NCBI GenBank assembly: GCA_945861155.1
Contig: CAMATN010000019.1
Location: 1-51,940, forward strand
Length of the DNA stretch: 51,940 bases
DNA from: Rhizobium sp. Q54
GTDB lineage: Bacteria > Pseudomonadota > Alphaproteobacteria > ATCC43930 > CGMCC-115725
Direction of reading: 5' to 3'
In this document: positions 1 to 51,940 of the stretch, piece after piece
Layout: every line of letters begins with the position of its first letter
How positions within the stretch are numbered: the stretch's first letter is position 1
Position numbers and translations under genes: made by a program
Notes under the pieces: model-generated
Database searches by the model: none
What the model was told of the DNA's origin: nothing
Seen by the model: only the letters and a program-made list of their open reading frames with translations

Positions 1-94
1 CTCCTCAGGATGAGGGTATGTTATTGATGGCATTAAGAAAGAACCTCATCCTGAGGAGCCCGCATAGCGGGCGTCTCGAAGGACGCACGGCGCT
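1..94. repeat. Partial copy of the 185-bp MITE-like repeat (right part)
   Basis: Positions 1-15 and 44-58 are inverted copies (CTCCTCAGGATGAGG and its complement) around a short AT-richer loop. Positions 44-94 then match the right arm of the complete element at 44455-44639, with a few differences. The match stops at 94, so the outer inverted end is missing here. The copy ends 25 bp from the stop of the SDR gene. Confidence 0.85.
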
Positions 95-118
95 GATCCA
101 GCCGAACGCCGATACCGG

Positions 119-877
119 CTACCCCCGCCCGATATAGGGCATTTTCGTCGCCATCACGGTCATGAACTGCACGTTCGCTTCGAGCGGCAGTTCGGCCATG
201 TAGAGGACGCCTTTGGCGACGTCGCGCACGTCGATGCGCGCTTCGGCCGCAACCCGGCCGCTGGCCTGGAGCCGGCCCTGCGCGGTGTCCTCGTTGCGGG
301 TCGTCGCGGCGTTGCCGATATCGATCTGGCCGCAGGCGATGCCGCATTCGCGCCCGTCGAGCGAGAGCGATCGGGTCAGCCCGGTCAGCGCGTGCTTGGT
401 CGCCACGTACGGGGTCGAGTTGCGCCGCGGCACATGCGCCGACACCGAGCCGTTATTGATGATACGGCCACCCTGCGGGTCCTGCGCCTTCATCATGCGG
501 AAGGCGTGCTGGGCGCAAAGGAAAGATCCTGTCAGGTTGACCGCGACGACATTGGTCCATTGCTCGTAGGTCAGCTCCTCGAACGGGATGCCGCGGGTGC
601 TGATCCCGGCATTGTTGAACAACAAATCGATGCGCCCATAGGTCGATTTGACCGCGTCGAACAGCGCGGCGATCGCGGCCGGATCGCTGACATCGGTCGG
701 TACGGCCAGGGTACGCGGCGGCGGCGCTTTCGCGAGCGCGGCGGTTTCCGCCAGCATGTCGGCGCGGCGCCCGGCGAGGACCACGTTCCACCCGGCTTCG
801 AGCAGGGCATGCGCCGAGGCGCGGCCGATGCCGCTGCCGGCGCCGGTAATGACGGCGATTTTTCCTTGGGTCGGCAT
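119..877 (-). CDS. SDR family NAD(P)-dependent oxidoreductase
   Basis: A 252-residue classical short-chain dehydrogenase/reductase, probably oxidising or reducing an alcohol/ketone in the cytoplasm; the substrate cannot be read from sequence. The Rossmann motif TGAGSGIG lies near the N-terminus, followed by NNAG and the catalytic S-Y-K set (NGSVSAH, then YVATK). The ATG at 877 is chosen because a GGGAGGGAG ribosome-binding site lies just upstream and the protein then begins [14 protein letters not shown]; the open frame runs further upstream only through a GC-rich palindrome. The TenA-like frame on the same strand overlaps its first 307 bases in another frame. Confidence 0.9.
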
Positions 878-1623
878 TGTTTTGATTCTCCCTCCCTTAA
901 GCCGCCACCCCACCCTCCCCCGCCGGCGGGGGAGGGTGGGGTGGCGGCGAATGTCGGCCAGCCGCGCTGCCGGTAGGCGCTGTCCCAGAACAGCCACTCA
1001 TATTGGGCGGAGCGGCTGAAGGCGGCCAGCATAGCGGCGCGCACATCGGGCGTCGCGCCCGAAGCGGCCCGGTCGGCGATCTCGATGACCATGCGCACGG
1101 CATCGCCAAAGCCCGGATCCGCATAGGTATCGATCCAGGCGCGGTATGGGTTTTGCGGCGTCGCGTCTGATGTGATCGCGCCGGCGACATCCCAATAGAT
1201 CCAGAAGCACGGCAGCAACGCCGCGACCAGCACCGCCCAGGGCTGCTGGTGGGCCGTCGCCAGCAGGTAGCTCGTATAGGCGAGGCAATCGGGCGATGGC
1301 TCGGCCGCTGCGACCGCTTCGGGCGCGACCCCGAACTCGGCGAGGTAGCGGCCGTGCAATGCCTGCTCGACCGCAATCGCCCCGACCGCGGCGCGGCCAA
1401 AACTCTGCAATGTGGCGGCATCGGGGGCCTTGGCCGCGGCGAGCGCCAGAACCCTGGCATATTCGCCGAGATAGATCGCGTCCTGAAGGATGTAGAAACG
1501 GAAGCGCTCCGGTAGCAGCGTGCCGGCCGCCAACTCGGCGTTGAACGGCGGCAGGTGGATCGCCGCGCGCAATCCCGCGGTGCGCTGCCAGGCCTCGTCG
1601 GAGAAGCGCATCATACCTCCCAT
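571..1623 (-). CDS. TenA/thiaminase II-like protein with read-through C-terminal tail
   Basis: Residues 1-225 are a TenA-family all-helical domain, a family that hydrolyses aminopyrimidines in thiamine salvage. Visible marks are [10 protein letters not shown] with Asp48, a Cys at 139 ([10 protein letters not shown]) at the usual nucleophile position, and [10 protein letters not shown] with Glu209 near the C-terminus. TenA proteins end about here, but the frame has no stop: residues 226-241 are encoded by the perfect palindrome at 901-948, and a further ~110 Arg/Pro/Ser-rich residues come from an alternative frame of the SDR gene. The tail is almost certainly not functional protein. Possible starts are the ATGs at 1623, 1614 and 1611; GGAGGT abuts the last two. 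Substrate not determined. Confidence 0.75.
901..948. repeat. Perfect 48-bp GC-rich palindrome
   Basis: Every base from 901 to 924 pairs with 948 to 925, giving two 24-bp arms with no loop. The core CCCTCCCCCGC / GCGGGGGAGGG is shared with the repeats at 13537-13610 and 22367-22494. It lies between the TenA domain and the SDR ribosome-binding site and is read through in the TenA frame. Confidence 0.9.
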
Positions 1624-1735
1624 TCGCTTGCGGCGCTTGGCCGTGCCCCCGGCCTGCCCATCTGACGCATACCTATCTCATTTCGGGCGCCGATGCGTTA
1701 TCGTCCGGCGCTCAAACATTCCCGCGGAGGGGTTC

Positions 1736-2560
1736 ATGGACGGCTTGGCAACAGTTGACGCGAAGGGCGTCGTGGTACCGCTCAACTTCACGATGCCGAT
1801 GGCGGAGAAGCCGTATTCATACAATTACGAGCCGCCGCCCGGGGTACCGGCGCGGAACACGCGCGAGGAAACCCACGAGGTCAAGGTGTTCGACGGGCGC
1901 GCGGTCAACGATCGGCTGTCGCTCGATCGCGAGGGTTTTGTGCTGGTGCGCCGTCCGACCGCGGCGGCCGACCTTTACGACGAGGCCCAGATCGCCAGCG
2001 TCTATTACGCGGAATGCGAGCGGCTGATCAAAGAGGCCACCGGCGCCAAGCGGGTGGTCGCCTTCGACCATATCGTGCGCAACGCCGCGCTGTCGGCGAA
2101 GGGCAACCAGATCAAGCAGCCGGCGGGCCGCGTTCACAACGACTATACCGCGAAATCGGCGCCGCAGCGGGTGCGCGACCTGATGGGCGAGGAAGCCGAG
2201 GAACTGCTCAAGCACCGCTATGCCGAGATCAATTTGTGGCGGCCGATCCGCGGCCCGCTGCTCAGATCGCCCTTGGCGCTGTGCGACGCGCAGAGCCTGG
2301 CGCAGGAGAACCTCGTGCCCTCCGATTTGCGCTACCCCGACCGCACCGGCGAGACCTATGCGGTGACCTACAACCCGGCGCAGCGCTGGTTCTATTTCCC
2401 GCAGATGCAGGCCGACGAAGCCGTGCTGATCCGCTGCTTCGACTCGGCGCAATCGGGCGCGGCGCGGTTCTCGGCGCATGGCGCGTTCGAAGACCCGCAA
2501 TCCCCGCCCGACGCCCCGCCCCGCGAGAGCATCGAGGTCAGGACCTTGGTGTTCTTTTAA
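1736..2560 (+). CDS. CmcJ/NvfI-like (AsaB family) hydroxylase
   Basis: A 274-residue protein resembling the CmcJ/AsaB/NvfI group, which are iron/2-oxoglutarate-type oxygenases named after cephamycin 7-methoxylation. Likely metal ligands are His134 and Asp136 (GRVHNDYT) and His248 near the C-terminus, with a later Arg267. INLWRPIRGPLLRSPLALCD and WFYFPQMQADEAVLIRCFDS are typical blocks of the family. The ATG at 1736 follows CGGAGGGG at good spacing, so the upstream open frame is not used. Encoded alone, divergent from the TenA-like gene. Substrate unknown; no biosynthetic cluster is nearby. Confidence 0.75.
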   Translation: MDGLATVDAKGVVVPLNFTMPMAEKPYSYNYEPPPGVPARNTREETHEVKVFDGRAVNDRLSLDREGFVLVRRPTAAADLYDEAQIASVYYAECERLIKEATGAKRVVAFDHIVRNAALSAKGNQIKQPAGRVHNDYTAKSAPQRVRDLMGEEAEELLKHRYAEINLWRPIRGPLLRSPLALCDAQSLAQENLVPSDLRYPDRTGETYAVTYNPAQRWFYFPQMQADEAVLIRCFDSAQSGAARFSAHGAFEDPQSPPDAPPRESIEVRTLVFF

Positions 2561-2569
2561 AGCTAACCT

Positions 2570-2721
2570 GTCATTCCGGGGCCGCCCGAAGGGCGGAACC
2601 CGGAATCCATAAACACCGGCCTCTGGAATATGGATTCAGGGTTCGCCGCCCCTCTCGGCGCACGCGTGCGTGCGCCTGCCGGGTGGCGCATCTTCGATGC
2701 GCCAGGGCGCCCCGGAATGAC
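2570..2721. repeat. Dispersed palindromic repeat (GTCATTCCGGGG...CCCCGGAATGAC)
   Basis: The 152-bp element starts GTCATTCCGGGGC and ends with the matching inverted sequence GCCCCGGAATGAC. Internal shorter inverted segments flank GGAATCC and GGATTC. It lies between two convergent genes, 9 bp after the oxygenase stop, and could act as a bidirectional terminator. This type is common in alphaproteobacterial genomes. Confidence 0.8.
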
Positions 2722-2803
2722 GATAGGGTGGCAGCCAACGCTGGTGCCTCTTCTCGACGGGGGTGCCGATGGCGTCGCGCCGTCGCGACGAAGTCCGGCT
2801 GGA

Positions 2804-4138
2804 TTACTTCTTCGCCGCGGTGTGCTCGGCTTTCGATCGGGTCAGCTTTTCGGGGTGGACGATCGTCTTGTTGACCGCGTTGCGGGCGGCGCCCAGGCCG
2901 GAGAACTCGGTATCGACGCCGTCGCGCTGTAGCACGTACACGGCCCTGACCGGCTTCCTGCTGGCCTGGTCGGCGGTCGTTCGCTTGACGATCGTCCAAT
3001 GCACCCGGCGCGTCTCGCCCTCCTCCTCATCGACATCCTCGAAGCCGCGATCGACGACCGCGTCGACCGAGTAGGTCTGCCGCTCGGGCCGGGTCGGCGG
3101 GCCGGCGCGGCCTCGACCCGGCGCCGCTGCGCGATCACGACGGTCGCGCGGCGCGTCGCTGGCGCGGCTCTCTTGCCGCTCTCCCGCTCGCCCCGCATTG
3201 TCGCGCTGGCCCCCGGTCGGCCGATTTTCGCCGCCGCGGTCGCGCGGCGCGGATGCACCCGCCGTCCGTCCGGCTGTCCCTCTCGCTGCGCCTGGGGCGC
3301 CATGACCCGCGGCGGCGCCGTCGGGACTCGTCCCGGGCGGGCCGGTGCGCCGGCGTCGGTTGCGCGACCGCGCCGGCCGACTGCCGGGTTGCGCGCCTGG
3401 ATGTGCCGCGCCGTCGCCGGACGCCCCCTCGGCGCCCGAGGACGCATCGCCGGTGGCCTCTACGGCGGCCGGGTCGCCGATTTTCGCTGCGGCGAGCGGC
3501 GTGTGCCGCCGTCGCCGCCGCGGCACCCGGAAGCTGCGCTGGCCCGGCTCGATCCCCGGCGTTGGCGTTGCCGGCTCGCCCTCCTTTGCCGGGTCGGGCG
3601 CCGACCCATCGGAAGGCGCGGCGCTCTCCGCGGGTCCCGGCAGCAGGCCGGGCGCATGGGCCCGCCGGCGTCGGCGGCGATTGCGCAGCCGCAGGATCGG
3701 CCGCTGCTCGCCTTCGCCGGCCTCGACGTTAAGTTCGGTGCCGGCGGCGGAATTCGCGGCCGGAGCGTCGCCGGAGGATGGCGTCTCGCCGGCGGCGGTC
3801 TCGGCGTCGTTGGGCAATCGGCTGCCCAAGCCAATTGCTTGCATCGGCTTGCGCCGGCGTCGTCGTCGTCGCGGCCGCGGCGAACCGTCATCCGCACGCG
3901 CCTCGGAGCGCGCGTCGCCAGCGTCGCCAGCGTCGCTTTGCGCCGGTTCGGCCGCGCTCTCCGACGCGGGGCGCCGGTCCTCCGGTGGGGTTTCGGCCGC
4001 ATCGGAGCGGGGCGCCGATGGGTCCGGTTCGCGCGAGTCGGCGCCGACAACGGAGCCGGATTCAGTCGAGTTCACGACCGCGTCCTCGGTTCTGTGCTGC
4101 GCCGGAGAGGTCGGCACAAGCAGTTTCGGAATACGCAC
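2804..4138 (-). CDS. Intrinsically disordered Arg-cluster protein with a C-terminal folded segment
   Basis: A 444-residue protein of unknown function. Residues 1-350 are low-complexity (Ala, Gly, Pro, Ser, acidic) interrupted by four runs of 4-7 arginines at about 90-96, 154-159, 207-211 and 261-264, roughly evenly spaced. Residues 355-440 look folded: TYSVDAVVDRGFEDVDEEEG, then VHWTIVKRTT, RAVYVLQRDG and GLGAARNAVNKTIVHPEKL. Arg-rich disordered tracts of this kind occur in RNA-binding proteins such as RNase E, so nucleic-acid binding is a reasonable guess only. It is divergent from the C13 peptidase gene. Opposite-strand frames across it are shadows caused by its GC content. Confidence 0.65.
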   Translation of the reverse strand: MRIPKLLVPTSPAQHRTEDAVVNSTESGSVVGADSREPDPSAPRSDAAETPPEDRRPASESAAEPAQSDAGDAGDARSEARADDGSPRPRRRRRRRKPMQAIGLGSRLPNDAETAAGETPSSGDAPAANSAAGTELNVEAGEGEQRPILRLRNRRRRRRAHAPGLLPGPAESAAPSDGSAPDPAKEGEPATPTPGIEPGQRSFRVPRRRRRHTPLAAAKIGDPAAVEATGDASSGAEGASGDGAAHPGAQPGSRPARSRNRRRRTGPPGTSPDGAAAGHGAPGAARGTAGRTAGASAPRDRGGENRPTGGQRDNAGRAGERQESRASDAPRDRRDRAAAPGRGRAGPPTRPERQTYSVDAVVDRGFEDVDEEEGETRRVHWTIVKRTTADQASRKPVRAVYVLQRDGVDTEFSGLGAARNAVNKTIVHPEKLTRSKAEHTAAKK

Positions 4139-4415
4139 GCCAACTCTATCGTCCGCCAGAAACCAAGGGAAGCGCGGGTGCGGGGTCGGCGCGGGTTAGG
4201 GTCGCGGCGCGTATCGATGGGCAACCCGGCCGCAACCCGGGCGCAACCCGGGCTCAACCTGGGCGCGCGGCATGGACGCGTCGCGCGAAAGGATGCCATA
4301 TTGCTGTGGCTTTGCGATATCGCCGGTCGGATCGCGGCCGGGCTGGCGGCGGCGCCGGCCACCCGACACGGCCACCAACCCGGCTAACCCGAAAAACGCC
4401 GCCCTGGTCCAATCG

Positions 4416-5180
4416 ATGCCGCCGCGCCTGATCCTGTGGTTGTGTGCCGTCGTGCTGCTGTTCGTCGCCGGGCCGCCAGCGCTCGGTGCCGAGCCCAGGC
4501 GGTCGGTGGGCTTGCCCGGCAAGTCGGCGGGCGCGCCGGCGGAGTGGAAGGCGGTCCTGGTCGCCGGCGACAACGCCGAGCCGGTGTTCGACAACGCCGT
4601 CGCGGCGGTGGCTCGCTGGCTGGCCGAGCGCGGCGTTCCGACGCACGGCATTCACCGCCTGAACGCCAGCCCGCCGCCAAGCGACCCCTCGATAATGCCG
4701 GCCTCCGCCGAGCGCATTCTCGACCGGATCGCCTCGCTGCGGCCGCGGCCGGACGAGCGCTGTTTTGTTTTCATAACCTCGCACGGTCAGCGCGGCGAAG
4801 GGATCTGGCTGGCGTATAGCGGCGAGTTCCTGCGGCCTGCCGCCCTGGCGCAAGCCCTGTCGGCCGGATGCGCGGGGGCGCCGACGGTGGTTATCGTCTC
4901 CGGCTGTTTCAGCGGCGCCTTTACCGCGGCGCGCGCGCCGAACCGTATCATCATAACCGCGTCCCGTGCCGACCGCCCTTCGTTCGGGTGCCAGGCCGAC
5001 CGGACCTACACGGTGTTCGACGAATGCCTGCTCGCCGCGTTGCCGCGGGCCTCGACCTGGCGGTCGGCTTATGATGCCAGCCTCGGCTGCGTGCGCCGGC
5101 GCGAGCGGCAAATGCAGGTCGTGCCCTCGCAGCCGCAGGGTTTTTTCGGCGCCGCGGTGCGCAAGCTGCCGGTCCGCTGA
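4416..5180 (+). CDS. Secreted C13 (legumain/caspase-like) cysteine peptidase
   Basis: A 254-residue protein with an N-terminal signal peptide (MPPRLILWLCAVVLLFVAG, cleavage near ALGA-EP). The fold is read from a hydrophobic strand followed by His123 in FITSHGQRGEG and a second strand followed by Cys164 in VVIVSGCFSGAF, the catalytic pair of clan CD peptidases. A further Cys-containing stretch (SFGCQADRTYTVFDEC) follows. The start at 4416 is chosen because it puts the signal peptide at the N-terminus; the longer frame adds 48 non-conserved residues. The target is unknown. It is convergent with the DUF6600 gene. Confidence 0.75.
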   Translation: MPPRLILWLCAVVLLFVAGPPALGAEPRRSVGLPGKSAGAPAEWKAVLVAGDNAEPVFDNAVAAVARWLAERGVPTHGIHRLNASPPPSDPSIMPASAERILDRIASLRPRPDERCFVFITSHGQRGEGIWLAYSGEFLRPAALAQALSAGCAGAPTVVIVSGCFSGAFTAARAPNRIIITASRADRPSFGCQADRTYTVFDECLLAALPRASTWRSAYDASLGCVRRRERQMQVVPSQPQGFFGAAVRKLPVR

Positions 5181-5331
5181 TCGCGGCTAGGGCACAAATT
5201 CCGATGCAGTGACGACTGGCACCCGCACCGTCGCGCTGATGATGGTCGCCGCGACCTCGCTCGCGGAGCGCCGCAGCATCTCGGTGCCGGCGTCGCCGGC
5301 CCGCAGGCCCGCACATGCGGCAAAGCCGAGA

Positions 5332-8094
5332 TCATCTCGGGCAGGGAGGTCCGCCTGGAAAGCCGCAAGACTGCGCCCGTTGCTGACGAGCGGCGGCTTC
5401 GGCGGCGGCGCGCTGCTGCTGTGCCTGTTGGGCGGCCTGCTGACGAGCGGCGGCTTCGGCGGCGGCGCGCTGCTGCTGTGCCTGTTGGGCGGCGCGCTGT
5501 TGTTGGGCTTGTTGGGCGGCGGCCTGCTGGCGGGCGGCGGCTTCGGCGGCGCGCTGTTGTTGGGCTTGTTGGGCGGCGGCCTGCTGGCGAGCGGCGGCTT
5601 CGGCGGCGCGCTGTTGTTGAGCCTGTTGGGCGGCGGCCTGCTGGCGAGCGGCGGCATCGGCTGCAGCGCGCTGCTGCTGTGCCTGTTGGGTGGCGGCCTG
5701 CTGGCGAGCGGCGGCATCCGCTCCAGCGCGCTGTTCGGCCTGCTGACGTGCGACGGCGTCGCCTGTTTCGCGCTGCTTCGCCTGATCGCGCAACCCGCGC
5801 TGCGCCTGGTCCGGCGGGACAGTTGCGCCGGGTTGTGCCGTTGGCGGCACGATCCGGGCGGGGGGCGACGACGGCAACGCCGCGGATGGCGCCGGTTGCG
5901 GGGCTGTTTGCGAGGTCGGGAGCGGCGCGGGTCCGATGTTCCGGGGCGGCGACGCGGTTTGTTCGACCGGCGGTGTGCTCCGGTTGTCGCGGCGCGGCGC
6001 CGCCAGATCGGTAAAGTCGGGCCGCCCGGCCGGATGCCCGGGATTGGGCCTCGGTGTGGCGGTCTGGGCCGGAGGCTGCGCGCCGGGTCGGATCGTCGGC
6101 AACCCAGGAGGCGCGCCGGCCGCGCCGGTTTGAGGTGGGGGCTGGGGTGTCGGCTGCGAGGTCGCCGACTGCTGCGCTGGCGGTTGCGGGGTCGCCGATT
6201 GCTGGGGCGGCTGGCCCGGCCGGCGTGGGCCATCGCGCTGTGGCTCCAGCCGCGAGAAATCGGGCGGCCCCGAAGGACGCCCCTGCGCGGTCGCCGGCGG
6301 GTTCGCCTGCGCGGGCGGGGACGGCACTCCGGTGGGGGTCGCCGAGGCGGCAGGGGCAGGTAATGCAGGCGCGGGCGTCGCGGATGCCGGCGGTGCGGGC
6401 TGCGCGCCCGGCCGGATCGGTTGGGTTCCGGCGGTCGGCAGAGGCGCCCTCTGCTGTGCCCCCAGAGGCGCCCCCTGCGGCGGTGAATGCGGCGCCGCCG
6501 CTGGCGGGGCGGGCTGCGCCGCCGCGGGCGGGTTGCCCTGTGGCGCGGCTGGAACGGGTTGCGGCGGGTTCCGGCCGGCATGTCCGACGCGCGGCGCCGG
6601 ATCGAGCCCCGCAAAATTCGGCCGAGCCGGGAGATTCGGCCGCGCCGGGACATTCGGTTGGACTTGCGGTCCGGCCGTGGGTGGGGTCGCCGTCACCGAC
6701 TGATTGCGTTCGCCTCGTGCGAACGGCCTCGGCGGCTCGGGCCGTGACCCCTGCTGCGCCGGAATGGTTGCGACTGTGGCTGCGGTTGGCGGCGCGATCG
6801 CCGGCGGCGGCGCCACGATGACCGTGGTCTGCTGCAGCACCGTGACCGGGATCGGGACCACCGCCGGCGCGACGCGCCCCGACGTGACCACCGTTTGGGT
6901 CGGCACCACGGTCGCGGCGCCGCGGTTCAGGAATGGCTGATTGACGATTTGCGGCGGCGGCTCCGCCGCTGGCGGCCGGATCAGCATGGCCGTCGTGACC
7001 GTGTTGATCCGAGTCAGATTGACGCTGGTGATGTTGATCCGGCGGAAATAGGTTGGGTCGCTGCTGTAAGACGGCCAATAGAGTTCGCCCGGCGCCAACG
7101 GGAACCAGCCGACCCGCGGTTCGACCGGCGGCCCTTCGATCGCCGGTGGCGGGATGAAGGCAACAAGCGCCGGCGCATAGACGGGTTCGGTCACAAACTC
7201 GCCCGGGGCCCACCCCCAGCGGTTGTCTACCCGCGCCCAGCGGCCGTAATGCGACGGCGCGAAACCCCACGGCTGGTCGTCGACCCAATTCCAACCCCAG
7301 GGATCGACCCAGGCCCAATTACCTTCGCGATATGGCGCCCATTTGGCCGGCAGCGATTTGGGGAACCACACCGCGCCGTGATCGCGGATCGTGACCCACT
7401 CGCCATAATCGTCGAGCTCCTCGAACCCGGTCATCCCGGGCAACACGCGCCGCGACCGCGCTACGCGGTCATCGCGGTAATCGTGGGCGCGGCACCAGCG
7501 GACGAACGCGTCGGGCGCGGCGCGCTCGACCACGGCGGCGAGCTGATCGGCGCCGCTGACGACCAATGTGTCCCCGGCCTTGACCACCATGTCGATGCCG
7601 CCGCCGACAAAGCGGGCGCTGCCCTCAAACACCATGATGCGGGTTGGCTGGCCCGCGCCGCCGCCGTCGATGTCGTAGATCCCGGCCTGCAACAGCCACA
7701 CGCCGCCGCGCGCGATGTCGATCTGAACGGTCTCGTCCTTGCGCCACGTCGCGCGGCGCAGGTGCAGGTCGATACGTCCTTGAGTGAGCGCGATCTGCAT
7801 GACCTTGTCGCGCAGATCGGCGACATTCAGCTGGGTATCGCTCGACAGATTGACCGAGTTGGCGCCGATGCGGAGTTGGGCGCGCGATTGCGGATCGGTC
7901 GCGAACCAGCCGCCGACGGCGACCGGCAGGTTGACCGCGGCGTTCGACCATGCCGTATCGCCCGATCCGAAATAGGCGAGTATCCCGGAGACCAGGCTGA
8001 CGCGTCCGACACGGGCGGGCGGATCAGTCGCCGCGAACGCCGGGATCGCAATTAGGAGAGCCAATGCTATCAAGCATTTCGAGATAATGCGCAT
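5332..8094 (-). CDS. FecR/DUF6600-like secreted protein with Gln/Ala repeat tail
   Basis: A 920-residue exported protein. Signal peptide MRIISKCLIALALLIAIPA; residues ~25-170 form a FecR-like beta domain (VGRVSLVSGILAYF ... GRIDLHLR ... GVWLLQAGIYDI); residues ~200-330 carry the Trp-rich DUF6600 pattern (EWVTIRDHGAVWFP, WAWVDPWGWNWVDD, GWFPLAPGELYWP). A long Pro/Ala/Gln region follows, ending in five copies of a 19-residue unit rich in QQAQQQRAA and then SCGFPGGPPCPR. ATG at 8094 places the signal peptide correctly. Such proteins are probably periplasmic or surface-exposed; function unknown. Another frame stays open for 145 bp beyond the stop with GC-rich third positions but has no start. Confidence 0.8.
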   Translation of the reverse strand: MRIISKCLIALALLIAIPAFAATDPPARVGRVSLVSGILAYFGSGDTAWSNAAVNLPVAVGGWFATDPQSRAQLRIGANSVNLSSDTQLNVADLRDKVMQIALTQGRIDLHLRRATWRKDETVQIDIARGGVWLLQAGIYDIDGGGAGQPTRIMVFEGSARFVGGGIDMVVKAGDTLVVSGADQLAAVVERAAPDAFVRWCRAHDYRDDRVARSRRVLPGMTGFEELDDYGEWVTIRDHGAVWFPKSLPAKWAPYREGNWAWVDPWGWNWVDDQPWGFAPSHYGRWARVDNRWGWAPGEFVTEPVYAPALVAFIPPPAIEGPPVEPRVGWFPLAPGELYWPSYSSDPTYFRRINITSVNLTRINTVTTAMLIRPPAAEPPPQIVNQPFLNRGAATVVPTQTVVTSGRVAPAVVPIPVTVLQQTTVIVAPPPAIAPPTAATVATIPAQQGSRPEPPRPFARGERNQSVTATPPTAGPQVQPNVPARPNLPARPNFAGLDPAPRVGHAGRNPPQPVPAAPQGNPPAAAQPAPPAAAPHSPPQGAPLGAQQRAPLPTAGTQPIRPGAQPAPPASATPAPALPAPAASATPTGVPSPPAQANPPATAQGRPSGPPDFSRLEPQRDGPRRPGQPPQQSATPQPPAQQSATSQPTPQPPPQTGAAGAPPGLPTIRPGAQPPAQTATPRPNPGHPAGRPDFTDLAAPRRDNRSTPPVEQTASPPRNIGPAPLPTSQTAPQPAPSAALPSSPPARIVPPTAQPGATVPPDQAQRGLRDQAKQRETGDAVARQQAEQRAGADAAARQQAATQQAQQQRAAADAAARQQAAAQQAQQQRAAEAAARQQAAAQQAQQQRAAEAAARQQAAAQQAQQQRAAQQAQQQRAAAEAAARQQAAQQAQQQRAAAEAAARQQRAQSCGFPGGPPCPR
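5380..5712. repeat. 57-bp tandem repeats coding the Gln/Ala tail
   Basis: About five imperfect copies of a 57-bp unit encode the 19-residue motif AARQQAAAQQAQQQRAAEA on the minus strand; one copy carries an internal partial duplication. Copy number is likely to vary between strains by slippage or recombination. Confidence 0.85.
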
Positions 8095-8238
8095 TGCCGG
8101 AACCCAGTCTGCCTGCACATGACGAGAACGGCTGGAGTATGGCAACTTTGCGGCACGGTTGGGGAAATTTCAGCTGCCCGTTACGCGCCGGGCGCGCTTA
8201 AGCGCGGTCTCCCGGATCGTAAACCGGATCGGCGCGGG

Positions 8239-8622
8239 TCATTGTTGCCCCACGCCCGCCGGCCTTATGGATTGGATGACGTACGTTCCGCCGGTGCCCT
8301 GCTCGATCGTGAAGTTGACGCGAATGCCGGGCTGTATCGCGCCCAAGTCGATTGTGGGCGCGACGGCGAAATCCATCGTCATCGACGGCCAGCCGATCGC
8401 GGGCATCGGCCCGTGGCTGATGTTGAGCTTGTGCCCGGCGGCGTCGACCGAATTGACGGTCCCGCTGCCGCTGGCGTGCCGGTGGCCGGAATGGGCCAAC
8501 TTGATGGCCTCTCCGGATGCGGGGGAGGATTGCCGCGCCACCGCCGGGCCCGGTTCGGCGCACGCGGCGAGAGCGACCGGCCAAAGCCCGAGCGCCAACA
8601 GACGAAAAGAACGCGGCTCCAT
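8239..8622 (-). CDS. CusF-like periplasmic copper-binding lipoprotein
   Basis: A 127-residue protein. The N-terminus is a lipoprotein signal with lipobox LAAC (Cys21). Residues ~53-122 match the small CusF/Cu_bind beta-barrel: SGTVNSVDAAGHKLNISHGPM, then WPSMTMDFAV with the Met and Trp residues that coordinate Cu(I)/Ag(I) in CusF. It lies 37 bp downstream of the copper ATPase on the same strand and presumably hands copper to or from an efflux partner in the periplasm. No CusA/CusB genes are in this window. Confidence 0.8.
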   Translation of the reverse strand: MEPRSFRLLALGLWPVALAACAEPGPAVARQSSPASGEAIKLAHSGHRHASGSGTVNSVDAAGHKLNISHGPMPAIGWPSMTMDFAVAPTIDLGAIQPGIRVNFTIEQGTGGTYVIQSIRPAGVGQQ

Positions 8623-8659
8623 GTGAACCTCCGCGGAGTGAACCTCCTTCGCGAACGCG

Positions 8660-10990
8660 TCACAGCGCGGCGGTGCGTAGACGCAGCGCGTTGCCGATGA
8701 CGAGGACCGAACTCAAGCTCATCGCGGCGCTCGCGATCATCGGGTTCAGCAGCAGCCCGAACGCCGGGTACAGCACGCCTGCCGCGATCGGCACCGCCAG
8801 CGCGTTGAACACGAAGGCGAAGAACAGGTTTTGCCGGATGTTGCGCATCGTCACCCGGCTGAGCCGCCGCGCCCTGACGATCCCGCGCAGATCGCCACCG
8901 ATCAGGGTGACCGCGGCGCTTTCGATCGCCACATCGGCGCCGGTGCCCATCGCGATGCCGACTTGGGCTTGCGCCAGGGCCGGTGCGTCGTTGATGCCGT
9001 CGCCGGCCATCGCGACAAAGCGGCCCTCGTCCTGGAAGCGCTTGATCGCAGCGGCTTTCTGGTCGGGCAGAATCTCGGCGACGACATCCTCGATCCCCAG
9101 CTTACGGGCCACCGCGGCGGCGGTGACCCGGCTGTCGCCGGTCAGCATCACGACCCGGATGCCCTCGTCGCGCAGCGCTTGCAGGGCGCCAATCGCGCTG
9201 TCCTTGATCGGATCGGCGACGGACACCAGCCCGGCGGCGCTTCCGTCGACCGCGACCAGCATCACCCCCTGACCGTCCTTCCGCAACGCGTCCGCCGCTT
9301 CGGGCAGCCCAGCCGGGTCGATCGCGAGCGCCTCGAACAGCGCCGTGTTGCCGACCGCGATCCGCTTGCCGTCGATCGTCCCGACCACGCCCTTGCCGAT
9401 CTGGGCGCTAAACTCCGACGCCGCCATTAGGGTGAGGCCGCGCGCCTCGGCGCCCTTGACGATCGCCGCCGCCAGCGGGTGCTCGCTGCCGCGCTCCAGG
9501 CTGGCGACGAGCTGCAACAAACCGTTTTCGTCGAACCCCGCGAGCGGCGTGACGCCGACCAGACGCGGCTTGCCCTCGGTCAGCGTGCCGGTCTTGTCGA
9601 CGACGAGCGTGTCGACCTTTTCGAGCAATTCGAGCGCCTCGGCGTTGCGCACCAGAACCCCGGCCCGCGCGCCGTGCCCGGTGCCGACCATGATCGACAT
9701 CGGGGTCGCCAGCCCGAGCGCGCAGGGGCACGCGATGATCAGCACCGCGACCGCGTTGACGAGCGCGAACCCCATCGCCGGCGGCGGCCCGAAGATCGAC
9801 CAGGCGATAAAGGCAATGACCGCGATCGCCACGACGGCCGGCACAAACCACCCCGCGATGATATCGACGAGGCGCTGGATCGGGGCGCGCGAGCGCTGCG
9901 CCTCGGCGACCATGTGGACGATTCGGGCGAGCATCGTGTCGCTGCCGACCCGCTCGGCCCGCATCACAAAGCTGCCGGTGGCATTGATTGTGGCCCCGGT
10001 GACCTTGTCGCCCGGCGATTTCTCGGCCGGCACCGGCTCACCGGTGATCATCGATTCGTCGACGCTGCTGTGGCCCTCGACGACGATGCCATCGACCGGC
10101 ACCTTCTCGCCGGGGCGGACCCGCAGATTGTTGCCGGGCACGATTTCGTCGAGCGGGATGTCGTGCTCGGAGCCATCCGCACGTACGACGCGCGCCTCTT
10201 TCGGCGCCAGATCGAGCAGCGCCCGAATCGCGCCGCTGGTTGCCGAGCGGGCGCGCAATTCGAGCATCTGGCCAAGCAGGACCAGGGTCACGATGACCGC
10301 GGCCGCCTCGAAATAGAGCGGCACCTCGCCATGCGGGGTTCGAAACGAGGCGGGGAAAATGTCCGGCGCAAGCGCGGCGACGACGCTATAGAGATAGGCC
10401 ACCCCGGTTCCGAGCGCGATCAGGGTGAACATGTTCAGGTGGCGGGTAGCGAGCGACGCCCAGCCGCGCTCAAAGAACGGCCAGCCGCACCACAATACCG
10501 CCATTGTGCCGAGCCCGAGCTGAACCCAGACCGCGACCCGCGGCGCGATCACCGCATCGAGCGCATGCTTGGCCAGATGATCGGCCATCGCGATCGACAT
10601 CAGCGGGATCGACAGAACGAGGCCGACCCAAAACCGCCGCGTCATGTCGCGCAGCTCGGGATTTGCCGCTTCCGCCCCGGTCGGACTCATCGGTTCGAGC
10701 GCCATGCCGCAGATCGGGCAGGCGCCGGGTTTGTCCCGGATGATCTGCGGATGCATCGGGCAGGTCCATGCCGTCTCGCCGGCAGGAGCCTGTGGCGCCG
10801 GCTCGGGCTGGGCCGGCTCGGTTCGGGTATAGCGGTCCGGTTCGGCGACGAAGCGGTCGCGGCATCGGGCGCTGCAAAAATAATGGCGAATCCCGGCATG
10901 CTCGGCGCGATGCGGCGTCGTAGCCGGATCGACGTTCATGCCGCATACCGGATCGCGCCGAATTGTCTGAAGCGCGGGTGTCTCAGGCAC
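8660..10990 (-). CDS. copA: Copper/silver-translocating P1B-type ATPase
   Basis: A 776-residue inner-membrane ATPase that exports Cu(I)/Ag(I). Instead of the usual N-terminal CXXC HMA domains it begins with a YHS-type metal site ([10 protein letters not shown] ... [12 protein letters not shown], residues ~11-55) and a heavy-metal-binding segment ([20 protein letters not shown], ~77-96). The core has the metal-channel CPC motif ([12 protein letters not shown]), phosphorylation site DKTGTLTEG, the HP-locus SEHPLA, and hinge [12 protein letters not shown]. First gene of a two-gene operon with the CusF-like lipoprotein; divergent from the flavin reductase. The symbol is by family and could equally be silP/actP. 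Confidence 0.9.
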
Positions 10991-11022
10991 GGACCTTACC
11001 CATTCCTCTCACGAACGCGCCG

Positions 11023-11057
11023 TTGACGGACGACAGGGAGCAGGATTTGTATTCCTG
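11023..11057 (+). promoter_or_regulatory. Candidate promoter overlapped by an inverted repeat
   Basis: TTGACG (11023-11028) is followed after 17 bp by TTTGTA (11046-11051), a fair sigma-70 pattern reading toward the flavin reductase. The -10 lies inside CAGGA-N7-TCCTG (11041-11057), which may be an operator. The region is the divergent gap between the copper ATPase and the reductase. Prediction by eye only. Confidence 0.3.
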
Positions 11058-11135
11058 TAGCGGCTGGCGCGGCGATAAATTCTCACTATGCTGCGCGCGC
11101 CGCGAAATGATCGCGGCGACGGCGGAGAATTGGCC

Positions 11136-11780
11136 ATGCATTTCGACCTGGCGGCGATCCCGGAGCGGGATGCCTACAAGCTGTTGATCAGCACCGTGGT
11201 GCCGCGGCCGATCGCGCTGGTGACGACGGTCGATGCCGCCGGCCGAATCAATGCGGCGCCGTTCAGCTTCTTCAACGCGGTCAGCTCGGTGCCGCCGGTG
11301 GTCGTCCTCGGCATCAGTCCGGGCGATCCCAGTTCTGCCGGCGACGGCTACAAGGATACCGAGCGCAACATCCGCGATACCGGCGAGTTCGTCGTCAATC
11401 TGGTCGACGAGGCGATCGCCGAGCGCATGAATGTCTGCGCCGTCGATTTCCCGACCGAGATCGGCGAGCTCGAACACGCTGATCTCCACCCCGTCGCCTC
11501 GGTCGGCATCCGCCCGCCGCGCATCGCCGAGTCGCCGGTCAGCTTTGAATGCGAGCGCATCACCGGCCTGTCGCTCGGCGCGGGCTCGATGCTCGAAATC
11601 GGGCGGGTGATCCATATCCATATCCGCGACGATCTGGTCGATCCCGAGCGCTATTACGTCGCGACCGAGAAGATGCGCCTCGTTGGCCGCATGCACGGCC
11701 GCGGCTGGTATGCCCGCACCAGCGATTTGTTTCTGATGGACCGGATGAGCCTGGCCGAATGGAAAGACGGCAAGCGATGA
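11136..11780 (+). CDS. Flavin reductase family protein (FMN-binding split barrel)
   Basis: A 214-residue protein of the flavoredoxin/flavin-reductase family, which binds FMN in a split barrel and transfers electrons or reduces flavin for a partner oxygenase. Typical blocks are YKLLISTVVPRPIALVTTVD, INAAPFSFFNAVSSVPPVVV and DTGEFVVNLVD. The ATG at 11136 has GGCGGAG upstream and gives the usual family N-terminus (MHFDLAAIPERDAYKLL). The last bases overlap the next ORF by 4 nt (ATGA), implying co-translation. Confidence 0.85.
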   Translation: MHFDLAAIPERDAYKLLISTVVPRPIALVTTVDAAGRINAAPFSFFNAVSSVPPVVVLGISPGDPSSAGDGYKDTERNIRDTGEFVVNLVDEAIAERMNVCAVDFPTEIGELEHADLHPVASVGIRPPRIAESPVSFECERITGLSLGAGSMLEIGRVIHIHIRDDLVDPERYYVATEKMRLVGRMHGRGWYARTSDLFLMDRMSLAEWKDGKR

Positions 11781-12325
11781 GCCTGCGCCGGAGTTTTCGG
11801 CTAGCGGCGCTCGTCACGGGCATGGTGCTCGGCCTCGCTCTGGCGGGCAATTCCGTCCACGCGGTCGAGCCGCCCCCCGGCTCGCGGAACTTCAGGGCGC
11901 CGACCGGCGTGCCCAATTACTTCAGCAACGAAAGCGGCTCCTTTCAAGGCGGCGCCAATGCGCCGGCGCGTCTGCCGGTCGCGGTCATCGCCGCGCCTGC
12001 CTTTGCGGCGCCGCCCCCGAGCAGCGACAGCGTTGCGCCGGCGCGTCAGATGGCTCGCCAGCGCCCCGGCCAACGGGCGAGCGGGAAGCGCGCCGTCAAG
12101 AACGCCGGCAAGGACGCGGCGAGAGGGCGGCAGCGGATCAAGCTGGCCCGCGGCAAGGCGATACCGTCGCGGCACGCGGCCCAGGCGAGCGCGCCGCGAC
12201 GCGGCACGACCGCGCGGGCGTCGGCGAGATCGGCTTCCGGCAAATCCGTCGCCTCCCGCGGCCGAGCCGCGCCAGGCCCGGTCATGGCGTCCCAGGGCAA
12301 GCACGCCGCCCGCACTGGCCGCTGA
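11777..12325 (+). CDS. Basic secreted protein of unknown function
   Basis: A 182-residue protein with a signal peptide (LAALVTGMVLGLALAGNSVHA) and a mature part of low complexity. Residues ~90-182 are rich in Arg, Lys, Ala, Ser and Gly (calculated pI would be very high) and have no recognisable domain. Its ATG overlaps the reductase stop, so it is probably translated by coupling. Unrecognised; it may bind an acidic polymer or simply be a poorly constrained exported protein. Confidence 0.6.
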   Translation: MSLRRSFRLAALVTGMVLGLALAGNSVHAVEPPPGSRNFRAPTGVPNYFSNESGSFQGGANAPARLPVAVIAAPAFAAPPPSSDSVAPARQMARQRPGQRASGKRAVKNAGKDAARGRQRIKLARGKAIPSRHAAQASAPRRGTTARASARSASGKSVASRGRAAPGPVMASQGKHAARTGR

Positions 12326-12385
12326 TCGGGCCGCTGATCGGGCCGGATTGGACAGAGCCCGGCGCCGCGCCCTATAAGCGGCGCC

Positions 12386-13222
12386 ATGGGCACGATCGCG
12401 TTCTTCAAGATGCATGGGCTCGGCAACGATTTTGTCGTCCTCGATTCGCGCCGCACGCCGATCGCGATCGACGAAGCGGCGGCCCGCGCGCTCGCCGATC
12501 GCCATACCGGCATCGGCTGCGACCAGCTGATCGTGATCGAGCCGCCCCGCCTGCCGCAGGCGCACGTGTTCATGCGCATCTTCAATCCCGACGGCAGCGA
12601 GGCCGAGGCCTGCGGCAATGCCAGCCGTTGCGTCGCCGCGCTGATCGGCGAGGAGAGCGGGGCCGACAGGGTGCGGCTCGAAACCCTCGCCGGGCTGCTC
12701 GACGCCGAAATGCTAAGCGACGGGCGGGTCGCGGTCGATATGGGGCCGGCCCGCACCGATTGGCGCGACATCCCGCTGGCCCGGACGATGGACACGCTGG
12801 CGGTCGATGTGGCGGCCGGGCCGCTCGCCGGCCCGGTCTGCACCAATATCGGCAACCCGCACGCGACGTTCTTTGTCGCCGATGCCGATTCGGTCGATTT
12901 GGCCACGCTCGGGCCCGTTCTCGAACACGACGCCCTCTTTCCCGAGCGCGCCAATATCGGGGTCGCGACGGTTCGGAGTCGCGAGCGGATCCGGCTGCGC
13001 GTTTGGGAGCGCGGCGCCGGCATCACCCGTGCCTGCGGCAGCGGCGCCTGCGCCGCGCTGGTCGCCGCGCATCGCCGCGGGCTGACCGGCCGGCGGGCGA
13101 CGGTCATGCTCGACGGGGGCGATCTCGACATTCGTTGGCGCGACGACTTGCATGTCGTGATGACCGGACCGGCGACGCTCGCCTTCAAGGGCAGCTTCGA
13201 CGCGGCGCTGATCGGCCGGTAA
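12386..13222 (+). CDS. dapF: Diaminopimelate epimerase
   Basis: A 278-residue PLP-independent racemase that interconverts LL- and meso-diaminopimelate for lysine and peptidoglycan synthesis. The two catalytic cysteines are Cys76 (EACGNASRC) and Cys217 (RACGSGACA); MHGLGNDFVVLD at the N-terminus and NIGNPHATFF are family signatures. Length is normal. First gene of a tight dapF-mtaB-ftsY operon (4-bp gap to mtaB), an order common in Alphaproteobacteria. Confidence 0.96.
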   Translation: MGTIAFFKMHGLGNDFVVLDSRRTPIAIDEAAARALADRHTGIGCDQLIVIEPPRLPQAHVFMRIFNPDGSEAEACGNASRCVAALIGEESGADRVRLETLAGLLDAEMLSDGRVAVDMGPARTDWRDIPLARTMDTLAVDVAAGPLAGPVCTNIGNPHATFFVADADSVDLATLGPVLEHDALFPERANIGVATVRSRERIRLRVWERGAGITRACGSGACAALVAAHRRGLTGRRATVMLDGGDLDIRWRDDLHVVMTGPATLAFKGSFDAALIGR

Positions 13223-13226
13223 GACG

Positions 13227-14504
13227 ATGCCGGTCGTTGACATCATCACCTTCGGCTGCCGCCTCAATGCGTTCGAAAGCGACATCATCCGCCGCGCGGC
13301 CGACAGCGCCGGGCTCGGCGACGCGGTCATCGTCAACACCTGCGCGGTGACCGCCGAGGCCGAGCGCCAGGCGCGCCAGGCGATCCGGCGGGCGCGGCGC
13401 GAGCGCCCCGGCGCCCGGATCATCGTCACCGGCTGCGCCGCGACCCTGGCGCCCGAGCGCTATGCCGCGCTCGACGGGGTCGACCTCGTGCTCGACAATG
13501 ACGCGAAGCTCAGGGTCGAGAGCTATGTGACGGAAACCCCCACCCCAACCCTCCCCCGCCTGCGGGGGAGGGAGGGGCCCGCGCCGCAGGCGTGGGAGGG
13601 TGGGGGCTTACCGGGTGAGGGTGCCCGTCCCCGCGCGCGCGCCTATTTGCAGGTACAGCAGGGCTGCGACCATCGCTGTACGTTCTGCATCATTCCCTAT
13701 GCGCGGGGGCCGAGCCGCTCGGTCCCGCTCGCCGCGATCGTCGACGACGCGCGGCGTCTCGTCGTGAGCGGGGTTCGCGAGATCGTGCTGACCGGGGTCG
13801 ATTTGACCGCCTATGGCGCCGATTTGCCGGAGCGCCCGAGCCTTGGCCGGATGGCGCGCCATCTGCTCGCCGCCGTGCCCGAGTTGAGGCGCCTGCGACT
13901 CTCCTCGCTCGATCCGAGCGAGATCGACGAGCCTCTTTGGCAGCTCCTCGGCGATGACCCGCGGCTGATGCCGCATCTGCATTTGTCGCTGCAGGCCGGC
14001 GACGATTTGATCCTGAAGCGCATGAAGCGCCGGCACAGCCGCGCCCAGGCGATCGCGGCGGTGCGGCGGGCCCGTGCAACGCGCCCCGAGATCGCAATCG
14101 GCGCCGACCTGATCGCCGGTTTTCCGACCGAGACCGAGGAAATGTTTCAGCATAGCCTCAATCTGGTTGGCGAATGCGGCATCGCCTTCCTGCACGTATT
14201 TCCGTACAGCCCGCGTCCCGGCACCCCGGCGGCGCGGATGCCGCAGCTCGACCCGGCGCTGGTGCGCGAGCGCGCCGCCCGGTTGCGCGCCGCCGGCGCG
14301 GCGGCGCTCGAAGCCGAGCTGAGCCGCCGGCTCGGCAGCGAGAGCGATGTCCTGGTCGAAGGCTCCGGCAAGGGCCGGGCCGATTGCTATGCCGGGGTGC
14401 GCTTTGAGGATGCGGCGGAGATCGGGGCGGCGCAGATCGGGTCGGTGCGGCGGATGCGCTTTGTCGCCGTCGGCTTCCCCAACCTGATCGGAGTGGCGGC
14501 ATGA
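13227..14504 (+). CDS. mtaB: tRNA t6A37 methylthiotransferase MtaB, with in-frame repeat insertion
   Basis: A 425-residue radical-SAM enzyme that adds a methylthio group to t6A37 of tRNA. The N-terminal MTTase domain carries Cys11 (FGCRLNAFE), Cys39 (NTCAVT) and Cys70 (VTGCAA) for one iron-sulfur cluster; the radical-SAM cluster uses Cys147, 151 and 154 (CDHRCTFCIIPYARG). Residues ~104-128 (TPTPTLPRLRGREGP onward) are encoded by a GC-rich palindromic repeat inserted in frame in the linker between the two domains, so the enzyme may still fold. Overlaps ftsY by 4 nt. Confidence 0.93.
   Translation: MPVVDIITFGCRLNAFESDIIRRAADSAGLGDAVIVNTCAVTAEAERQARQAIRRARRERPGARIIVTGCAATLAPERYAALDGVDLVLDNDAKLRVESYVTETPTPTLPRLRGREGPAPQAWEGGGLPGEGARPRARAYLQVQQGCDHRCTFCIIPYARGPSRSVPLAAIVDDARRLVVSGVREIVLTGVDLTAYGADLPERPSLGRMARHLLAAVPELRRLRLSSLDPSEIDEPLWQLLGDDPRLMPHLHLSLQAGDDLILKRMKRRHSRAQAIAAVRRARATRPEIAIGADLIAGFPTETEEMFQHSLNLVGECGIAFLHVFPYSPRPGTPAARMPQLDPALVRERAARLRAAGAAALEAELSRRLGSESDVLVEGSGKGRADCYAGVRFEDAAEIGAAQIGSVRRMRFVAVGFPNLIGVAA
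13537..13610. repeat. GC-rich palindromic repeat inside mtaB
   Basis: The segment reads CCCCCACCCCAACCCTCCCC, a hairpin CCCTCCCCCGC/GCGGGGGAGGG, then GGAGGGGCCC and GTGGGAGGGTGGGGGCTTA. The left part matches the complement of 22454-22494 and the right part the complement of 22367-22430, so it belongs to the same family as those intergenic copies. Confidence 0.88.
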
Positions 14505-15589
14505 GGTTCTGGCGGCGCGGCGTGCCGCGCGATGCCTCCGAGGATACCGACACGGCCGCTCCCGAGGCCGCCGAAATCGCCATGGCAGAAGTCGCCGCGC
14601 CGGAGTCGACCGTCGCCAGCGATCCGCGGCTGGTGCCGGCGGTCGAGGCCTCGGCCGAAACCGCCGGGCCGCGCGCCTGGTTCGGCCGTCTGCGCGCCGG
14701 CCTGTCGCGCAGCTCGGAGCGGCTGACCGAGGGCATCAACACGATCTTCGCCCGCCGCCGGCTCGATGACGCGGCGCTCGGCGAGCTTGAGGATCTGCTG
14801 ATCGCCAGCGACATGGGCACCGGCGTCGCCGCTGAAATCGTCGAGGCGCTGCGCAAATCCCGCTTCAACCAGGAGGTGTCGCCCGAGGAAATCCGCGCGG
14901 CGCTGGCCGAGGAGGTGATCCGGCTGGTCGAGCGGGTGCAGAGACCGCTGCGCGTCGATCTCGCGAAAAAGCCGTTCGTCATGCTGGTGATCGGGGTCAA
15001 CGGCAGCGGCAAGACGACGACGATCGGCAAGCTCGCCAAGCAATATCGCGACGCCGGCCACAGCGTGATCCTCGCCGCCGGGGACACCTTTCGCGCCGCC
15101 GCGGTCGAGCAGCTGCAGGTCTGGGGCGAGCGCGCCGGGTGCCCGGTGCTGACCCGCCCGACCGGCTCGGACGCGGCCGGGCTTGCCTTCGACGCGCTGG
15201 CGCGAGCGCGCGCGGAGGGGACGGATGTGCTGCTGATCGACACCGCCGGGCGGCTGCACAACAAGGCCGATCTGATGGGCGAATTGCAGAAGATCGTGCG
15301 CGTCTTGAAGAAAGTCGACGTGGAGGCGCCGCACGCGGTGCTGCTGGTGCTCGACGCGACGGTCGGGCAGAACGCGCATGCCCAGGCCGAGATCTTCCGC
15401 GACATGGTCGGGGTCACCGGCATCGTGATGACCAAGCTCGACGGCACCGCCAAAGGCGGGGTCCTGGTGTCGTTGGCCGAGAAATACGGCATCCCGATCC
15501 ACGCGATCGGCATCGGCGAGGCGGCCGAGGATCTGCGCCCCTTCGACGCCCGCTCTTACGCCCGCAGCCTGGTCGGCATCGACGCCTGA
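14501..15589 (+). CDS. ftsY: Signal recognition particle receptor FtsY
   Basis: A 362-residue SRP GTPase that docks ribosome-SRP complexes to the Sec translocon. An acidic/Ala-rich N-terminal region (~1-60) leads into the helical N domain (RLDDAALGELEDLLIASDMG) and the G domain with P-loop GVNGSGKTTTIGKLA, DTFRAAAVEQLQVW, DTAGR and TKLDGTAKGG. Starts on the mtaB stop (ATGA overlap), indicating translational coupling. Confidence 0.96.
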   Translation: MRFWRRGVPRDASEDTDTAAPEAAEIAMAEVAAPESTVASDPRLVPAVEASAETAGPRAWFGRLRAGLSRSSERLTEGINTIFARRRLDDAALGELEDLLIASDMGTGVAAEIVEALRKSRFNQEVSPEEIRAALAEEVIRLVERVQRPLRVDLAKKPFVMLVIGVNGSGKTTTIGKLAKQYRDAGHSVILAAGDTFRAAAVEQLQVWGERAGCPVLTRPTGSDAAGLAFDALARARAEGTDVLLIDTAGRLHNKADLMGELQKIVRVLKKVDVEAPHAVLLVLDATVGQNAHAQAEIFRDMVGVTGIVMTKLDGTAKGGVLVSLAEKYGIPIHAIGIGEAAEDLRPFDARSYARSLVGIDA

Positions 15590-15602
15590 GCTGCGTAGGG
15601 AT

Positions 15603-15631
15603 TTGCGACAGCCGGGTCGGCATCTTATATA
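15603..15631 (+). promoter_or_regulatory. Predicted sigma-70-type promoter
   Basis: TTGCGA (15603-15608), a 17-bp spacer and TATATA (15626-15631) lie 45 bp before the ATG of the 68-residue gene. The AT-rich -10 stands out in this GC-rich window. Confidence 0.45.
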
Positions 15632-15675
15632 TCCAGCGATCCGGCTCTGCTGGCACAGCATTTGATGAGGCCGAC

Positions 15676-15882
15676 ATGTCCGCGTTGGAGTTCGTAAAAA
15701 AGCTGTGTCGAATAAGGCCCGTGCGCGCTAAGCCGGAGGAGCCGGACGACAGGCCCGGCGCGGATACGGCATCAAGGCCGAGCGTCAAACAAACCTCGCG
15801 AGACGAGACCGGATCGCTCTCTTATGTCCCCAAGCGCGGCGACGACTGGGGAACGGTCAGAAGGCCCTCCCCCAAAAAATAG
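15676..15882 (+). CDS. Small hydrophilic protein, unknown (68 aa)
   Basis: Starts MSALEFVKKLCRI and ends WGTVRRPSPKK; rich in Arg, Lys, Asp and Pro with no membrane segment or known motif. A good promoter pattern lies 45 bp upstream, and the four-helix membrane protein starts 50 bp downstream on the same strand, so the two may be one transcript. Short, and coding status rests mainly on start position, promoter and context. Confidence 0.5.
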   Translation: MSALEFVKKLCRIRPVRAKPEEPDDRPGADTASRPSVKQTSRDETGSLSYVPKRGDDWGTVRRPSPKK

Positions 15883-15932
15883 GGCCGACGTCAGGCTCCT
15901 CATGATAATTTGGATCGGGGAGAGTCACGCAC

Positions 15933-17108
15933 ATGCCCTTCGACTTGCGCGACGTGGATCGCGCTTCGGCCCAGTTCACTTTGGCCGCCGCGGCCGGGTA
16001 TGCCCCGAGCGAGCCCGAACAAACCTGCCTTGACCGAATTAACGGCCTCCTCACGATGCTCGCCGCGATCGCCGATGACGGCACGCCGCGGGGCGCGGAA
16101 GCCGTCAGCACACGCAACTACTGCCGGGAACAACTGCGCGCGCGCGCCCGTGAATTCGTCGCTGGGATGCTGGACGCCAATGAATTGTATCTGACGAGCT
16201 TTAAATACGAAGGCCGGTTCGAGGAACGCTTGGCGCGCATTCGCGCCGCGTCGATTGTTGTCAGCCCCTATCGCGATCCGAACCTCCCCGAAATGTATGT
16301 CGATATTCAGTACGATATCGGCCAGGGAATCACGACCAAGGAGCAACTCGACCTGAAGCGCGCGATCGACAAGGCCGTCACGGTCGTCAAGGTAGTTCTG
16401 GCCGGGAGTGGCTCCGACGCGGTCAAGCGGCACGAATACATTCGCGCGCTGGTGAGCATCGGCCGGGTTGGACTCCTCGAGGGCAATATCGATCTGGCGA
16501 AAAGCACGCTGGACACCTTGCAGGAGGAATTTGTCGCCCGCGAGGCCGCGCGGATCAAGAACAACTATGTGCGTCGTCTCGGTGCCTGGTCGATTTTATG
16601 CGTCGTTATCTTTGGATTGGCATATCTATACATTCGCGCCGAGGCGGTGGCGGGGAATGGCGCGATCGACTGGCGCCTATGGCTATTGCCCGAGAACGCC
16701 AACCCCGCGCATCCATTTGCCCTTTACCGGTTTCGCAATTTTTTCCTGCTCGCCATCGGCGCCTCGTTCAGCGCCTGGCTTGCTTTCCTGATCCGCCGCC
16801 CAACGCTCGAATTTACCGGCCTTGTCCAGCTCGATGACGACCTGCTGAACCCGGTCATCCGGGTGCTTTTCACGATCGGCCTCAGCTTTGTCGTCGGGCT
16901 CCTGTTCTGGACCGGACTGATCGCGATCACGATCGGGTCGTTCACGACCAATTTCGAGAACGCCGGGATGACCGCGATATTGATCGGAGTGTTTTGCGGC
17001 ATAGCATCCCGCGCGCTGGCTACCGCCGTTTCGCGCCGGGCGGAAGATTTCGCCGGCAATGTCGGCGCGAGCGCGGCCGCGCGGGCAGGGGCCGTCCCGG
17101 TGCCTTAA
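15933..17108 (+). CDS. Membrane protein with N-terminal cytosolic domain, unknown function
   Basis: A 391-residue protein. Residues 1-210 are soluble and mostly helical, with a heptad-like stretch at 185-212 (LAKSTLDTLQEEFVAREAARIK). Four hydrophobic segments follow at about 217-234, 269-287, 309-333 and 346-362, the second and third separated by an acidic loop (LVQLDDDLLNP). I do not recognise the family. The soluble-then-membrane order suggests a sensor or scaffold rather than a transporter, but this is inference. The start ATG at 15933 lies 50 bp after the preceding small gene; AT content is slightly higher than its neighbours. Confidence 0.65.
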   Translation: MPFDLRDVDRASAQFTLAAAAGYAPSEPEQTCLDRINGLLTMLAAIADDGTPRGAEAVSTRNYCREQLRARAREFVAGMLDANELYLTSFKYEGRFEERLARIRAASIVVSPYRDPNLPEMYVDIQYDIGQGITTKEQLDLKRAIDKAVTVVKVVLAGSGSDAVKRHEYIRALVSIGRVGLLEGNIDLAKSTLDTLQEEFVAREAARIKNNYVRRLGAWSILCVVIFGLAYLYIRAEAVAGNGAIDWRLWLLPENANPAHPFALYRFRNFFLLAIGASFSAWLAFLIRRPTLEFTGLVQLDDDLLNPVIRVLFTIGLSFVVGLLFWTGLIAITIGSFTTNFENAGMTAILIGVFCGIASRALATAVSRRAEDFAGNVGASAAARAGAVPVP

Positions 17109-17191
17109 ACGCGAGCCACGGGTCGGCGCTCGCGCCTCCCGAGGGCAGCCTCCGCCAAGCGATCCTCCGTCGACTCTTGCCGGCCGCGATA

Positions 17192-17914
17192 TCAGGCCGG
17201 CACTGGGATCGCGCGCTGGTTGTACATCCGCTTGCGGATCGCGGCGCGCTCCTCGTCGCTGATCGAGGCGGGGTCGGGCGGCAGATCGGTGCCGACCGCC
17301 ATGCCGCGCTTGACCGCCGGGCGTTCGCTCAATTCGTCGAACCAGCGCTGGAAATACTTGAACTCGCCGATGTCCTGGCCCTGCGCCTTCCAGTTGACGG
17401 TCCACGGATAGGAGATCATGTCGGCGATCGTGTACTCGTCGCCGCACAGATACTTGTTCTTGTAGAGGCGGTTGTTGAGGACGCCATAGAGCCGGTTGGC
17501 TTCGTCGGTGAAGCGGGCGATCGCATAGGTCAAATCGCCCGCCTCGGGTCCGGCGCGGCGGAAATGGCCGCATTCGCCGAGCTTGGGGCCTTGATTGGCC
17601 ATCTGCCACATGACCCATTGCGTCACGTCGTAGCGGCCGCGCAGATCCTGCGGCCAGAAGCGCCCGGCCTTTTCGGCGATATACATCATGATGGCGCCCG
17701 ATTCGAACACCGAGATCGGCGCGCCGCCGCCCTTGGGCTCGTGATCGACCATCGTCGGCATGCGGTGGTTCGGGTTCATCTTGAGGAATTCGGGGGTGAA
17801 CTGATCGCCACGCGCGATATTGCACGGGACGATTTTGTAGGGCAGACCGCATTCTTCGAGCAGAATCGTGACCTTCTTGCCGTTGGGCGTGGGCCAGTAA
17901 TGCAGGTCGATCAT
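17192..17914 (-). CDS. Glutathione S-transferase, Nu-class-like
   Basis: A 240-residue cytosolic protein with thioredoxin-like N-domain (IDLHYWPTPNGKKVTILLEE, residues 1-20) and helical C-domain (GDEYTIADMISYPWTVNW). The TPNGKK pattern and length match the YfcG/YghU (Nu) group, which have disulfide-bond reductase activity with glutathione. Two ATGs exist; the inner one (17914) has AAAGAGG about nine bases upstream and is preferred to 17923. Divergent from the GT4 gene. Confidence 0.85.
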   Translation of the reverse strand: MIDLHYWPTPNGKKVTILLEECGLPYKIVPCNIARGDQFTPEFLKMNPNHRMPTMVDHEPKGGGAPISVFESGAIMMYIAEKAGRFWPQDLRGRYDVTQWVMWQMANQGPKLGECGHFRRAGPEAGDLTYAIARFTDEANRLYGVLNNRLYKNKYLCGDEYTIADMISYPWTVNWKAQGQDIGEFKYFQRWFDELSERPAVKRGMAVGTDLPPDPASISDEERAAIRKRMYNQRAIPVPA

Positions 17915-18043
17915 CGTCAGCATCCTCTTTCGGCTGGAGGCGCCCGCGCGTGGCGGCGCAATTGGATTGTGGCCCGCGACACTAGCCGACAGGGGGGCGG
18001 CTGCCTAGCGCGACAAAGCCCGCCAGCGCCGCTCGCCGCCGGG

Positions 18044-19270
18044 TTGCCGGGGCGTCCGCTCAAGGTGGGCGTGCTTGTCGATCTGGCGCTGACGGACGAT
18101 TCCGGCGGTCATGTCAAATGCTGGCAGCGGCTCGCCGAGGCGGCCGCCGATCATGCCGCCGATCATGCCGACCGGCTTGACCTGACGGTGCATTTCAGCG
18201 GCCCCGCGCCGGCCCGCATCGAGCTGTCGCGATCGGTGCGCTACGTACTGCTGCCGCCGGTGTTCAGCAGCGCGCGGCTGGTCCGCGACGTGCCCGACCA
18301 TACCGATCTGGCGCCGTGGCACCCGCGTCTGGCCCGGGCGCTCGGCGACTACGATGTGATCCACACTACCGATGCGTTCTTCTGCTACGCCCGGACCGCG
18401 ATGCGCTTTGCCCGCAGCCGCGGTGTCCCGGTGGTCAGCTCCATCCACACCAACACCCCCGAATACGCCCGCATCACGACGGAGAAGCTGCTCGAACGCC
18501 TGCTTGGTCGCGGGCGTCTCTACCGCGCGGCGAGCGATTACCTGGGCTTGCCGAAGCGGGTCAGCGGATTGCTCGAACGCCGCCTCGCCACGCACCTCGG
18601 CATGGCCGACACAGGAGACGGACACCGGCATTGCGGCATCGCGCTGCGGCGCGGCATCGATCGCGCGCTCTTCGCCCCCGGTCGGCGCGACCGAGCTTGG
18701 TTCGCACAGCGTTTCGGGTTGCCGCCCGGCCACCTGATCCTCGTTTATGCGGGCAAGCTCAACGCCGGCAAGAATGTGCCGCTGCTCGCGCCGATCGTCG
18801 CTGCGGCGCGCGAAGCCGGGGCGCCGGTGCATCTGTTGTGCGCCGGAGCGGGCGCTGAGCAGGCCGCTCTCCAAGCCGCGCTCGGGCCGGCGTTTACCGG
18901 CGCGGGCCCGCTCGCCCAGGACGAGTTGGCGCGCGCCTATGCCTCGGCCGATCTGTTCCTGTTTCCCTCGACGATCGACGAATGGGGCAATGCCGCGGTC
19001 GAGGCGATGGCCTCGGGGCTGCCGGCGCTGCTCGCCCACGGCAGCGGCGTCGCGACCGCCATGGCCGATTGCGCGGGGCTGCGCGTGCTGCCCGGCGACG
19101 ATCCCCTGCCGTGGGCGGCGACGATCGTCGAACTGGCCGCCGCGCCCGCGCGCCGCGCCGCGATGGGCGAGGCCGCGCGCGCCTATGTCGAGGCACGGGT
19201 GCCAAGCTGGGGCGAGGTGGTGGAAGAAGATCTGCTGCCGGTGTGGCGGGCGGCGGCGGCGCGCCGATGA
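18044..19270 (+). CDS. GT4-family glycosyltransferase
   Basis: About 408 residues with two Rossmann-like halves. The N-terminal half has KVGVLVDLALTDDSGGHVK, YDVIHTTDAFF and SSIHTNTPEYARITTEKLL; the C-terminal half has LILVYAGKLNAGKNVPLL, an ADLFLFPSTIDEWGNAAVEA donor-binding block (the E-x7-E of GT-B retaining enzymes) and ASGLPALLA. It transfers a sugar from a nucleotide donor; acceptor unknown, but an acidic lipid or glycan is likely. No ATG is available near the first strand; TTG at 18044 is the best start. Overlaps the deacetylase gene by 4 nt. Confidence 0.8.
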   Translation: MPGRPLKVGVLVDLALTDDSGGHVKCWQRLAEAAADHAADHADRLDLTVHFSGPAPARIELSRSVRYVLLPPVFSSARLVRDVPDHTDLAPWHPRLARALGDYDVIHTTDAFFCYARTAMRFARSRGVPVVSSIHTNTPEYARITTEKLLERLLGRGRLYRAASDYLGLPKRVSGLLERRLATHLGMADTGDGHRHCGIALRRGIDRALFAPGRRDRAWFAQRFGLPPGHLILVYAGKLNAGKNVPLLAPIVAAAREAGAPVHLLCAGAGAEQAALQAALGPAFTGAGPLAQDELARAYASADLFLFPSTIDEWGNAAVEAMASGLPALLAHGSGVATAMADCAGLRVLPGDDPLPWAATIVELAAAPARRAAMGEAARAYVEARVPSWGEVVEEDLLPVWRAAAARR

Positions 19271-20493
19271 TGCCGGGGATGGGGGGCGCTCGCCGGATAC
19301 TGATCCTGGCGCCGCATCCCGACGACGAGATCGTCGCTTGCGGCATCGCGGCGATGCGCGCCCGGGCGGCCGGTTCGAGGGTTTTCGTGCTGTACTTGAC
19401 GACCGGGGTGCCACCGCGCAGCGGACCGTGGCGCCGGCTCGGCTCGGGCGACACCGTGCGAGTCGCCCGCCGGCGCGGCGAGGCGCTGGCAGCGGCGGCA
19501 TTGCTCGGGCTGGAGCCGGTCGGCTTTTGCGCGACGCCGGCACGTCAGCTGCGCGCCGGGCTTGATGCGGCGGCGATCGCGGTCACCGCGGCGATTGCCG
19601 AATGCGCCGCCGACGCGCTGTGGGTCCCCGCGTTTGAGGGCGCGCACCAGGACCACGACGCCGCCAATGCGCTCGCGGCCACGGTCGCCGACGCTCTGCC
19701 CGTATGGGAATTCGCCGCCTACAATTTCGCCGGCGGGCGCGTCAGGGCGAACCGCTTCACCGACCAGCGCGGCGGCGAGATCGCAATCCAGGCCACGCCC
19801 GCCGAGGTGGAACGCAAACACCGGGCGCTCGGATGCTATGTGTCGGAGCGCGGCAATCTGCGCCATGTGGGGGCCGGGGTTGGGGTCGCGCGCGAGGCGT
19901 GCCGGCCGCTCGCCGTTTATGATTCAGGCCATGATTATCGCGCGCCGCCCCATCGCGGGCGCCTGTTCCGCGAGCGCTTTCAGTGGGTGCCGTGGCGCCA
20001 CCCGCGCGTCGATTTCGATCCGTCCGCCGAAATCTATCGCGACCTCGCGGCCTGGATGGCTGCCCGGCCGCCGCGAGCATCAGGCGCTTCGCCCGATCGC
20101 GTCGAGGCAGCCTTGGAGGATGTAGGCGGCGGCGACGCGGTCGACGATCTCGGCGCGGCGTTTCCGGGTCATGTCGTGGGCGATCATCTCGCGGGTCACC
20201 GCCGCGGTCGACAGCCGCTCGTCCCAGAACGCAACCGGCAGGTCGCGCAGCGCCAGCACGTTGCGGGCGAACTGGCGCACGGATTGGGTGCGCGGGCTGT
20301 CGCCGCCGGCAAGGCTCAACGGCAACCCGATAACGAGGCCGCCGACGCCATGCTTGTCGGCCAGCGCGAAAAGAGCGGCCACGTCATCGCGAAAGCGGCG
20401 GCGCCGGATCGTGTCGAGCGGGCTGGCGATGACGAGCCTGGTATCGCTGAGCGCCAGCCCGATCGTCTTGGTCCCGACATCGAGACCCAATAG
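19267..20493 (+). CDS. PIG-L family deacetylase with antisense read-through tail
   Basis: Residues 1-270 are a PIG-L/LmbE zinc N-deacetylase, the family that removes acetyl groups from GlcNAc-containing lipids, thiols or antibiotics. The zinc motif LAPHPDDE (His17, Asp20) and the second site HQDH (His127, His130) are present. The domain ends at about 20075, but no stop occurs until 20493, so ~137 residues are antisense to ruvX and are unlikely to be meaningful. The ATG overlaps the GT4 stop, so enzyme and transferase are probably made together and act on the same sugar. Confidence 0.8.
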   Translation: MMPGMGGARRILILAPHPDDEIVACGIAAMRARAAGSRVFVLYLTTGVPPRSGPWRRLGSGDTVRVARRRGEALAAAALLGLEPVGFCATPARQLRAGLDAAAIAVTAAIAECAADALWVPAFEGAHQDHDAANALAATVADALPVWEFAAYNFAGGRVRANRFTDQRGGEIAIQATPAEVERKHRALGCYVSERGNLRHVGAGVGVAREACRPLAVYDSGHDYRAPPHRGRLFRERFQWVPWRHPRVDFDPSAEIYRDLAAWMAARPPRASGASPDRVEAALEDVGGGDAVDDLGAAFPGHVVGDHLAGHRRGRQPLVPERNRQVAQRQHVAGELAHGLGARAVAAGKAQRQPDNEAADAMLVGQREKSGHVIAKAAAPDRVERAGDDEPGIAERQPDRLGPDIETQ

Positions 20494-20547
20494 GCGCAGG
20501 CCGGAGGGCACCACTTCCCGCAATTGCCGGGGGTCGCCGAGAAGCAT
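20080..20547 (-). CDS. ruvX: Putative pre-16S rRNA nuclease / Holliday junction resolvase-like (YqgF)
   Basis: A 155-residue RNase H-like nuclease; the family matures the 5' end of 16S rRNA. LLGLDVGTKTIGLALSD carries the first acidic catalytic residue, IGLPLSLAGG follows, and WDERLST plus VDRVAAAYIL complete the site. The ATG at 20547 gives the usual length; the longer open frame adds 30 unsupported residues. It overlaps the read-through tail of the opposite PIG-L frame and lies 62 bp after the crotonase stop codon side of the same strand. Confidence 0.9.
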   Translation of the reverse strand: MLLGDPRQLREVVPSGLRLLGLDVGTKTIGLALSDTRLVIASPLDTIRRRRFRDDVAALFALADKHGVGGLVIGLPLSLAGGDSPRTQSVRQFARNVLALRDLPVAFWDERLSTAAVTREMIAHDMTRKRRAEIVDRVAAAYILQGCLDAIGRSA

Positions 20548-20608
20548 CCGCGACAATAGCCTTTTTTCGGGCCTGGCAGCGAAAACGCGCCGGAATGGCG
20601 CGCGAGGC

Positions 20609-21379
20609 TCAACCCAATGAGCGGCCCTTGCGTGCAATGAATTCGGGGAAGGCGTCCTCGGCCTTGGCGCCGCGCACGATCTCGGTCGTGAAGCGCCGCT
20701 CCTCGGCCCATTGCTGTTCGAGGTCTTGGGTCATCTGTTTCAGCATCAATGTCTTGATGCCCATTACCGCGGCGCGGTTGTTGCCGGCGATCGTGCGCGC
20801 CAGCTCCATCGTCTTTGCCCTGAGCTCGGCGCGCGGCACGAGATGGTTGAGGAGCCCGATGCGGTGGGCTTCCTCGGCGTCCACGATACGGGCCGAGAAC
20901 AGCAGCTCTTTCGCCATCGGCCAGCCGACCTGGTTGGGCAGGGTCCAGGTGCTGTTGATCCGGCCGTAGGCGGCGGCCAGAAAGCGGAACTTGGTGTCCT
21001 CGCAGCCGATCCGCATGTCGAGCGAGGACGCCAGCACCGCCGCGCCGCCATAGGCCAGGCCATTCATCATGCCGATCGTCGGCTTGGCGCAGATGCCGAT
21101 GTCGAGGCTGGCGCGGCCGCTGCGCAGGCGTTCGAGCTCCGCGTCGGAGTGGCGGCGGTCGTCCTCGCGCTGCTCGTGAATATCGCCGCCGGCCGAAAAC
21201 GCGCGGCCAGCGCCGGTGACGACGATACAGCCGATCGAATCGTCGGCGACAAAGCGCTTCATCGCCTCGTGCAATTCGCTGCCCAGCAGCCGGTTCATCG
21301 CGTTGAGCTGGTCGGGCCGGTTCAGCGTCACGATGCCGACGCCGTCTTCCACCTCGACCAGAATGGTTTGGTAGCTCAT
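20609..21379 (-). CDS. Crotonase-fold protein lacking both hydratase glutamates
   Basis: A 256-residue enoyl-CoA hydratase/isomerase superfamily protein. The oxyanion-hole blocks are present (GAGRAFSAGGD and NGLAYGGAAVLASSLDMRIG), as is the C-terminal trimerisation part. The two catalytic glutamates of true hydratases are not: the GGGxE position reads GGAAV, and the PE(x)GxxP position reads AAAYGRINS. It is therefore probably another crotonase activity (isomerase, hydrolase, decarboxylase or ring cleavage). It is followed upstream on the strand by the luciferase-like gene (20-bp gap), a likely operon. Confidence 0.85.
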   Translation of the reverse strand: MSYQTILVEVEDGVGIVTLNRPDQLNAMNRLLGSELHEAMKRFVADDSIGCIVVTGAGRAFSAGGDIHEQREDDRRHSDAELERLRSGRASLDIGICAKPTIGMMNGLAYGGAAVLASSLDMRIGCEDTKFRFLAAAYGRINSTWTLPNQVGWPMAKELLFSARIVDAEEAHRIGLLNHLVPRAELRAKTMELARTIAGNNRAAVMGIKTLMLKQMTQDLEQQWAEERRFTTEIVRGAKAEDAFPEFIARKGRSLG

Positions 21380-21399
21380 CGGGTTACTCCTTCAGTCCT

Positions 21400-22323
21400 T
21401 CAGGCTTTCAGGCCGGTGATTTCGGCCAATGCTTCGAGTTGCTCGGGGTGCCGGCTGACCGGGTTCAGCAGCAAATGGTTGGCGCCCATCGCGATGACCT
21501 CTTCCAGGCGCTCGCGGACCTGCTCCGGGGTGCCGTGGATGCCCGAGAGATCGGTCCCCTCCGGGTTGCGGTAGACCTCGGTGAACCAGCGCAGCAGCTC
21601 GCGCCGCGCCACCTCCGGGCGCTCGTCGACCGCGATGAAGATGCGCTTCGAGATCGGGAAATTGGTCGGGTCGCGCCCCTTCTCCTCGAGCGCCGCGCGC
21701 AGGATCGGGACCGATGCGGCGAATTGCGCGATCGTCGAGCCGCCCGAGCCCATCCAGCCGTCGGCGATGCCGGCGGTACGGCGCACCGCGTTGGGGTGAC
21801 CGACCCCCATCCAGATCGGCGGGTGCGGCTTCTGCACCGGCTTTGGCGCCATCGTCTCGTTGTCGAGATGATAGAACCGGCCTTGGTAGCTGACCTTCTC
21901 CTCGGTCCACAGTGCCCGGATCAGGTCGACTTCTTCGCGGAACCGCGCGACGCGGCCTTCCTCGGGCACCTCGAACTGGCGGTAATGGTGCTCGCGGCCG
22001 AGGCCGATTCCGAGAATCGCCCGGCCGTTGCTGACATAATCGAGCGTCGCCCATTGGTGCGCGACCATCAGCGGGCTGTGCACGGCAAGGACGACGACAG
22101 AGCAGCCGAGACGAATTTTCGAGGTCACCGCCGCGGCGTAGGTCAGCACCACCACGGGATCGAAGCAGAACACGTGATCGAGCGAGTTCTCGGTCACCCA
22201 CAGATCGCGAAAGCCGAGCGCCTCGGCGCGCGTCGCGACCTGTCGTACCACGCCCATGTCGATCGGCTCGGGCGCGCGATGCGGCAGCGACACGCCGAAC
22301 GGGATTTGGTCTTTCAGGGCCAT
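21400..22323 (-). CDS. LLM class flavin-dependent oxidoreductase
   Basis: A 307-residue luciferase-like TIM-barrel protein using FMN or F420. The pattern IPFGVSLPHRAPEPIDM, GFRDLWVTENSLDHVF, IGLGREHHYRQFEVP and PPIWMGVGHPNAVRRTAGIADGW is typical of the F420-type group. The ATG at 22323 (MALKDQIPFG) is preferred over an 18-residue upstream extension that enters a repeat. Likely co-transcribed with the crotonase; reaction unknown. Confidence 0.85.
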   Translation of the reverse strand: MALKDQIPFGVSLPHRAPEPIDMGVVRQVATRAEALGFRDLWVTENSLDHVFCFDPVVVLTYAAAVTSKIRLGCSVVVLAVHSPLMVAHQWATLDYVSNGRAILGIGLGREHHYRQFEVPEEGRVARFREEVDLIRALWTEEKVSYQGRFYHLDNETMAPKPVQKPHPPIWMGVGHPNAVRRTAGIADGWMGSGGSTIAQFAASVPILRAALEEKGRDPTNFPISKRIFIAVDERPEVARRELLRWFTEVYRNPEGTDLSGIHGTPEQVRERLEEVIAMGANHLLLNPVSRHPEQLEALAEITGLKA

Positions 22324-22366
22324 CCGAAAATCCTTTGAAGCCGCTCTCGTTGCGTTGCCGCGCCCG

Positions 22367-22430
22367 TAAGCCCCCACCCTCCCACGGCGTCGCCGTGGGC
22401 CCCTCCCTCCCCCGCTTGCGGGGGAGGGCT
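22367..22430. repeat. GC-rich palindromic repeat, copy 1
   Basis: Starts TAAGCCCCCACCCTCCCAC and ends CCCCTCCCTCCCCCGC-TT-GCGGGGGAGGG. Its complement matches the right two-thirds of the mtaB insertion. Lies just upstream of the luciferase-like gene start. Confidence 0.88.
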
Positions 22431-22453
22431 TTCAGAGCAACGGCCCCAGCGAT

Positions 22454-22494
22454 CTCCCTCCCCCGCAAGCGGGGGAGGGTTGGGGTGGGGGTTT
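22454..22494. repeat. GC-rich palindromic repeat, copy 2 (short)
   Basis: CTCCCTCCCCCGC-AA-GCGGGGGAGGG followed by TTGGGGTGGGGGTTT. Its complement matches the left part of the mtaB insertion. It sits 23 bp from copy 1 in opposite arrangement, together filling most of the gap between the VOC and luciferase-like genes. Confidence 0.88.
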
Positions 22495-22520
22495 GGCAGG
22501 GTTGTGGCGGGAGCTTGCGG

Positions 22521-22874
22521 CTACACCTTTTCGATCAGTTCCATCTGCGCCCCGTCCGGCGCCTCGATGAAGCAGACATGGCGGCCGTTGTTGTTCATCT
22601 CCAACATGATGGCAGCGCCATTGCTGCGCAATTTGGCGATCGCCCCGGCATAGTCGTCGGTCTGCACCGCGATGTGCTCGATCCCCAGATTCTGCTTGCG
22701 CTTCTGCGCCTCGGAGATCGTCGTGACGTTGAGCTGGAGCCCGTGCAGATCGAGCTGAATGTTGCCGTTGGGGGCTTCGTGCTTCATCGTCGCGCCAAAA
22801 TTGTCGACATAGAACTGCGCGGTCTTCTTGGGGTCCGTGGTCTTGATGTGGACGTGCCCGATTTCCATGGCCAT
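22521..22874 (-). CDS. VOC (glyoxalase/dioxygenase superfamily) protein
   Basis: A 117-residue vicinal-oxygen-chelate protein with two beta-alpha-beta-beta-beta modules. Candidate metal ligands are His7 or His9 (IGHVHIKTTD), His67 (LGIEHIAVQTDD) and Glu112 (DGAQMELIEKV). The single-domain length is that of glyoxalase-I-like dimers. The substrate is not evident. On the same strand as the crotonase and luciferase-like genes, separated from them by two hairpin repeats. Confidence 0.85.
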   Translation of the reverse strand: MAMEIGHVHIKTTDPKKTAQFYVDNFGATMKHEAPNGNIQLDLHGLQLNVTTISEAQKRKQNLGIEHIAVQTDDYAGAIAKLRSNGAAIMLEMNNNGRHVCFIEAPDGAQMELIEKV

Positions 22875-22968
22875 GCTCGTCTCCTCCGGTTTGGTTCGCC
22901 GACGCGGCGCCGGCTAGAGCTTGGCAGCACGCAACCGCGAACTCAACGGCGCGATGAGGAGAAATGCG

Positions 22969-24336
22969 ATGAGCGTCACGCGCGACCTGGCCGAGTTTCT
23001 GAGCGCTGTCACGATCGCCGACCTGCCGGCGCAGGCCGTCGATCATGCCGCGATGCTGGTCGCCAGCACGATCGCCAGCGCGGCGATGGGGTCGGGGCTG
23101 CAATCGGCGGCGATCATCCGCGAGATGGCGCGCGAGCGCGGCGGCACCCCGCAAGCCTCGGTGTGGTTTGATAGCGGCGCCAAGCTGCCGATCGGCGACG
23201 CGGCGCAAGTCAACGCGGTGATGAGCGATGCCGCCGCTTCCGACGACAGCGATCTGCGCAACATCGTGCATTGCGGCACGCCGTTGGTCGCAACCGCGCT
23301 GGCCATCGCCGAAGCAAACGGCGCAAGCGGCGAGGAGATGCTGACCGCGATCGTCGTCGGCTATGAGGCGGCCGGGCGCATCATCGATGGGATGCCGAAT
23401 TTCCGGACGCGGGGCTTTCACGGCTCGACCGCCGCGATCTTCGCGGCGGCGGGCGCGGCGGCGCGGCTGCTGCGGCTCGATCCGGCGCAGACCAGCCAGA
23501 CTTTTGCTCTGGCGGCGACCTCGACCGGCGGATTGGTCAAGGCGGCCGATACCAGCGTCGCCCGCGAATACCATGCCGGCCTCGCGACGCTGAACGGGAT
23601 CCAGGCGGCGCGCGCCGCTCAGCGCGGCTTCCGGGCCGAAGAGCGCATCCTCGAAATGCCGCTCGGGTTCTTCGAGGCGTTCGGCGGGGTGGACGGCGTC
23701 GGCGCCGCGGCCGCGGCGACCCGCGATCTCGGCGCCTCATGGGACATCGTGACCGACATGGCGGTCAAGCTGGTGCCCGGCGGCCATCCCTATCACGCGC
23801 TTGCCGAGGCTGCCGCCAACGCCGCGCGCGAGGGGCGGATCGCGGCGGCCGACATCGACAGCATCACCGCGTCCCGGCCGGGCATGACCGCGCTGACGGG
23901 GCCGCTGCATCCGGCCGATCTGATCGACATGGCGCACAGCCCGGCCTATTTCCTCGCGGCCGGCGCCGCCGATCGCGACTTCTCCTGGGCGCACGCGACC
24001 CCGGCCAAGATCGCCGACCCGGTGATCCATGCGCTGATCGACAAGGTTCGGGTCGGTCCCCCGCCGACCGAGGGCGCGGCGCGCTACCGGCAGGGCGCGA
24101 CCGTCACGATCCGCACCCATGACGGGCGCAACGCCACCAGCACCGTTTTCGCGCCGAAAGGCTCCGGCCTTCTCGGTATCGCCTGGGCCGATATCGACGC
24201 CAAGTTTCGCGCCCTTGCGCCCCTTGGCGGGCTGTCGGGCGATCGGATTGAAGCATTGCTCGATCTGATCCACGATATTCGCCGGCTCGAAAGCATTTCC
24301 GGGCTGATCGAACGACTGCGATCGACGCGGCGCTGA
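22969..24336 (+). CDS. MmgE/PrpD family protein
   Basis: A 455-residue protein of the 2-methylcitrate dehydratase/cis-aconitate decarboxylase fold. Typical stretches: DHAAMLVASTIASAAMG, NAVMSDAAASDDSDLRNIVHCGTP, VVGYEAAGRIIDGMPNF, GFHGSTAAIFAAAGAAARL and MAVKLVPGGHPYH. Start at 22969 (MSVTRDLAEFL) has GAGGAGAAA upstream. Context gives no propionate genes (no prpB/prpC), so the substrate is open. Confidence 0.88.
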   Translation: MSVTRDLAEFLSAVTIADLPAQAVDHAAMLVASTIASAAMGSGLQSAAIIREMARERGGTPQASVWFDSGAKLPIGDAAQVNAVMSDAAASDDSDLRNIVHCGTPLVATALAIAEANGASGEEMLTAIVVGYEAAGRIIDGMPNFRTRGFHGSTAAIFAAAGAAARLLRLDPAQTSQTFALAATSTGGLVKAADTSVAREYHAGLATLNGIQAARAAQRGFRAEERILEMPLGFFEAFGGVDGVGAAAAATRDLGASWDIVTDMAVKLVPGGHPYHALAEAAANAAREGRIAAADIDSITASRPGMTALTGPLHPADLIDMAHSPAYFLAAGAADRDFSWAHATPAKIADPVIHALIDKVRVGPPPTEGAARYRQGATVTIRTHDGRNATSTVFAPKGSGLLGIAWADIDAKFRALAPLGGLSGDRIEALLDLIHDIRRLESISGLIERLRSTRR

Positions 24337-24374
24337 TCTGCTCCGCAACCCCCGATCGGGCGGATTGTGCCGGA

Positions 24375-24402
24375 TTGAGTTGAACCGCCGGGATCTTATG
24401 TA
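24375..24402 (+). promoter_or_regulatory. Possible promoter for sucCD
   Basis: TTGAGT (24375-24380), a 16-bp spacer and TATGTA (24397-24402) about 64 bp before the sucC ATG. Weak match, judged by eye. Confidence 0.3.
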
Positions 24403-24465
24403 TAGTCCGCTCCGTTCCGGGGCGCGTGGCGCGCGTCGTTCCACCTATCGGGCCGCGAAAATCGG

Positions 24466-25635
24466 ATGAATATCCACGAATATCAGGCGAAAGAGCTGCT
24501 GGCGAAGTTCGGCGTCGCGGTGCCGGCGGGGGCGGTGGCCTATACCGCGGCGGAGGCGGTCGACGCGGCGCGGCGGCTCGGCGGCAAGATATGGGCGGTC
24601 AAGGCGCAGATCCATGCCGGCGGGCGCGGCAAGGCCGGCGGGGTCAAGCTGGCGCGCTCGGAGGACGAAGTCGGCGCGGCGGCGCGGGCGCTGCTCGGCA
24701 AGAAGCTCGTCACGCACCAGACCGGACCCGAGGGCCAAGACGTGAAGCGCGTCTATGTCGAGGCCGGGTGCGACATCGCGCGCGAACTCTATCTGGCGCT
24801 GTCGATCGATCGCGCCACCGGCCGGATCACGGTGATGGGCGCCGCCGAGGGCGGCATCAACATCGAGGAGCTGGCGGAGAGCGATCCCGGCAAGATTCTG
24901 CGGATGGCGATCGATCCGGCTTCCGGGCTGTCGCCGTTTCATGCGCGGCGGCTCGCCTCCGGGTTCGGCCTCACCGGCGGGCAGGCGACGGCGATGGTCG
25001 GGTTTGTGAGCGCGCTCTATCGCGCGTTCACCGAACTCGACGCCGATCTCCTCGAGATCAATCCGCTGGTGGTGACCGGGTCGGGCGACCTCGTCGCGCT
25101 CGACGCCAAGATCGGGTTCGACGACAACGCGCTGTTCCGCCACCCGGATATCGAAGCCCTGCGCGACGAGGATGAGGAAGACCCGATCGAACTAGAAGCC
25201 GGCAAGCACCAGCTCAATTACGTCAAACTGGACGGCAATATCGGCTGCATGGTCAACGGCGCCGGCCTCGCGATGGCGACGATGGACATCATCAAGCTCT
25301 ATGGCGGCAACCCGGCCAATTTCCTCGATGTCGGCGGCGGCGCGACAAAAGAGCGGGTGACCGTCGCGTTCAAGCTGATCCTGTCGGACCCCAATGTCGA
25401 GGCGATCCTGGTCAACATCTTCGGCGGCATCATGCGCTGCGACGTGATCGCCGAGGGCATCGTCTCGGCGGCCCGCGAGGTCAATCTGCACGTACCGTTG
25501 GTGGTGCGGCTCGAAGGCACCAATGTCGAGCTCGGCCGGCGCATCCTTTCGCAATCCGGGCTGCCGCTGATTGCGGCGGAGAATTTCGAGGATGCCGCGC
25601 GCAAGGTCGTCGCGGCGGCCCAAGAGGCAGCATGA
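24466..25635 (+). CDS. sucC: Succinate-CoA ligase (ADP-forming) beta subunit
   Basis: A 389-residue TCA-cycle enzyme subunit that with SucD makes succinate and ATP from succinyl-CoA. [17 protein letters not shown] begins the ATP-grasp domain; [24 protein letters not shown] and [17 protein letters not shown] are family hallmarks. Malate-CoA ligase (MtkA) is a close relative; the sequence looks like alphaproteobacterial SucC and no serine-cycle genes are near. Thirteen bases separate it from sucD. Confidence 0.94.
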
Positions 25636-25648
25636 TGGAGCACGCGTG

Positions 25649-26572
25649 ATGCCGATCCTCGTCGATGCCGCGACAAGCGTGATCTGCCAGGGGTTCACCG
25701 GCTCGCAGGGCACCTTTCACTCCGAGCAGGCGATCGCTTACGGCACCAGGATGGTCGGCGGCGTGACCCCCGGCAAGGGCGGCACCAAGCACCTCGACCT
25801 GCCGGTGTTCGACACCGTCCACGAGGCGCGCGCGATGACCGGCGCCACCGCGAGCGTCATCTATGTCCCGCCGCCTTACGCCGCCGACGCGATCCTCGAA
25901 GCCTTCGACGCCGGGATCGAACTGGTCGTGTGCATTACCGAGGGCATCCCGGTGATGGACATGGTGCGGGTCAAGCGCGCCCTCGACGGCACAAAAAGCC
26001 GGCTGATCGGGCCGAACTGTCCCGGCGTCATCACGCCCGGCGAATGCAAGATCGGCATCATGCCGGGCCACATCCACCGGCGCGGCCGGGTCGGCATCGT
26101 GTCGCGCTCGGGCACCTTGACCTATGAGGCGGTGGCGCAGACCACCGCCGCCGGGCTCGGGCAATCGAGCTGCGTCGGCATCGGCGGCGACCCCATCCAC
26201 GGGCTCGACTTCATCGATGTCCTCGAGATGTTCCTCGCCGACGACGAGACCGAGGCGATCGTCATGATCGGCGAGATTGGCGGCATGGCCGAGGAGGAGG
26301 GCGCCGCCTTGCTGCGCTCCTCGCGCCGCAAGAAGCCGACCGTCGGCTTTATCGCCGGCGCCGCCGCACCGCCCGGCCGCCGCATGGGCCATGCCGGTGC
26401 GATCATCTCAGGCGGCAAGGGCACCGCCGGCGACAAGATGGAGGCGCTGAGGAGCGCCGGCGTCACGGTCTGCGAATCCCCGGCGGCGATCGGCGCGACG
26501 ATGAAGCAGGTGCTGGGGGGGGTGATCGCAGTCGCACAGGCCGGTCCCGCGCTGCAACAGACCCAATTATAG
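25649..26572 (+). CDS. sucD: Succinate-CoA ligase alpha subunit
   Basis: A 307-residue CoA-binding subunit. [22 protein letters not shown] is the CoA site, [20 protein letters not shown] follows, and His248 in [14 protein letters not shown] is the phosphohistidine that relays phosphate between subunits. ATG at 25649 overlaps a preceding GTG; ATG gives the standard N-terminus. It is convergent with xerC, 31 bp away. Confidence 0.95.
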
Positions 26573-26603
26573 AAAAATTCCGGAATGAGCGGGCGGCTGT
26601 CAG

Positions 26604-27629
26604 TCAGCCATCCGATCGTGCCCGCGGGTGAGCGGCGTTGTAGATTGCGAGCAGGTGGTCGGTGTCGACCGAGGTGTAGCGCTGGGTTGTCGACAGGCTG
26701 GCGTGCCCCAATAATTCCTGGATCGCCCGCAGATCGCCGCCGCCGGCGAGCAGATGCGTCGCGAAGCTGTGCCGCAGCGCGTGCGGGGTCGCGGTGTCCG
26801 GCAGGCCCAGCGCGTTGCGCAGCGTCTCCATTTGCCGCTGCACGATCCGCGGGTTCAATGGCCCGCCGCGCGCGCCGACGAACAGCGGACCGTCCCCCGC
26901 CAGCGCATACGGGCAGACCGCCAGGTAATCGGCGATCGCCCGCCGTACCGCCGGCAATACCGGCACGAGCCGCTGTTTGTTGCCCTTGCCGGTGATCACG
27001 ATGATCTCGCCCTGCGGCGCCTGCGAGCGCTTGAGGCCGAGCGCCTCGGCGATCCGCAACCCGCAGCCGTAGAGCAGCGTCAGCACCGCGACATCGCGCG
27101 CGGCTTGCCAGGCGCTCGCGACCATGCCGGTCGGCGCGTCTATGATCTCGGCGGCGTCGGCGACCGAGAGCGGTTTGGGGACGCTGTGCGGCAGCTTCGG
27201 GGCACGCAACACGGCGAGCGCGGGACTCGACGCGAGGCCGCGGCGGTCGAGAAACCGGATAAAGCCGCGCACGACCGAGAGGCCGCGCGCGATCGAGCTG
27301 CGCTCGACCCGCGCCGCGCGAAACGCCAGATAGGCCCGAAAATCGGCCGGCAACAACCGACCGAGGCTGGCGAGGGCCGGCGCCTCGCCAAAATGTCCGG
27401 TCAGGAAATCGAGGAACCCGGCGAGGTCGCGGCCATAAGCGGCGACCGTGTGCGCCGAGGCGCGCCGCTCGCCGCCGAGCCAGGCCATCCACAGCGCGAT
27501 CGCGGCGCGCAGATCCTCGGCCGCGGAAAACCGCGCCAGCGCGATTGGCTCGGGCAGCGCGGGGAACGGTTTTGTCCCGGCCCCCTTTCCAACCACGCGC
27601 CCGCCTTTCAGCGCGGCGGGTTCAGCCAT
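26604..27629 (-). CDS. xerC: Tyrosine recombinase XerC
   Basis: A 341-residue site-specific recombinase that with XerD resolves chromosome dimers at dif. The SAM-like N-terminal domain (~60-150) is followed by the catalytic set Arg (YGCGLRIAEAL), Lys (GKGNKQR), HxxR (HALRHSFATH), His (LGHASLSTTQ) and Tyr (RYTSV). Start at 27629 (MAEPAALKGG) overlaps the end of the DUF484 gene by 22 bp, so the two are co-translated. It is a housekeeping copy: no integron or phage genes are adjacent. Confidence 0.92.
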   Translation of the reverse strand: MAEPAALKGGRVVGKGAGTKPFPALPEPIALARFSAAEDLRAAIALWMAWLGGERRASAHTVAAYGRDLAGFLDFLTGHFGEAPALASLGRLLPADFRAYLAFRAARVERSSIARGLSVVRGFIRFLDRRGLASSPALAVLRAPKLPHSVPKPLSVADAAEIIDAPTGMVASAWQAARDVAVLTLLYGCGLRIAEALGLKRSQAPQGEIIVITGKGNKQRLVPVLPAVRRAIADYLAVCPYALAGDGPLFVGARGGPLNPRIVQRQMETLRNALGLPDTATPHALRHSFATHLLAGGGDLRAIQELLGHASLSTTQRYTSVDTDHLLAIYNAAHPRARSDG

Positions 27630-28372
27630 TGCGAGATCGTGATGCCGATGATTCGGGCGAGAAAGCCCAAAAGCTCGCTGCCGAGCCCGGGATGGAACCG
27701 TCCGGCCTGGCGCGTACCGATGCACAACAGACCGACCGGCGAGCCGCGGCCGAAGCCGAGGCGCAGCAGCGCCTGCGAGCGTACGAGGCCCGCGGCGCCG
27801 CCGAACAGCACCGAATCGCCCGGCATATCGGCGCGCAACAGCAGGTTGCGCTCGGGGCCGAGCAGATCGTCGATCGCGCCGGCCTTTAGCAATTGGATGC
27901 CGTGCAGACTGAGCCGGCCGGCCGGCGCCGCGGTGCTCTCGACCCCGATCGTGACGACATCGACATCGAGCAGCACGGCGAGATCGGTCGTCACGGTTTG
28001 CAGCAGATGCTCGAAGCTGGCGGCGGCGAGGATCGCGACGGCCGCCTTGTGCACGCGGCCCTGGCTCGCCAGATTGCCGCGGCTCGCGGCGATCAGCGTG
28101 CGATGCTCGAGATTGACCCGCGCCAGTTCGCGGCGCAGCCGTTCGATCTGGAAATGCTGGAAATCATAGACCCCCTCGCCGACCTCGCGGGTCGGTCCGC
28201 GCAGCAGACGCAGCGCCTCGGGATGGCGGTCGAGGAAATCGGGATGGCGGCGCAGATAGGCGACGATATCGCGACCGCCGATCTCTTTCGGCGCGTCGCG
28301 CGTTGCGGCGGGGTCGCGCTCGGGGCGTCCGGGGAGTTCGGGATGCGGCATGTCGCGCGGCAAATCGACCAC
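27608..28372 (-). CDS. DUF484 (GAF-like) protein
   Basis: About 254 residues. DIVAYLRRHPDFLDRHPEAL near the N-terminus and a GAF-like C-terminal half (QTVTTDLAVLLDVDVVTIGV ... LGFGRGSPVGLLCIGTRQAGRFHPG) are the DUF484 signature. The family is nearly always next to xerC; exact role unknown. The outer start is GTG at 28372, and ATG at 28351 (MPHPELPG) is an alternative. Divergent from priA, spacing 145 bp. Confidence 0.85.
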   Translation of the reverse strand: MVDLPRDMPHPELPGRPERDPAATRDAPKEIGGRDIVAYLRRHPDFLDRHPEALRLLRGPTREVGEGVYDFQHFQIERLRRELARVNLEHRTLIAASRGNLASQGRVHKAAVAILAAASFEHLLQTVTTDLAVLLDVDVVTIGVESTAAPAGRLSLHGIQLLKAGAIDDLLGPERNLLLRADMPGDSVLFGGAAGLVRSQALLRLGFGRGSPVGLLCIGTRQAGRFHPGLGSELLGFLARIIGITISQWLNPPR

Positions 28373-28517
28373 GGCGCGACTACCTTGACCCGATGCGGGG
28401 CGGCGGGTGTCGGTATAGGAGAGCAGTGTACGGGGTGATCATTCAACAACACCTGAGACCTGTTCGATGGCCGGCGACCCTCCTTCCGATGCCCGATTGC
28501 GATAGGCCGGCCGGACG

Positions 28518-30794
28518 ATGAGTGTAGCGGCGCCCGACAGCCCTGCCAACAGCGCCGCCGACGGTGTCGAGGAATACAACTGTCCGGTGGCGGCGGGGCG
28601 GGTTCGGGTGCTGCTGCCGCTGCCCCTGCCGGCGCCGCTCGATTATCTCGTGCCGGACGGCGCCGCGAGCCCTGAACCGGGCAGCTTTGTGCGCGTGCCG
28701 CTCGGGTCGCGCCGCGTCGTCGGTGTGGTGTGGCATGGCGATTCGGACGGCGAGGTCCCGGCCGCGCGTCTGAAGCCGGTGATCGAAATCCTGCCGACTC
28801 CGCCATTGCGGCCCGAGCTGCGGCGCTTCATCGATCGCGTCGCCGCCTATACGCTGGCCCCGGCGGGCGCGGTGCTGAAAATGGCGATGAGCGTCGAGGC
28901 GGCCTTGTTGCCGCCGCCGCCGCGCCGGGTCTGCGCCGCGACCGAAGCCGGCCTCGCCGCCCTCGCTGCTCCTGCCGAATCGGGTGTGAGCAACAAGCTG
29001 ACGGCGTCGCGCCGGCTTGTGCTCGAAGGATTGCGCGACGGCGGGGCGTGCCCGGTCGCCGAGGCGGCGCGGCGCGCGGGGTGCGGCGCGGGGGTGGTGC
29101 GCGGGCTGATCGCCGCCGGGCTGGTCGGCGAGAGGCTGGTGCCCGGCGACCCGCCGCCGGCGCCCGGCAACTGGCTTGCCGACGGGTTGCCGCTGTCGCC
29201 CGATCAGGAGGCCGCCGCGCGCCGTCTTGTCGCGCGTGTCGAGGCGGGCGGGTTCAGCGTCACGGTACTCGACGGGGTCACCGGTTCGGGCAAGACCGAG
29301 ACCTATTTCGCGGCGATCGCGGCGGCGCTGGCGGCCGGGCGTCAGGTGCTGGTGCTGCTGCCCGAGATCGCGCTCGGCGCGCAATGGCTCGCGCGGTTCC
29401 ACGAGCGCTTCGGCGCGGAGCCGGCGCAATGGCATTCCGACGTGGCGCAACCGGCGCGCCGCGATACCTGGCGGGCGGTCGCGTCCGGTCGGGCGCGGAT
29501 CGTCGTCGGCGCGCGCTCGGCCCTGTTCCTGCCGTTTGCCGAACTTGGCCTGATCGTCGTCGACGAGGAGCACGACCCCTCCTTCAAGCAGGAGGACGGG
29601 GTCTGCTATCAGGCGCGCGACATGGCGGTGCTGCGCGCCTCGCTCGCCCGGATCCCGATCGTGCTGGTGTCGGCGACGCCGTCGCTTGAAACCATCGTCA
29701 ACATCGCGCGCGACCGCTACCAGCGGGTGCGCCTGCCGCGGCGCCATGCCGAGGCGGCGTTGCCATCCGTGTCCCTCGTCGATATGCGGCGGGAACGTCT
29801 CGCGCCCGGGCGGTTTCTGGCGGCGCCGCTGGTCGAAGGGATCGAGCGGACGCTCGCCGCCGGCGAGCAGGCGCTGCTGTTCCTCAATCGGCGGGGTTAT
29901 GCGCCGCTAACCCTGTGCCGCGCCTGCGGTCACCGGATGCAATGCCCGAGCTGCACGGCGTGGCTGGTCGAGCACCGCTTCGCCGGGCGGCTCCAGTGCC
30001 ATCATTGCGGCTATGGCGCGCCGGTGCCGGCGGTGTGTCCCGAATGCCTCGCCGCCGGCACGCTGGTCCCGTGCGGACCGGGGGTCGAGCGGCTCGCCGA
30101 GGAGGTCGCGGCGCGTTTCCCGGGCGCGCGGACGGCGCTGATGGTCAGCGATTTGCTGTCGGGGCCGCGCGCCGCCGCCGAACTCGCCGCCGCGATGGTC
30201 GCGCGCCAGTACGATCTCTTGATCGGGACGCAGATCGTCGCCAAGGGCCACCATTTCCCGATGCTGACGCTGGTCGGGGTGGTCGATGCCGATCTCGGCC
30301 TCGCCGGGGGCGATCTGCGCGCCGCCGAGCGGACCTATCAGCTGTTGCACCAGGTCGGCGGCCGCGCCGGGCGCGCCGAGCGGCCGGGCCGGGTGCTGAT
30401 CCAGACCTATATGCCCGAGCAGGCGGTCATGCAGGCGCTGGTCGCCGGCGATCGCGACGGCTTTCTGGCGGCCGAGGCGAACGCGCGGCGAGCGTCGGGG
30501 ATGCCGCCGTTCGGCCGGCTCGCGGCGCTGATCATCAGCGCCGACGACCCCGATTCGGCCGATTTCGCGGCCCGCGCGCTGGCTCGCGCCGCGCCACACC
30601 TGCCCGGCATCGCGGTGCTCGGACCGGCCCCGGCGCCGCTCGCGATCCTGCGCGGGCGGCACCGCCGGCGCTTTCTGGTCAAGGCCGAGCGCTCGGTCGA
30701 TGTGCAGGCGGTCATGCGCGACTGGCTCGGCCGGGTGCGGCTCGGCGGCTCGGTCCGGCTGCAGATCGACATCGATCCTTACAGCTTCCTCTGA
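28518..30794 (+). CDS. priA: Primosomal protein N' (replication restart helicase)
   Basis: A 758-residue 3'-5' DNA helicase that reloads DnaB at stalled forks. The N-terminal DNA-binding part (VLLPLPLPAPLDYLVPD) leads to Walker A GVTGSGKTETYF, Walker B VVDEEHDPSFKQED, and zinc cysteines CRACGHRMQCPSC and CHHCGYGAPVPAVCPEC. GTQIVAKGHHFP and QVGGRAGRAERPG are the helicase motifs V and VI. Its stop directly abuts the stop of the convergent DUF2339 gene. Confidence 0.95.
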   Translation: MSVAAPDSPANSAADGVEEYNCPVAAGRVRVLLPLPLPAPLDYLVPDGAASPEPGSFVRVPLGSRRVVGVVWHGDSDGEVPAARLKPVIEILPTPPLRPELRRFIDRVAAYTLAPAGAVLKMAMSVEAALLPPPPRRVCAATEAGLAALAAPAESGVSNKLTASRRLVLEGLRDGGACPVAEAARRAGCGAGVVRGLIAAGLVGERLVPGDPPPAPGNWLADGLPLSPDQEAAARRLVARVEAGGFSVTVLDGVTGSGKTETYFAAIAAALAAGRQVLVLLPEIALGAQWLARFHERFGAEPAQWHSDVAQPARRDTWRAVASGRARIVVGARSALFLPFAELGLIVVDEEHDPSFKQEDGVCYQARDMAVLRASLARIPIVLVSATPSLETIVNIARDRYQRVRLPRRHAEAALPSVSLVDMRRERLAPGRFLAAPLVEGIERTLAAGEQALLFLNRRGYAPLTLCRACGHRMQCPSCTAWLVEHRFAGRLQCHHCGYGAPVPAVCPECLAAGTLVPCGPGVERLAEEVAARFPGARTALMVSDLLSGPRAAAELAAAMVARQYDLLIGTQIVAKGHHFPMLTLVGVVDADLGLAGGDLRAAERTYQLLHQVGGRAGRAERPGRVLIQTYMPEQAVMQALVAGDRDGFLAAEANARRASGMPPFGRLAALIISADDPDSADFAARALARAAPHLPGIAVLGPAPAPLAILRGRHRRRFLVKAERSVDVQAVMRDWLGRVRLGGSVRLQIDIDPYSFL

Positions 30795-33473
30795 TTACGC
30801 CTGTTGTATGGGCCGCATGCGGCGGTAGGCGTAGCCGAGCCCGACCAGGGCGCCGCCGAGGCCGAGGAAAGACAGCGCCCGAAGCACGCCGTCGAGTTCG
30901 GCCATGTCGGACAGAAACACCTTGCCGACCACCAGCCCGATGCCGATCAGCCCGACTCGCCGCACCCATTGGTTGCCGCGAATGAGGCCAATCGCCAGCG
31001 CCGTCCCGGCAAAGGCGAGCCAGGCAACCGAATAGAGATACCATTCCATCTCGGTGCTGGTGCTGAACAGCGACACCTTGGCATGGAAGGCGTGGCGGAT
31101 TTCCAGCGTCACCCAGGCGAACGCAAAGCCGGCCGCGAGCACCCGCGTTATCGTGCGCAGCGCCGGCCGGTGCGGCGCCAGCCAGGCGATCGTCGCATAG
31201 ATCAAGGCCGGGATCGCCAGGGCGAGCAGCAAATCGTTGAAGAACGGCAGTTGTCCGACCCGAACCCCGAACAACAGCATGACCGCTTGCCACAAGAGCG
31301 TCGTGACGGTCGCGTGGGAGAGCAGCAGCCTGCCGCCCCAGCGCAATACCGGGCGCCGCCGCCACTCACCCAGCGCGATCAGCACCGCGGCGAACGCCAG
31401 CCACAGCGCGATCAACGCCGCGCCGGGACCGAAATCCTCGAACGGCGACGCGAGCCGGCCGTAGGTCGCGTGGATCAGCTGGAGCGACAGCAGCAGCAGC
31501 GCAAACAGGATGCTGCCGGCTTCGAGCACCCAGACCAGCCAATCGTCCCGACTTGCGCCGAACTGGCGGGTCGCGACGATGAACGCCGCCGCCGGCACGC
31601 CATAACCGTAGAGCAGCCAGTTGACGATCGGCATGGTCCCGAGCGGATATTCCAGCACATACGGGTTCAGCAACAGCCGCATCAGCACGATCGCGGCGAT
31701 CCCGAGCGCGACCCAGCGCAAGGCCTGGACCCGGATGCGGCCCTCGACCCAGCCGATCGCCGGCAGGTGCAATGCGAGCGCGACGGTCAGCCACGCCTCG
31801 GACAGCCCGAACGCCGCCGCGGCGATCGTGCCGCCGAGCACCCCGACCGCATAGGCGGCGAGAGCGATCTCTGTCTCGCCGCTGGGTTGAGGCACCGCGG
31901 TGCGGCGCTGGGCGACCCACGCGGCGGCGGTGAGTTCGAGACCGGCCAGCACCAGGGCGGCCATCGTCCAGGCGATCGAGATGTCGAATTTCTGCAACCG
32001 CCAATAGGCGACGATCAGGATCAGCAGCGGGATTGCCGCGGACAGCGCCGCCCAGCGGCCCGGTCGCGCGACGCGGGGCAGCACGGCAAAGCCCCCGGCG
32101 CCGAACAGCACCGCGAACCCGATCGCGAGCGTCGTGAAATTGGCGACATGGTCCGGCGAGATCCGAAACACGTTCAGGTTCATTTCGGCCGACGGCAACG
32201 GCAAGGTCCAGCTGGCGAGCAGCGCCAGCGCCAATGCGCCGGCGACGGCGATGACATCGTCGAGCCGCTCGTCGCGATAGGCCAGCGCCAGCAGCCCGAC
32301 GATCGCGACGGTCGCGGCGCCAAGGCTGGTCAGGCCGAAATGGTCGGCCTGCGCGACGATCAGCAATCCGATCGCGATGGCCCAGAAGGCGGACCGCGCC
32401 ACCACGCGGACCATTCTCGTGTCGGCGACCCCGGCCAGGAACCCGACCCGGTCGATACCGCGGCGGAACAGGGCGAACAGTCCGAGCAGCACCAGCAGAT
32501 AGAGGGCGACGACCGGAATCTCCGGGTCGCTTGCGCCGCCGAGCCACAGCGGCACCCATATCATCGCGCCGAAAAGGGTCGGCCAGGCGAGCCACCACCA
32601 CGCGCGGTGCCGCAGCAAGGCGAGCGAGCCGGCGGTCACCACCGCGAGATAGGCGAAAAGCGGCAAGGCATGCGGCGCATCGCTCTGCACCAGCAACGGC
32701 ACGGTGAACGCGCCGATGAGGCCGAGTGCGGCGACCAGAGGGCCATGCCGCAAGGATTGCGCGACGGCCGCCCCGGCGGTCGCGGCCAGCCCTGCGAAGG
32801 CGACGCCGGAGGGCAGCAGGTGATAGAGCTGATGCGCTGCGTAGAGGCTGGCGAACACCGTCGCCGCGCCGGCTGCCGCGAGCGCCTGCGGCACATAGGA
32901 CGCCGCGCCGGAGTCACCTTCCTCGGCGATGTCGCGCCGCCTTACCCATTCCGCTCCAAACGACAGCGCGATGCCCAGCGCGATCCCCAGCACCACCTGG
33001 ACGAACGGGGTCAACACCCCGTAACCGATCGACAGCTTGACCAGGAACGCGCCGCCGAGCGCCAAGGTGGCGCCGCCGAGCCAGACCAGCCAGTTCTCGA
33101 CCAGCTTCTGTTCCCAATGCCCACGCGCCGCCGCCGGAATTGGGGCGGGGATAGCGGCGGGCGCGGCCCAACCGGGCGGCGGCGCTGCCGGCGTTTCCGG
33201 GCTGGCGGGTTCCTCGGCAGCCGGCACCGCTTCCGGCGCGACCGTGGGAGTCGGTTCGGGTTGGGCCAGAACCGCGGCGGGCAAATCGCCGGAGCGCGCC
33301 GCCGCGACCTGCTCGGCGAGCCGAACCAGCCGGTGATCGAGCATCCAGAATTTTTCGGTGAGGCCGGCGAGCTGCGCCCGCATCGCGCGGGCATCGCGGA
33401 TCGCCTTCAGCGCCAGGACAATGGCGGCGAGCGCGGCGAGCCCAAACAGCGGAAACGATCCGTCCCAACCCAT
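30795..33473 (-). CDS. DUF2339 multi-spanning membrane protein
   Basis: An 892-residue inner-membrane protein of unknown function. One N-terminal helix (FPLFGLAALAAIVLALKA), a coiled-coil and Pro/Ala-rich linker (~30-115), then the DUF2339 start WEQKLVENWLVWLGGATLAL and more than twenty hydrophobic segments to the end. Start at 33473 (MGWDGSFPLFG) is chosen; upstream frame crosses the TetR promoter region. Adjacent to and divergent from tetR, so it could be under that repressor, but no second operator is seen. Confidence 0.85.
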   Translation of the reverse strand: MGWDGSFPLFGLAALAAIVLALKAIRDARAMRAQLAGLTEKFWMLDHRLVRLAEQVAAARSGDLPAAVLAQPEPTPTVAPEAVPAAEEPASPETPAAPPPGWAAPAAIPAPIPAAARGHWEQKLVENWLVWLGGATLALGGAFLVKLSIGYGVLTPFVQVVLGIALGIALSFGAEWVRRRDIAEEGDSGAASYVPQALAAAGAATVFASLYAAHQLYHLLPSGVAFAGLAATAGAAVAQSLRHGPLVAALGLIGAFTVPLLVQSDAPHALPLFAYLAVVTAGSLALLRHRAWWWLAWPTLFGAMIWVPLWLGGASDPEIPVVALYLLVLLGLFALFRRGIDRVGFLAGVADTRMVRVVARSAFWAIAIGLLIVAQADHFGLTSLGAATVAIVGLLALAYRDERLDDVIAVAGALALALLASWTLPLPSAEMNLNVFRISPDHVANFTTLAIGFAVLFGAGGFAVLPRVARPGRWAALSAAIPLLILIVAYWRLQKFDISIAWTMAALVLAGLELTAAAWVAQRRTAVPQPSGETEIALAAYAVGVLGGTIAAAAFGLSEAWLTVALALHLPAIGWVEGRIRVQALRWVALGIAAIVLMRLLLNPYVLEYPLGTMPIVNWLLYGYGVPAAAFIVATRQFGASRDDWLVWVLEAGSILFALLLLSLQLIHATYGRLASPFEDFGPGAALIALWLAFAAVLIALGEWRRRPVLRWGGRLLLSHATVTTLLWQAVMLLFGVRVGQLPFFNDLLLALAIPALIYATIAWLAPHRPALRTITRVLAAGFAFAWVTLEIRHAFHAKVSLFSTSTEMEWYLYSVAWLAFAGTALAIGLIRGNQWVRRVGLIGIGLVVGKVFLSDMAELDGVLRALSFLGLGGALVGLGYAYRRMRPIQQA

Positions 33474-33530
33474 GCCGACACCCTCCGAACCTCGGGTCGT
33501 GTGCCGGGGAGCCATGAGTCTACCCGGCGG

Positions 33531-33559
33531 TTGCATCAACACCGGATCGATCATATATT
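33531..33559 (+). promoter_or_regulatory. Predicted tetR promoter
   Basis: TTGCAT (33531-33536), exactly 17 bp, then TATATT (33554-33559), a strong sigma-70 pattern. The predicted start of transcription falls inside the operator palindrome that follows. Confidence 0.55.
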
Positions 33560-33576
33560 GAGTGAACGTTCACTCA
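33559..33576. promoter_or_regulatory. 18-bp perfect palindromic operator
   Basis: TGAGTGAACGTTCACTCA reads the same on both strands, abuts the predicted -10 box and ends 12 bp before the tetR start codon. TGAACGTTCA-type cores are known TetR-family operators. Position implies autorepression. Confidence 0.7.
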
Positions 33577-33588
33577 CAACATATTTCG

Positions 33589-34179
33589 ATGCCGCGTTCG
33601 ACGGGAGCCAAGGCTGGGATGGAGCGCGCCGCGACCGAATTATTCGCGGCGCGCGGGATCGACGGCGTCTCGATCGGCGACATCGCCGGTGCGGCCGGGG
33701 TGTCGCAGGGGGCGCTGTACCGGCACTATCCGAGCAAGGAGGATCTCGCGTGGAGCCTGTTCTCGACGGCTTATCTGCGCACCGCCGCCGAACTTGACGA
33801 CATCCGCCGGCTGCTGCCGGATTTCAGTTCCCGGCTCGGAGCGATGGTGGCGCATTTCTGCGCCCTCTACGACAGCGACCCGGCTCTGTTTCGCTTCATG
33901 CTGATCGCGCAGCACGGGCTCTTGCCGCGCATCGGCGCGGGACAGCGCACCCCGGTCGACGCCGTCGCCGAGACGATCGAGGACGCGGTCCGGGACGGCG
34001 CGATTCCGCCGGTCGAGCCGCTGGCCGCGACCGCCGCGATTTTCGGCATCGTACTGCAGACGGCGCTGTTTCACATCTATGGCCGCCTGCCGGGGCCGCT
34101 CGCAGCGCGGGGACCGAGCCTGACGCGCGCCGCACTCGCCGCGGTCGACGCGCTCGGGCAGGGGGAGACAGCACTTTGA
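33589..34179 (+). CDS. TetR/AcrR family transcriptional regulator
   Basis: A 196-residue repressor. Residues ~10-55 form the TetR helix-turn-helix (AATELFAARGIDGVSIGDIA, then GVSQGALYRHYPSKEDLAWS); the rest is the ligand-binding helical domain. The ATG at 33589 is preferred to a GTG at 33562, which lies inside the operator. It overlaps the hydrolase gene by 4 nt, so the hydrolase substrate or product may be its ligand. Confidence 0.92.
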   Translation: MPRSTGAKAGMERAATELFAARGIDGVSIGDIAGAAGVSQGALYRHYPSKEDLAWSLFSTAYLRTAAELDDIRRLLPDFSSRLGAMVAHFCALYDSDPALFRFMLIAQHGLLPRIGAGQRTPVDAVAETIEDAVRDGAIPPVEPLAATAAIFGIVLQTALFHIYGRLPGPLAARGPSLTRAALAAVDALGQGETAL

Positions 34180-35180
34180 TGATCGCCGATTTGCCGCGGA
34201 TTCCCGTGATCGATGCACGACGCGGCGGGGCTGTCGGGGTCGCGTGCGCTGCCGCGGCCGGCATGCGCGATCTGCTGCAAGAAGCCCGGCGCATGCTGAC
34301 CCCGCCGGGTCTCGGACTCGTCGATGCGGTGTCGCGCCGCTGGCTGGAGCGCAGCGGCAATCCGTATTGCGGCGAAATCGGTGCGATCGCCGGATTGCTC
34401 GGCAGGCCGGGCGCTCACTTCCTCAACGCCAGCTATGAATGGGCCTGCACCAGCGGAGTCGGCAACGATCCCGATGGCGGCATTCGCCTGATCCGGGTGC
34501 TCGACTGGCGGCTTCACGGACTCGGGCGCAATCTGGTGGTGGCGTGGCAGCGCGGGCGGGCCGGCGATTTCGCCAACCTCACCTGGCCCGGCTATGTCGG
34601 GGTCGTGACCGCCGCGGCGCCGGGCCGGTTCGCCGTTGCGATCAACCAGCCGCCGATGATGTCGTGGGGCGCGATACTGCCGCTCGACTGGGCGATCGGG
34701 CGAGCCCGGCTGTGGCGCTCGCGCGGGCTGCCGCCGGCGCATTTGCTGCGGCAGGCATTCGAGAATTGTGCCGGCTATGACGACGCCAAGCGTCTGTTGA
34801 GCGAGGCGCCGCTGTGCCTGCCGGCCTTTTTCGTGATGGCAGGGACAAGGCCTGGCGAGGGTTGCGTCATCGAGCGGCACCCGGACCGCACGGCAATCCG
34901 CGAGATGCCGGCGGGAATCGCCAATCATTGGGTCGCGCTGTCGCTGCGCGGCAAAGCGCGCGGCCGGCACAGCCACGCACGCCTGCGCCAGATGGAAACG
35001 GCGCTGTCAGGTATGGGCGCCGCCGGGTTCGCGCCGACGCCGCCAATCATCAACCGCGATACCCGGCTGATCGCCGTGATCAATCCGGGGAGGGGCCGAC
35101 TGGCGGTGCAGGGTTGGGAACGCAGCCAACCCGCCACCGCCGAACTCGCGCTATCGCTCGACCCCGGTGTCGAGGCGTAA
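34176..35180 (+). CDS. Ntn-type hydrolase, acid ceramidase/NAAA-like (putative acylamide hydrolase)
   Basis: A 334-residue protein with features of the choloylglycine hydrolase/acid ceramidase/N-acylethanolamine amidase group. Cys91 in NASYEWACTSGVG is the candidate nucleophile, exposed in these enzymes by self-cleavage; the following IRLIRVLDWRLHGLGRNLVV resembles the HGRNLD block, and YVGVVTAAAPGRFAVAINQ and IINRDTRLIAVINP follow. Members cut amide bonds of fatty acids. Probably synthesised with an ~90-residue propeptide. Substrate unknown; translationally coupled to the TetR regulator. An alternative is a related but inactive Ntn protein. Confidence 0.55.
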   Translation: MMIADLPRIPVIDARRGGAVGVACAAAAGMRDLLQEARRMLTPPGLGLVDAVSRRWLERSGNPYCGEIGAIAGLLGRPGAHFLNASYEWACTSGVGNDPDGGIRLIRVLDWRLHGLGRNLVVAWQRGRAGDFANLTWPGYVGVVTAAAPGRFAVAINQPPMMSWGAILPLDWAIGRARLWRSRGLPPAHLLRQAFENCAGYDDAKRLLSEAPLCLPAFFVMAGTRPGEGCVIERHPDRTAIREMPAGIANHWVALSLRGKARGRHSHARLRQMETALSGMGAAGFAPTPPIINRDTRLIAVINPGRGRLAVQGWERSQPATAELALSLDPGVEA

Positions 35181-35193
35181 GGCGCGCCACGGC

Positions 35194-36513
35194 TCAGCGC
35201 GGCAGCTCGTCGTCCCTGGTCTCGCGGCCGAGATACATCGCCAGGATGCTGAGCAGCGCGAAACAGGTCATCCCGGCGGTCGCGTATCGCAGGTTGATGA
35301 CCCCGACCAGCAATCCGGCGAGCAGCGGGCCGAAGCTCGTGATGACCCGGCCGGTGCCGTTGCAGAACGACACCGCGGTCGCGCGCACGTGGGTCGGGAA
35401 CAGCTCGGGCAAATACACCGCATGGCCCGAGAAAACCCCGAACACGAAGAAGCCGAACACGAATAGCAGGTACGGATACGGGGCGAAGGTGTCGACCATC
35501 ATGTAGAGGCAGACGCCGACGACGAGGGTCCCGAGATTGTAGATGAAGATCGTCGGCCGGCGGCCGAGCGCGTCGGCGATAAAGCCGAACGCGGCGTAAC
35601 CGAAGATGCCGCCCAGCGCCCACATCGTCATGCCGAAGCTGATGTATGAAATCGCGGCGTTGCCACTAATCCCCTCGGTGGCGAGGATGTTGCGCTGGAT
35701 CGAGGGCAGCCAGATGACGCTGGTCCAAATCGCCAGCAACGTGCCGACGCAGAACAGCAACCCGATCAACGTGCTGTAGCGATTCTGCCGGTTGAACAAT
35801 TGCAACGGCACGAAGCGCAGGAACTCCTTGTCCTCCTCGCTGTGGGAGCGCGCGTTGGCAAGCGCCCGGCGCCGGTCGCGCACCGCCGCGAAGCGTTCGG
35901 GCTCGACCATGCCGCGGCGGATGAACACCAAGAGCACCGCCGGAACGATGCCGACATAGAACACCCAGCGCCAACCCCAATGCCCGATCAAATTGTAGAC
36001 CTGCGCCGCCAGCAGCGTGCCGAACGCGCCGCCGGTCATCATGATGCCGAGGATGCGGGCACGGTTCTTCTCGGCGAAGGCCTCGGCGACGAACGGGATG
36101 CCGACGATGATCTCGGCGCCAGTGCCGACACCCGCGAAGAAGCGGAAGAAGCCCAGCTGGAACGGCGTCTGCGCGAGGCCCTGCAGCGCCGTGAAGACAC
36201 TGAAGATCAGGATGCTGAGCGCCAGCGTGCGCACCCGGCCGATATAGTCGGCAAGGATGCCGAAGGTGAACCCGCCAAACGCCCAGCCGAGCAACCCGGC
36301 GGTGCTGATCAGGCCGCCCACCCGTCCGATGTCGACCGGGGTAGGATTGACCATCAGGTCCCGCAGCGCCGGCTGCAGGACCAGCGAATAGAGGGCGAAA
36401 TCGGCGGCGTCGAGCGTCCAGCCGGCCCAGACGACAAAGAACACCAGCCATTGATATCGGGTGATGCCGCGCGAAAAGCCGATGATTGAGTCGGTCACGG
36501 TGGTGCCTTGCAT
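35194..36513 (-). CDS. MFS transporter, AAHS-like
   Basis: A 439-residue major facilitator with twelve predicted membrane helices. The aromatic acid:H+ symporter pattern is visible: GWTLDAADFALYSLVLQPAL in helix 1, FGILADYIGRVRTLA and FGFIADALGRRPTIF as the two G-x-L-aD-rxGRR loops, and the charged central loop (~200-235, RDRRRALANARSHSEEDKE). Likely imports an organic acid with protons. Convergent with the hydrolase gene (13 bp). Confidence 0.85.
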   Translation of the reverse strand: MQGTTVTDSIIGFSRGITRYQWLVFFVVWAGWTLDAADFALYSLVLQPALRDLMVNPTPVDIGRVGGLISTAGLLGWAFGGFTFGILADYIGRVRTLALSILIFSVFTALQGLAQTPFQLGFFRFFAGVGTGAEIIVGIPFVAEAFAEKNRARILGIMMTGGAFGTLLAAQVYNLIGHWGWRWVFYVGIVPAVLLVFIRRGMVEPERFAAVRDRRRALANARSHSEEDKEFLRFVPLQLFNRQNRYSTLIGLLFCVGTLLAIWTSVIWLPSIQRNILATEGISGNAAISYISFGMTMWALGGIFGYAAFGFIADALGRRPTIFIYNLGTLVVGVCLYMMVDTFAPYPYLLFVFGFFVFGVFSGHAVYLPELFPTHVRATAVSFCNGTGRVITSFGPLLAGLLVGVINLRYATAGMTCFALLSILAMYLGRETRDDELPR

Positions 36514-36876
36514 GGCGTTCTCCCCCTCTCGTGATTGCCGTCGCGGTTGTTCCGCGCGCTTCGACCTGGCGGGCCTACGATAAATCCATATCGCGCGTCT
36601 CGTCTATCGCAGGATGCGGCGCCAAGCCGCGGCCGGGCCGCATCGAGAGCCCCGCGCGGCCGGCGTAACCCTTTGGGATTCCCACCTCCGCCGGGTGCAC
36701 CACCGGCGCTGCACCGGCGCTGCCGTGGGTTGCGCCGGCCCGGGCAATCGTGTTAGGAACCGCGCGGATTTCGCGGGACCCGGCGGTCCCGAGTGCGCCG
36801 TCGCGCCGAGATCGCCCAGCGCAACGAGTTGTCGCGTCCGTCCTCCGCCGGCGCGCTGATTGGGGATCGTTTTCCA
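36514..36876. other. 363-bp gap upstream of the ATP synthase operon
   Basis: No gene is supported here. It must hold the divergent promoters for the MFS gene and atpH. A weak TTGCGC-N17-TTAGGA (36730-36758) reads toward atpH. GC-rich inverted segments occur (GCGGCCGGGCCGC around 36640 and GCACCGGCGCTGCACCGGCG near 36705-36722, a short direct repeat). Confidence 0.4.
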
Positions 36877-37437
36877 TTGGCTTCCGAGGCGACGGGCGTT
36901 TCCGGCCTGGCTGAACGTTATGCGGCGGCGCTGTTCGATCTGGCCGATGAGCGCCATGCGCTCGACGCGGTCGCGGGCGACCTGCGCGAACTGCGCGCGA
37001 TGGTGCAGGGGAGCGGCGATCTGGTCCGCCTGCTGCGCAGTCCGGTCGTGTCGCGCAACGATCAGGGCAAGGCGGTCGCCGCGCTGGCCGAGCGGGCCGG
37101 GCTGGGGGATATCACCCGCAATTTCCTCGGGGTCGTCGCGCGCAACCGGCGCCTATTCGCGGTGCCGGCGATGATCGAGGCCTATCTGCGGCGGCTGGCC
37201 GCGCGGCGCGGCGAGATTATAGCCGAGGTCACGGTCGCGCAGCCGCTGAACGAGGCGCGCCAGATGGCGCTGACCGAACAGCTTCGACGCGTCGTGGGGG
37301 CTCGGGTCGCGGTCGATATCCGGGTCGATCCCGCATTGCTCGGCGGCATGATCGTCAAGGTCGGCTCGCGCATGGTCGACGCGTCGCTAAACAGCCGTTT
37401 GCAGCGCCTGCGGCTGGCGATGAAAGCTACCGGATAA
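36877..37437 (+). CDS. atpH: F1 ATP synthase subunit delta
   Basis: A 186-residue stator subunit joining F1 to the peripheral stalk. [17 protein letters not shown] is the N-terminal helix pattern and [21 protein letters not shown] the conserved C-terminal block. No ATG is present near the domain start; TTG at 36877 gives the usual length, while GTG at 36793 would add 28 unsupported residues. First gene of atpHAGDC. F0 genes are absent, as usual in Alphaproteobacteria where F0 and F1 operons are separate. Confidence 0.92.
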
Positions 37438-37448
37438 GAGGGACAGAC

Positions 37449-38978
37449 ATGGAAATCCGTGCGGCGGAAATTTCGGCGATCCTCAAGCAGCAGATCGCCG
37501 GTTTCGGCAGCGAGGCCGACGTGGCCGAAATCGGTCAGGTGCTCTCGGTCGGCGACGGCATCGCCCGTGTCCACGGCCTCGACAAGGTCCAGGCCGGCGA
37601 GATGGTCGAGTTCCCGAACGGGATGAAGGGCATGGCCCTCAATCTCGAAATGGACAATGTCGGCGTCGTGATCTTTGGCGACGATAGCGGCATCCGCGAG
37701 GGCGACACGGTCAAGCGCACCGGCGCGATCGTCGACGTGCCGGTCGGCCGCGGCCTGCTCGGCCGGGTCGTCGACGGGCTCGGCAACCCGATCGACGGCA
37801 AGGGGCCGCTGGTCGATGTGACCCGCTCGCGCGTCGAGGTCAAGGCGCCCGGCATCATTCCGCGCCGCTCGGTGCACGAGCCGGTGCAGACCGGATTGAA
37901 AGCGATCGACGCGCTGGTGCCGATCGGGCGGGGGCAGCGCGAACTGATCATCGGCGACCGCCAGACCGGCAAGACCGCGGTCGCGATCGATACAATTCTG
38001 AACCAACGGCAAATCAACGCCGGGTCGGACGAGTCGAAGAAGCTCTATTGCATTTATGTCGCGATCGGCCAGAAGCGCTCGACCGTCGCGCAGATCGTCA
38101 AGACCCTGCAGGATTACGGCGCGCTTGAGTATTCGATCGTCGTCGCCGCGACCGCCTCCGAGCCGGCGCCGCTGCAGTTTCTCGCGCCCTACACCGGCTG
38201 CACGATGGGCGAATTTTTCCGCGACAACGGCATGCACGCGCTGATGATCTATGACGATCTGTCGAAGCAGGCGGTCGCCTATCGCCAGATGTCGCTGCTG
38301 CTGCGCCGCCCGCCCGGCCGCGAGGCCTATCCGGGCGATGTCTTCTACCTGCATTCGCGGCTGTTGGAGCGCGCCGCCAAGATGAACGACGCGCACGGCG
38401 GCGGCTCGCTGACCGCCCTGCCGGTTATCGAAACCCAGGCCGGCGACGTCTCGGCCTACATCCCGACCAATGTGATCTCGATCACCGACGGACAGATCTT
38501 TCTCGAGACCGAGTTGTTCTATCGCGGCATCCGCCCGGCGATCAATGTCGGGCTGTCGGTCAGCCGGGTCGGCTCGGCGGCCCAGATCAAGGCGATGAAG
38601 CAGGTCGCCGGGCGCATCAAGCTCGAACTCGCGCAATACCGCGAAATGGCGGCGTTCTCGCAATTCGCCTCCGACCTCGACGCGGCGACGCAGCGCCTGT
38701 TGGCGCGCGGTTCGCGGCTGACCGAATTGTTGAAGCAGCCGCAATTCTCGCCGGTGGCGATCGAGGAACAGGTGGTGGTGATCTTCGCCGGCACCCGCGG
38801 CTATCTCGACCGGGTCAATGTCGCCGATGTCGGCCGCTTCGAGCAATCGATGCTCGGGGATCTGCGCGCCAAGCATCCCGAATTGCTCGACGCGATCCGC
38901 GACCAGGGCGAGATTTCGGACACCACCGACAAGGGGCTGGCGGGCTTCCTCGAAGACTTCGCCCGGACCTTCGCGTGA
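37449..38978 (+). CDS. atpA: F1 ATP synthase subunit alpha
   Basis: A 509-residue non-catalytic nucleotide-binding subunit of F1. P-loop [27 protein letters not shown] and the arginine-finger region ([15 protein letters not shown]-type) are intact. GAGGGAC ribosome site precedes the ATG by a few bases, 11 bp after atpH. A hairpin repeat follows the stop, before atpG. Confidence 0.97.
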
Positions 38979-39001
38979 TCTTCGATGGCCACAAAAACTT
39001 T

Positions 39002-39081
39002 GTCGTTCCGGCGAAAGCCGGGACCCATCGTGCAACCAACTCCCAAGCTGACCAATGGGTCCCGGCTTTCGCCGGGACGAC
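39002..39081. repeat. Palindromic repeat between atpA and atpG
   Basis: GTCGTTCCGGCGAAAGCCGG and the following GACCCA (39002-39028) pair with TGGGTCCCGGCTTTCGCCGG and following GACGAC (39056-39081) with about one mismatch, forming a hairpin of ~25 bp with a 27-nt loop. It lies inside the operon, 13 bp before the atpG start. Confidence 0.9.
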
Positions 39082-39094
39082 AAGGTAGCGAGTC

Positions 39095-39979
39095 ATGCCC
39101 AGCCTGAAAGATTTGCGGGTCCGCATCCGCAGCGTGCGCTCGACCCAGAAGATCACCGCGGCGATGAAGATGGTCGCCGCCTCGCGGTTGCGCCGCGCCC
39201 AGGAGCAGGCCGAAGCCGCCCGCCCCTACGCGCTGCGCATGGAGCGGGTGCTGGGGTCGCTGGCCGGGGGCATGGTCGGACAGCCCGGCGCGCCGCCGCT
39301 ACTGGCCGGCACCGGCAAGGACGCGGTGCATCTCGTCGTCGTCGCGACCTCGGACCGCGGCCTCGCCGGCGGCTTCAACGCGACGATCCTGCGCGAGGCG
39401 CGCCGTCGCATTCGCGATCTCGACAATGCCGGCAAGACGGTCAAAATCCTGACGATCGGCCGCAAGGGGCGCGACAGCCTGCGCCGCGACTACAGCAGGC
39501 TGATCCATGACAGCCTGACCGAGATCGGCCGCCGCCGCGTATCGTTCGAGGAGGCGCGCGACATCGCCGCGCGCGTGCTGGCGCTCTACGCCGCGGGCGA
39601 GTTCGACGTCTGCACGATTGTCTTCAACCGCTTCCGCTCGGCGATCACCCAGATCGTCACGGTGCAGCAGCTGATCCCGTTCGCGCCGCCCGCCAGCGAT
39701 GCCGCCGCGGCCGATCTCGGCGGCGCGGTCTACGAATTCGAACCCTCGGAAGAGGAGATTCTCGGCGAATTGCTGCCGAACAACCTCGCGGTGCAGATTT
39801 ATACCGCGCTCCTCGAAAACGCGGCGAGCGAACAGGGCGCGCGGATGACCGCGATGGACAACGCGACCCGCAACGCCGGCGACATGATCGACCGGCTGAC
39901 GATGAACTACAACCGCACCCGCCAAGCCGTCATCACGAAGGAGCTGATCGAGATCATCTCCGGCGCCGAGGCGCTGTAA
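39095..39979 (+). CDS. atpG: F1 ATP synthase subunit gamma
   Basis: A 294-residue rotor shaft. [20 protein letters not shown] and the matching C-terminal helix ([20 protein letters not shown], then [20 protein letters not shown]) form the coiled coil that turns in the F1 core. Its ribosome-binding region overlaps the tail of the upstream hairpin repeat (CAAGGTAGCGAGTCATG), so the repeat has supplied part of the leader. Confidence 0.97.
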
Positions 39980-39990
39980 ATTCCATGAGC

Positions 39991-41538
<1,548 letters not shown>

Positions 41539-41539
<1 letters not shown>

Positions 41540-41985
41540 TGCCGATACTGTTCGAGCTGGTCACGCCGGAAGCGCTGCTGGTGTCGCAAGAGGTCGACAT
41601 GGTGGTGGTGCCCGGCACCGAGGGCAATTTCGGCGTCCTTCCCGGGCACGCGCCGCTGATCTCGACGATCCGTCCGGGCACGATCGACATCTACGAAGGC
41701 GCGGCGATCACCGAGCGCATCTTTGTCGTCGGCGGCATCGCCGAGGTGACCCCGGAGCGCTGCACGGTGCTGGCCGACGACGCGATGGAGCCCGATTCGC
41801 TTGACCGCGGCGCGACCGAGGCCGAATTGCAGGCCATCGAGGGCAATCTGCCGGGTCTGCGCGACCAGGCCGCGCGCGCCGCCGGTCCCGAACGGGAGCG
41901 CCTGTTGCTCGATCTGCGCCAGCTCGAACGCGAGCAGAACGTCGCCCGCGCCAAGCTCCAGGCGATCGCTGAGATCGCGCGCTGA
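41539..41985 (+). CDS. atpC: F1 ATP synthase subunit epsilon
   Basis: A 148-residue subunit linking gamma to the c-ring and limiting ATP hydrolysis. LFELVTPEALLVSQEVDMVV, GTEGNFGVLPGHAPLISTIR and the beta-sandwich pattern are typical; the C-terminal two-helix part (~95-148) is complete and somewhat longer than in many relatives. ATG overlaps the atpD TGA. Confidence 0.95.
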
Positions 41986-41998
41986 GGGCTGGCCTCTC

Positions 41999-42086
41999 GT
42001 CATTGCGAGGAGCCGCAGGGCGACGAAGCAATCTCGAAGGGCAGAGCTCGATCGGCGCGAGATTGCTTTGCGTCGCTCGCAATGAC
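41999..42086. repeat. Second copy of the GTCATTGCGAG palindromic repeat
   Basis: Begins GTCATTGCGAGGAGCCGCAG and ends CTCGCAATGAC; closely similar to 39991-40077. It follows atpC by 13 bp and may terminate the operon transcript. Confidence 0.92.
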
Positions 42087-42142
42087 ATCAGGGTGTCTGG
42101 TGTACTAAGACAGATCGGTTACGATCTGCCGGAGGGGGCGGC

Positions 42143-42970
42143 ATGGATTCGTGGACGCTCGACGACATTCCCTGGCGGGATTTCGATCGCACCAGGCTCG
42201 ATCCGGATCTCGTCCGCATCGTCAAGGCGGCGAGCCTCGTCGAGCATAACGGCGCGGCTTACGCGCACCATCTGTGTCGCGTCTTCGCCGACGACCCGGC
42301 GTTCCAGGAAACCGCCCGGCGCTGGGGCGAGGAGGAGGTCCAGCACGGCCGCGCACTCGCGCGCTGGGCGGCGCTGGCCGATCCACAATTCGATTTCGCG
42401 GCTTCCTTCGCCCGGTTTCAGGCCGGTTACCAGGTCGATTTCGACAGCGACCGTTCGCGCCGCGGCTCGCGCGCTGGCGAGATGGTTGCGCGCTGCATCG
42501 TCGAGATCGGCACCAGCTCCTATTACAGCGCGCTGCGCGAGGCGGCGGCCGAGCCGGTACTGCGCGAGATCTGCGGCCGCATCGCGGCCGACGAGCTGCG
42601 CCATTATCGGCTTTTCTACAAGCACCTCGACCAGGTTTTGGCGCGCGAGCGGATCGGGCGATGGGCGCGGCTGCGCATTGCGCTCGGCCGCGTCGCCGAA
42701 TCGGAAGACGACGAGCTGGCCTACGCCTATTACGCCGCCAATGAAGACGCCAATGACGGAGGCGGCCCCTACGACCGCCGGCGCTGCAGCCGGGCCTATG
42801 CGAGGCGCGCTTTCGCGCTCTACCGTCCGCATCATGTCGAGCGCGGCGTCGCGATGCTGCTCAAAGCGGTGGGACTGACGCCCAATGGCCGGCTCGGCCT
42901 TCTACTCAGCCGCCTGTTATGGCGGGTCCTGCGCTACCGCGCCGCCCGGCTTGCCAAAGCGGCGGCGTGA
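42143..42970 (+). CDS. Diiron ferritin-like protein
   Basis: A 275-residue protein whose first ~165 residues form a four-helix bundle with a full diiron set: Glu34 (SLVEHNG), Glu65 and His68 (EEEVQHGR), Glu121 (CIVEIGTSSYY) and Glu151, His154 (ADELRHYR). The pattern is close to acyl-ACP-desaturase/rubrerythrin-like ferritins. Residues ~165-275 are basic and contain an Arg/Tyr-rich segment of unknown role. It could be an oxygenase, peroxidase or iron store. The lytic transglycosylase gene follows after 36 bp. Confidence 0.78.
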   Translation: MDSWTLDDIPWRDFDRTRLDPDLVRIVKAASLVEHNGAAYAHHLCRVFADDPAFQETARRWGEEEVQHGRALARWAALADPQFDFAASFARFQAGYQVDFDSDRSRRGSRAGEMVARCIVEIGTSSYYSALREAAAEPVLREICGRIAADELRHYRLFYKHLDQVLARERIGRWARLRIALGRVAESEDDELAYAYYAANEDANDGGGPYDRRRCSRAYARRAFALYRPHHVERGVAMLLKAVGLTPNGRLGLLLSRLLWRVLRYRAARLAKAAA

Positions 42971-43006
42971 TCCGGCGCCATCAATAATTCGGGGCGGTGG
43001 GCGCCG

Positions 43007-43447
43007 ATGGCAATCCCGTTCTTCGCGTGCATGCTCGCCGTCGCCGCTGAGTTGAATTTGCCGCCGCGGGTTCTCCCGGCGATACAAGCCGTCGAGGGCG
43101 GCCGTGTCGGGATGGCGCGGATGAACAGCAACGGCACCGAGGATCTCGGGCTGATGCAGGTCAATACGTCGTGGCTGCCGCTGCTCTCCCGGCGGACCGG
43201 GCTGTCCGAGGATTTGCTGCGCGACAAGCTGATTCAGGATGGGTGCTTCAGTATCGCCGTCGCCGGGGCGGTCATGCGCTTCTACCTGCATGAGACGCGC
43301 GGCGACCTGCTCGCCGCCGTCGGCAACTACCACTCGCACACCCCGCTGCGCCATCGCGCGTATCAGATGAAGGTGGTGGGAGCCGCGCTCAAGATGTTCG
43401 GCGACCGCCCCGCACCAACGCCGCAGGCAAAGCGCGACCCGCGTTAA
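43007..43447 (+). CDS. Small lytic transglycosylase-like protein (SLT domain)
   Basis: A 146-residue protein that is almost all SLT/VirB1-like domain. Glu30 in QAVEGGRVG is the catalytic candidate, followed by LGLMQVNTSWLP and AVGNYHSHTPL. It would cleave peptidoglycan glycan strands. There is no clear separate signal peptide: the hydrophobic N-terminus (IPFFACMLAVAAEL) merges with the first domain helix, so export is uncertain. No conjugation or secretion genes are nearby. Convergent with the TauD gene. Confidence 0.72.
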   Translation: MAIPFFACMLAVAAELNLPPRVLPAIQAVEGGRVGMARMNSNGTEDLGLMQVNTSWLPLLSRRTGLSEDLLRDKLIQDGCFSIAVAGAVMRFYLHETRGDLLAAVGNYHSHTPLRHRAYQMKVVGAALKMFGDRPAPTPQAKRDPR

Positions 43448-43492
43448 CGGTGAGACCGCCGCGCCGCGTCCCGTCGGTGCGCAGCGCCCTTT

Positions 43493-44383
43493 TCAGGCCG
43501 CCTCGTCGAGGGTCGAGCCGATATCGAGCGTCGTCGCGCGGCGCAGGTCGCGTGGCTGCGATTCGTCGTGTGGCCGGCCGCGATGCATCGTGTCGCGATT
43601 GTCCCAGATCACGAGGTCGCCGATCCGCCAATTGTGGCTATAGACGAACTCGCGCCGGGTCGCGTGCTCGCCCAGATCGCTGAGCAGCAACCGTCCTTCG
43701 GGGATCGGCCAGCCGACGATGTGCGAGGCATGCGCCGACAGATACAGCCCCTTGCGCCCCGAGCCCGGATGCCGGCGCACCAGGCGCTGGCGCGATGGCG
43801 GGTATTGCTCGCGCTCGCCCGGCGGAAACTCGGTGAAGCCGATCTGGCCGCGCGACCAGAACACGTCATGCTCGACGACGAGGTCGTCGACGACGGCCTT
43901 CTGGGCATCGCTCAGCGAGTCGTAGGCGGCGCGCATATCGGCGAACTCGGTCTCGCCGGCGCCGAACGGCGAGGCCGGCGGCACCGTCACCGCGAACAGC
44001 ATGCCGAGCACGACCGGCACCGGCATATACGAGGCATCGGTATGCCACAGCCGGTTGCCGAGGCTGTCGAGGCGCCTCCTGTCGTCGCGGGCGCGGACCC
44101 GGTTGTCTTCGTCGAGGTTCGAGATGTCGCCGATCTCGGGGAATTCGAGGCGGCGCCGCCCCGGCCGAGCCGCGGAGCGGCCGATTTCGAGTTCGCCAAA
44201 GCGATAGGCGAAACGGCGCAGCTCTTCGTCGCTGAGCCGCTGATCGTGAAACACGAGGACGGCGTGAGCGTCGATCGCCTGCCAGATCGCCTGGACGCCC
44301 GCGGCATCGATCGGCTCGCGCAGATCGAGACCGCCGATTTCGGCGCCGATATGCGGGTGAAGGGACGTAACGGTCATGGCCAT
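43493..44383 (-). CDS. TauD/TfdA family 2-oxoglutarate dioxygenase
   Basis: A 296-residue Fe(II)/2-oxoglutarate oxygenase. GAEIGGLDLREPI at the N-terminus, the metal facial triad HTD (LWHTDASYMPVP) with the distal His in MHRGRPHD, and the 2-oxoglutarate Arg in DLRRATTLD are visible. The family cleaves taurine, 2,4-D or related compounds; specificity unknown. Start at 44383 has GGGAGAG upstream; the frame is open further upstream and even through the mobile repeat at 44455-44639. Confidence 0.88.
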   Translation of the reverse strand: MAMTVTSLHPHIGAEIGGLDLREPIDAAGVQAIWQAIDAHAVLVFHDQRLSDEELRRFAYRFGELEIGRSAARPGRRRLEFPEIGDISNLDEDNRVRARDDRRRLDSLGNRLWHTDASYMPVPVVLGMLFAVTVPPASPFGAGETEFADMRAAYDSLSDAQKAVVDDLVVEHDVFWSRGQIGFTEFPPGEREQYPPSRQRLVRRHPGSGRKGLYLSAHASHIVGWPIPEGRLLLSDLGEHATRREFVYSHNWRIGDLVIWDNRDTMHRGRPHDESQPRDLRRATTLDIGSTLDEAA

Positions 44384-44454
44384 GCAGCGCTCTCCCAGCC
44401 CGTCATGCCCGGAAGAGGCCAGCATCGGGGCGCGCGCTGCCTCTGTCAATCGAG

Positions 44455-44639
44455 GGTGGTGTCTCAGTTTGAATTGCATCGGCGTTGTGCGTCCTTCGAG
44501 ACGGCCCTTCGGGCGCTCCTCAGGATGAGGCGTAAGTATATGATGGCATAAGGAAAAAACCTCATCCTGAGGAGCTCGCGAAGCGGGCGTCTCGAAGGAC
44601 GCACGGCGCTTCTCCCCCAAGCGAAACTGAGACACCACC
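44455..44639. mobile_element. MITE-like 185-bp element with inverted ends and 8-bp target duplication
   Basis: Both ends read GGTGGTGTCTCAGTTT inwards (perfect 16-bp inverted ends). After an imperfect stretch the arms pair again (GTGCGTCCTTCGAGACG and CTCCTCAGGATGAGG), so the whole element can fold into a long hairpin with a short loop. It is flanked by CAATCGAG on both sides (44447-44454 and 44640-44647), the mark of an 8-bp target duplication. No transposase is encoded, so movement must have been in trans. Partial copies lie at 1-94 and 51872-51940. Confidence 0.88.
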
Positions 44640-44777
44640 CAATCGAGCCACAACCTCGTTGCTGCAGGCTCGGCTACACCGACCCGACTGGCGCGGGAAA
44701 CGCCGTACGACGCGATTCGAAGGCCGCGACCTGATGAGCTATGCTGTTCCTCGAACCCTCAACATTCGACGTGCCGG

Positions 44778-45521
44778 TTGGTGTGGTCCTTCGCTCTGTT
44801 GCTTCTCGCATTGTTCGTGATCCCCGTACTGGTGAGCGGTTGTCTGCCGGATCCGCGCGGCGGGGTGCCTTGGTATGAAGCACGCCGCGACCCGACCGGG
44901 CTTGCTCCCGACCCGACGGCGACCCCGGAGGCCGTGATCCAGGTGTTTGCGGCTCGCGCCGTCTCATGGCGCGGGGTGTTCGCGGTCCATTCCTGGATTG
45001 CGGTCAAGCCAACCGGCGCGCAGCGTTACACAAGATATGAGGTGGTCGGGTTTGGCGTCGCAAATGGCGCCCCGGCGGTGCGCGTCGACCGGATGGGGCC
45101 TGACAATTACTGGTTCGGCGCCCGGCCGCGGATCGTGCTCGACCGGCGCGGCGCCGGGGTGGATGCGATGATCGACAAGATTCGCACTGCCGTCGCCACC
45201 TATCCCTACCCGCATGAGTACCGTGCCTGGCCCGGTCCCAACAGCAACACGTTCACCGCATACATTGCGCGCCAAGTGCCCGAACTCGGCCTCGACCTGC
45301 CCTCGAACGCGATCGGGAAGGATTTCCTGCCGGGAGGCGCAGTGTTTGCCCCAGCGCCCAGCGGGACCGGGTTTCAGATTTCGGTTTACGGCCTCGCCGG
45401 CATCCTGATCGCGGCCGACGAGGGAATTGAGTTGAATCTGCTGGGCCTCAACATCGGTTTTGACATTGCCGGACCGGCCCTGAAACTGCCCGCGATCGGC
45501 AGGCTGGGACGCGACCGCTGA
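44778..45521 (+). CDS. DUF3750 family lipoprotein-like protein
   Basis: A 247-residue protein with a signal anchor/lipobox (LLLALFVIPVLVSGC, Cys22) and a DUF3750 domain: EAVIQVFAARAVSWRGVFAVHSWIAVK, RYTRYEVVGFGV and YPHEYRAWPGPNSNTFTAYI. The family is envelope-associated, function unknown. No ATG is available; TTG at 44778 or GTG at 44781 are the possible starts. The gene begins 139 bp from the MITE. Confidence 0.8.
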   Translation: MVWSFALLLLALFVIPVLVSGCLPDPRGGVPWYEARRDPTGLAPDPTATPEAVIQVFAARAVSWRGVFAVHSWIAVKPTGAQRYTRYEVVGFGVANGAPAVRVDRMGPDNYWFGARPRIVLDRRGAGVDAMIDKIRTAVATYPYPHEYRAWPGPNSNTFTAYIARQVPELGLDLPSNAIGKDFLPGGAVFAPAPSGTGFQISVYGLAGILIAADEGIELNLLGLNIGFDIAGPALKLPAIGRLGRDR

Positions 45522-45536
45522 TCGGCGCCGCGACGG

Positions 45537-46385
45537 TCAGTTCAGCTTTGTCTTGAGCTGCTGCAGCAAGGCCGCCGCCTGATGGCGCGCCGCGCTTTCC
45601 GGTGCGCGGCCGACGAATTCCTCGATCGCGCGGACCGCGGCGCGCAGGTTGCCGAGGCGGGCGTGCAGCAACCCCACCTCGTATGACAGCTCGGCCATAT
45701 CAGGCGCCAGCAGCAGCATCGTCTCGATGACGCTCACCGCGCGCTGATGATGGCCGGCCTGAAGGAGGCGCGATTTGAGGTTGTTCTGCAACCGCAGCAG
45801 CACGTCGCGATCGGCGACCGGGGCATAATGCTCGGCCGCCAGCTCGACCTCCTGCCCCGCCATCGTCTTCAACAGCTCGCGCAGGCCGGCGGCGTCGCAC
45901 ACCCGGCCGCCGTGAAACGGGTCGAGGATCAGCCGATCGGCGCCTGCCGCCAGGCGGATCAGGAAGTGCCCCGGAAACGCGAGCCCGACGCTGTCCCAGC
46001 CCTGCGCCCGCGCGGCGTGCAGATAGAGGATGCCGAGCGCTACCGGCAAGCCTTTGCGGCGATCGACGACCCGCATCAAATTGGCGTTTTGCAGATCGTC
46101 GTAGGTCAGTTCGTCGCCGCCGTAGCCATGCTTCAGCAGGATGATCTCGTTGAGCGCCTGAGCTCGGGCGGCGAGATCGCCGCCGGCGCTGGCATGGCGG
46201 CCGACATCGCGCCCGAGCGTCGCGAGATGCTGCCGGTAGCGCGCGAGCCCGACCCGCGGCCGATCGAATGAGGCGAGCGCGAGCGCCGCCTCGCCGATCG
46301 GCAGAATCGAGGAGGCGATTTGGGCGAGCTCGCGCAAATAAAGCGCGCATTGCTCGAGGTCGAAGGTGTCGGGCAGTTCGCTCAT
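45537..46385 (-). CDS. SirB1 family (transglutaminase-like + TPR) protein
   Basis: A 282-residue protein with the SirB1 N-terminal domain (LNEIILLKHGYGGDELTYDD, RKGLPVALGILYLHAARAQG, GLAFPGHFLIRL, LILDPFHGG) and a C-terminal TPR-like helical repeat region (~200-282). The family resembles transglutaminase fold proteins; catalytic activity not shown. Last gene of the rsmI-yraN-BON-SirB1 run. Confidence 0.85.
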   Translation of the reverse strand: MSELPDTFDLEQCALYLRELAQIASSILPIGEAALALASFDRPRVGLARYRQHLATLGRDVGRHASAGGDLAARAQALNEIILLKHGYGGDELTYDDLQNANLMRVVDRRKGLPVALGILYLHAARAQGWDSVGLAFPGHFLIRLAAGADRLILDPFHGGRVCDAAGLRELLKTMAGQEVELAAEHYAPVADRDVLLRLQNNLKSRLLQAGHHQRAVSVIETMLLLAPDMAELSYEVGLLHARLGNLRAAVRAIEEFVGRAPESAARHQAAALLQQLKTKLN

Positions 46386-46402
46386 CGGACCATTGCGGGA
46401 TA

Positions 46403-47143
46403 TTACAGCTTCTGCACCTCGATGGGAGACGGCGATGCCGGGCGAGGATAGCCCGGGCTGGGGTAGCTTGGGCCGGGATAGGCGGCCGGCGGCGGAGATG
46501 CCCCGAGCGCCGGCGGACCGGCCACGACCGGCGCGCCCGAGCGCACCTCGACATAGGAGACGACCCGCTTCACTCCCGGTACATGGCGCGCAATGCGCGT
46601 GGCGCGATCAAGTTCGCCCTGCGAGCGCGCCGAGCCGATCAGATAGACCGAGCCGTTTTCGGTCTCGATCGCGTAGTTGACCGATCGGATAGAAGGATCG
46701 ACGACCATCTCGGAACGCACCTGCGTGGTGATCCAGGTGTCCTTGGCATCGTCCCAGATGCCTTCGACAGGCGCCACCTCGACCTCGTCGTAAACCGTGC
46801 GAACCTGATGAGTCCTGCCGGCGATCTGCGCGGCGGCGGCCTTCATCGCCGGGCTGGGCACCCGGCCGGTCAGCACCACGCGGCCGTTGTAGACGCTCGT
46901 GGTGATTGCGGCCTGGAGTTGCGGGTCGGTCTGCGTCAAGGCCTTGGCGATTTCGGTCTTGATCGTGAAATCGTTCGCCATGCCGTCGGCGCCGCGCTCC
47001 TGGCCGACCGCATAGCCGCCCCCGGCCGCCGCCGCGATGCCGCCGACGACGACCAGTTCGACGCAGCCCCCCAGGGCTAACGGGAGCGCCGCCGGCGCGG
47101 CCACCGTACAGATCAACGCCAGAGCCCGATGTAACCGCGCCAT
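46403..47143 (-). CDS. BON-domain outer-membrane lipoprotein
   Basis: A 246-residue protein with lipobox LALGGC (Cys27), a Gly/Ala-rich spacer and two BON domains (~55-125, NDFTIKTEIAKAL ... VVLTGRVPSP; ~135-200, TTQVRSEMVVDPSI ... GSVYLIGSARSQGELDRATRIA), then a Pro/Tyr/Ser tail. It resembles the DolP/YraP envelope lipoprotein family, consistent with the adjacent yraN and rsmI (the E. coli yra region). Confidence 0.86.
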   Translation of the reverse strand: MARLHRALALICTVAAPAALPLALGGCVELVVVGGIAAAAGGGYAVGQERGADGMANDFTIKTEIAKALTQTDPQLQAAITTSVYNGRVVLTGRVPSPAMKAAAAQIAGRTHQVRTVYDEVEVAPVEGIWDDAKDTWITTQVRSEMVVDPSIRSVNYAIETENGSVYLIGSARSQGELDRATRIARHVPGVKRVVSYVEVRSGAPVVAGPPALGASPPPAAYPGPSYPSPGYPRPASPSPIEVQKL

Positions 47144-47352
47144 ATTCCCCCCGAGGCGACATTGAGGCGACGGCGGCATTGTCCGATTTTCACCGAACCG
47201 CGCCAAGATCATCGAGACGGCGCATCGTTCGACCGATCGAGCGCGGCGCCGTTGGGCCGCCTCTGGCCGGCTGGCGCGGGCAAACCTCTTGGAGGACCAA
47301 GGGCTTGGATCGAGACCGCGAGAGCCCCGCGGTGGATCGCAGCCGCACCCTC

Positions 47353-47752
47353 TCATTCGTCGACCCGCCACGCGTCCGCCAGATGCCGCGGCGGACGGCG
47401 CGGCACGACCAGCATTACGTCGAATCGCGGCGCCAGTTGCGCGAGATCGGGGCGCGCCAGCAGAAAGGCCGAAGCCGCGCGGGCAATGCGCCGGCGCTGG
47501 CGCGGCAACACCGCGGCCGCCGCCGCGGCGAACATCGCCGCGCGACTTGACCTCGATGATCGCGAGCACGCCGCCGCGCCGCGCGAGGATGTCGATCTCG
47601 CCCGCCGGGCAGCGCCAATCGCGCGCGACGATCCGCCAGCCGCGGAGCCGCAAGTGCCAGCGGCAGAGAAATTCGCCGAAATGTCCTCGCCGCAGCGCCA
47701 GGTGGCGGCTGACCCGGTGGCGGCTGAACTGGTCGCGTGCCGTGCGGGTCAT
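47353..47752 (-). pseudogene. yraN: YraN family endonuclease-like gene, single-base frameshift
   Basis: The first half (GHFGEFLCRWHLRLRGWRIV, then DWRCPAGEIDILARRGGVLA and IIEVKSRGD) is a normal YraN/UPF0102 nuclease-like domain with its E-I-D and E-V-K residues. After about 47536 the frame is lost, but a neighbouring frame from 47535 to 47353 encodes the normal C-terminus (RQRRRIARAASAFLLARPDL, then RFDVMLVVPRR). Total length is 400 bp, i.e. 3n+1, and dropping one base in GATGTTC would give a complete ~132-residue protein. A sequencing error is as likely as a real mutation. Overlaps rsmI by 4 nt. Confidence 0.85.
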
Positions 47753-48684
47753 GGCGATTTATCCGGCTGTTGCAGGGCCAGCGCGCGCTCATAGAGCGTG
47801 CGGCGGGCGATGCCGCTCTCCTCGGCGAGACGCGCCACGGCGTCGCGCAGGCTGTGCGCGGCGAGCAATGTCCGCAGCCGCCGGTCGATGTCGCCCTCCG
47901 ACATGGGCGCGGCGGCATCCGGAGGTCCGACCACGACGACCACCTCGCCGCGGGGAGCGCCGGCATCGCGGTAATGCGCGGCCAATGCGCCGAGGCTGTC
48001 GCGGCGGACCTCCTCGAAGCGCTTGGTCAGCTCGCGCGCCACCGCGGCGGCGCGCTCGCCAAGGATCTCGGCCATGTCGGCGAGCGAGGCGGCGACCCGC
48101 GACGGCCCCTCGAAAAAAATCAGCGTTGCCGCGAGGTCACGCCAATTGGCAAGCGCCCGGCGGCGCGCCGCCGCGCGCGGCGGCAGAAAGCCCGCGAACA
48201 AAAAAATGTCGGCCGGCAGACCCGACAGGATCAGCGCGGTCAGTGCCGCCGAGGCGCCCGGCGCCGCGGTGACCGGCAGATCCTCGGCGAGGGCTTCTCG
48301 TACCAGCTTGAAGCCGGGATCGGAGACGAGCGGGGTCCCGGCATCGGAGACCAGCGCCAGTTTTTCGCCGCGGCGCAGCCGGTCGAGGATGGCCGGTCGC
48401 ACGCGGTCGGCGTTGTGGTCGTGATAGGAATCGAGCGGCGTGGCGATGGCGAAACGCGCCAGCAGCCGCCCGGTCACCCGGGTGTCCTCGCACAAGATCC
48501 GGTCGACATGGCGCAGCACCCACAACCCCCGCAAGCTGATGTCCCCGAGATTGCCGATCGGGGTCGCGACCAGATGCAGGCCGGGCGCCAGGGAGTGCGT
48601 CGGCGCCCAGCGCCCGGGATTAGGTTCGCCGGGGTCGAGCTCGCGAGAGAGGTCTGGGTCGCTTGGGGAGCGCGCCGATTGCAT
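47749..48684 (-). CDS. rsmI: 16S rRNA (cytidine-1402 2'-O)-methyltransferase
   Basis: A 311-residue tetrapyrrole-methylase-fold enzyme that methylates C1402 of 16S rRNA. GLHLVATPIGNLGDISLRGL, CEDTRVTGRLL, VSDAGTPLVSDPGFKLV, AAPGASAALTALILSGL and PPRAAARRR are family blocks. Start at 48684 is chosen; the frame is open 46 residues further upstream. Divergent from the LpoA-like gene and overlaps yraN by 4 nt. Confidence 0.93.
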   Translation of the reverse strand: MQSARSPSDPDLSRELDPGEPNPGRWAPTHSLAPGLHLVATPIGNLGDISLRGLWVLRHVDRILCEDTRVTGRLLARFAIATPLDSYHDHNADRVRPAILDRLRRGEKLALVSDAGTPLVSDPGFKLVREALAEDLPVTAAPGASAALTALILSGLPADIFLFAGFLPPRAAARRRALANWRDLAATLIFFEGPSRVAASLADMAEILGERAAAVARELTKRFEEVRRDSLGALAAHYRDAGAPRGEVVVVVGPPDAAAPMSEGDIDRRLRTLLAAHSLRDAVARLAEESGIARRTLYERALALQQPDKSP

Positions 48685-48773
48685 CCCGCCGGGTTTACTT
48701 GCCCGGATGCGATGGTTAGGGTCGGCGCCGGCTCTCGCATCCTTTGCCCTCGCATCCTTTACGGAGTCCGGCC

Positions 48774-50045
48774 TTGCTCCTCCGGCGTGTTCTCCCTTGG
48801 CGTGCTCTGCGGTTCGCGTCACCTGTTGTTGCTTTCGCCCTGATCCTGTTGCTGAGCGCCTGCGGCGGCGGACGGATGGTACCGGCGCCGGCCGGATTGC
48901 CGCAATCGCCCTATGCCGGTCCGAGATTCCCGGCGCCTCCCGTGACCGCGGTTCCGTTGCCGCCGGCGGTACCGTCCGCGGCAGGGCCCGTCAAGGTGGC
49001 GCTGCTCGTGCCCTTGTCGGGACCCAACGCCGAACTCGGCAAATCGATGCTGGAAGCCGCGCAGCTCGCGTTGTTTACGACCGAGAGCGGACGGCTGACG
49101 CTGATCCCGCGCGACACCGCCGGTACCGCGGAAGGCGCTGTCGCCGCGGCCCGCTCGGCGCTCGGCGAAGGCGCGCGGCTGATTTTGGGACCGCTGCTTG
49201 CCGCCGAGGTCGAAGCGGTCAAGCCGGTCGCGCGCGAGGCCAAGGTCAATGTCATCGCGTTTACGACGCAAATTCAGGCCGCCGGCGGCAACGTGTTCCT
49301 GATCGGCTTTCTGCCGCGCCAGGAGGTCATGCGCGAGGTTGCGTTCGCGCGCGAGCGCGGGCTGAGCCGGTTCGCCGCGCTGGCGCCGAACGCGGCATAT
49401 GGCCGCCTGATGGGCGAGGCGCTGCGCGAATCGGCGACCGCGAGCGGTGGCTCGGTCGGGAGAATAGAATTTTTCGAGGCCCGTGCCGGGGATCTCGCGG
49501 CCGCCGTCCAGCGGCTGCTGTCGGGGGGCTCGGCTGCGCCGGGCGCCGGCGGAGCGGCGAGCCCCGCTTTCGACGCGCTGCTCCTTCCGGCGGGCGGCGC
49601 CCAGCTGCAACAGATCGCGCGCCAGCTGAAGGAAGCCGGGCTCGATACGGCGAAAGTGCGTTTGCTGGGCAGCGGGTTGTGGGACGATACCTCGATCGCA
49701 GGCGAACCGGCGCTCTACGGCGGCTGGTTTGCCGCGTCCCCGCCCGCGGCGCGACGCGAATTCGCGAGCCGCTTTCAGGCCACCTACGGCCATTCGGCGC
49801 CGCGACTCGCCTCGCTCGCGTTCGATGCCGCCGCGCTTGCCGCGGTATTGGCCAAGAGCGGCGGCGACGATCCGTTCACGCAAGAGGCGATCCTCAACCC
49901 GAGCGGCTTCACCGGGGTCGACGGGCTGTTCCGCTTCACCCAGGCGGGATTGGTGCAGCGCGGCCTGGCGGTGCTCGAGGTCCAGCCGCAGGGCAATGTC
50001 GTGGTCAGCCCGGCGCCACAGAGCTTCCGCGACCTCGGCTCGTGA
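48774..50045 (+). CDS. LpoA-like penicillin-binding protein activator (periplasmic binding fold lipoprotein)
   Basis: A 423-residue lipoprotein with lipobox LLSAC (Cys30), a Pro-rich linker and a type-I periplasmic-binding domain (VKVALLVPLSGPNAELGKSM, LILGPLLAAEVEAVKPVARE, FAALAPNAAYGRLMGEALRE, GWFAASPPAARREF). This is the LpoA/YraM group, which activates PBP1 in E. coli; the neighbour order with rsmI and yraN is the same as in E. coli. No ATG: TTG at 48774 with CGGAG seven bases upstream is the best start. Confidence 0.85.
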   Translation: MLLRRVLPWRALRFASPVVAFALILLLSACGGGRMVPAPAGLPQSPYAGPRFPAPPVTAVPLPPAVPSAAGPVKVALLVPLSGPNAELGKSMLEAAQLALFTTESGRLTLIPRDTAGTAEGAVAAARSALGEGARLILGPLLAAEVEAVKPVAREAKVNVIAFTTQIQAAGGNVFLIGFLPRQEVMREVAFARERGLSRFAALAPNAAYGRLMGEALRESATASGGSVGRIEFFEARAGDLAAAVQRLLSGGSAAPGAGGAASPAFDALLLPAGGAQLQQIARQLKEAGLDTAKVRLLGSGLWDDTSIAGEPALYGGWFAASPPAARREFASRFQATYGHSAPRLASLAFDAAALAAVLAKSGGDDPFTQEAILNPSGFTGVDGLFRFTQAGLVQRGLAVLEVQPQGNVVVSPAPQSFRDLGS

Positions 50046-50046
50046 C

Positions 50047-50122
50047 GATGGGTTTCACTGCGCTCAACCCATCCTACAAGGTATCGGTTCGGTAGGATGG
50101 GTAGAGCGGAGCGAAACCCATC
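50047..50122. repeat. Palindromic repeat (GATGGGTTTC...GAAACCCATC)
   Basis: GATGGGTTTCACTGCGCTCA pairs imperfectly with GAGCGGAGCGAAACCCATC, and CCCATCCTAC with GTAGGATGGG inside. It lies between two convergent genes, 1 bp after the LpoA-like stop, and is a widespread proteobacterial repeat. Confidence 0.88.
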
Positions 50123-50130
50123 ACCGAGGG

Positions 50131-51282
50131 TCAGGCGAGCAGCGCGCCCAAAACCGCGTTGAGACGCTGACGCCCGGCGGCGGTCGCGGCGAGGCGCTTG
50201 GCGTCGAGCGTAATGAACCCGCCGTCGATCAGATTCGGCAGGGATGCGTCAAACAATTCCTCGACATCGCGCTCGGCCAACGTTTCGAGGCGCCGGCGCG
50301 ACACACCCTCCGCGAGGCGCAGCCCCATCATGACCATTTCGTCGATCGCGGTCGCGCGGTCGATTGGAGTCATCTCGTCGATCGCCGTGCCGGCGCTCTC
50401 GACGGCCGCCAGCCAGGCCTCGGGCGTGCGTCGCTGGCGCGTCGCCATCTTAACGCCGCCCTGCGTCACCCGTCCGTGCGCGCCGGGGCCGATGCCGAGA
50501 TAATCCTGGTAGCGCCAATAGGCGAGGTTGTGCCGGCATTCGGCGCCGGGCCGGGCGTGGTTCGAGATCTCATAGGCCGGCAGGCCGGCGGCCGTCAGAC
50601 GGCGCTGCGTCGCCTCGAACAGCGCGGCTCCGGCGTCGTCGTCCGGGATGGTCAGTTCGCCCCGCGCGACGCGACTCGCAAAGCCGGTGCCGGGCTCGAT
50701 CGTCAGCTGATAGAGCGAGAGGTGCTCGCCGGCGAGGCTCAGCGCCTCGTCGAGTTCCGATTCCCACGCGGCGAGGCTCTGTTCGGGCCGCGCGTAGATC
50801 AGATCGAACGAGTAGCGCGCAAAGCTGGCGCGGGCGAGGCGGATGGCGGCGATCGCCTCGTCGCGGTCGTGCCCGCGGCCGAGAAAACGCAGCGCCGCCG
50901 GGTCGAGCGCCTGGATTCCGAGCGAGAGCCGGTTGATGCCGGCAGCGGCAAAGCCGGCGAAGCGCTCGGCCTCGGCCGAGTTCGGGTTGGCCTCCAGCGT
51001 CACTTCGAGGGTGGAGGCGACGGGCCACAACGCACCAACTCGCTCGATCAGCGCCGAAGCGGTCTCGGGCGGCATCAGCGAGGGCGTGCCGCCGCCGAAG
51101 AAAATCGAGACCACCTCGCGATCGGGCGCGAGTGCCGCCTGATGGTCGAGGTCGGCGAGCAGAGCGCGGGTCCAACGGGCCGCGTCGACCCGTTCGCGGA
51201 CATGGCTGTTGAAGTCGCAATACGGGCATTTGGAGCGGCAGAACGGCCAGTGGATATAAACCGCGAGCGGTTCGCCTTTCAC
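50131..51282 (-). CDS. hemW: Radical SAM HemW (heme chaperone, formerly HemN-like)
   Basis: A 383-residue radical-SAM protein. The cluster cysteines are Cys15, 19 and 22 (WPFCRSKCPYCDFNSH), then FFGGGTPSLM, LEANPNS, GINRLSLGIQALD and NLAYWRYQDYLGIGPGAHG. HemW-type proteins deliver heme to respiratory enzymes rather than oxidising coproporphyrinogen. Ends 8 bp from the preceding repeat. Confidence 0.93.
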   Translation of the reverse strand: MKGEPLAVYIHWPFCRSKCPYCDFNSHVRERVDAARWTRALLADLDHQAALAPDREVVSIFFGGGTPSLMPPETASALIERVGALWPVASTLEVTLEANPNSAEAERFAGFAAAGINRLSLGIQALDPAALRFLGRGHDRDEAIAAIRLARASFARYSFDLIYARPEQSLAAWESELDEALSLAGEHLSLYQLTIEPGTGFASRVARGELTIPDDDAGAALFEATQRRLTAAGLPAYEISNHARPGAECRHNLAYWRYQDYLGIGPGAHGRVTQGGVKMATRQRRTPEAWLAAVESAGTAIDEMTPIDRATAIDEMVMMGLRLAEGVSRRRLETLAERDVEELFDASLPNLIDGGFITLDAKRLAATAAGRQRLNAVLGALLA

Positions 51283-51431
51283 CTGTAAAATTCCTTGCGC
51301 TTCACTTGATCGAGTATGTTGTCGAAGGGGTCATATCTCTTACCTTATCTTAATGAGGTTCGAAACGCTGCCGGGAAATCGGGTTGGCCGCTACACCCGG
51401 ATTGATTTACAAAAGCCGAGGAGGACTTGTC

Positions 51432-51812
51432 ATGCCATCGAGCGTCAAGGAGATGCTGGCGGCGGCCAATGCCGCGGTGCCGCGGATACCGCCGGCCGAA
51501 GCACAGGCCCTGATCGGCCGCGGCAACATTCTTGTCGTCGACGTCCGCGACCCGTCCGAGGTCCAGGCCAGCGGCAAGATCAAGGGCGCGGTCAACATCT
51601 CGCGCGGCATGCTCGAATTTCGCGCCGACCCGGAGAGCCCTTTTCACCTTGGCGCTTTTGAAAAGGACAAGACGGTCCTCGTTTATTGCGCGTCGGGCGG
51701 GCGCTCGGCGCTGAGCGGCAAGACGCTGAAAGATTTCGGCTATGCCGCCGTCTTCAACATCGGCGGCTTCAAGGAGCTGGCCGATGCCGGGCTCGAAACC
51801 GAGCCTGCTTGA
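51432..51812 (+). CDS. Single-domain rhodanese
   Basis: A 126-residue sulfurtransferase-like protein. NILVVDVRDPSEV is the rhodanese start block and Cys86 in YCASGGRSALSGKTL is the persulfide residue, followed by FNIGGFKELADAG. GAGGAC precedes the ATG at 51432. No sulfur-metabolism genes are adjacent, so the partner is unknown. Confidence 0.92.
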   Translation: MPSSVKEMLAAANAAVPRIPPAEAQALIGRGNILVVDVRDPSEVQASGKIKGAVNISRGMLEFRADPESPFHLGAFEKDKTVLVYCASGGRSALSGKTLKDFGYAAVFNIGGFKELADAGLETEPA

Positions 51813-51871
51813 GCGGCTGGATTGGCGCGCGACGCGGCGCGGTTGAAACCGACCGCCGCGCCCCGCTATCC

Positions 51872-51940
51872 GGTGGTGTCTCAGTTTGAATTGCATCGGC
51901 GTTGTGCGTCCTTCGAGACGGCCCTTCGGGCGCTCCTCAG
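51872..51940. repeat. Left part of the MITE-like repeat, cut by the window end
   Basis: Sixty-nine bases starting GGTGGTGTCTCAGTTTGAAT are identical to 44455-44523, the left arm of the complete element. The window stops inside it. Confidence 0.93.

Follow-up and report, generated by a model that had tools for sequence, protein, structure and literature searches.

Contig C19, which in its entirety (51,940 nucleotides) is the window analyzed here and belongs to an assembly of 4.88 Mb in 226 contigs, carries a 185-bp element that is very probably a MITE of an alphaproteobacterial IS1-type clade, mobilized in trans, generating an 8-bp target duplication and containing a captured palindrome as its core. 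This assignment draws on the ends and flanks of the copies of the element in the source genome, on an empty insertion site in related genomes, on the distribution of the core repeat, and on the transposons that are bounded by the same ends in other Alphaproteobacteria.

Copies of the MITE in the window and in the genome

The complete MITE occupies positions 44455-44639 (forward strand) and has perfect inverted ends of 16 bp, the left one, GGTGGTGTCTCAGTTT, at 44455-44470 (forward strand) and its partner at 44624-44639 (reverse strand). It is located between two exact 8-bp duplications, CAATCGAG, that can be read directly from the sequence at 44447-44454 and 44640-44647. These coordinates, the length of the element, its inverted ends and the duplication are exactly as described in the sequence-only reading, which had also classified the element as non-autonomous; indeed, the 185 bp encode no transposase and share their ends with transposase-coding elements. 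The element is intergenic, flanked by a gene for a TauD/TfdA-type dioxygenase (43493-44383, reverse strand) and a DUF3750 gene (44778-45521, forward strand). Its previously noticed self-complementarity is far beyond chance (fold energy of -133.6 kcal/mol; mean of the shuffled sequences -65.4 kcal/mol, z -16.9) and is mostly contributed by an unrelated palindromic repeat that the ends enclose.

The window contains three matches to the 16-mer of the end (with at most 3 mismatches), compared to 0.08 expected, and none of 100 shuffles reached this number. The claim that the family has at least three copies in the window holds for two of them, the complete MITE and a second copy at 51872-51940 (forward strand), of which the first 69 bp, identical to 44455-44523, precede the contig end that truncates it. 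The left flank of this second copy, CGCTATCC, is at 51864-51871. The remaining candidate, at 1-100 (forward strand), matches the internal palindrome only and is a partial core repeat lacking IS ends, not a MITE copy. A search of the window against Rfam matched no family. Other families of dispersed palindromic repeats, which are not related to the MITE, are present in the window at 40010-40078 and 42019-42087, at 13534-13614 and 22363-22494, and also at 38997-39086, and the GC-rich region 5335-5760 contains tandem repeats with a 57-base spacing and sub-steps of 27/30 bases.

A genome-wide search with the end sequence found 31 ends, and 19 two-ended elements could be delimited. When the flanks of all copies were tabulated, as the sequence-only reading had proposed, exact 8-bp duplications were found in six of these 19 elements (CAATCGAG, CTCCGGCT, CGCTCATC, GATTCGCG, GCGCGTTG and GAGCCGTC), along with decayed ones: another of the 19 shows an 8-bp duplication with one mismatch, and one further copy has the 7-bp duplication AAAACAG, which appears to be the 8-bp duplication CAAAACAG minus one base. 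None of the 19 has an exact duplication at 9 bp. In the control, which consisted of the 342 mismatched pairs of left and right flanks of the same 19 elements, there was no exact match and no match with fewer than two mismatches. In roughly half of the two-ended copies, a duplication is not recognizable, probably due to decay, recombination between copies or misassembly. The latter two possibilities apply to the copy on contig C61 (G000:C61:14510-14692), which has no duplication of its own and whose right flank, CGCTATCC, is identical to the left flank of the truncated copy in the window. The C61 copy therefore probably joins the halves of two MITE copies, via recombination or misassembly, and would hold the other half of the copy at 51872-51940.

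Chimeric copies that contain the core number approximately 15 (181-197 bp) and form subfamilies at 94-97% identity. The window copy and those on C61 and C81 are 95-97% identical to one another, and the wave of amplification to which they belong looks the youngest.

The copy on contig C84 is placed at the boundary between the end of etfB and the start of etfA (gene names read from the sequence, without a tool). We searched for the joined flanks of this copy in 39 genomes of the family. In more than 20 relatives, the joined flanks align across the junction, in most cases without a gap there, with the target present once, and in the source genome the same flanks sit apart with an overlap of 8 bp. 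Given the empty site in the relatives and the 8-bp overlap in the source genome, the difference at this locus is an insertion rather than a deletion. Thus, the contrast between occupied and empty sites, the absence of which would have spoken against mobility according to the sequence-only reading, exists between species. An empty site for the window copy was not found because, in the relatives, its two flanking genes are on different contigs or were not found together. The element has been transposed, with duplication of 8 bp of the target; the data are compatible with copy-and-paste as well as with cut-and-paste transposition.

A resident palindrome between the ends

Positions 21 to ~160 of the element (44475-44614 of the window, forward strand) match a palindromic repeat that is present at ~110 genomic sites, most of them without IS ends; this number was derived from 150 listed matches, ~40 of which are the second strand of an already counted site. 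The consensus of the core folds into a three-branched structure, and in the 30 sequences compared, compensatory changes were detected for three pairs (columns 30/47 in 14 sequences, 113/125 in 11 and 64/99 in 2).

The core-only copies and the MITE interiors are homologous, with 84-90% identity, as would be expected if the core repeats were decayed MITEs that lost their ends and the core did not constitute an independent family. However, several core-only copies share a common sequence that continues past both MITE junctions and differs from the IS ends. Furthermore, the core repeat was found in 26 of the 39 family genomes, but the combination of ends and core only in the source genome. These observations make the derivation of the core repeats from MITEs very unlikely. 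Rather, the MITE appears to be a chimera in which two IS1-type ends surround a resident palindrome and, because the junctions are common to the copies, the ends and the palindrome probably spread jointly after the chimera had formed.

The core resembles REP/BIME repeats in that it is a REP-type palindrome with a branched fold and mostly lacks IS ends. Together with its ~110 sites and the compensatory changes, this raises the possibility that the entire element is a REP/BIME-type palindrome that owes its mobility to a RAYT (Y1) transposase, with a flanking duplication that is coincidental. Unlike the case of REP/BIME, there is no RAYT gene in the genome and the MITE ends are unrelated: a Y1_Tnp protein (PF01797) is absent from this genome, whereas five control genomes were positive, and we accordingly rejected RAYT as the source of MITE mobility. 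Moreover, exact 8-bp duplications, which RAYT-type elements are not known to produce, recur among the copies with IS ends, and the empty site also counts against this explanation for the element as a whole, which we consider highly improbable. For the core repeat alone, a RAYT-type origin may apply.

IS1-type transposons with the same ends

In related genomes, ends equal to those of the chimeric MITE bound elements of 2.2-3.0 kb with exact 8-bp duplications, most of which encode a transposase of ~306 aa. This protein matches the Pfam family DDE_Tnp_IS1 (PF03400) above the cut-off (31.5-31.9 bits vs 24.1). The score with the NCBIfam IS1 equivalog NF033558 (73.7 bits, 1.8e-20) is below the cut-off of 100, and the clade is therefore divergent and is referred to here as 'IS1-type'. 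Plasmid homologs of the transposase are annotated as 'IS1 family transposase', and the DDE triad, D79/D151/E216, is 98-100% conserved among 81 sequences. A scan of 84,980 genomes identified at least 571 relatives, the 80 best of which belong to Alphaproteobacteria or to MAGs whose records give no label beyond Proteobacteria, Pseudomonadota or bacterium. Among these 80 best loci, 70 have GGTRGTGTCTCAGTTT ends flanked by 8-bp duplications, of which 67 are exact and the others contain one mismatch, and the elements so delimited span 2122-4251 bp; when the ends were picked blind to the flanks, the 8-bp duplication was exact in 58 of 64 cases. Because GGTRGTGTCTCAGTTT ends with 8-bp duplications bound IS1-type transposases, the MITE can be assigned to the IS1-type clade and not to IS1595. 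The latter family also has 8-bp duplications and ends that start with GG, which would fit the MITE, and the genome encodes two IS1595 transposases (PF12762). Nevertheless, neither of these loci has the ends in question (the best matches have 4 mismatches and do not form a pair), so that both genes were rejected as parents, and the bounded full-length elements carry an IS1-type transposase. A MITE of an IS1595-family element is thus extremely improbable.

IS1 elements have target duplications of 8-9 bp and ends beginning with GGTRRTG, and the classical ones are 0.8-1.0 kb in size. The parent ends start with GGTRGTG, and the IS1 left end, GGTGATG..., had matches at sites with the annotation 'IS1-like element'. 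The clade resembles the single-ORF members of the IS1 family (ISfinder; PF03400) in its DDE transposase, GGTRRTG ends and 8-bp duplication. Unlike IS1, it has a single ORF of 290-310 aa without a frameshift, contains no copy near 0.8-1.0 kb among the 70 delimited elements, always includes cargo, and combines the transposase with a conserved protein of ~76 aa. The parents are an unusual, little-described IS1-type, single-ORF DDE clade that spans the Alphaproteobacteria. In the open-access literature, we found nothing relevant on the end or core sequences, on IS1-family MITEs with passengers, on the motif of the small protein or on IS1 with toxin-antitoxin cargo. No description of the parent family was found there, and the family may be novel.

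A relic of a parent is present in the source genome itself (C81:19592-21117). This 1526-bp element has both ends and the duplication GAGCCGTC; inside, it contains part of the transposase (residues 202-294, 63% identical) and remnants of the gene for the ~76-aa protein. The prediction of a parent elsewhere in the genome is borne out in that the family could be found via its ends, has the same duplication length and has a decayed member in this genome, although a search for transposases with these ends revealed only that decayed copy and no intact transposase of the clade in this assembly. Hence the present-day mobility of the MITE is putative; an intact copy could be missing from the assembly because contigs break at repeats.

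Elements with equal ends and exact duplications that lack a transposase were found at sizes of 35, 249, 753, 784, 956 and 2181 bp, which suggests that the ends suffice for mobilization. The 753-bp element is located in the source genome (G000:C69:12945-13697; L031:1001-1753) and contains small ORFs, one of which, for a small membrane protein, resembles an ORF in the C81 relic. Two others (G022:C289:1625-3805 and G019:C152:579-1534) are MIC-like cargo cassettes, the second with a single methyltransferase gene. The 35-bp element (G030:C15:2900-2934; L079:1001-1035) consists almost only of the two ends and could have arisen by extreme deletion or through the collapse of a palindrome during assembly.

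MITEs, such as MITEAba12 (PMC6382973), are short, non-coding, multi-copy elements with inverted ends and target duplications that are moved by a related IS. The window element is likewise short, multi-copy and devoid of a transposase, shares its ends with a transposase-coding element and the 8-bp duplication length with its parent, and has occupied and empty sites in the case of the C84 copy. It differs from such MITEs in deriving from an IS1-type element and in harboring an unrelated palindrome instead of internal IS sequence. As to the transposase that moves the MITE, its action in trans and the order of assembly of the chimera, we infer the following scenario. Of the transposon, the MITE retains only ~20 bp per end, with what would be a pre-existing palindromic genomic repeat between them; a full-length relative would supply the DDE transposase in trans; this enzyme would recognize GGTRGTGTCTCAGTTT at both ends; insertion at a staggered cut would yield the 8-bp duplication; and several waves of amplification would have produced at least 15 chimeric copies.

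Cargo genes and a conserved small protein

All 70 delimited elements carry cargo, which is variable and often toxin-antitoxin- or defense-like (L122-L201, e.g., L139:2252-6272). Among 127 cargo ORFs, which were picked by a longest-ORF rule so that some are spurious, Pfam detected Peptidase_M78/IrrE (14), P63C (10), AAA ATPases (7), NYN (6), SocA/Panacea (5), ClpP-like SDH protease (4), PemK (3) and Abi_2 (3), and PADLOC identified RmrA (14), RmrT (4), PD-Lambda-2_B (4), HEC-09 (3), PD-T4-5 (3) and AbiD (3). The defense roles of this cargo are putative given that a family name is no proof of a defense function. IS that carry passenger genes are known as tIS (PMC7986276). The full-length relatives of the MITE are similar to tIS in this respect, and the transposase-less relatives of 753-2181 bp are similar to MICs; unlike either, the elements have cargo in 70 of 70 cases, often of the toxin-antitoxin or defense-like type, as well as a conserved accessory gene.

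This gene is located near the left end and encodes the ~76-aa protein (MPKGPKGEKRPADVIG..., e.g., L139:2568-2798; 62 homologs aligned) in 72 of the 74 elements examined, mostly with a length of 72-97 aa; the two elements without it are transposase-less. One element of 784 bp, flanked by an exact duplication, encodes the ~76-aa protein but no transposase. The consensus, MPKGP.GEKRPADVIG.AV...IATGEIEE...AA..LG..GGKARA..LTPERR.EIA.KAA..RW, did not correspond to any Pfam or NCBIfam family, and no match was detected in 50,697 phage records. By manual count, ~19 of the 22 loci of this protein in the 39 family genomes adjoin an end or a transposase of this type. The predicted structure consists of three helices (pLDDT 85) and provides no usable global fold (pTM 0.38). 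A segment related to this protein also occurs as an N-terminal fusion in cargo proteins with a P63C domain. We consider the ~76-aa protein a candidate accessory factor of transposition. It may even be, although we stop just short of calling this probable, that the parents represent an unrecognized class of transposons, widespread in Alphaproteobacteria, that shuttle toxin-antitoxin and anti-phage genes, require or employ the ~76-aa protein as a second factor, either in transposition or in regulation, and spawn MICs as well as chimeric MITEs that capture resident repeats.

By itself, the MITE is of an ordinary kind; what is unusual is that its IS1-type ends enclose a resident palindrome, which illustrates how a repeat can be hijacked and spread by an IS. 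Its ends lead to compact transposons of 2-4 kb in which cargo is apparently the rule, including toxin-antitoxin modules and RmrA/RmrT-, PD-Lambda-2-, AbiD- and SocA-like genes. The constant ends and 8-bp duplications make the parents easy to delimit, so that GGTRGTGTCTCAGTTTGA can serve as a search handle for mining new defense genes, and the conserved ~76-aa protein offers a testable role.
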